Source: Pseudomonadota bacterium (GTDB lineage: Bacteria; Pseudomonadota; Alphaproteobacteria; Rhodospirillales; Magnetospirillaceae). From it: a DNA stretch of 34,994 nt. The stretch spans positions 1-34,994 of the forward strand of contig JAKAFA010000003.1 of the NCBI GenBank assembly GCA_021818185.1, in the 5' to 3' direction. The position numbers were made by a program, and so were the translations under genes. The notes below the pieces were generated by a model that saw only the letters and a program-made list of their open reading frames with translations, was not told the DNA's origin and did not search any database. Of this stretch, positions 1 through 34,994 are shown in pieces. Every line of letters starts with the position of its first letter. Within the stretch, counting starts at the first letter, position 1.

Positions 1-16
1 TCGCCGTGGCCGGGGC

Positions 17-40
17 CTGACCCTGACCCTGACCCTGACC
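17..40. repeat. Four tandem copies of a 6-bp unit (CCTGAC phase)
   Basis: Four perfect head-to-tail copies of a hexamer lie just beyond the stop codon of the small membrane protein gene at 46-306. A plus-strand frame entering the window from the left reaches a TGA at 18-20, so the repeat may also lie at the end of an upstream gene that is cut off by the window edge. The repeat is too short and has no spacers, so it is not a CRISPR array; it is a simple-sequence tract between gene ends. Confidence 0.75.
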
Positions 41-45
41 CGGGG

Positions 46-306
46 TCACTGGCCGCCGATGAAAAAGGCGGCTTCGCCCACTCCGTCGGGCCGGCCGGAC
101 GAGGTAAGCAGACGGATCATCACGGACAGGCTGAGTCCCAGGGCGATGGCCAGGCCGGCCGGGAAAAGCCATGGTTCGACCGCCACCAGATAAATCCCGG
201 TGCCGGCAAAGGCGATGACGGCCGCGAACAATTGGGGTTCCGCCCGCTGGGCGATGGCGATGACGGTGAACGCGGCCGACAGGGCGAGCATGATGATACC
301 GAGCAT
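46..306 (-). CDS. Small multi-pass membrane protein, function unknown
   Basis: The 86-residue product is almost entirely hydrophobic, with three likely membrane segments at about residues 4-19, 26-43 and 45-66 and a short polar tail (about 67-86). I chose the ATG at 306 because a GGGGAG ribosome-binding sequence sits about 6 bases upstream; the open frame continues to 474 but that extension is polar and has no comparable site. I do not recognise the family. It is divergent from the large synthetase gene at 668, with 361 bp between them, so the two could share a control region, but nothing in the sequence assigns it a role. Confidence 0.6.
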   Translation of the reverse strand: MLGIIMLALSAAFTVIAIAQRAEPQLFAAVIAFAGTGIYLVAVEPWLFPAGLAIALGLSLSVMIRLLTSSGRPDGVGEAAFFIGGQ

Positions 307-667
307 TGTTTTCTCCCCGTCTGGCGCGGGCTTATGGGCCTTCATCCGCCCGATTTGAGCCATTTTAGCATTCGCCTTCCCGCCCGCCATCCGGAAAACC
401 CTAGTTTCATCGTCGGTATTAGCCGCTACCGCTGAAGAAGGGGGGCATGCGCGGATGTTGCGCCGCCGCCCCATCCAAAGTATTCCCTGCCGACGCGCAA
501 AGCGGTATTAACATCGGGTTGATCCCGATGCGCGCCCCGGATGCGGCGGCGTGACGCGGGGCAGAGACTGGAATGCGGTTCGGACGCCTCCCGCACGCCA
601 TAATCACTTGCTTGAATGCGTTCCGAGGCCCCGCCCATCGCGGGTGCCGCGGCGGAATTGGAGTCGC
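307..667. other. Divergent intergenic region, no gene seen
   Basis: These 361 bp separate the small membrane protein gene (leftward) from the Pls-like synthetase (rightward). The short frames here have no good start signals and are mostly read-through of neighbouring frames. The part from about 390 to 520 is less GC-rich than the flanking genes and must hold the promoters of both genes, but I cannot point to a convincing -35/-10 pair, operator, riboswitch or RNA gene. Confidence 0.5.
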
Positions 668-3600
668 ATGAACCTGGTTTCCCCCCTCTGCGTGAACCCT
701 CTCGCCGGAGGTTTCCACCCGGACCTTCTGCGCGACGAGCTGCTGCCGGAACTCTTCGCCGCAACGGCGGTCCGCAGTCCCGCCCGCACCGCCCTGGTGT
801 TCGGGGAGCGACGATTGTCCTACGGCGCGCTGGCCTCGGCCGCCTGGCGGGTGGCCAATGCCCTGCGGGCCCGCGGCATCGGCCGCGGGGCGTTCGTCGG
901 GCTGTGGATGGAACGTTCCGCCGACCTGCACGTCGCCCTGCTGGGTATCCTGGCCGCCGGGGCGGCCTACATCCCCTTCGACGCCGACGCCCCGCGCGAG
1001 CGGGTGGCCGCCTGCCTGGCCGATTGCGCCGCCGCCGCCATCCTGGTGGACGACAGCACCCTGGCGCGGGCCGGCGACCTGCCGGCCGCGCCCCTGCGTC
1101 CGGCCGAACTGGCCGCCATTTCCGACCGTGCCCCCGACCTGCGCGCCGAGGGCGCCAGCCCGTCCGACCCGGCCTACGCCATCTACACCTCGGGCTCCAC
1201 CGGCCAGCCCAAGGCGGTGGTGATCAGCCACCGCAACATCTGCCACTATCTGCGGGCGGCCAACGACATCTTTTGCCTGGTGCCCGAGGACGTGGTGTTC
1301 CAGGGCGCCTCGGTGGCCTTCGACCTGTCGCTGGAGGAGATTTTCCTCCCCTATCTGGCGGGGGCGACCCTGTGGGTGGCCGGGCGCGAGGTGTTGCAGG
1401 CGACCGACCGGTTGTGCGACGTGCTGGACGGGGCGGGGATTACCGTCCTCGATACGGTGCCGACCCTGCTGACCCTGTTGCCGCGCGACGTCCCCTCGCT
1501 GCGGGTGGTCATCCTGGGCGGCGAGGCCTGCCCGCCGGCGGTGATGGACCGCTGGTGCCGGCCGGGGCGGCGGCTGTTCAATTCCTATGGCCCCACCGAG
1601 ACCACCGTGGTCGCCACCGTCGCCGAGCTGCTGCCGGGCCAGCCGGTCACCATCGGCCGGCCCATCGCCAACATGACCTGCTTCGTGGTGGACGACCAGT
1701 TGCGCCCGGTGCCGGTCGGCACCGAGGGCGAACTGCTGATCGGCGGTCCGGGCGTCGCCGCCGGCTATCTGGGCCGCCCCGAACTGACGGCGCAGAAGTT
1801 CATCCCCAATCCCTTTCCGGCCAGCGGCCTCGACCCGGTGCTCTACCGCTCGGGCGACGCGGTCAGCGTCGATGCCGAGGGGCGCCTGCATTTCCATGGC
1901 CGCATCGACGATCAGGTGAAGATTCGCGGCTTCCGCATCGAACTGGGCGAGATCGAGGCCAAGCTGTCCGACCTTCCGGGCGTCGCCCAGCCGGCGGTGG
2001 TGTTGCGCAACGACGACGGCGCCGACCGCCTGGTGGCTTTCGTGGTGCCGGCTGCCGGGGCGGGAATCGATGCCGCCGCGCTGCGCGCCGCCCTGGGCCG
2101 GCAATTGCCCGCCTATATGGTGCCCTCGCGGTTCGAGGTGGTGGCGGCGCTGCCCCGCCTGTCCTCGGGCAAGGTGGACCGCAAGGCGCTGCGGGCGGTG
2201 CCGCTGGCCGCCGCTCCCGCCGAAGCCGAGGAGGAGCCGTCCGGCGCCACCGAGGCCGCGCTGCTGGCCGCCGCCAAGCGGGTGTTCCCCGGCCAGTCCA
2301 TTCCGCTGGAAGGCGATTTCTTCCTGGACCTGGGCGGCCATTCGCTGCTCGCCGCCCGTTTCGTGTCGGCGGTGCGCGAGACCCCCGCCCTCGATTCCCT
2401 GACCCTCCAGGACGTCTATGCCGTCCGCACTCTGCGGGCCATGGCCCAGGTGCTGGACGACCGCGCCGCCGAGGCGCCGCAGGACCGCGCCCGCGACCTG
2501 GGCTTCACGCCGCCGCCGCTACTGCGCCGCTTCCTGTGCGGCCTGGCCCAGGCTGCGGTTCTGCCGGTGCTGCTGGGTCTGGCCACCGCACCCTGGCTGG
2601 GGGTGTTCGTCAGCTACATGCTGCTGTCGGGCGACGATGCCACCTTCTGGGGCGAGGTCGTCAGCCTGCTGGCCACCTACGGCGTGATCAACGTCGGCAG
2701 CGTGGTGCTGGCCATCGCCCTGAAATGGCTGGTGATCGGCCGCACCAAGCCCGGCCGCTACAAGCTGTGGGGGACCTATTATTTCCGCTGGTGGCTGGTG
2801 CAGCGGGTGCTGGGCCTGGTGCACATCAAATGGTTCCAGGACAGCCCGATCATGCGGATCTACCTGCGCCTGCTGGGGGCCAAGGTCGGCCATGACGCGG
2901 TGATCGGCGAGGTGGAATCGGGAGCCTTCGATCTGGTGGAGATCGGGGCCGGCGCCACCGTCAGCAGCCGGGTGCGCCTGGCCAACGCCGAAGTGATCGG
3001 CGACGAACTGGTGATCGGGTGCATTTCCATCGGCGAATGGGTGGGCATCGGCAATTCGGCGGTGGTCGGCCACGGCTGCGTCCTGGGCGAGGGGGCCGAG
3101 GTCGAAGACCTGACCGCGCTGGCGCCCCATACCCAGGTCGGCGCCTACGAGCGTTGGGACGGTTCGCCCGGCCGGTTGGCCGGCCGGGTGGATGCCGCCG
3201 ATCTGCCCCAGGCGGCGCAGGCCGGCTGGGGCCGCAAGATGGCGATCGGCCTAGCCACCGGCGTGGCGCTGCTGGTCCTGCCCCCCATCAGCCTGATCCC
3301 CATCCTTCCCGCCTTCACCCTGTTCGACAAGCTTTCGGACATCATCGGCCGCTTCGTGCCGGTGAATTACCTTGATTACCTGCCGGCGGTGGCCTGGCCG
3401 ACCGCCATGGTGATGATCGCCGTCACCGTGCTGCTGATCGCCGGCTTCCGCTGGCTGCTGCTGCCCAGCGTCAAGCCCGGCACCTATTCCATCCATTCGG
3501 GCTTCTACCTGCGCAAATGGCTGGTTTCGCTGCTGACCGAACTGGCGCTGGAAACCCTGTCCTCGCTCTATGCCACGGTCTATATGCGGGCGTGGTACCG

Positions 3601-4750
3601 GCTGATGGGGGCGCGGATCGGCAAGGACGCAGAAATCTCCACCAATCTGTCGGGCCGCTACGACCTGATCGAGATCGGCGAAAAAAGCTTCATCGCCGAC
3701 GAGGTGGTGCTGGGGGACGAGGTCATCCGGCGGGGATGGATGATCCTGGAACCGGTCCGCACCGGCCCGCGGGTGTTCGTCGGCAACGAAGCGGTAGTCC
3801 CGCCGGGAGCGGAAATTCCCGCCGACGTGCTGATCGGCATCAAGTCCAAACCGCCGGCCAATGCCGACATGGCGGGCGGCGGGACGTGGTTCGGCAGCCC
3901 GCCCATCAAGCTGCCGGTGCGCCAGCAATTCACCGGCGTCGGGGCCAACTGGACCTATGAGCCGCCGCGCTGGCGCCGCCTGGCCCGCGCCGTGTTCGAA
4001 GCCTTCTCGGTGTCGCTGCCGACCATGCTGTTCATCACCTTCGGCACGCTGGCGGTCGAATGGCTGGCGCCCGCCATCCTGGCCGGCAATTACTGGCTGG
4101 CCCTGCCGCAATTCCTGGCGGCCAGCGTGGCGATCTCGGTGGCGCTGGTCCTGTCCTCGGCGGCGGTCAAGTGGCTGATGATGGGGATCTACCGCCCGAC
4201 CATGAAGCCGATGTGGTCGTGGTGGGCGCTGCGCACCGAGGCGGTGGCGGTGATGTATTGGGGCATGGCCGGCAAGGTGCTGCTGGATCATCTGCGCGGC
4301 ACCCCGTTCCTGCCCTGGGTGTTGCGCCTGTTCGGCACCCGCTTCGGTGAAGGCGTGTACATGGACACCACCGACATCACCGAATTCGACTGCGTGTCGG
4401 TCGGCAGCTTCGCCGCCATCAATACCGGTGCCGCCTTGCAGACCCACCTCTACGAGGATCGCCTGATGAAGGTCGGCCGGGTGAAGGTCGGCAAAGGGGT
4501 GACGGTGGGCAGTTCGGCCACCGTGCTTTACGATACCCGTGTCGGCGATTTCGCCCGGGTCGGCCCGCTGACCATCGTGATGAAGGGCGAGGAACTGCCG
4601 CCGCATACCTCGTGGCAGGGGGCTCCCGCCCAGGCGGTGGCCGAGGCCGCCCCAGCCGCCTCCGTCGCTGCCGGGCGCCGTCCGCAGCAGGCGGCCGGAT
4701 CGGCCGGACGCCTGGTCGCGCCCTTTCATGAGCCGGAGCGGAGCGCCTGA
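668..4750 (+). CDS. Pls/PosA-type single-module nonribosomal peptide synthetase (A-T-membrane C-terminal domain)
   Basis: The 1360-aa product has an adenylation domain (about 30-510) with its core motifs: TSGSTGQPK near 175, YGPTET at 307-312, GRIDDQVKIRGFRIELGE near 411-428 and SSGK with Lys502. A carrier domain follows (DLGGHSLL, phosphopantetheine Ser559). There is no condensation or thioesterase domain. Instead a roughly 750-residue C-terminal region carries six hydrophobic segments in three pairs (about 620-690, 858-935, 1120-1180), each pair followed by a hexapeptide-rich soluble part. This architecture and length match the epsilon-poly-L-lysine synthetase (Pls/PosA) family, whose membrane-embedded tandem domains join one amino acid into a homopolymer. 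The ten pocket residues read D-L-E-D-I-G-S-V-V-K, suggesting a basic amino acid. ATG 668 has GGAG 4 bases upstream. Family is clear; product is inferred. Confidence 0.9.
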   Translation: MNLVSPLCVNPLAGGFHPDLLRDELLPELFAATAVRSPARTALVFGERRLSYGALASAAWRVANALRARGIGRGAFVGLWMERSADLHVALLGILAAGAAYIPFDADAPRERVAACLADCAAAAILVDDSTLARAGDLPAAPLRPAELAAISDRAPDLRAEGASPSDPAYAIYTSGSTGQPKAVVISHRNICHYLRAANDIFCLVPEDVVFQGASVAFDLSLEEIFLPYLAGATLWVAGREVLQATDRLCDVLDGAGITVLDTVPTLLTLLPRDVPSLRVVILGGEACPPAVMDRWCRPGRRLFNSYGPTETTVVATVAELLPGQPVTIGRPIANMTCFVVDDQLRPVPVGTEGELLIGGPGVAAGYLGRPELTAQKFIPNPFPASGLDPVLYRSGDAVSVDAEGRLHFHGRIDDQVKIRGFRIELGEIEAKLSDLPGVAQPAVVLRNDDGADRLVAFVVPAAGAGIDAAALRAALGRQLPAYMVPSRFEVVAALPRLSSGKVDRKALRAVPLAAAPAEAEEEPSGATEAALLAAAKRVFPGQSIPLEGDFFLDLGGHSLLAARFVSAVRETPALDSLTLQDVYAVRTLRAMAQVLDDRAAEAPQDRARDLGFTPPPLLRRFLCGLAQAAVLPVLLGLATAPWLGVFVSYMLLSGDDATFWGEVVSLLATYGVINVGSVVLAIALKWLVIGRTKPGRYKLWGTYYFRWWLVQRVLGLVHIKWFQDSPIMRIYLRLLGAKVGHDAVIGEVESGAFDLVEIGAGATVSSRVRLANAEVIGDELVIGCISIGEWVGIGNSAVVGHGCVLGEGAEVEDLTALAPHTQVGAYERWDGSPGRLAGRVDAADLPQAAQAGWGRKMAIGLATGVALLVLPPISLIPILPAFTLFDKLSDIIGRFVPVNYLDYLPAVAWPTAMVMIAVTVLLIAGFRWLLLPSVKPGTYSIHSGFYLRKWLVSLLTELALETLSSLYATVYMRAWYRLMGARIGKDAEISTNLSGRYDLIEIGEKSFIADEVVLGDEVIRRGWMILEPVRTGPRVFVGNEAVVPPGAEIPADVLIGIKSKPPANADMAGGGTWFGSPPIKLPVRQQFTGVGANWTYEPPRWRRLARAVFEAFSVSLPTMLFITFGTLAVEWLAPAILAGNYWLALPQFLAASVAISVALVLSSAAVKWLMMGIYRPTMKPMWSWWALRTEAVAVMYWGMAGKVLLDHLRGTPFLPWVLRLFGTRFGEGVYMDTTDITEFDCVSVGSFAAINTGAALQTHLYEDRLMKVGRVKVGKGVTVGSSATVLYDTRVGDFARVGPLTIVMKGEELPPHTSWQGAPAQAVAEAAPAASVAAGRRPQQAAGSAGRLVAPFHEPERSA

Positions 4751-4763
4751 GGGCGGGGGCGAG

Positions 4764-4787
4764 CGGCGGCACCCGGGCGTGCCGCCG
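4764..4787. terminator. Hairpin between convergent genes, likely two-way terminator
   Basis: CGGCGGCAC at 4764-4772 pairs perfectly with GTGCCGCCG at 4779-4787 around a 6-base loop. It starts 13 bases after the synthetase stop and lies 8 bases from the stop of the convergent radical SAM gene, the position expected for a shared terminator. There is no clear T-run on either side. Confidence 0.6.
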
Positions 4788-4795
4788 GTTGAGCC

Positions 4796-6265
4796 TTACG
4801 GCGTGTGAATGTAAAGGCTTTCGCGGTCCGGCTGGCGGGGCGGCGGCGGGGCCGGCACCTGATACCGCACGGGCCGCCGGTGGTCGGCCATGAGCGTCTC
4901 GGCGTTGTAGAGGCGATTGAACTGCCACACCATGCGCACGAAGTTGGTTTGGCCGTGTATCAGGCGGTCGGCCGCCAGGCGCGCCAGTTCCGCCGCCGCG
5001 CCCCAGCCCCAGTGCTTGCGGGCCAACACCCGCTGGGTGGCGACCAGTTCGGCATAGAAGCGCTCCAGGGGCAGGCGGGTCGGCAGCACGGCGTGCTGGA
5101 TGTCGAACAGGCGGTAGTCGCGGGTGGTCAGGCGGTAGCCGTCGGCATGCCAGCTTTCAGTGCCGGGATAGGGGGTGTTGACGCTGATATTGACGATTTC
5201 CGGCACTTCCAGGCACCATTGCCGCACCACGGCGAAGCGCCGCTCATCCCAGTCTGGGTCGGCGATGATGTTGACGGCGACCTGCAGGCCCAGGTCGCGG
5301 GCAAATTGCAGGGCCTCGAAGTTGCGGCCGAGCGGGATGCGTTTGCGGAATTTGCCCAGGCCCTCATCGTCGATGGCCTCCAGTCCGATGAACAGATATT
5401 GCAGCCCCAGGCGCCGCCACAGGCGAAAGACCTCGCGATTCTTCAGCAGCACATCGCTGCGGGTTTCCATGTAGTATTTTTTCCGGATGCCGCGTCTGGC
5501 CACCAGTTCGCCGATGGCCATTCCGTGCGGCTCGCGGATGAAGGCGACGTCGTCCACCAGGAAGACCCCAGGCTCGCGGATGGCAGCCAGTTCCGCGGCG
5601 GCCACCTCCGGGGTCACCAGCCGGTAGCTGCGGCCGTAGAAGGTCCAGGCGCTACAGAACGAGCAATCCCACGGGCAACCGCGCGAGAATTCCATGGAGG
5701 CCGCCGGGTCGAGCTGGCCGATGAAATAGCGCCGGCGGTGACGTAACAGGTCGCGGGCCGGCCGGCAGGCGTCCAGGTCGGCGGCGAAGGCCGGCGGCGG
5801 GCCGGCGCCATCGGGCGTGACCGCTCCGGGAACCTTCCGCAGGGCGTCGCCGCCGCCCGCCGCCACCGCGTCGAGCACCGGCACGATGCCGGCCTCGCCC
5901 TCGCCGCGCAGGACGCAGGCGATGGCGCCCTCGGCCTGCCGCAAAATGTCCTCGGCGGCGAAAGAGACGCTATGCCCGCCCACCACCACGGTCAGGCCGG
6001 GATGGCGGGCGACCGCGGCGCGCGCCAGATCGATCACTTCGGGGACGTTGGCCAGGTAGTTGCAGGAGATCGCCATCACCTCGGGTCGCCAATCCCGCAC
6101 GACGCGCAGGACGGCGCCCGGCTTCTCCACCTGGAGATCGACCAGACGCACCCGATGACCTGCGGCGCGCGCCGCGGCGGCGACGCATTCCAACCCCAGC
6201 GGTTCCAGGCGGAGAAAAACCTTGGTATACATCAGCGGTCCGGGATGGACGGCCAGAACCTTCAT
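4796..6265 (-). CDS. hpnR: B12-binding radical SAM protein, probable hopanoid C-3 methylase HpnR
   Basis: The 489-aa protein has an N-terminal cobalamin-binding Rossmann domain (about 1-150; it begins MKVLAVHPGPLMYTKVFLRL and contains VVVGGHS) followed by a radical SAM core with the [4Fe-4S] motif CPWDCSFC (CxxxCxxC) near residue 197. From memory, the start, the RGCPWDCSFCSAWTFYGRSY block and the late NISVNTPYPGTESW stretch match HpnR, which methylates C-3 of hopanoids using SAM and methylcobalamin. HpnP (C-2 methylase) and other class B radical SAM enzymes are the alternatives. ATG 6265 is preceded by a strong AGGAGG; the frame continues upstream to 6361 without such a site. No other hopanoid gene is visible nearby, so this would be a stand-alone tailoring gene. 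bluB at 21.6 kb belongs to the pathway that supplies its cofactor. Confidence 0.75.
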   Translation of the reverse strand: MKVLAVHPGPLMYTKVFLRLEPLGLECVAAAARAAGHRVRLVDLQVEKPGAVLRVVRDWRPEVMAISCNYLANVPEVIDLARAAVARHPGLTVVVGGHSVSFAAEDILRQAEGAIACVLRGEGEAGIVPVLDAVAAGGGDALRKVPGAVTPDGAGPPPAFAADLDACRPARDLLRHRRRYFIGQLDPAASMEFSRGCPWDCSFCSAWTFYGRSYRLVTPEVAAAELAAIREPGVFLVDDVAFIREPHGMAIGELVARRGIRKKYYMETRSDVLLKNREVFRLWRRLGLQYLFIGLEAIDDEGLGKFRKRIPLGRNFEALQFARDLGLQVAVNIIADPDWDERRFAVVRQWCLEVPEIVNISVNTPYPGTESWHADGYRLTTRDYRLFDIQHAVLPTRLPLERFYAELVATQRVLARKHWGWGAAAELARLAADRLIHGQTNFVRMVWQFNRLYNAETLMADHRRPVRYQVPAPPPPRQPDRESLYIHTP

Positions 6266-6394
6266 ACCCACCTCCTCCTGCCTCGGCGTCCGCCGGCTTG
6301 GCGCCGCCGTGGAGATGGGGATGGCCGCTGCCCGCGGCAGGGGGAGGTGCGCCATCGGCACCGTGCTTCGCCATCCGGCGGATGCCTCTTGACG

Positions 6395-6412
6395 CTGTCA
6401 TAAAAGTGTAAC
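6395..6412 (+). promoter_or_regulatory. Pho-box-like sequence (candidate PhoB site)
   Basis: CTGTCAT at 6395-6401, then AAAA, then GTGTAAC at 6406-6412. The first half matches the PhoB half-site CTGTCAT perfectly and the second matches CTGTCAY at 5 of 7 positions, with the usual 4-base spacer. It lies in the divergent region, 64 bases upstream of the Nudix start and 129 bases upstream of the hpnR start, in an AT-rich patch that stands out in this GC-rich segment. No good -10 is visible downstream on either strand, so binding is a prediction only. Confidence 0.4.
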
Positions 6413-6476
6413 AAGAAAAGCCGGCCCGGCGGCGGACCGGACGGACGTGACAGCAGCGGTGGGAGATGGGGGCGAC

Positions 6477-6908
6477 GTGCCGGCCGAGAAGAAAAAGATC
6501 CGCTACCAATACGCCTGCCTGCCGTTCCGGATCGAGGACGGCCATCCGATGGTGGTGATGATCACCTCGCGCGAGACGCGCCGCTGGATCCTGCCCAAGG
6601 GCAAGCCGGAAAAAGGGCAGGCCGCCTGGCAGGTGGCGGCGCAGGAGGCCTATGAGGAGGCCGGACTGGTGGGGCGGATCAGCACCAGGGCAATAGCTTC
6701 CTACGCTTCGGTCAAACGTCTGGATTCGGGGATCGAGCTGCCCTGCACCGTTCGGGTGTTCCTGTTCGAGGTGGACGAGGTGCTCGACGACTGGCCCGAA
6801 CGCACCGAGCGTGAGCGCCGCTGGATGACGCCGGGCGAGGCCGCCCTGCTGGCGTCGGAGCCCCAACTGGCGCAGTTGCTGCTGGAATTCTCCCGGCTGT
6901 GGGACTGA
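6477..6908 (+). CDS. Nudix hydrolase
   Basis: The 143-aa protein is a single Nudix domain. The helix-loop motif near residues 41-66 reads GKPEKGQAAWQVAAQEAYEE then AGL; compared with the consensus GX5EX7REUXEEXGU the metal-binding QEAYEE-A-G core is kept, but the first Glu and the Arg are both Gln. The preceding WILPKGKPEKG is typical of diphosphoinositol/diadenosine polyphosphate-type Nudix proteins, so a polyphosphorylated nucleotide or inositol substrate is possible; the sequence does not settle it. I prefer GTG 6477, which puts the start just before KKKIRYQYA, where related proteins begin; GTG 6447 would add 10 residues. It is divergent from hpnR and convergent with potI. Confidence 0.8.
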   Translation: MPAEKKKIRYQYACLPFRIEDGHPMVVMITSRETRRWILPKGKPEKGQAAWQVAAQEAYEEAGLVGRISTRAIASYASVKRLDSGIELPCTVRVFLFEVDEVLDDWPERTERERRWMTPGEAALLASEPQLAQLLLEFSRLWD

Positions 6909-6929
6909 AGCGCTTGCCGCCGTCCCGCG

Positions 6930-7730
6930 TCAGCTCTCCTTTTTGCGCGCCAGCAGCCGGGTCGCCGCCAGGATGATCACCGCCACCGCGGCGACGATCA
7001 GGGTTCCCAGCGCATTGATCTCGGGCGATACCCCCAGCCGCACGCTGGAAAACACCGCGATGGGCAGCGTGGTGGTGCCGGGGCCGGTGACGAATTGCGA
7101 GACCACCACGTCGTCGATCGACAGGGTGAAGGCCAGCAGCCAGCCCCCGGCCAGGGCCGGGGCGATCAGCGGCAGGGTGATGACGGCGAATACCTTGAGG
7201 GGGCGGGCCCCCAGGTCCAGCGCCGCCTCCTCCAACGAGCGGTCCATCTGCGCCAGGCGCGACCGCACCACCACGGTGACGTAGGCCGTCGCCAGGGTGG
7301 TATGGGCGATCACCACGGTCAGGAAGCCGCGCCCCGCCGGCCAGCCGAAGGTCTGCTCCAGCGCCACGAAGGTGAGCAACAGGGCCAGGCCCATGATCAC
7401 TTCGGGCATCACCAGCGGCGCCGCCACCAGGGCCGAGAACAGCGCGCGCCCGCGGAACCGTCCGAATCGTACCAGCGCCACCGCCGCCAGGGTGCCGATG
7501 ACCAAAGCCGCGCTGGCGCTGGTCACCGCCACGCGCAGCGACAGCCAGCCGGCGTCCAGGAAGCGCTGGTCGTGGGCCAGTTCGACATACCACTTGGTCG
7601 AAATCCCCCCCCAGACCGTGACCAGGCGCGACGCATTGAAGGAATAGATCACCAGCACCACGATGGGCAGGTACAGGAAAGTGTAGCCCAGGGCCAGCAG
7701 GGTGGGCAGCAGCAGCGGGCGGCGGGTCAT
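6930..7730 (-). CDS. potI: Putrescine/polyamine ABC transporter permease PotI
   Basis: This 266-aa inner-membrane protein has six predicted hydrophobic segments and the cytoplasmic EAA loop (EEAALDLGARPLKVFAVITL, about residues 167-186) through which binding-protein-dependent permeases contact their ATPase. Its sequence follows the PotC/PotI type, including SIDDVVVSQFVTGPG near the C-terminus. It is the last gene of the minus-strand unit potG-potH-potI, and its start ATG overlaps the potH stop by 4 bases (ATGA), indicating translational coupling. It would pair with PotH as the channel heterodimer. Substrate is inferred from the nearby PotF and PuuA-like genes. Confidence 0.92.
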   Translation of the reverse strand: MTRRPLLLPTLLALGYTFLYLPIVVLVIYSFNASRLVTVWGGISTKWYVELAHDQRFLDAGWLSLRVAVTSASAALVIGTLAAVALVRFGRFRGRALFSALVAAPLVMPEVIMGLALLLTFVALEQTFGWPAGRGFLTVVIAHTTLATAYVTVVVRSRLAQMDRSLEEAALDLGARPLKVFAVITLPLIAPALAGGWLLAFTLSIDDVVVSQFVTGPGTTTLPIAVFSSVRLGVSPEINALGTLIVAAVAVIILAATRLLARKKES

Positions 7731-8665
7731 TTGCCATCCTCCGCCGGCTCCATCCGGCTCTGGAAGCGGCTGAGCAGGGCGAGCGGCAGCACCAGCGCCG
7801 CCAGCATCGCCACCGCCAGGGCCGAGGCGGTGGGCCAGTCGCGGCTCATGGCGAACACGTCCCACAGGGCCTTGCCCAGCATGTTGGTCTCGCCGCCGCC
7901 CAGCAGGTCGGGAATGACGTATTCGCCCACCGCCGGAATGAACACCACCAGGGTGCCGGCGACGATGCCGGGCAGCGAGAGGGGAAGGGTGACCGACAGA
8001 AAGGCCCGCCAGGGCCGCGCGCCCAGATCGGCCGCCGCCTCCAGCAGGGCCGGGTCCTGGCGTTCCAGGGTGGCGTAGAGCGGCAGGATCATGAAGGGCA
8101 GGTAGGAATAGACAATGCCGATATAGATGGCGATGTCGGTGTTCAGGATGACGAGGGGGTGGTGGATCACCCCCAGCCACTGTAGCAGACTGTTGAGCAG
8201 CCCCTCGTCCTTCAGGATGCCCATCCAGGCGTAGACGCGGATCAGGAAAGAAGTCCAGAACGGCAGGATCACCAGCATCAGCAGCGGCCCGCGCCGGTTG
8301 GGTGCCGCCCGGGCGATGCCCAGGGCCATGGGATAGCCGATCAGCAGGCACAGCAGGGTCGAGATGCCGGCGATCTTCAAGGATTCCAGATAGGCGCCGA
8401 CATACAGCTCGTCCTGGAACAGCAGGGAAAAGGTGCTGAGATCGGCGTGGATGGAAGGCCACAGGTGGCCGCCGCTCCAATCGAAGACCGGCACGTAGGG
8501 CGGAATGCCGACCCGGGGGGTCGCGAGGCTGATGGTGGCGACGATGAGGAAGGGGACCAGGAAGAAGGCCAGCAGCCAGGCGAACGGCAGCGCCAGCACG
8601 ACGCGCCGCCCCCACGCGCCCCGCCCCGCCCCGCCCCGGTTGCGGGCGATGGCCGGCGCCTTCAC
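7727..8665 (-). CDS. potH: Putrescine/polyamine ABC transporter permease PotH
   Basis: The 312-aa permease has a basic cytoplasmic N-terminus, six hydrophobic segments, and an EAA loop (LLEAAADLGARPWRAFLSVT, about 214-233). The block FIPAVGEYVIPDLLGGGETNMLG is typical of PotB/PotH. The start is a GTG at 8665 that overlaps the potG stop by 4 bases (GTGA), and its own stop overlaps the potI start in the same way, so the three genes form a tightly coupled operon with fixed stoichiometry. It forms the membrane channel with PotI. Confidence 0.92.
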   Translation of the reverse strand: MKAPAIARNRGGAGRGAWGRRVVLALPFAWLLAFFLVPFLIVATISLATPRVGIPPYVPVFDWSGGHLWPSIHADLSTFSLLFQDELYVGAYLESLKIAGISTLLCLLIGYPMALGIARAAPNRRGPLLMLVILPFWTSFLIRVYAWMGILKDEGLLNSLLQWLGVIHHPLVILNTDIAIYIGIVYSYLPFMILPLYATLERQDPALLEAAADLGARPWRAFLSVTLPLSLPGIVAGTLVVFIPAVGEYVIPDLLGGGETNMLGKALWDVFAMSRDWPTASALAVAMLAALVLPLALLSRFQSRMEPAEDGK

Positions 8666-9759
8666 GGCAACACCACCGCGTTGCCGGGATGCCAGGACAG
8701 GTAGACCCGGTCGCCACGCCCCACCGCCGGCTCGGCCGCATGGCGCAGATTGGCGGCGGTAACCAGCACCAGCCGCCCCGAGGCCAGTCGCACCCGGTAG
8801 GACGAGACATCGCCGTGATAGCCGATCTCGGTCACTTCGCCGGCCAGAACGTTGCTACCGCCGGCCGGCGCCTCGCGGCCCATGGCGATCTTTTCGGGGC
8901 GGACCATCAGCGCCACCGCGGCCCCGTTGGTCGGGGCGCCCAGCGCTTCCAGCGGCCGTTCAAGTCCCTCGACATGGATGCCGTCGGCGGCGGCGACGCC
9001 CTCGAACATGTTGGCGGTGCCGATGAAATCGGCGACGAAGCGGTCGGCGGGATATTCATAGATGTCGTGGGGGCGGCCGACTTGCAGGATGCGTCCGGCG
9101 CTCATCACCGCGATGCGGCTCGACATGCCCATCGCCTCTTCCTGGTCGTGGGTGACCATGACGAAGGTGATGCCCACCTGGTTCTGGATGCGCACCAGCT
9201 CGAACTGGGTCGATTCCCGCAGCTTCTTGTCCAGGGCGGCCAGCGGCTCGTCCAGCAGAACGACGCGCGGCTGCTTGACCAGGCAGCGCGCCAGGGCGAC
9301 GCGCTGCCGCTGGCCGCCCGACAATTGGTGTGGCCGCCTTCCGCCGAAGCCGCCCAGCTTCACCAGATCCAGCATGGCGTCGACCCGCGCTTTGATCTCG
9401 GCCTTGGGCACGCCGTCCTGCTTCAGGCCGAACGCGACGTTGTCGGCCACGCTCATATGGGGGAACAGGGCGTAGGAATGGAACATCATGTTGACGGGGC
9501 GCGCATAGGCCGGGACCTGCGTCATGTCCTGGCCGCCGATCAGGATCCGCCCGTCGGTCGGTGTCTCCAGCCCCGCCAGCATGCGCAGCAGGGTGGTCTT
9601 GCCGCAGCCCGATGGGCCCAGCAGCGAAAAGAATTCGCCCTCGGCGATGTCCAGGTCCACCCCGGCTACGGCGTCCACCGGCCCGAACCGCTTGCGGATC
9701 GCCTGGAAGCGGATCGCCGGATCGCGCTTGCCGATCACCTCGTCCCCGACCGCCTTCAC
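8662..9759 (-). CDS. potG: Putrescine/polyamine ABC transporter ATP-binding protein PotG
   Basis: The 365-aa ATPase shows Walker A GPSGCGKTT (about 49-57), the ABC signature LSGGQRQRVALAR, Walker B VVLLDEPLAALD and the switch His in MVTHDQEEA, then a C-terminal TOBE-type regulatory domain (about 285-365). Length and order match PotA/PotG ATPases, which power polyamine import. The start is GTG 9759 with GGAGG 5 bases upstream. It opens the potGHI operon; the binding protein gene potF is not next to it but 3.6 kb away, beyond the divergent GGDEF-EAL gene. Confidence 0.93.
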   Translation of the reverse strand: MKAVGDEVIGKRDPAIRFQAIRKRFGPVDAVAGVDLDIAEGEFFSLLGPSGCGKTTLLRMLAGLETPTDGRILIGGQDMTQVPAYARPVNMMFHSYALFPHMSVADNVAFGLKQDGVPKAEIKARVDAMLDLVKLGGFGGRRPHQLSGGQRQRVALARCLVKQPRVVLLDEPLAALDKKLRESTQFELVRIQNQVGITFVMVTHDQEEAMGMSSRIAVMSAGRILQVGRPHDIYEYPADRFVADFIGTANMFEGVAAADGIHVEGLERPLEALGAPTNGAAVALMVRPEKIAMGREAPAGGSNVLAGEVTEIGYHGDVSSYRVRLASGRLVLVTAANLRHAAEPAVGRGDRVYLSWHPGNAVVLP

Positions 9760-9868
9760 CCCGTCCTCCCGACACCACCCGCCAGTCGCTTTCCCCTACA
9801 CGGCTGCGAACGTCGATGCAAGATGCGGGCTGCCCGAACCGGCGGGATTATTCGCCGGAAACGCACTC

Positions 9869-9897
9869 TTGCCGCGTCATTGCAAAAGGTATATCCT
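9869..9897 (+). promoter_or_regulatory. Possible housekeeping promoter of the GGDEF-EAL gene
   Basis: TTGCCG (9869-9874) and TATCCT (9892-9897) are separated by 17 bases, each matching the sigma-70 consensus at 4 of 6 positions, in the 199-bp region divergent between potG and the GGDEF-EAL gene. Transcription would begin about 55 bases before the ATG at 9959. The match is moderate and no experimental support is available. Confidence 0.35.
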
Positions 9898-9958
9898 CAT
9901 CCCCCGTTTAGGGGTCCCGCGCCTGCGGTGCGGGTGCGCGGCTGGCGTGAGGAAGAGT

Positions 9959-12900
9959 ATGGACGATTGCAGAGTGGCGAAAGTGAGGTTTCGCGCCACC
10001 GAATCGCTTTTTCGCCAGTTGCTTCGCACCGCCAGCGACGGAATTCATATCCTCGACGTCCGCGGCAACTTGGTGTTGGCCAGCGATTCCTTTTACCGCA
10101 TGTTGGGATACGATCCGGTCGATCCCCCGCCGCTCACCGTGACCGACTGGGACCCCCGGGCGCGGGAGGACGAGGTTCAGGCGATCTTGGCGCGCGACAC
10201 CGCGGAGACCAAAACCTTCCGCACCCGGCATAGCCGGTCCGACGGCACCATCTTCGACGCCGAAATCAATGCGCGCAGTGTCGAGCTGGATGGCGAGCGG
10301 TTCATCTATGCCTCGTCGCGCGACATCACCGCCCGCGTACAGGCCGAGGAGCGTGCCGCCCGCGACCTCGCGGTGACCACCGCTCTTCGGCACGTCCTGC
10401 GCCTGTCGCTGGCTGACCTGGATCTGCGTGACATTCTGCTGGCCGCCCTTGACGAATTGCTGGCGCTGCCATGGCTGCATGTGGAGAATCGCGGCAGCAT
10501 CTTCCTGATGGAGGAGGACGGAAGCAGCCTGGTGATGGCGGCCCGGCGCAACATGGAAGCCGAATGCACGGCCGGCTGCGGGCGGATCGCGGTGGGGCAA
10601 TGCCTGTGCGGCCGCGCCGCGCTGGGGCGGGTGGTCTTCAAGGATTCCATCGATGACGAGCACGAGATCCGCTCGGCGGCCATGGTCGAGCACGGCCATT
10701 ACTGCGTCCCCATCGATCACGCCGGCACGGTGCTGGGGGTGCTCAACATCCATGTCGCCCACGGTCACCGCCACGATGAGGAGGAGCAGCGTGTCCTGGT
10801 CATGTTCGCCGACACGCTGGCGGGGATCGTGGCGCGCAAGCGCGCCGAGGCGGCGCTGCGCAGCACCCTGGCCGAACTGACCCATCACCGCCTGCACCTG
10901 GAAGACCTGGTGCGGCAGCGCACCGAGGAGGTGGCGGCGCGCGAGGCGCGGCTGCGCGAGGTGTTGGACCTCAATGCCGACATCCTGGCCACCTCGGCGG
11001 CAGGGATCGCGGTCTACCATCGGGACGGGCGTTGCGTGCAGGTCAATCCCGCTTTCGCCGCTACCATCGGGGGCAGCGAGGCCCAGATTCTGGCACAGAA
11101 CCTCCACCACCTGCCGTCGTGGCGCGAAGCCGGCCTGCTGGATCTGGCCAAGGGCGTGCTGGGCAGCGGCAAGGCGGCGGCGCGGCAGATCCGGCTGCAT
11201 ACCACCTTCGGCCGCCAGCTTTGGCTGGATTGCCAGTTGTCGCGCCTGATCCGCGACGGCGTGCCGCACCTGCTGCTGATGTTCCGCGATGTGACCGCCG
11301 AACGGCAGGCCTCCGAGGCGCTGGAAGAACGGGAGCGCCTGCTGCGCACCCTGGCCGACAACGTGCCTGACCACATCGTCCGCTGCGACCGCGACGGCCA
11401 TGTCCTGTACGTCAACCGGGCGGTGGAACTGGGATCGGGCCGTCCGGCCGCCGACCTGATAGGGCGTACCGCCGCGGAGAACTACCCCGATGGGCGCTTC
11501 GCCGCGCTCGACCGGGCGATGCGGGGGGTCGCGGCCACCGGCAAAGCCGCCGATTTCGACTTGACCGTTCCGGGTCCAAACGGCAGGGCTATCTATCATC
11601 AGGTGCGGATCGTGCCCGAGCCCGGCCCCGATGGCCGGCCGGCGAGCGTGATGGCGGTGGGGCGCGACCTCACCCGCCAGCGCCGCGCCGAAGAGCAGCT
11701 GCGCCTGGCCGCCAGCGTGTTCCAGTCCTCGTCCGAGGGATTGCTGGTGACCGATGCCGAGGGCACCATCATCTCGGTCAACCCGGCCTTCACCGACATC
11801 ACCGGCTACAGCGCCGCCGAAGCGCTGGGCCACACGCCGCGGCTGCTGCGTTCGGACCGCCATCCGCCCGAATTCTATCGCGCCATGTGGGAGACGCTGA
11901 CCACCGCCGGTCTGTGGCAGGGCGAGATCTGGAACCGCCGCAAGAGCGGCGAGGCCTATCTGGAATGGCTGACCATCAACCGGATCGACGATGATGCCGG
12001 CCGGCCGGTGCATTACGCCTCGGTGTTCCACGACATCACCGAATCGCGACGCAAGGACGAACGCATCCAGCATCTGGCCTTCCACGACGCCCTGACCGGG
12101 CTGCCCAACCGTGCCCTGCTGATGGACCGGCTGCAACACGCCCTGGCCCGCGCCCGGCGCGAGGGCCGGCGACTGTCGGTAACCTTCGTCGATCTCGACC
12201 GGTTCAAGGCGATCAACGACAGCCTGGGCCACGACGTGGGCGACCTGCTGCTGCAGGAGGTGGCGCAGCGCATCTGCGGGCGGCTGCGCGCCATGGACAC
12301 GGTGGCGCGCATGGGCGGCGACGAGTTCGTGGTGATGATGGAGGATTTGGCCGAGATCGAGGATTGCGCGATCCTGGCCGCGCAACTGATCGCTGCCATC
12401 GCCCGGCCGATGGACCTGCGCGGCCACCGGGTCGAAGTGGGCGCCTCGATGGGCATCGCCTTCTTTCCCGAGGACGGCGACGATCCCCTGACCCTGATGA
12501 AGAACGCCGACATGGCGATGTACGCGGCCAAGGCGGCGGGCCGCAACACCTATCGCTTTTTCCAGGCCGAGATGCAGGACCAGGCCGTCCGCCGCCTGGA
12601 TACCGAAATGGACCTGCGCACCGCCATCGCGCAGGGCGGACTGGAACTGCATTACCAGCCGAAGGTGGATTTGGCCGACGGCAAGGTGCGGGGCGTGGAA
12701 GCGCTGGTGCGCTGGCACCACCCGGTGCGCGGGCTGCTGTCCCCGGCCGAGTTCGTCCCGCTGGCCGAGGAAAGCAGCCTGATCCTCGACCTCGGCAACT
12801 GGGTCCTGGACCAGGCCTGCCGGCAGGCTGCCGCCTGGCAGGCCAACGGCCTGAATCTGCGCATCGCCATCAACGTGTCGGCCAAGCAGCTCGATGCCGG

Positions 12901-13363
12901 CGATCTGGCCGAGCGGGTCGCCGAGGCCACGTCGCGCCATGGGGTCTCGCCCTCCCGGCTGGAGCTGGAACTGACGGAAAGCGCGGTGATGGCCAATCCG
13001 GCCCATGCCGCCGGGCTGTTCGCCCGCCTGCGGCAGTTGGGGATCACCATCGCGGTCGACGATTTCGGCACCGGCTATTCCAGCCTGGCCTATCTGCGCC
13101 GCCTGCCCATCGACGTGCTGAAGATCGACCGCTCATTCGTGGCGGATGCCGACACCAACGGCGACGACGCCCAGATCGTCAAGACCATCCTGGCCCTGGG
13201 CCAGACGCTGAAGCTGACGGTCGTGGCCGAAGGGATCGAAACCCAGCAGCAGGCGGAGGTTCTCGGCTCGGTGGGCTGCACGCTGGCCCAGGGATTCCAC
13301 TTTGCGCGGCCGTTGCCGGCCCACGAAGTGGAATCGTGGCTGCGGGAACGGGGCTCGGCCTGA
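9959..13363 (+). CDS. PAS-GAF-PAS3 GGDEF-EAL protein (c-di-GMP turnover)
   Basis: This 1134-aa protein has no signal peptide or membrane segment. Domains in order: PAS (about 10-125), GAF (140-300), a short coiled coil, PAS (338-455), PAS (455-580), PAS (582-700), GGDEF (705-865) and EAL (880-1130). The cyclase motif GGDEF is intact at 786-790 with an inhibitory RxxD site (RAMD) five residues before it. The EAL motif is at 914-916, and the later metal and catalytic motifs (ELTES, DDFGTGYSS, LKIDRSF, AEGIE) are all present, so both making and breaking c-di-GMP are possible. The GAF domain has four close cysteines (203, 207, 215, 217), suggesting a redox or metal input. ATG 9959 follows GAGGAAGAG. 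The gene lies opposite to, and splits, the polyamine transport genes. Confidence 0.93.
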   Translation: MDDCRVAKVRFRATESLFRQLLRTASDGIHILDVRGNLVLASDSFYRMLGYDPVDPPPLTVTDWDPRAREDEVQAILARDTAETKTFRTRHSRSDGTIFDAEINARSVELDGERFIYASSRDITARVQAEERAARDLAVTTALRHVLRLSLADLDLRDILLAALDELLALPWLHVENRGSIFLMEEDGSSLVMAARRNMEAECTAGCGRIAVGQCLCGRAALGRVVFKDSIDDEHEIRSAAMVEHGHYCVPIDHAGTVLGVLNIHVAHGHRHDEEEQRVLVMFADTLAGIVARKRAEAALRSTLAELTHHRLHLEDLVRQRTEEVAAREARLREVLDLNADILATSAAGIAVYHRDGRCVQVNPAFAATIGGSEAQILAQNLHHLPSWREAGLLDLAKGVLGSGKAAARQIRLHTTFGRQLWLDCQLSRLIRDGVPHLLLMFRDVTAERQASEALEERERLLRTLADNVPDHIVRCDRDGHVLYVNRAVELGSGRPAADLIGRTAAENYPDGRFAALDRAMRGVAATGKAADFDLTVPGPNGRAIYHQVRIVPEPGPDGRPASVMAVGRDLTRQRRAEEQLRLAASVFQSSSEGLLVTDAEGTIISVNPAFTDITGYSAAEALGHTPRLLRSDRHPPEFYRAMWETLTTAGLWQGEIWNRRKSGEAYLEWLTINRIDDDAGRPVHYASVFHDITESRRKDERIQHLAFHDALTGLPNRALLMDRLQHALARARREGRRLSVTFVDLDRFKAINDSLGHDVGDLLLQEVAQRICGRLRAMDTVARMGGDEFVVMMEDLAEIEDCAILAAQLIAAIARPMDLRGHRVEVGASMGIAFFPEDGDDPLTLMKNADMAMYAAKAAGRNTYRFFQAEMQDQAVRRLDTEMDLRTAIAQGGLELHYQPKVDLADGKVRGVEALVRWHHPVRGLLSPAEFVPLAEESSLILDLGNWVLDQACRQAAAWQANGLNLRIAINVSAKQLDAGDLAERVAEATSRHGVSPSRLELELTESAVMANPAHAAGLFARLRQLGITIAVDDFGTGYSSLAYLRRLPIDVLKIDRSFVADADTNGDDAQIVKTILALGQTLKLTVVAEGIETQQQAEVLGSVGCTLAQGFHFARPLPAHEVESWLRERGSA

Positions 13364-13383
13364 GGGCCGGACCGTTTTGCCCC

Positions 13384-14502
13384 CTAATCCTCCTTGGCGG
13401 TGCGGAACCGGGTCCAGGCACGGGTGCGCAGGCGGTCGAAACCGGGCGGCGCCGGGGGCAGGGCCGAGAACAGGTGCGCCTTGACGTCGGCGGGGGGATA
13501 GATCACCGGGTCGGACTTGATGGCCGGCTGCACGTATTGCAGCGACGCCGGAACGGCGTTGGCATAGCCGACCTGATTGGTGACGTCGGCGATGACGTCG
13601 GGGCGCAGCAGGAAGTTGATGAAGGCGTAGGCGGCGTCGGGGTGGGGGGCGTCGGTGGGAATGGCCATCACGTCGATGTTCACCATGGCGCCCTCCTTGG
13701 GAATGACGATGGCGATGTTGGGCCGGTCGGCGGCCTTGGATTCGCGGGCGCGGTTGCGCACCTGCACCAGGTCGCCGACATAGCCGTGCGACAGGCAGAC
13801 ATCGCCGCCGGCCAGGTCGCTGCGGTATTTGTCGCTGTTGAGGTAGCGGTAATTCGATCGCAGCGGCATCAGCGCCTTCATGGCGGTCTGCAAGGCGGCA
13901 GGAGTCTGTTCCAGCGGATCGTGGCCGAGATAGGCGAGTATCGCCGGAATGACCTCGGTGGGGGTATCCAGCAGGGTCACGCCGCAGGATTTGAATTTCG
14001 AAACCACGGCGGGGTCGAACAGCATCCGCCAGGAATTCACCGGCGCGTCGGGCATCAGCTTCTTGATGGCATCGACGTTGTAGCCCAGGCCGGTGGCCGA
14101 CATCAGATAGGGCAGGCCGTGGGCGTTGCCGGGATCGACCTTGGCCAGGCTGTTCATCACCTGGGGATCCAGGCCCTTGGCATTGGGGATCTTCGACAGG
14201 TCCAGCGGGCGGTAGATCCCCGCCTTGAGTTGCTGGGCGAAAAACGGCGTGGCCGATGGAAAGACCACGTCATAGCCCGACTGGCCGGTCATCAGCTTGG
14301 CGTCGAGGATCTCGTTGTCGCTGTAGGTGTCGTAATGGACCTTGATGCCGGTTTCGCGCGTGAACCTGTCCAGCGTGTCCTTGCCGATGTAATCGGACCA
14401 ATTGTAGACGTTCAGCACTTTGTCGTCGTCGGCCCGCGCGGCGGTGGCGGCCAACAGGACCAGGGCCGCCGCGGCAAGGCGGGCGAGCAGGCGGACGGAC
14501 AT
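13384..14502 (-). CDS. potF: Periplasmic polyamine-binding protein PotF
   Basis: The 372-aa product begins with a signal peptide (MSVRLLARLAAAALVLLAAT, cleavage likely after ARA) and continues with LNVYNWSDYIGKDTLDRF and GYDVVFPSATPF, which are hallmarks of PotD/PotF solute-binding proteins. It would deliver putrescine or a related polyamine to PotHI/PotG. ATG 14502 is preferred, with ACGGGGGTG just upstream; a GTG at 14508 would add two residues. It ends 20 bases from the convergent GGDEF-EAL gene. Upstream on the same strand, about 100 bases away, is the PuuA-like gene, so the two could be co-transcribed. Confidence 0.92.
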   Translation of the reverse strand: MSVRLLARLAAAALVLLAATAARADDDKVLNVYNWSDYIGKDTLDRFTRETGIKVHYDTYSDNEILDAKLMTGQSGYDVVFPSATPFFAQQLKAGIYRPLDLSKIPNAKGLDPQVMNSLAKVDPGNAHGLPYLMSATGLGYNVDAIKKLMPDAPVNSWRMLFDPAVVSKFKSCGVTLLDTPTEVIPAILAYLGHDPLEQTPAALQTAMKALMPLRSNYRYLNSDKYRSDLAGGDVCLSHGYVGDLVQVRNRARESKAADRPNIAIVIPKEGAMVNIDVMAIPTDAPHPDAAYAFINFLLRPDVIADVTNQVGYANAVPASLQYVQPAIKSDPVIYPPADVKAHLFSALPPAPPGFDRLRTRAWTRFRTAKED

Positions 14503-14604
14503 CGGCACCCCCGTAAATCGTACGGCAAATCGAATAAGGCTGGGCGATATTCCGTTGGGCGCCGGCCGGAGTCAATTGTCCGCCCGCCGGCTTTCCTCGG
14601 CGTG

Positions 14605-15945
14605 TCAGACGTTGAGCAGGAGGTATTCCCGTTCCCAACTCGACACCACCCGCTGATAGGCGTCCCATTCCGCCTCCTTGACCGCCATGTAGGCCTCGCA
14701 GAACGCCTCGCCCAGCAGCTCGCGCAGGGCCTTGGCCGCCTTCAGTTTTTCCAGGGCGTCGGGCAGGTGGCGGGGCAGGGAATGGGCGCGGGTATAGCCC
14801 GAGCCGTCCACCGGGCTGCCGGGGTCGAGCTTCTGCTGGATGCCCAGCCAGCCGCAGGCCAGCGACCCGGCGATGGCCAGGTAGGGATTGGCGTCGGCCC
14901 CGGCTAGGCGGTTTTCCACCCGGCGCGACGGCGCCGCCGATTCCGGCACCCGCAGCCCGACGGTGCGGTTGTCGCGCCCCCAATGGACGTTGATCGGGGC
15001 GTCAAAATCCGGCACCAGCCGGCGATAGGAATTGACGTTGGGGGCGAACAGCAGCATGGCGGCCGGCAGATACTTGCGCAGGCCGCCGATGAACCAGCGG
15101 AACATCTCGGTGTCGGCGCCGGCCTCGGTGGCGAACAGGTTGCGCCCCGTCGCCGCATCCACCAGGTTCTGGTGGATGTGCATGGCGCTGCCCGGTTCGT
15201 TCTGCATCGGCTTGGCCATGAAGGTGGCGTAGACCGAGTGGCGCAGCGCCACCTGGCGGACCAGCCGCTTGAACAGAAAGGCCTGGTCGGCCAGTTCCAA
15301 GGCCTCGCCGTGGTCGAAATTGACTTCCATCTGGGCGTTGCCGGCCTCGTGCGACAGGGTGTCGACGTCGAGCCGCTGGGCGTCGCACACCGCGTAGACC
15401 TGATCGAACAGCGGGTCGAATTCGTTGACCGCGTCCACGCCATAGGCCGGCCGGCCGGTCTCGGCCCGCCCCGACCGCCCGATGGGCGGCTCCAGGGGGT
15501 AGTCGCTGTCGGTGTTGGGCTTGACCAGGAAGAATTCCAGCTCGGGCGCCACCACCGGTTTCCAGCCCTTGCCGCGATAGAGTTCGAGCACCCGTTTCAG
15601 CACCTGGCGCGGGGCCATGCCCACCGGCTTGCCGTCCAGGTACAGGCAGTCGGAGATTACGCAGGCGGTCGGTTCGTCGTACCAGGGCACCAGCCGCATG
15701 GTCTCGGGGTCGGGGGCCAGGGTGATGTCGCCGTTGGCCACCGAGGTGACATCCTCTTCGGGATAGTCGCCGGTCACCGTCTGCACGAAGATGCTTTCCG
15801 GCAGCCGCAGACCGCGGGTTTCGGCGATGGACACGAATTTGTGGGCGGGGACGATCTTGCCGCGGGCCACCCCGGACATGTCGGGCACCAGGCATTCCAC
15901 CTCGCTGATGCCGCGCGATTTGATCCATTCGGCGAAATAGGACAT
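14605..15945 (-). CDS. puuA: Glutamine synthetase family protein, probable gamma-glutamylputrescine synthetase
   Basis: The 446-aa protein has the glutamine synthetase fold: a beta-grasp N-terminus (about 15-110) and a catalytic domain with metal and substrate residues in APELEFF, GNAQMEVNFDHGEAL, SAMHIHQN and ENRLAGADANPYLA. It has the length of PuuA-type enzymes, which join glutamate to putrescine with ATP as the first step of putrescine breakdown, and it lies next to potF, which supports that role. Related enzymes act on spermine, ethanolamine or other amines, so the exact amine is open. ATG 15945 has GAGG 7 bases upstream. No puuB, puuC or puuD is seen in the window, so the rest of the pathway would have to be elsewhere. 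Confidence 0.85.
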   Translation of the reverse strand: MSYFAEWIKSRGISEVECLVPDMSGVARGKIVPAHKFVSIAETRGLRLPESIFVQTVTGDYPEEDVTSVANGDITLAPDPETMRLVPWYDEPTACVISDCLYLDGKPVGMAPRQVLKRVLELYRGKGWKPVVAPELEFFLVKPNTDSDYPLEPPIGRSGRAETGRPAYGVDAVNEFDPLFDQVYAVCDAQRLDVDTLSHEAGNAQMEVNFDHGEALELADQAFLFKRLVRQVALRHSVYATFMAKPMQNEPGSAMHIHQNLVDAATGRNLFATEAGADTEMFRWFIGGLRKYLPAAMLLFAPNVNSYRRLVPDFDAPINVHWGRDNRTVGLRVPESAAPSRRVENRLAGADANPYLAIAGSLACGWLGIQQKLDPGSPVDGSGYTRAHSLPRHLPDALEKLKAAKALRELLGEAFCEAYMAVKEAEWDAYQRVVSSWEREYLLLNV

Positions 15946-16129
15946 TGCATTGCCTCGATGCGGAGCCTAGCCGGCCCATCCTGACATGCCGCGGCCGCGA
16001 TACAGCGCTGGCCAAACGATTTCCCCCGCTCGGCGGAAATCGTCACCGCAAGGACTGTTGCATCGGTCGCGTGGTTGGAAGAGAGTGTCCGGCGAGACTA
16101 TTAGTTTTTCCTTGGAAAAGACCATCGCC

Positions 16130-16771
16130 ATGGGGCTTTCGACAATCCTGATCATCAGTCTGGCGGCCGGGGTCGTTCTGGTCATCGGCGGCGGCGTGAT
16201 GATGTACATGGCGAACTTGGTCAAGAGCGCCTACGAGATCAAGGTGCAGATCAGCAGCGACGTCGACGAGCGCCTGACCAAAATGGGCGAGGACATCGAC
16301 AAGAAGTCGCGGTGGATCAAGCGTGAACTGGCCGAGGAAATCGACAAGATCCGGGTGTCCCTGACCACGGAGAGCGCCAAGAAGTTCCAGGAAATGGCCG
16401 AGCCCTTGCTGAAGCAGGTCGAGGCGCTGGAGCAGGCGGTCCGCAGCGAACGGACCGAGTGGGTGAAAGCGGTCGATACCGACCGCCAGAGTCTGACCGA
16501 GGTGGACGGCCGCATCCGGGCGGTGCGCCGCGACATCAAGCGCATCGAGGAACGCCTGGGCTTGGCCGCCCAGCCGGAAACGGCTGCCGCCGCCGATCCG
16601 TCGGCGGCCGGCAAAGGGCTCGCCACACCACCTTCCGTCGATGGGGCCGCGGCATCCCAGCCGGCCGCGGCGGCCCAGCCCGCCGCCGCGCCACCGCCTG
16701 CTAAGCCGGCGGCCAAGCCCGGCGTTCCGGTGGCGGTCAGCACCATGCTGCGGGAATTCGGCGACACCTGA
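16130..16771 (+). CDS. Membrane-anchored coiled-coil protein, function unknown
   Basis: The 213-aa product has one N-terminal membrane helix (about residues 3-29, LSTILIISLAAGVVLVIGGG), a long charged helical stretch rich in E, K and R with heptad character (about 35-145), and a low-complexity Ala/Pro tail (145-205) ending in a short conserved-looking MLREFGDT. The plan suggests a single-pass protein with a cytoplasmic rod, as in some envelope or cytoskeletal adaptors, but I do not recognise a family. ATG 16130 follows GGAAAAG about 10 bases upstream; an in-frame GTG at 16085 would add 15 polar residues. It is divergent from the PuuA-like gene and convergent with rnd. Confidence 0.7.
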   Translation: MGLSTILIISLAAGVVLVIGGGVMMYMANLVKSAYEIKVQISSDVDERLTKMGEDIDKKSRWIKRELAEEIDKIRVSLTTESAKKFQEMAEPLLKQVEALEQAVRSERTEWVKAVDTDRQSLTEVDGRIRAVRRDIKRIEERLGLAAQPETAAAADPSAAGKGLATPPSVDGAAASQPAAAAQPAAAPPPAKPAAKPGVPVAVSTMLREFGDT

Positions 16772-16800
16772 CGGCTCGGGTGGAACCGGCCGCCCAGCCA

Positions 16801-18000
16801 TCAGGATGCGATGGCGTCGCAGGCGTCGGTGGCGGGGTCGACCGGCTCGATGGGCACCAGCCGCAGCCGCCGGCCGTCGGTGCAGAACCCCAGGCCCAGT
16901 CGGCCATGCTTCAGGAGCAGGGCGTCTTCGCCGAACAGGTCGCGCCGCCAGCCATGCAGGGCGGGCACGTTGGCATTGTCGTCGGCGGCGATGGCCTCGA
17001 TGTCGGCGACGTTGGCCACCAGCTTGCTGGCGACGCCGTGCTCGTCGCATTTCATCTTCAGCAGGACCTTGAGCAGGTCGACCACCGGGCCCAGGCCGCG
17101 GGGCAGTTCAACACGGTCGGGCGGGGTGGGAGCCTGGTCTTCCGGCATGGCGAGGCCGCGGGCCACCGCCTCCAGGATCGCCTGTCCCATCTTGCCCTCC
17201 ACCAGCCCCTTGCCCAGGCCGCGGGTGCGGGCCAGTTCGGCGACGGTGGCCGGGTGGTGGGCGGCAATCTCGGTCAGCGTCTCGTCGCGCACCACCCGCT
17301 GCCGCGGCAGGTCGCGCTCCTGCGCCTCGCGCTCGCGCCAGGCGGCCAGTTCGCGCAGCACGTTGAGGAAGCGCGGGCTGGTCGACCGCGGCTTCAGCCG
17401 GCGCCAGCATTCCTCGAACGGCACGCGGTAGGTTTCCGGCGCGGTCAGCTCGGCCATCTCCTCGGCCAGCCAGGCGATGCGGCCGTTCTGCTCCAGCTTG
17501 CGCACCAGCTTCTCGTAGGCGACCCGAAGGTGGGTGACGTCGGCCAGGGCGTACTGGACCTGCTTTTCGGTCAGCGGGCGGAGCGACCAGTCGGTGAAGC
17601 GCATGGATTTGTCGATGCGGGCGCGGGCCAGCTGGCTGACCAGCGTCTCGTAGCCCACCGCGTCGCCGAAGCCGCAGACCATCGCCGCCACCTGGGTGTC
17701 GAACATCGGCGCGGGGATGGCGCCGGCGCGGTGGAGGAAGATCTCCACGTCCTGGCGGGCGGCGTGGAAGACCTTGAGGATCTTCGGATTGGCCAGCAGG
17801 TCGAACAGCGGGGTCAGGTCGATGCCGGGCGCCAGCGGGTCGATGGCCCGCGCTTCATCCGGACCGGCGACCTGGACCAGGCACAGGATCGGCCAGTAGG
17901 TCTTCTCCCGCATGAATTCGGTGTCGACGGTGATGTACTCGGCCCGCGACAGCCGTTCGCAGAAGGCGGCAAGGGATGGGGAATCGGAGATCATCGGCAT
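16801..18000 (-). CDS. rnd: Ribonuclease D
   Basis: The 399-aa protein has a DEDDy 3'-5' exonuclease domain (about 1-170) with all four metal ligands: D26 and E28 (DTEFM), D84 (HAARQDVE) and D154, plus the catalytic Tyr150 (YALAD). HRDC-type helical domains follow (about 200-290), as in RNase D, which trims tRNA and other stable RNA 3' ends. Length is normal for the family. The start is ATG 18000; an ATG two codons later (17994) is equally possible as no strong ribosome-binding site separates them. It lies 75 bp downstream of the small Pro/Ala-rich gene on the same strand. Confidence 0.93.
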   Translation of the reverse strand: MPMISDSPSLAAFCERLSRAEYITVDTEFMREKTYWPILCLVQVAGPDEARAIDPLAPGIDLTPLFDLLANPKILKVFHAARQDVEIFLHRAGAIPAPMFDTQVAAMVCGFGDAVGYETLVSQLARARIDKSMRFTDWSLRPLTEKQVQYALADVTHLRVAYEKLVRKLEQNGRIAWLAEEMAELTAPETYRVPFEECWRRLKPRSTSPRFLNVLRELAAWREREAQERDLPRQRVVRDETLTEIAAHHPATVAELARTRGLGKGLVEGKMGQAILEAVARGLAMPEDQAPTPPDRVELPRGLGPVVDLLKVLLKMKCDEHGVASKLVANVADIEAIAADDNANVPALHGWRRDLFGEDALLLKHGRLGLGFCTDGRRLRLVPIEPVDPATDACDAIAS

Positions 18001-18075
18001 GGCGCTTCAGACATACACGCTAGCCGATACCAGATGCAAGCCACCGACCGAGGAATGCTGGCCGTCAGCACTCTT

Positions 18076-18237
18076 TTAGCCGCGAGATACGCGATTCGGC
18101 TCCGGTTGCGCCGGCGGCGTGCCGGCGGGTTTGGCGGGAACCGCGGCGCCCTTGGGCATGGGAATGCAGAGGGTCACGCGCGGCATGATCTGGCTGTCGG
18201 CAGCAAATGTCTGGGTGGATTTGTCGTCTGCGGCCAT
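18076..18237 (-). CDS. 53-aa Pro/Ala-rich small protein, function unknown
   Basis: A short frame with a good start: ATG 18237 is preceded by GAGG at 5 bases. It begins 7 bp after the stop of the upstream 2-TM gene, so the pair is almost certainly co-transcribed. The product has a polar N-terminus ([10 protein letters not shown]), a central [13 protein letters not shown] block and a Pro/Ala-rich tail. I know no family for it. Its tight linkage to a membrane protein in a locally low-GC patch suggests a partner, regulator or antidote role, but that is inference. Confidence 0.5.
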
Positions 18238-18244
18238 GCCATCC

Positions 18245-18763
18245 TCACACATCGTAATTGGCTTCAATATACGCTTGAGCCTCGCGTTGAGCGAGATCGA
18301 ACATCGCCTGGTTGACAGCCAGCCCATCCGGAAAATGCTTCGATTCGGCCGCATGTTGGGCCTTCCTCAGCCGGTGGAGGCGATTGGCAATCTCCTCGTC
18401 GGCGACTCGGCCGGCGAAAATCGCCTCCCATTCCAACTGCGCATCGATGAACATGCCGTCAAGGGCGACGGTATGTTCGCTTGCCGCCTTGTGGATCTTG
18501 GTGAAGGGCAGGGCTCCGCTCAAGGCATCGGCCAATTGGGCCAGGGCAATGATCATGCCCCAGATAAAGGCGTAGTCTTTCCATACCGCCCAGCCGGCGA
18601 TGCTGCCGCTCGACGCGACCGCCTTCAGGACGGCGAAGCGCCGAACCCAGACCGACTGCCGGTCGCGATACCTCCGGATATAGCCGCAGGCGACCTTCAG
18701 TTCGATCAGCTGGTTCCAGTACAGGTTCTGCTGCCGGTGCTGTGCCTGATCGACTGCCGCCAT
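18245..18763 (-). CDS. 2-TM helical membrane protein, possibly SLATT-like
   Basis: The 172-aa product has an N-terminal amphipathic helix rich in Tyr/Arg (about 15-45), two adjacent membrane segments (about 46-62 and 64-81) separated by a very short charged turn (WKDY), and a helical cytosolic C-terminus (about 88-165). This plan resembles the SLATT family, two-TM proteins proposed as membrane-active effectors in nucleotide-dependent defence systems; the resemblance is by layout only. G+C is about 57% over four 60-base blocks I counted (18241-18300, 18301-18360, 18541-18600, 18661-18720) against about 70% or more in neighbouring genes, a sign of transfer. ATG 18763 is the only Met start near the point where the frame leaves the region antisense to aspS; its ribosome-binding site is weak. 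It is divergent from aspS. Confidence 0.65.
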
Positions 18764-18910
18764 TACCGCCCATCCACATCCAATGCATCTCGAAATCTGC
18801 CGCCGTCGTCTGTTGCGGGCAAGCGGACGCTCTTGACGAATCCGGCCCCATGTGCCTTTTTCCGGGGTTCGATCTCGCCCCTTCGGGGCTTCCTCCATCC
18901 GAGGCTTCCC

Positions 18911-20698
18911 ATGCACGCTTACCGCACCCACACCTGTGGCCAGCTCGGGCGCTCCGAGGCTGGCGCCGCCGTCCGGCTGTCCGGCTGGGTCCATCGCAAG
19001 CGCGACCACGGCAACCTGCTGTTCGTCGACCTGCGCGATCATTACGGTGTTACCCAGTGCGTGGCGGACATCTCCAGCCCGGTCTTCGCCATCCTGGAAA
19101 AGGCGCGCCCCGAAAGCGTGATCACCGTCACCGGCAAGGTGGTGGAACGCTCGGCCGAGACGGTCAATCCCCGGCTGGCCACCGGCGAGATCGAGGTGCA
19201 GGTCGCCGAGGTCGAGATCCAGTCGATGGCCGAGGTGCTGCCGCTCCAGGTGGCCGGCGAGCAGGAATATCCCGAGGATATGCGGCTGCGCTACCGCTTC
19301 CTCGACCTGCGCCGCGACAAGATCCACGCCAACATCATGCTGCGCGCCCAGGTCATTTCCTACCTGCGCCGGGCCATGCAGGACCAGGGCTTCACCGAGT
19401 TCCAGACGCCCATCCTTACCGCGTCCAGCCCCGAGGGGGCCCGCGATTACCTGGTTCCCTCGCGCCTGCATCCGGGCAAGTTCTACGCCCTGCCCCAGGC
19501 GCCGCAGCAATTCAAGCAGCTGCTGATGGTGGCCGGCTTCGACCGCTACTTCCAGATCGCCCCCTGCTTCCGCGACGAGGCCGGCCGTGCCGACCGCTCG
19601 CCGGGCGAGTTCTACCAACTCGATTTTGAGATGAGCTACGTCACCCAGGACGACGTGTTCGCCGCCATCGAGCCGGTATTGCAGGGCGTGTTCGAGCAGT
19701 TCGGCCAAGGCCGCAAGGTCACCCCGGCGCCGTTCCCGCGCATCGCCTATGACGAGTCCATGCTGAAATACGGCTCGGACAAGCCCGACTTGCGCAATCC
19801 CATCGTCATCGCCGACGTCACTGAGCCGTTCCGCGGCTCGGGCTTCGGCATCTTCGCCAAAGCGGTGGACAAGGGCGCGGTGGTGCGCGCCATCCCGGCG
19901 CCCGGCGCCGCCGGCCAGCCGCGGTCGTGGTTCGACAAGCTGAACGAGTGGGCGCGCGAGGAAGGGGCCGGCGGCCTGGGCTACATCCAGTTCGCCGCCG
20001 ACGGCCCCAAGGGCCCGATCGCCAAGAACCTGGAGCCGGCGCGGGTGGCGGCCATCAAGGAGGCGGCCGGCCTCAAGGACGGCGACGCCGTGTTCTTCGC
20101 CTGCGACAAGAAGGACGCCGCCGCCAAGTTCGCCGGCAAGGTGCGGACCCGCATCGGCACCGAACTGGACCTGATCGAGAAGGACGTGTTCAAGCTCTGC
20201 TGGACCGTGGACTTCCCGATGTATGAGAAGAACGAGGACACCGGCCTGATCGAGTTCAGCCACAACCCGTTCTCCATGCCCCAGGGCGGCATGGATGCGC
20301 TGCTCCACAAGGACCCGCTGGAAATCAAGGCCTTCCAGTACGACATCGTCTGCAACGGTGTCGAACTGTCGTCGGGCGCCATCCGCAACCATCGCCCCGA
20401 CATCATGATCAAGGCGTTCGAGATCGCCGGCTATACCGCCGAGCATGTCGAGGAGCATTTCGGCGGCATGCTCAACGCCTTCCGCTATGGCGCGCCGCCC
20501 CATGGCGGCTCGGCCCCCGGCATCGACCGCATCGTCATGCTGCTGGCCGACGAGCCCAATATCCGCGAGGTCATCCTGTTCCCGATGAACCAGCAGGCCC
20601 AGGATCTGCTGATGGGCGCGCCGGCCGAGGTGGATGCCGCCCGGCTGAAGGAGCTGCACATCAAGCTCGACCTGCCCAAGCCGGCCAAGAAGGACTGA
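18911..20698 (+). CDS. aspS: Aspartyl-tRNA synthetase, probably non-discriminating
   Basis: The 595-aa class II synthetase has an N-terminal OB-fold anticodon domain (about 1-110), catalytic motif 1 near [11 protein letters not shown], motif 2 in [20 protein letters not shown], a GAD insertion (about 290-410) and motif 3 in [15 protein letters not shown]. It charges tRNA-Asp. Residue 33 is His in [10 protein letters not shown]; in characterised enzymes a His here goes with charging of both tRNA-Asp and tRNA-Asn, whereas E. coli-type enzymes have Leu. ATG 18911 follows GAGG at 6 bases. The frame is open far upstream but that part overlaps the divergent 2-TM gene. A strong hairpin follows the stop codon. 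Confidence 0.96.
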
Positions 20699-20704
20699 GC
20701 AGCA

Positions 20705-20739
20705 GCTTGGGCGGCAACCGGTGACGTTGCCGCCCAAGC
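20705..20739 (+). terminator. Perfect 14-bp hairpin after aspS
   Basis: GCTTGGGCGGCAAC (20705-20718) pairs without mismatch to GTTGCCGCCCAAGC (20726-20739) around a 7-base loop, starting 6 bases after the aspS stop. It is the strongest hairpin I found in the window. There is no T-run after it, so it may act with another factor or as a 3'-end stabiliser rather than as a classical intrinsic terminator. Confidence 0.8.
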
Positions 20740-20804
20740 CGCCATGACCGTCCCGCAACGCTCGGCCGCTGGCATTGTCCATGTGGCCGGCCTAATATGG
20801 CGGG

Positions 20805-21524
20805 ATGCGGCATGGTCAGATCGACGCGGCATGGCGGGGACGGGTGGAATGCCGCAATTGCGGCATTCGCGAACTGGTCCTGTTCGCCGACCTGCACGAG
20901 CAGGACTTCGCCCTCATCCATCTTCCGATCGAGGAAATCCGGTTCGAGCCCTCGGCCGCGCTGTTTCATGTCGGCGACGACGGCGACGCGGTGTTCACAA
21001 TCCGCGACGGCCTGCTCAAGCTGGTGCAATACCTGCCCGACGGCACCCAGCGCATCGTGCGGCTGGTGGGGCCGGGGGCAGTGGTCGGGCTGGAGGTTCT
21101 GGCGGGGCAGCCCTACCAGCACACGGCCGTCGCCCTCCAGCCCGCCCTGGTCTGCCGCATTCGGCAGCAGGTGGTGGACCGCCTGAACCGCGAGACCCCG
21201 CGCCTGTACCGCCAGTTGATGGCCAAATGGCATGCCAGCGTCAATCTGGCCGACGAATGCCTGACGGAGCTGAATACCGGCACCGCCCGCCAACGTATGG
21301 CTCGCCTGTTCCTGCATCTGCTGGCCGACGACCCGGATGGAAGCTGCCGCTTCCTCCGGCGCGAGGATGTGGGGGCGCTGCTGTCGGTGACCACCGAGAC
21401 CGCCTGCCGGGTGGTCGCCGACTTCAAGCGGGCCGGCCTCGTCCGGGAAGAGGGCGACAACCTCTTCCGTTGCGATCGCGGCGGCCTGCGCGCCGCCGCC
21501 CTGGGCGAACGATCCGCGGACTAA
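20805..21524 (+). CDS. Crp/Fnr-family regulator, FNR-like with incomplete Fe-S ligands
   Basis: The 239-aa protein has a cyclic-nucleotide-binding-type beta-roll (about 25-140), a dimerisation helix and a C-terminal winged helix (about 165-228) with recognition helix TTETACRVVADF. The N-terminus has C16-x2-C19, and C117 aligns with FNR Cys122, but the position of FNR Cys29 is Val25, so only three of the four [4Fe-4S] ligands are present. In the recognition helix the FNR Glu and Arg are kept while the Ser between them is Cys. It could be an altered redox or NO sensor or a DNR/FixK-like regulator. The start at ATG 20805 is uncertain, as no strong ribosome-binding site is visible and a GTG at 20844 is close to the first Cys. 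It ends 41 bp from the convergent bluB. Confidence 0.88.
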   Translation: MRHGQIDAAWRGRVECRNCGIRELVLFADLHEQDFALIHLPIEEIRFEPSAALFHVGDDGDAVFTIRDGLLKLVQYLPDGTQRIVRLVGPGAVVGLEVLAGQPYQHTAVALQPALVCRIRQQVVDRLNRETPRLYRQLMAKWHASVNLADECLTELNTGTARQRMARLFLHLLADDPDGSCRFLRREDVGALLSVTTETACRVVADFKRAGLVREEGDNLFRCDRGGLRAAALGERSAD

Positions 21525-21565
21525 GTCGCCGGGCCCTTGGGACCGGCCGGCGGGGAGAAGGCCGC

Positions 21566-22959
<1,394 letters not shown>

Positions 22960-22974
22960 CCCGCGCCGGTCGCA

Positions 22975-23757
22975 TCAGATCAGGAACAGGCTGTCCAGGG
23001 CGGTGAACAGGTCGTCGCCGAAGCTGGGTCCCTTGTGGACCACCGGCACGCGCAACGGCAGCAGCTTGAGGCGGTCATCCTCGGGGTCCAGGCTGGTGAT
23101 CACCGCCATGGGGATGTTGCGGGTGGACGGCATCGAGGCCAGGGCGACCGCCAGGTCGATGCCGTCGAGAGCCGGCATCACCGCCGAAACGATGACCAGG
23201 TCCGGCTTGGTCTGCACCACCATGGCGAAGGCCAGGATGGTGTCGGGCACCACCGACACCCGATAGCCGCATTGCTGCAATTCGCGCTCGACGAAGCGGG
23301 TCTGGGCGCCGTGCGGCATCACCAGCATGACTTCGACGTTGCGCACCTCGATGTCGCCCAGATCGAAGCCCAACTTGGCCGGCAGGCGGCGGACCAGGCC
23401 GGAATGGTCGATGTCGCCCTGGCTTTTCAGCTGCTCCAGCATGGTGTCGAGAAAGAACTGCAGATCGTCCCACGCGCGGGGCGGCAGGGAGATGGGGGCG
23501 GCGGCCAGATACTCGTCGAGGCGGTGGGCGACCGCCGACAGGCCGCGATAGCCGAAATTGGCGGCATGCCCGCGCAGGGTCAGCGCCGCCCGGCGAAAGG
23601 CAGTAACGATGTCGTTGGCCGCGGCGCGGCCGTGACGGCCAGCGTCCAGGGTGACATCCAGCGATTGGAGGATCTCGTGCGTCTCGTCCGCGAATTCCTG
23701 GCAAAGCTGCTCGGCGACCTCCGCCGACTGCCTGGGTTGCCCGTTGGCTTCGCTCAT
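22975..23757 (-). CDS. Degenerate Hpt plus receiver protein
   Basis: The 260-aa product joins an Hpt-like helical bundle (about 15-115) to a receiver domain (about 141-258). In the Hpt motif the phospho-accepting His of the usual AHxLKG is Leu59 (AALTLRGHAANFG). In the receiver the phospho-accepting Asp is Ser191 (PDLVIVSAVMP) and the acidic pair after strand 1 is missing (VMPHG), while the conserved Lys (242) remains. Both domains should therefore be unable to take part in phosphotransfer, and the protein more likely acts as a binding or scaffold partner. ATG 23757 has a perfect GGAGG 5 bases upstream, so this is an expressed gene and not a relic. It lies 116 bp downstream of the 159-aa tail-anchored protein gene, with a hairpin between them. 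Confidence 0.85.
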   Translation of the reverse strand: MSEANGQPRQSAEVAEQLCQEFADETHEILQSLDVTLDAGRHGRAAANDIVTAFRRAALTLRGHAANFGYRGLSAVAHRLDEYLAAAPISLPPRAWDDLQFFLDTMLEQLKSQGDIDHSGLVRRLPAKLGFDLGDIEVRNVEVMLVMPHGAQTRFVERELQQCGYRVSVVPDTILAFAMVVQTKPDLVIVSAVMPALDGIDLAVALASMPSTRNIPMAVITSLDPEDDRLKLLPLRVPVVHKGPSFGDDLFTALDSLFLI

Positions 23758-23841
23758 GCCGACCTCCTTGCCGCAGGACGACAGTCTAGCCGAGCCGGCC
23801 AGCGGCCACCACTCCATTCGCCGGGATGGGGGGCGGGGCGA

Positions 23842-23863
23842 CCGGGCCCCAGGCGGGGCCCGG
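23842..23863 (-). terminator. Hairpin after the 159-aa protein gene
   Basis: CCGGGCCCC (23842-23850) pairs perfectly with GGGGCCCGG (23855-23863) around a 4-base loop, 10 bases beyond the stop of the gene at 23874. It has no T-run. It probably separates the transcript of that gene from the Hpt-receiver gene downstream. Confidence 0.6.
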
Positions 23864-23873
23864 CCCGGACGGC

Positions 23874-24353
23874 CTACATCAGGGCCACGGTGATGACCGT
23901 GCCGGCCAACACCACGGCGCCGGTCAACGACGCCCACAGCTGCGGGCGCAGAATGTCGTAGAGCGGCCGGGCCTCGTCGCGCACCCGGGTGGCGACTTCG
24001 CTGGCGGTCATACGGCCGCCGTAATGGCAATCGCACAGCAGCCAATGGGCCTGGCGGTCCGACAGGCCGAAATAATCCATGGCGTCGCCCAGGCGGTCGC
24101 TTGCCAGCCCGTCGGCGCGAAGCACCGGGTCGGCGAAGGCCACCGCCAGCGGCGAGCCGTCCTTGCGCAGGTCGCGGCGGATGCCGGGGCTCACATACTC
24201 GACATCCTCCAGCGCGGGCAGCGGCCGGCCGGCCTGGCTCTCCAGCAGATCGGCCCAACGATTGAGGCGATCGCTGCGGCTGAGCTTTTCACGCGCGAAC
24301 AGAGGGTCGAGGCTCTTGACGCCTCGGATCTGGTCGAGGTCTTGATGCTGCAT
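23874..24353 (-). CDS. Tail-anchored protein of unknown function
   Basis: The 159-aa product is polar for its first 135 residues and ends in a single hydrophobic segment (about 140-159, WASLTGAVVLAGTVITVALM), so it is likely held in the membrane by its C-terminus. A CDCH cluster (about residues 107-110) could bind metal. ATG 24353 has GGAGG 5 bases upstream; the open frame to 24467 has no such signal. I do not recognise the family. It is divergent from the CBS-PAS-GGDEF-EAL gene. Confidence 0.7.
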   Translation of the reverse strand: MQHQDLDQIRGVKSLDPLFAREKLSRSDRLNRWADLLESQAGRPLPALEDVEYVSPGIRRDLRKDGSPLAVAFADPVLRADGLASDRLGDAMDYFGLSDRQAHWLLCDCHYGGRMTASEVATRVRDEARPLYDILRPQLWASLTGAVVLAGTVITVALM

Positions 24354-24614
24354 GGGGTCCTCCGGTCTCAATGTCGTCAAGGGCCGGGGGTGGCGGGATG
24401 GCGTTCGCCCGCCGTGGGCTCTCGCCGCAACGCACCACCCCGCGGGGGCCCCGCGGCCCGCCTTCATCCGATAACGCTCGCGCCGGTCAAAAGGTTCGGC
24501 GCGGCCGCCCGCCCAGGCGGCTATTCCGGGGAGATTCCGGCCGCGCGGAAGACCGCGCCCCTTACCAACGATCTAATCGTTGCGCCGAAGGGGAGGAGGC
24601 GCCAAACTCCTGGT

Positions 24615-24632
24615 CGGAGCAGCCCTGCTCCG
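24615..24632. promoter_or_regulatory. Perfect 8-bp inverted repeat against the CBS-GGDEF-EAL start codon
   Basis: CGGAGCAG (24615-24622) and CTGCTCCG (24625-24632) form a perfect palindrome with a 2-base centre, ending on the base before ATG 24633. The GGAG inside the left arm is also the nearest ribosome-binding-like sequence, so pairing or a bound protein would affect translation or transcription. A 2-base loop is too tight for a normal hairpin, which favours a dimeric protein site. Function is inferred. Confidence 0.45.
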
Positions 24633-27170
24633 ATGGCGCGGCGTAGGATGGGCATCTTGGGGTCGCAGAACGCGGTCGAACGAATCATCCGCCGTCGGAT
24701 CCTGACCTGCACGCCCGACACCCCGGTGCTGGAGGCAGCCCGGCGGATGACCGAGGCACGGTGCAGTTCGATTCTGGTGGTCGAGGGCGACCGCCCGGTC
24801 GGCATCTGGACCGAACGCGACGCCCTGCGCCTTGATCTGACCGACCCGGCCGCCTTGTCCACGCCGATCGCGACGGTGATGAGCGCCCCGGTCAAGACCC
24901 TGGACGGCAAGACGAGCATCGGCGATGCCGGCCTGCGCTTCAAGCTGGAGGGCGTGCGCCATTTCGTGGTGGTGGATCCCATCGGCCGACCGATCGGCAT
25001 GGTCAGCCAGAGCGACGTGATCCTGCGCCACGGTGTCGAGCATTTCCTGATGTTGCGTGATGTCCGTTCGGCGACGATCCGGCCGATGGTGACCATCGAC
25101 GCCCGCGACTCGTTGCGCGACGCGGTGGCCGGTCTCAACGCCGCCGGGGCCGACGCCGCGGTCGTCCTGGGCGGTGAGGAACCCGGCATCATCACCGAGC
25201 GGGACGTGATTCGCTTCATGGTGGCCGGTCGTACCGACCTGACGGCCGGCGAGGCCGCCAGCCGGCCGCTGCTCAGCGTGCGCGAGGACGACAGCCTGCT
25301 GGCGGCGCGCAACCTGCTGGAGGAACGCCAAATCCGCCATATCGGCGTGACCTCGGCCGAGGACGGCCATCTCAAGGCGCTGCTGTCCTTTGCCGACATC
25401 CTGTCCACGCTGCAATACGAATACGTCCATCGCCTGGACGCGGCGCTGCGCGAGCGCGACGAGGCACTGCTGCGCTCGCGCCAGGACCTGCACCTGGCCC
25501 GCAAGGTGATCGAGGCCTCGCTGGATGGCGTGATGATCGTCAATGCCCGGGGCGAGATCGAGTTCGTCAATCCCGCCTTCACCCAACTGACCGGGTATGC
25601 CGCCGACGAGGTGATCGGCAGGCGGCCGAGCCTCCTGAAATCCGGCCGCCACGACGCCCAGTTCTACGCGGCGATGTGGGGGGCGTTGAATAGCGACGGG
25701 GTGTGGCAGGGCGAGATCTGGAACCGGCGCAAGAACGGGGAAATCTACGCCGAGTGGCTGAGCATCAACGTCATCCGCGACGACCACGGTGCGGTCAGCC
25801 AGTATGCCGCCGTCTTCGCCGACATCACCGAGCGCAAGAGGACGGAAGAGCGCATCAAGAATCTGGCCTATCTCGACGTGCTCACCGGCCTGCCCAACCG
25901 CCGCCTGTTCCAGGATCGCCTGCATGTGGCGATCGCCCATGCCCACCGCCATGGCGGCCGGCTGGCCGTGATGTTCCTCGACCTCGATCTGTTCAAGCGG
26001 ATCAACGACACCCTCGGCCACGGAATCGGCGACAAGGTGCTGCAGGAAACGGCGCGCCGTCTGGAGACCTGCCTGCGGGAGGGCGATACGGTGGCCCGTC
26101 TGGGCGGCGACGAGTTCGTCATCCTGTTGCCCGACCTGGAGCGGGTCGAGGATCTGCCCAAGATGGCCGAGCGGGTAATCTCGGTGGTCCGGATGCCCTT
26201 CACGGTGGACGCGCACGAACTTTACGTCACCACCTCGGTCGGCATCGCCGTCTATCCCGAGGACGGTGCCGGCGTCGAAACCCTGCTCAAGAACGCCGAT
26301 ACCGCCATGTACCGGGCCAAGGACCTGGGCCGCAACAGCTACCAGCTCTACACGCCGGCGATGAATGCCCGCTCGTTCGAGCGCCTGGCCATGGAAGCCA
26401 GCCTGCGCCACGCCCTGACGCGCGGCGAGTTCGTCCTGGCCTATCAGGTCAAGGTGGACCTGGCCAGCGGCCGTATGTCGGGGGTCGAGGCGTTGCTGCG
26501 CTGGCACCACCCGGATCTGGGGCTGGTGTCGCCGGCCGATTTCATTCCCCTGGCCGAGAACATGGGGCTGATCGCCGAGATCGGCGCCTGGGTGATGGAG
26601 GCGGCCTGCCGGCAATGCAAAGGCTGGCACGACCTGGGGTTGCCGCCGGTCGGCATTGCGGTCAACGTCTCGGCCCTGCAATTCCGCGAGGACAACGTTC
26701 CGGCCATGGTGGGCCGCGCGCTGGCGGCCAGCGGATTGGATCCGCGCCATCTGGAGCTGGAACTCACCGAATCCGTGCTGATGCAGCATGTCGATGACGT
26801 TGCCCAGGTCCTGCGGGAAATGCGCGCCCTGGGGGTGCGGATTTCCATCGACGATTTCGGCACCGGCTATTCGTCTCTCAGCTACCTGAAGCGCATGCCC
26901 ATCGACGCGCTGAAGATCGACCGGTCCTTCGTCGGCGACATCACCGAGGACGGCGATGGCGCCGAAATCGTCAACACCATCGTCAACCTCGCCCACAATC
27001 TGAAGCTCAAGGCGGTGGCCGAAGGGGTGGAAACGCCCGCCCAGGCCGCTTTCCTCAGGGATTGCGGCTGCGACGAGATCCAGGGCTATCTGGTCTCGCG
27101 TCCGGTCTCGGCCGAAGACCTCATCAGCCTGTTCAACCGAAAGCTGTTGCCCGACGGGATCGTGGGCTGA
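24633..27170 (+). CDS. CBS-PAS-GGDEF-EAL protein (c-di-GMP turnover)
   Basis: The 845-aa soluble protein has four CBS motifs as two Bateman pairs (about 10-135 and 140-265), a short coiled coil, a PAS domain (285-405), GGDEF (410-570) and EAL (585-840). GGDEF is intact at 491-495 with an RxxD inhibition site (REGD) before it; EAL is at 619-621 and the downstream catalytic motifs (ELTES, DDFGTGYSS, LKIDRSF, AEGVE) are present, so it may both make and degrade c-di-GMP. CBS pairs usually bind adenine nucleotides, suggesting energy-state or AMP/ATP input. The PAS-GGDEF-EAL part is closely similar to that of the protein at 9959-13363. The start is probably ATG 24633 or ATG 24648. It ends 10 bp from the convergent histidine kinase. 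Confidence 0.93.
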   Translation: MARRRMGILGSQNAVERIIRRRILTCTPDTPVLEAARRMTEARCSSILVVEGDRPVGIWTERDALRLDLTDPAALSTPIATVMSAPVKTLDGKTSIGDAGLRFKLEGVRHFVVVDPIGRPIGMVSQSDVILRHGVEHFLMLRDVRSATIRPMVTIDARDSLRDAVAGLNAAGADAAVVLGGEEPGIITERDVIRFMVAGRTDLTAGEAASRPLLSVREDDSLLAARNLLEERQIRHIGVTSAEDGHLKALLSFADILSTLQYEYVHRLDAALRERDEALLRSRQDLHLARKVIEASLDGVMIVNARGEIEFVNPAFTQLTGYAADEVIGRRPSLLKSGRHDAQFYAAMWGALNSDGVWQGEIWNRRKNGEIYAEWLSINVIRDDHGAVSQYAAVFADITERKRTEERIKNLAYLDVLTGLPNRRLFQDRLHVAIAHAHRHGGRLAVMFLDLDLFKRINDTLGHGIGDKVLQETARRLETCLREGDTVARLGGDEFVILLPDLERVEDLPKMAERVISVVRMPFTVDAHELYVTTSVGIAVYPEDGAGVETLLKNADTAMYRAKDLGRNSYQLYTPAMNARSFERLAMEASLRHALTRGEFVLAYQVKVDLASGRMSGVEALLRWHHPDLGLVSPADFIPLAENMGLIAEIGAWVMEAACRQCKGWHDLGLPPVGIAVNVSALQFREDNVPAMVGRALAASGLDPRHLELELTESVLMQHVDDVAQVLREMRALGVRISIDDFGTGYSSLSYLKRMPIDALKIDRSFVGDITEDGDGAEIVNTIVNLAHNLKLKAVAEGVETPAQAAFLRDCGCDEIQGYLVSRPVSAEDLISLFNRKLLPDGIVG

Positions 27171-27180
27171 GCCCGAACGG

Positions 27181-29262
27181 TCATCCGCTCGATTGACCCG
27201 GCAGGGTGAAGCAGAAGGTCGAGCCCTCGCCGAGGGTGCTTTCCACCCAGATGCGGCCGCCATGCTGCTCGACGATCTTCTTGGCGCTGGCCAGGCCGAT
27301 GCCGGTGCCCTCGTAGGTGCCGGGCCCGTGCAGGCGCTGGAAAACCCCGAAGATTCGCTCGCGGTATTCCGGCGCGATGCCGATGCCGTTGTCCGCCACC
27401 CGCACCACCATGTCGTCGCCCTCATGGACGGCGGTCACCCGCACCCGCGGCGGCCGGTCGGGGCTGCGGTATTTGAGGGCGTTGGCGATCAGGTTCTGGA
27501 ACAGGCGGACCAGATCCTCGAAATTGCCGTGGACCCGCGGCAGCGTGTCGCCCACCGTCACCTCGCCGTGGGTTTCGCAGATGGCCAGGGCCAGGACATC
27601 GACGGCATGCAGCGCCGCCCGTCCCAGTTCGACCGCCTCGCGTCCGCCCACCCTGCCGATCCTGGCATAGTCCAGCAGGTCGAGGATCAGCGTATTCATG
27701 CGCAGCGCCCCGTCGCGGGCATAGCCGATGAATTCGCGGGCGTCGGAATCGAGCTTGTCGCCGTAGCGCCGGGCCAGCAGGTCGACATACATGGTCACCA
27801 TGCGCAACGGTTCGCGCAGATCGTGCGAGGCGACGTAGGCGAACTGTTCCAGGTCCTTGTTCGAGGCGTCCAGTTCCCGCACCGTTTCGGTCAGGCGCCG
27901 GCGCTGCTCGACCCAGTCGGTGGTGTCGCGTCCGACCGCCTGGAATTCGGCGGTCTCGCCGTCCGCGTTGCGGATGGAGCAGCCTTCCCACGCCACCCAG
28001 CGCCATCCACTGGGCAGCCCGACCCGATTTTCCACCGTCGCCCGGTAGTCGGGGCTGTTGGTGGCGAGGGTGATGGCCTGCAAGGTCGCGGTAAGGTCTT
28101 CGGGATGGACCAGGGGCTGCCAGAACTCGCCCTGCATCTCCTCGCTGCTTCGCCCCATCGCCTTGGCAAAGGCATCGTTGACGAACAGCAGGCGGCCCTG
28201 CGGGTCGAAGCGGATGACGAGGTCGTTCTGGGACTGCACCAGGCCGCGGTAGCGCTCTTCACTGGCGGCCAGGCGGTCGATGGCCTGCCGCCAGGCCACC
28301 ATGCGGCGGTGGAGCACCGCCATGGCTGCCAGGACCAGGACCACCAGCGCCGCGCCGAACAGCCCGGCCACCCGGCTGTCGTGCCGCCACTGGGCAAGAA
28401 CGTCGCTTTCGGCCAGGGCCACCAGGATGACATACGGCATGCCGGCGATCCGCCGCAGGGTGGCGGTACGCGCCACGCCGTCGATCGGCGAGGTGTAGTG
28501 GCAATGGGTTTCGGCATCGCCGCCGGCCATCAGGCGTCGCAGGGGTGGAGGGACCGCGGTGGTGTCCGGCGGGACGTGCTGGCCTGCGAGGGCCGGGAAA
28601 CGGGCGGCCAGCCTGCCGCTGTCGTGGTAGAGGGTGACGGTTCCGCCCCGGCCGAGGTTCAGCGCCCCGAAGGTTTCGGCGAAATGGTCGGCGGCGATGG
28701 CGGCGTAGACCACGCCCCCGAACGAGCCGTCGCGGTTGTCGATCCGCCGCCCGATCCGGATCACCCATTTCTGCACCACCTCGCCGAACACCGGCGGGCT
28801 GAGGACCAGGCCGAGCCCGGAATGGTCCCGCAGCCGGCGGAAATCTTCTTGGCCGGCGATGCTGGAGCGGTGGCGGGCGACATTTTTCAGCGCGTAGCGC
28901 AGGTTGCCGTCGGCCCCCCAGATGCGGAAGCCCACCAGTTCGGGATGCAGGCCGTCCTGGCGCGCCATCATGGCCAGCAGGGCGCCTTCGTCGAACCGGC
29001 CGGTGCTCTGCTGGCGCGCGATCTCGCCCAGGATGGCCTGCAAGCCGAGGTCGGCCTTCTCGACGGTATCGGTGAAGTGGTCGGCCAACGTCTTGGCCAG
29101 GTTGGCGGTCACCACGTCGGCGGTGCGTTCGGCGTAATCGCGCCCCTGGATGACCGCCCAGCCGATCAGGCCGACGATCATGGCGATGACGCACAGGCCG
29201 CTCCCCGCCAAGGCCATCTCGTGCCGCCGGCCGGCGAACCTTGGCAGTTTGGCGCTGTACAT
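27181..29262 (-). CDS. Membrane sensor histidine kinase (dCache-PAS-HisKA-HATPase)
   Basis: The 693-aa kinase has a membrane helix at about 17-38, a periplasmic double-Cache-type sensor (about 40-300), a second membrane helix (about 303-328), a PAS domain (340-455), a HisKA domain with phospho-accepting His480 (FAYVASHDLREP) and an ATPase domain with N box (NLIANALKY), G1 (DNGIGIAPEYRERIF) and G2 (GTGIGLASAKKIV). It would sense a small extracellular ligand and phosphorylate a receiver. No response regulator is adjacent; the intact receiver protein at 33459-34205 is a possible but unproven partner. ATG 29262 follows AAGG at a short spacing. It is divergent from the DAHP synthase gene. Confidence 0.93.
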   Translation of the reverse strand: MYSAKLPRFAGRRHEMALAGSGLCVIAMIVGLIGWAVIQGRDYAERTADVVTANLAKTLADHFTDTVEKADLGLQAILGEIARQQSTGRFDEGALLAMMARQDGLHPELVGFRIWGADGNLRYALKNVARHRSSIAGQEDFRRLRDHSGLGLVLSPPVFGEVVQKWVIRIGRRIDNRDGSFGGVVYAAIAADHFAETFGALNLGRGGTVTLYHDSGRLAARFPALAGQHVPPDTTAVPPPLRRLMAGGDAETHCHYTSPIDGVARTATLRRIAGMPYVILVALAESDVLAQWRHDSRVAGLFGAALVVLVLAAMAVLHRRMVAWRQAIDRLAASEERYRGLVQSQNDLVIRFDPQGRLLFVNDAFAKAMGRSSEEMQGEFWQPLVHPEDLTATLQAITLATNSPDYRATVENRVGLPSGWRWVAWEGCSIRNADGETAEFQAVGRDTTDWVEQRRRLTETVRELDASNKDLEQFAYVASHDLREPLRMVTMYVDLLARRYGDKLDSDAREFIGYARDGALRMNTLILDLLDYARIGRVGGREAVELGRAALHAVDVLALAICETHGEVTVGDTLPRVHGNFEDLVRLFQNLIANALKYRSPDRPPRVRVTAVHEGDDMVVRVADNGIGIAPEYRERIFGVFQRLHGPGTYEGTGIGLASAKKIVEQHGGRIWVESTLGEGSTFCFTLPGQSSG

Positions 29263-29499
29263 CCGACCTTAATCCCGGTGCCGCGGCCCCTTTCTTGGGG
29301 CTAAACAGGATAGGGCGAAACGGGGGCGAGGATAAACCCCATTCTGCGCCGGCTCACGCGCCGCCCGGATTCGCCGGCCGATCAGGCAAACGGCCCCTCT
29401 TGTCCCCATCGTGCTGGAATTATATGGGCGAGAGTCGTATAGACCTTATCTTTCCTCGGCCGCGGGCTGTGCGGACGAGGTGCGGACGACGAGGAGCAG

Positions 29500-30885
29500 A
29501 TGCCCGAGAGTTGGTCACCGAACAGCTGGCGCGCCAAGCCGATCCAGCAGGTTCCCACCTATTCCGACCAGGCCCGCCTGGCCGAAGCCGAACGCCAGCT
29601 GGCCTCGTCGCCTCCCCTGGTGTTCGCCGGCGAGGCGCGCCGCCTGGAAGCGTCCCTGGCCCGGGTGGCCGAGGGGCGGGCCTTCGTCCTGCAGGGCGGC
29701 GATTGCGCCGAGAGCTTCGCCGAGTTCCGCGCCGATACCATCCGCGATACGTTCCGCGTCATGTTGCAGATGGCGGTGGTGCTGACCTATGGCGCCGCCA
29801 TGCCGGTGGTCAAGGTCGGGCGCATGGCCGGCCAGTTTGCCAAGCCGCGCTCGGCCGACACCGAGACGGTGGGGGGCGTCACGCTGCCCAGCTACCGTGG
29901 CGACATCGTCAACGGCATCGACTTCACCGCCGAAGCCCGGATTCCCGATCCCGACCGCATGGTACGGGCCTACAACCAGTCGGCCGCCACCCTGAACCTG
30001 CTGCGTGCCTTCGCCCAGGGCGGCTATGCCGACCTGCATAAGGTGCACCAGTGGACGCTGGGGTTCCTGGCCGGGTCGCTCCAGGGCAAGCTGTACGAGG
30101 ACCTGGCCAACCGCCTGTCCGAGACCCTGGCCTTCATGGGGGCCTGCGGCATGACCTCGGAAACCACCCCGCAGATCCGCGAGACCGAGTTCTTCACCTC
30201 GCACGAGGCGCTGCTGCTGCCCTACGAGCAGGCGTTGACCCGCGTCGATTCCACCTCGGGCGACTGGTATGATTGTTCGGCCCATATGCTGTGGATCGGC
30301 GAACGCACCCGCCAACCCGATGGCGCTCACGTCGAATTCCTGCGCGGCGTGAAGAATCCCATCGGCTTCAAGGCCGGTCCCGGTACCAGCGGCGACGACA
30401 TCCTGCGTCTGCTCGATCTGCTCAATCCGGAGAACCGCCCCGGCCGCATGACCATCATCACCCGCATGGGGGCGGAAATCTTGTCGGAAAGATTGCCGGC
30501 CCTGATCCGTACCGTTCAGCGCGAGGGGCGCTCGGTGGTGTGGAGCTGCGATCCCATGCATGCCAATACCGTCAAGGCGGCTTCCGGCTACAAGACCCGG
30601 CCGTTCGACCGCATCCTGGCCGAGGCGCGGGCCTTCTTCGCCGTCCACAAGGCGGAAGGCAGCCATGCCGGCGGCGTGCATTTCGAGATGACCGGCCAGG
30701 ACGTGACCGAGTGCCTGGGCGGCACCATGGCCATCACCGAGGATGGCCTGGCCGACCGTTACGATACCCATTGCGACCCCCGCCTCAACGCCACCCAGGC
30801 GCTGGAGCTGGCCTTCCTGATCGCCGATCAGCTCAAGGCCGACCGCCAGCAGAAGCGGGCAGGGGCGCACGCCGCGGCGCAATAG
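29500..30885 (+). CDS. aroG: 3-deoxy-7-phosphoheptulonate (DAHP) synthase, class II
   Basis: The 461-aa enzyme condenses phosphoenolpyruvate with erythrose 4-phosphate, the first step of the shikimate pathway. Class II (plant/mycobacterial type) features are clear: [12 protein letters not shown] at the N-terminus, [42 protein letters not shown], and [10 protein letters not shown], with metal ligands in the GGDCAE Cys, the DPMHAN His and the later Glu and Asp. It is unrelated in sequence to E. coli AroFGH; the symbol follows common annotation of class II enzymes. ATG 29500 has GAGGAG upstream. The 237-bp leader region shared with the kinase gene has an AT-rich stretch near 29400-29426 that may be its promoter. 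Confidence 0.95.
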
Positions 30886-30895
30886 GTCGCGGCCG

Positions 30896-31747
30896 TTACG
30901 TCCGACGCCTCCACCGGCTGCGGCTGGTGGAGGGGGGCGGGCCGTCCAGCCGGCGGAAAAAATCGTCCAGCATCGCCGCGGTGGCGTCGCCGTAACGCTG
31001 ATGCACCGCCGCGGGCGTGGCGGCATGGGCGGCCCGCAGGCCGGCGAACAGCGCCAGCATCAATTCGGCGAAGCCGTGGTCGGTCAACTGCCACAGGGCA
31101 TCGGCGCTTCCGCCGGCCGGCGGACCCAGGTTGCTGTTGACCAGATCGATGAACCAGCGGCGCCGATGGTCGAAATCGGCGAAGGAATGGGCCACCACCG
31201 CCAGCACATCGTCGGCCAGCGCCCGCGCCTCGGCATCGGCATGCACCGAATCCCAGTCGATCCGGCCGTTCTCACGGTGATGGCGGTCCAGGATGGCCTG
31301 GCTTTTCCGCTGGCATTGCTGGTAGAGGGCCGGGCCGATCATCTTGTCCACCGCCAAGTGGAATCCCGGCAGCATGCGCCGCGACAGGACCGCCATGCGG
31401 CCCCCATCGCTGTGGTGGGCGCCGTCGTGGCGGGGCGGGAACAGATGGGCGAACCTTTTGGTCAGGATGCGGTCGAAGGGCCGGCGTCGTGCCCCCTCCC
31501 ATTGCCGCTGCTCGCGCAGGGCAGAGCAATGGTCCCACGACCGCTGGAAGGTGGCGGTGAACCGGCCATGCTCCTCGGCCAGAAAGCGTTCGGCGATGGC
31601 GCGGATCGCGCCGGCCGACAGGCTGCCGCCGGCCTTGCCGGCCTCGACTTCCAGGCGGGTGGCGAAATGGCCGATCATGGCGCCGGCGATGGCCACGCAT
31701 GGGGCATAAGCGGCGTCGGCGGCCGGTTCGGGCGGCGAATCACTCAT
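30896..31747 (-). CDS. Protein of unknown function
   Basis: The 283-aa product looks soluble and mainly helical, with many His, Arg and aromatic residues (for example RKSQAILDRHHRENGRIDWD and DHRRRWFIDLVNSNLG) and an Arg-rich C-terminus. No membrane segment, signal peptide or catalytic motif stands out and I do not recognise a family. ATG 31747 is used because the frame upstream of it is an Arg-rich read-through; its ribosome-binding site is weak. It is convergent with the DAHP synthase gene (10 bp) and divergent from nadE (86 bp). Confidence 0.65.
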   Translation of the reverse strand: MSDSPPEPAADAAYAPCVAIAGAMIGHFATRLEVEAGKAGGSLSAGAIRAIAERFLAEEHGRFTATFQRSWDHCSALREQRQWEGARRRPFDRILTKRFAHLFPPRHDGAHHSDGGRMAVLSRRMLPGFHLAVDKMIGPALYQQCQRKSQAILDRHHRENGRIDWDSVHADAEARALADDVLAVVAHSFADFDHRRRWFIDLVNSNLGPPAGGSADALWQLTDHGFAELMLALFAGLRAAHAATPAAVHQRYGDATAAMLDDFFRRLDGPPPSTSRSRWRRRT

Positions 31748-31797
31748 GGGCGGTAAGCCTCGGCTCCTGTCTCCACCATAGCCCCGCCGGCGGCGCA

Positions 31798-31826
31798 TTG
31801 ACAGCCCTTCCGGGGTGCCGTAACAC
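31798..31826 (+). promoter_or_regulatory. Promoter of nadE predicting a leaderless mRNA
   Basis: A perfect -35 TTGACA (31798-31803), a 17-base spacer and a -10-like TAACAC (31821-31826; 3 of 6 consensus bases). Transcription would start 6-9 bases later, at about 31832-31835, which coincides with the nadE ATG at 31834. The lack of a well-spaced ribosome-binding site before that ATG agrees with a leaderless transcript. Confidence 0.5.
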
Positions 31827-31833
31827 CAAGGCC

Positions 31834-33495
31834 ATGATCGAGTCCCTCGTCATCGCCCTGGCCCAGATCAATCCCGTCGTCGGCGACCTCGACGGCAATC
31901 TGCGGCGGATTCGCCAAGCCCGGGCCACGGCCGCTGCCGGCGGCGCCGCTCTGGCGGTCTATCCCGAACTGACCGTCTCGGGCTATCCGCCCGAAGATCT
32001 GGTCCTGAAGGCCGCCTTTCTGGATGCGGTGGAGGCCGCCGTGGAATCCCTGGCGGCCGACACCGCCGATGGCGGGCCGGCGCTGCTGGTTGGTGCGCCG
32101 TGGCGGGTGGACGGCGTCTGCCGCAATGCCGTGCTGCTGCTGGATCACGGCCGGGTGGCGGCGACCCGGCTGAAGCACCACCTGCCCAATTACGGGGTGT
32201 TCGACGAGGTCCGCGTCTTCACGCCCGGCCCGGCGCCGGCGCCCATCCCTTTCCGCGGCCTCCGCCTGGGCGTGATGGTTTGCGAAGACATGTGGCATTC
32301 CGACGTCGCCGACACCCTGGCTTCGGCCGGCGCCGACATGCTGGTGGTGCCCAACGGCTCGCCCTACGAGGAGGACAAGGCCGGCGCCCGCTTGGTCCAT
32401 GCGCGCGCCCGGGTGGCCGAGACCGGCCGGCCGCTGCTTTACGTCAACCAGGTGGGGGGGCAGGACGAACTGGTATTCGACGGCGCCTCCTTCATCCTCG
32501 ACCGCCGCGGCGAGGCCGTGCTGCGCCTGCCGGCCTGGCAAGAGGACGTCGCCCTGTCCCACTGGCGGCGCGGGGAGGACGGCTGGACCGCGGCCGGGCC
32601 GCTCGCTCCGGCGGCGGGGCCGGTCGAGGGCTCCATCTACCAGGCGCTGATGCTGGGCCTGCGCGATTATGTCGGCAAGAACGGTTTCCCCGGCGTGGTG
32701 TTGGGCCTGTCGGGCGGCATCGATTCGGCGCTGGCCGCCGCGCTGGCCGCCGACGCCCTGGGACCCGGCAAGGTGTGGTGCGTGATGATGCCCTCGCCCT
32801 ATACCAGCGCCGAAAGTCTGGAGGATGCCGCCGGGGTGGCCGCCCTGCTGGGGTGCCGCCTGGATACGATCGGCATCGAGCCGGCCATGTCGGCCTTCGC
32901 CGGCATGCTGGCCCCGGCGTTCGCCGGGCGCGAGGCCGATATCACCGAAGAGAACCTCCAGTCGCGGGCTCGCGGCATGACCCTGATGGCGCTGTCCAAC
33001 AAGTTCGGCCCCATGGTCCTGTCGACCGGCAACAAAAGCGAGATGAGCGCCGGTTACGCCACCCTCTATGGCGACATGTGCGGCGGCTTCGCCGTGCTGA
33101 AGGACGTCTACAAGACCCAGGTTTTCGCGCTGTGCCGCTGGCGCAACGCCCATCGGCCGGCCGGCGGGCTGGGGCCGGCGGGCGCCGTGATGCCGGAGCG
33201 GGTGATCACCAAGCCGCCCTCGGCCGAGCTCAAGCCCAACCAGACCGACCAGGACACCCTGCCGCCCTACGAGGTGCTGGACGGCATCCTGTCCTGCCTG
33301 ATCGAAGGGGAATTGTCGGTGGAAGACACGGTGGAGCGGGGTTACGACGAGGCGACGGTCCGCCGGGTCTGGCGCATGCTGGACCGCGCCGAATACAAGC
33401 GGCGCCAGGCGCCGCCCGGGGTCAAGATCACCGGCCGCTCGTTCGGCCGTGACCGGCGTTACCCGATCACCAACGGATTCACCCGGTCGGTGTAG
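31834..33495 (+). CDS. nadE: Glutamine-dependent NAD+ synthetase
   Basis: The 553-aa enzyme has an N-terminal nitrilase-type glutaminase domain (about 1-260) with catalytic triad Glu45 (YPELT), Lys114 (RLKHHLPNY) and Cys150 (VMVCEDMW), and a C-terminal NAD synthetase domain with the ATP pyrophosphatase loop SGGIDS at 293-298. It amidates nicotinic acid adenine dinucleotide using ammonia channelled from glutamine, the last step of NAD synthesis. The C-terminus ([12 protein letters not shown]) is the normal family end, so the overlap of 37 bases with the convergent receiver gene is real. The start follows only a weak AAGG at 2 bases, consistent with the predicted leaderless transcript. Confidence 0.95.
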   Translation: MIESLVIALAQINPVVGDLDGNLRRIRQARATAAAGGAALAVYPELTVSGYPPEDLVLKAAFLDAVEAAVESLAADTADGGPALLVGAPWRVDGVCRNAVLLLDHGRVAATRLKHHLPNYGVFDEVRVFTPGPAPAPIPFRGLRLGVMVCEDMWHSDVADTLASAGADMLVVPNGSPYEEDKAGARLVHARARVAETGRPLLYVNQVGGQDELVFDGASFILDRRGEAVLRLPAWQEDVALSHWRRGEDGWTAAGPLAPAAGPVEGSIYQALMLGLRDYVGKNGFPGVVLGLSGGIDSALAAALAADALGPGKVWCVMMPSPYTSAESLEDAAGVAALLGCRLDTIGIEPAMSAFAGMLAPAFAGREADITEENLQSRARGMTLMALSNKFGPMVLSTGNKSEMSAGYATLYGDMCGGFAVLKDVYKTQVFALCRWRNAHRPAGGLGPAGAVMPERVITKPPSAELKPNQTDQDTLPPYEVLDGILSCLIEGELSVEDTVERGYDEATVRRVWRMLDRAEYKRRQAPPGVKITGRSFGRDRRYPITNGFTRSV

Positions 33496-34205
33496 CCGGC
33501 GGGAGGGCGTTCGCCGCCGCCGTCCATCGCCGTCCGCACCCAGATCGGGGTCATCCGCAACCCCTGTTCGGCCAGGTCGCGCAACAGGCCGATCAGCCGG
33601 CCGGAGGCGACGGTGCCCCTGGCGACGATCAGGCTTCCGGCCAGGGAACGCACGTCCGCCATCACGATCTGCAAGGGCTGCAAGTCACCGGGGGCGATGC
33701 GGACGGCGCCCGGCGGCGGCGTGTCCGGCCCGGTTCCGCCAGCGGGTGGCGGCGGCGCCGGGGCATAGGACTCGGCGTCCTTCACGCCACGCCCCTCGGC
33801 CAGCAGCAGCGGCAGGCGGGCCCGCAGCCCTTCGGCCACCAGCGGCTTGCGGACAAAGGCATCGGCGTCCAGTGCCACCGCGGCGGCCACCACCGCCTCG
33901 TCCTCGACGCCGCTCAGCACGATGACCGGAACCTCGCGCGCCACTCCCGCGATGCGGCCGCTGCGGATGTCGCGCAGCAGGTCCAGGCCGCCGCGTACCG
34001 GCATGCGCACGTCAAGGATGACCAGGCGCGGACCGCGGTCCAGGCGGCTCAGGATTTTCTCCGCCTCTTCCACGCTCTCCACGGCGGCCACCCGCGGCGC
34101 GCCGACCTTGCCCAGGATAAGCTCGGTGATCCGGCGCGAGTACATCTCGTCATCGACCACCAGCACAAGGTCGGTGTGGTGCAAAGTCTCCAGGCCGATC
34201 GCCAT
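33459..34205 (-). CDS. Response regulator receiver protein without DNA-binding domain
   Basis: The 248-aa protein has an intact receiver (about 12-135): acidic pair in VLVVDDE, phospho-accepting Asp in LVILDVRMP, and Lys in FVRKPL. A Pro-rich linker (about 145-165) leads to a short C-terminal domain (about 170-235, [20 protein letters not shown]) resembling the small segment found after receivers in some HD-GYP-type regulators, but no HD, GGDEF, EAL or helix-turn-helix is present. ATG 34205 follows GGGGA at 6 bases; ATG 34226 would add 7 residues. Its 3' end overlaps nadE by 37 bases tail-to-tail, and it is divergent from gltX. It may be a single-domain phosphorelay partner of a kinase elsewhere, perhaps the one at 27.2-29.3 kb. 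Confidence 0.88.
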
Positions 34206-34432
34206 TCTCGTCCCCAGTGCGTCCATTCGCCCCCACCGATTTGGCCGGTGATGGCGGGCCGACTTTACCAATGGCGGTGTCGGCCGGCCATCCGAACTTC
34301 ACCCGAGTTCGACCGGTTGCCCCCGCCCTGCCGATCCCCGCTTGTGCCGGGTGCGGCGGCGGTGCTACAAGCGGGCGCGCCGCAAGCCGTTGCGTGAAAA
34401 CGCGGTCCACTTCAACGGATAACCAGGGCGAC

Positions 34433-34994
34433 ATGACCCCCACCGTCCGTTTCGCCCCCAGCCCCACCGGCCTTCTGCACGTCGGCAACGCCCGGGTGGC
34501 GCTGATCAATGCCCTGCTGGCCCGGTCGCTGGGCGGGCGTTTCCTGTTGCGTTACGACGACACCGACATCGAGCGGTCGCGTCCGGAATATGTCACGGCC
34601 ATCGCCGAGGATTTGCGCTGGCTGGGCCTGGCCTGGGATATCGAGGCCTTCCAGTCGCGGCGCCTGGACCGCTACGAGGCGGCGGCCGCAACCCTGAAGG
34701 CGGCCGGCCGGCTCTATCCCTGCTACGAGACGGCCGAGGAGCTGGAGTTCAAGCGCCGTCGGCTGCTGGCCCGCGGCAAGCCGCCGGTCTACGACCGCGC
34801 CGCACTGGCGCTCACCGCCGAGGACCGTGCCCGGCTGGAAGCCGAGGGGCGGCGAGCCCACTGGCGTTTCAAGCTGGAGCAGGCCGAAATCCGCTGGCCC
34901 GACCTGGTGCGCGGCGACAGCCACACCCACGGCGCCACCCTGTCCGACCCGGTGCTGATCCGCGGCGACGGCACCTTCCTCTACACCCTGCCCA
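34433..34994 (+). CDS. gltX: Glutamyl-tRNA synthetase, 5' part (runs off the window)
   Basis: The first 187 codons of a class I synthetase are visible, with the HIGH-type signature in [15 protein letters not shown] (residues 7-21) and the following [14 protein letters not shown]. The substitution RYDDTD for the common RIEDTD and the [17 protein letters not shown] stretch fit the second GluRS copy seen in many alphaproteobacteria, one of which often charges tRNA-Gln as well. The KMSKS loop and anticodon domain lie beyond the window, so a shorter GluQ-type protein cannot be wholly excluded, although the insertion visible here favours a full-length enzyme. Confidence 0.9.

Follow-up and report, generated by a model that had tools for sequence, protein, structure and literature searches.

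Locus and domain architecture

The window analyzed is the whole of a 34,994-nucleotide stretch of DNA (positions 1 to 34,994, forward strand, of contig JAKAFA010000003.1 in assembly GCA_021818185.1) from a Pseudomonadota bacterium of the GTDB family Magnetospirillaceae. An open reading frame on the plus strand, 668-4750, begins with ATG at 668, follows a GGAG at 660-663, and continues without internal stops for 1360 amino acids, in agreement with a preliminary description of the sequence. The features are as follows:

668..4750, plus strand: pls/posA-type gene, 1360 residues, adenylation (A) and thiolation (T) domains plus a membrane polymerization domain (open frame, TIGR02353, GGAG before ATG)
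755..2173, plus strand: adenylation domain, residues 30-502, pocket DLEDIGSVVK (Pfam, PosA alignment, AlphaFold2, structure search)
2288..2452, plus strand: thiolation (carrier) domain, residues 541-595, phosphopantetheine Ser559 in LGGHSL (Pfam)
2546..4630, plus strand: NRPS terminal (polymerization) domain, three transmembrane helix pairs and three left-handed beta-helices (TIGR02353, AlphaFold2, hydropathy)
4439..4471, plus strand: QTHLYEDRLMK motif, residues 1258-1268, in the third beta-helix; possible site of catalysis or carrier binding, from its conservation

The enzyme is an additional member of an already known family. Pfam places AMP-binding at residues 30-368, AMP-binding_C at 428-502 and PP-binding at 541-595, and otherwise reports only hexapeptide-type matches in the 1360-residue protein, with no C or TE domain. 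The NCBIfam model for the Pls/PosA terminal domain, TIGR02353, matches residues 627-1321 across positions 2-695 of its 695, scoring 599.3 bits, far beyond chance expectation, against a curated cut-off of 423.1; among 14 control genomes, Corynebacterium glutamicum alone passes that cut-off. Hydropathy peaks fall in three pairs (near 622-652, 667-690, 862-880, 914-932, 1112-1138 and 1149-1167), and in combination with an AlphaFold2 model of residues 606-1331 (pLDDT 89.4, pTM 0.89) they describe six transmembrane helices, arranged as three pairs that separate three tandem soluble domains. In the model, three blocks of long helices each lead into a run of short strands that resembles a left-handed beta-helix. 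The family assignment, the lack of C and TE domains, the six membrane segments and the three hexapeptide-rich domains of the preliminary description are thus borne out, as are its A and T domains, but these form a single A-T module rather than the plural modules described there.

A search with the terminal domain for a solved full-length homolog found none, an absence that in such a search proves nothing; the matches were all partial ones to hexapeptide folds, reaching Z 8.1 at most over about 140 residues. Ser559 is unchanged in 104 alphaproteobacterial alignment rows. In the motif QTHLYEDRLMK, the residues Q, T, H, L, D, R and M are present in every aligned family member, including those of Lys, Orn and Dab type.

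Nearest characterized enzymes

The core of the adenylation domain aligns without gaps over 220 residues to PosA of Acinetobacter baumannii, a delta-poly-L-ornithine synthetase (PMC10522769; PDB 8G95-8G98), with 120 of the 220 identical (54.5%); at these positions, 164-383, actinobacterial Lys-type enzymes reach 44-49%. The closest solved structure to the AlphaFold2 model of the adenylation domain (pLDDT 86.5) is likewise the PosA A domain, with Z from 53.1 to 54.5 for 8G95-8G98 and, for the best, an rmsd of 1.7 over 396 residues, compared with Z 47.4 for the epsilon-poly-lysine (epsilon-PL) synthetase 7WEW. In a quick LG+G4 tree built with the code columns excluded, the alphaproteobacterial enzymes form a separate clade (100), with PosA outside it, and this clade joins PosA (SH-aLRT 100) ahead of all actinobacterial enzymes. 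Sequence, model and tree all make PosA, not the epsilon-PL synthetase, the closest characterized neighbor.

PosA is about 41% identical in full-length alignment and has in common with the window enzyme the A-T-terminal architecture, the essential Asp and Glu of the pocket, the motif QTHL[FY]EDR, a Gram-negative host and the lack of coupled neighbor genes. The Streptomyces epsilon-PL synthetase (7WEW) shares the architecture, but in their terminal domains Lys-type homologs show only about 26-29% identity, and the tree places them on its far side. Actinomycete poly-Dab and poly-Dap synthetases share the architecture and the motif QTHLFEDR, with about 34% identity in the terminal domain.

The adenylation pocket

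Alignment to the solved PosA A domain gives a pocket code of exactly DLEDIGSVVK. Nine residues (D219, L220, E223, D262, I282, G284, S306, V314 and V315) come from the ungapped alignment, and the tenth, K502, lies within an SGKVDRK motif; all ten had been read correctly beforehand. The basic pocket proposed at that time is also supported: D219 and E223, code positions 1 and 3, are the counterparts of D217 and E221, both essential in PosA (PMC10522769), and neither varies among the 104 aligned members in which the residue is readable. All 100 clade members that can be read at code position 2 have Leu there, and the clade-wide fixed code, DLE[DS][ILV]G[ST]VVK, differs from every code of a characterized member quoted in PMC10522769.

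Position 2 sets the length of the substrate accepted, being Phe in Dap and Dab enzymes, Met in Orn enzymes and Ala in Lys enzymes; in PosA it is Met218, and the substitution M218A lifts kcat/KM for lysine almost tenfold (PMC10522769). No assayed family enzyme with Leu at this position was found in the literature searched. Because the position holds Leu, not Ala, lysine is not the best guess for the substrate, and the emphasis given to lysine in the preliminary description does not stand. The bacitracin lysine code cited there does differ at two positions, as was said, but one of them is position 2.

Compared with the PosA code, DMEHNGTVSK, the enzyme differs at positions 2, 4, 5, 7 and 9; D, E, G, V and K are retained, Leu for Met and Ser for Thr are conservative changes, and Val for Ser means one contact lost. 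In PosA the Thr and that Ser, S313, contact the delta-amine of ornithine, and S313A lowers kcat/KM about 183-fold. Compared with DAESIGTVVK, read from 7WEW, the code of the epsilon-PL synthetase, seven of ten positions agree; the three that differ have Leu for Ala at position 2, Asp for Ser at 4 and Ser for Thr at 7. The pocket positions include two acids, E223 and D262.

Three specific identities do not match on the features compared. An epsilon-PL synthetase fails on the code (Leu220, D262, S306) and on grouping with the Lys-type enzymes in the tree. A poly-Dab or poly-Dap synthetase would have Phe rather than Leu220; no dedicated diamino-acid gene was found in the window, and no protein of the genome passes the cut-off for 2,4-diaminobutyrate (Dab) aminotransferase. 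The latter is weak negative evidence, since the draft assembly, in 362 contigs, is about 95% complete. The epsilon-poly-beta-lysine synthetase has a different code, DGESISVVNK, and the sole lysine-aminomutase-family protein of the genome, on another contig, is encoded next to an EpmA-like gene by sequence inspection, because of which a tie to beta-lysine polymers was rejected.

Gene neighborhood

In the window the gene is flanked by an unannotated ORF and hpnR, and no coupled neighbor gene was found. In Hyphomicrobiales it lies within an island of housekeeping genes (dnaJ, fabI, a histidine-phosphatase gene, pls, aroC, ribB), and in Azospirillum it precedes fumarate hydratase. Gene context was therefore set aside as a clue to the substrate, suggesting no precursor pathway in Hyphomicrobiales, Azospirillum or the window, and the neighbors are silent on the identity of the product. 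A link to the window's hpnR or putrescine genes was rejected, since no conserved copies of these occur beside pls in ten family relatives or at about 85 other loci. By comparison, in Streptomyces sp. NBC_01527 a Dab/Dap-type homolog, with Phe at position 2, adjoins genes for Dab aminotransferase and aspartate kinase. An Sfp-like phosphopantetheinyl transferase (PPTase) is present in the source genome, and PPTase genes adjoin homologs in Rhizobium, Devosia and Sphingomonas.

Proposed function

We consider the gene to encode a Pls/PosA-type synthetase with specificity for a basic substrate, with a probability of about 0.75 that covers enzyme type and basic substrate together, not ornithine alone. 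By analogy with characterized homologs, a single membrane-bound protein would make a cationic homopoly(amino acid). Phosphopantetheine would be added to the T domain by the Sfp-type PPTase, whose gene lies elsewhere in the genome; the A domain would use ATP to activate a free basic diamino acid and load it onto the T domain; and the C-terminal domain, predicted to consist of three transmembrane pairs bearing three beta-helices with a hexapeptide acyltransferase fold, would join many copies through the side-chain amine, as in PosA and the epsilon-PL synthetase. A basic diamino acid is well supported as substrate, and the product is very probably a short positively charged chain of one basic amino acid, in line with the short poly-basic isopeptide envisaged in the preliminary description. 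That its biological role is antifungal or surface-related is conjecture.

L-ornithine is the best single candidate for the substrate, and the product would then be a short chain resembling delta-poly-ornithine, although we hold this tentatively, at somewhat under even odds. Leu220 is close in size to the Met of PosA, consistent with ornithine; speaking against it are the replacement of the amine-contacting Ser by Val, as in lysine enzymes, and D262, a second acid that PosA lacks and that could suit another substrate, including arginine. L-lysine, from which the same type of enzyme would make epsilon-poly-lysine, is unlikely. Positions 5, 6, 8, 9 and 10 (I, G, V, V, K) do match the epsilon-PL synthetase, with Val at 9 unlike the Ser of PosA, but the length-setting Leu throughout the clade and the placement of the enzyme by PosA in overall similarity, model and tree argue otherwise. 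Resemblance to the bacitracin lysine module can be read both ways, since that module is the nearest known code for PosA too, yet PosA prefers ornithine more than 160-fold (PMC10522769).

The same machinery might instead use Dab or a basic amino acid unreported for the family, such as arginine or a hydroxylated or beta-diamino acid, and the polymer would then be new to the lineage or to science. Taken together these substrates make up a real minority possibility; separately, another basic amino acid, for example arginine or a modified diamino acid, is a little less likely than lysine, and Dab is improbable. A code fixed across a whole clade that fits none quoted for characterized enzymes, the paired acids E223 and D262, and the preference of a Bdellovibrionales homolog for Arg (PMC10522769) all point this way. 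No dedicated precursor gene lies beside the window gene or among the annotated neighbors of its relatives, however, and the missing Dab aminotransferase counts against Dab, while the guanidine of arginine is a poor nucleophile for polymerization. Very unlikely is a terminal domain that does not polymerize but hands a single activated amino acid on to an acceptor in the membrane or at the surface, such as a lipid or glycan. The domain is embedded in the membrane, and its soluble parts share their fold with hexapeptide acyltransferases that acylate small acceptors, but characterized members of the same architecture make homopolymers (PMC10522769), the entire terminal domain and its invariant motif are conserved, and no acceptor-pathway gene is linked in relatives, with hpnR beside pls in none of those searched.

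Distribution

The Pls/PosA polymers called characterized in PMC10522769 are all from actinomycetes except that of A. baumannii. The same 2023 report gives a code DLEDIGTV(T/V/I)K, without a substrate, for Archaea, rhizobia and Methylobacterium; it equals the window code except for Thr rather than Ser at position 7, its Rhizobium members are about 52% identical to the window enzyme, and literature searches yielded no substrate assignment for this group beyond that paper. With PosA and this group already published, a Gram-negative alphaproteobacterial member is not new in kind, and the earlier picture of a family of actinomycetes no longer holds. What the rhizosphere and soil Alphaproteobacteria present, plant-growth-promoting Azospirillum and nodulating Rhizobium tropici included, is a clade whose synthetases share one fixed pocket. 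That this clade (Azospirillum, Bosea, Rhizobium, Chelatococcus and other plant and soil genera) polymerizes an amino acid new to the family, as a stable chromosomal trait and not a mobile antibiotic cluster, is an unlikely reading.

The enzyme is present in 22 of the 37 genomes of the source's GTDB family and also in Azospirillum, Bosea, Rhizobium, Devosia and others. Among relatives, Rhizobium has the code DLEDIGTVVK, while Bosea and a Methylorubrum bin both have DLEDLGTVVK; Ser at position 7 is shared by the window enzyme and Azospirillum.

Domain architecture of the Pls/PosA-type synthetase

The window, one complete 34,994-base contig of an alphaproteobacterial assembly (3.85 Mb, 362 contigs), contains a pls/posA-type gene that belongs to an already known kind of enzyme, confirming what had been observed in the preliminary description.

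660-663, + strand: GGAG upstream of the ATG
668-4750, + strand: pls/posA-type reading frame, 1360 aa, ATG start at 668
4439-4471, + strand: conserved motif QTHLYEDRLMK (aa 1258-1268), third beta-helix

The terminal domain matches NCBIfam TIGR02353, "Pls/PosA family non-ribosomal peptide synthetase", over the full profile length, scoring 599 bits where the cut-off is 423. An AlphaFold2 model of this domain (aa 606-1331; pLDDT 89.4, pTM 0.89) has the membrane and beta-helix anatomy. Domain searches of the N-terminal part found a single AMP-binding domain with its C-terminal subdomain and a single carrier domain, whose Ser559 is invariant among aligned relatives. Reading frame and searches bear out the domain content and length described earlier, with neither a C nor a TE domain; the "A-T modules" reported there amount to one A-T module, not several.

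By analogy with homologues, the A domain would adenylate a basic amino acid and load the carrier, and the terminal domain would polymerize through side-chain amines; what we say of substrate, chain length, export and role for the product of the window gene, we infer. All family members aligned, Lys-, Orn- and Dab-type alike, retain the Q, T, H, L, D, R and M of QTHL[FY]xDRxM (aa 1258-1267), and the motif is missing from the corresponding stretches of beta-helix repeats 1 and 2. Because all types keep it and only the third beta-helix carries it, we propose it as a candidate active site of the polymerization domain, serving in condensation or carrier docking.

Substrate pocket of the A domain

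The pocket was read from an ungapped 220-residue alignment (120 identities) to the A domain of PosA, the delta-poly-L-ornithine synthetase (PDB 8G97), after renumbering for a two-residue chain offset. Residues D219, L220, E223, D262, I282, G284, S306, V314 and V315, with K502, give DLEDIGSVVK, exactly the code previously read by eye. When the A domain was modelled with AlphaFold2 (pLDDT 86.5), the four PosA structures were the top solved matches to the model, with Z of 53.1-54.5 and rmsd of 1.7-2.0 over 394-401 residues, against Z of 47.4 for the epsilon-poly-L-lysine synthetase 7WEW. Structural alignment, from which a non-basic pocket would have refuted the preliminary description, thus returns a basic one.

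A lysine specificity had been suggested from likeness to the bacitracin lysine code. This is a poor argument, because PosA, with a similarly lysine-like code, favors ornithine over lysine more than 160-fold (Patel and Gulick 2023, PMC10522769). In PosA, Asp217 and Glu221 are essential and Met218, at code position 2, sets substrate length; this position is Phe in Dap/Dab, Met in Orn and Ala in Lys enzymes (PMC10522769). The window enzyme has Leu there, similar in size to the PosA Met. Its code differs from the one read from 7WEW, DAESIGTVVK, at positions 2 (Leu in the window), 4 (Asp) and 7 (Ser). Val315, at the site of the contacting Ser313 of PosA, counts against ornithine. We nevertheless rank ornithine first, at roughly 45%, a figure of judgement and not computed, as are the rankings that follow: lysine is a doubtful second, a substrate other than Orn, Lys or Dab is unlikely, and Dab is more unlikely still. 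The earlier interpretation is partly supported: its basic pocket stands, and ornithine replaces lysine as the best guess.

The simplest choice of substrate is Orn or Lys, a primary metabolite in free form. No Dab aminotransferase scored above its cut-off in the 362-contig assembly. The sole lysine-aminomutase-family protein of this genome adjoins an EpmA-like gene; the EpmA-like and EpmB-like genes stand head to head (own-genome locus L132, 270-1424, - strand, and 1267-2448, + strand), pointing to EF-P beta-lysylation. On a plasmid of Streptomyces sp. NBC_01527 (L124, 9032-11618), a Pls homolog with code DFECLSAVTK is followed directly by diaminobutyrate aminotransferase and aspartate kinase genes, a tidy candidate poly-Dab operon.

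Distribution and conservation of the code

The own-and-relatives set of 61 genomes has 21 with a TIGR02353 score above cut-off; every one of these belongs to the GTDB family of the window genome (n=37), where one further genome has a pls gene broken across two contigs. An even draw across the class gave 9 of 289 genomes. Named relatives with pls include many Azospirillum species, Bosea, Chelatococcus, Enterovirga, Alsobacter and Devosia, among others; copies on large plasmids come from Azospirillum and Rhizobium, R. tropici CIAT 899 among them.

All 100 members of the alphaproteobacterial clade with a readable residue have D, L and E at code positions 1, 2 and 3; wherever readable, G, V, V and K occupy positions 6, 8, 9 and 10, and only positions 4 (D/S), 5 (I/L/V) and 7 (S/T) vary. 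With the code columns removed, a quick LG+G4 tree search without bootstrap, showing long branches for PosA and the Sphingomonas row, recovers this clade as one group (100), with PosA branching next to it (100) ahead of actinobacterial enzymes with lysine-type (DAESIGTVVK) or Dab-type (DF...) codes. The literature already has Gram-negative family members as well as this pocket group: the published code of Archaea, rhizobia and Methylobacterium, DLEDIGTV(T/V/I)K (PMC10522769), equals that of the window but for Thr in place of Ser at position 7. The branch of Azospirillum, Bosea and the window enzyme is an extension of that group.

Gene neighborhood

4764-4787: inverted repeat separating the pls and hpnR stops, perfect 9-bp arms CGGCGGCAC/GTGCCGCCG around a 6-base loop
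4796-6361, - strand: HpnR, hopanoid C-3 methylase (829 bits, cut-off 650), convergent with pls
6930-9759 and 13384-15945, - strand: putrescine ABC transporter genes (PotI, PotH, PotG, PotF-like)
9524-13363, + strand: PAS-GGDEF-EAL protein, 1279 aa, divergent, splitting the transporter set

The repeat, which has no T run, is perhaps a shared bidirectional terminator. A glutamine-synthetase-like gene, resembling GlnA/gamma-glutamylputrescine synthetase, accompanies the transporter genes; the window also has genes for GGDEF-EAL proteins, as well as rnd and aspS.

Near the pls genes of the relatives searched, neither hpnR nor genes for the putrescine permease and binding protein were found, and the few matches to potG and EAL were weak paralogs. 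In Bosea and its kin, pls lies between fabI and a histidine-phosphatase gene on one side and aroC-ribB on the other; in Azospirillum, a fumarate hydratase gene comes after it. Hyphomicrobiales (loci L055, L058, L091 and about 35 more) keep a housekeeping island of dnaJ, fabI, histidine phosphatase, pls, aroC and ribB, which suggests long vertical inheritance. Given these neighborhoods, pls acts as a unit of one gene, as is described for posA (PMC10522769).

In Rhizobium, in Sphingomonas and in Devosia-labelled bins, the gene immediately after pls encodes a 4'-phosphopantetheinyl transferase (L120, 11951-12568; L123, 9804-10361; L079, 13977-14654; L112, 9833-10417), and the window genome has an Sfp-like one located away from pls. 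Downstream of a Kitasatospora homolog with the lysine-type code DAESIGTVVK (L136), an M1-family metallopeptidase gene at 7933-9264 possibly encodes a polymer-degrading or self-protection enzyme.
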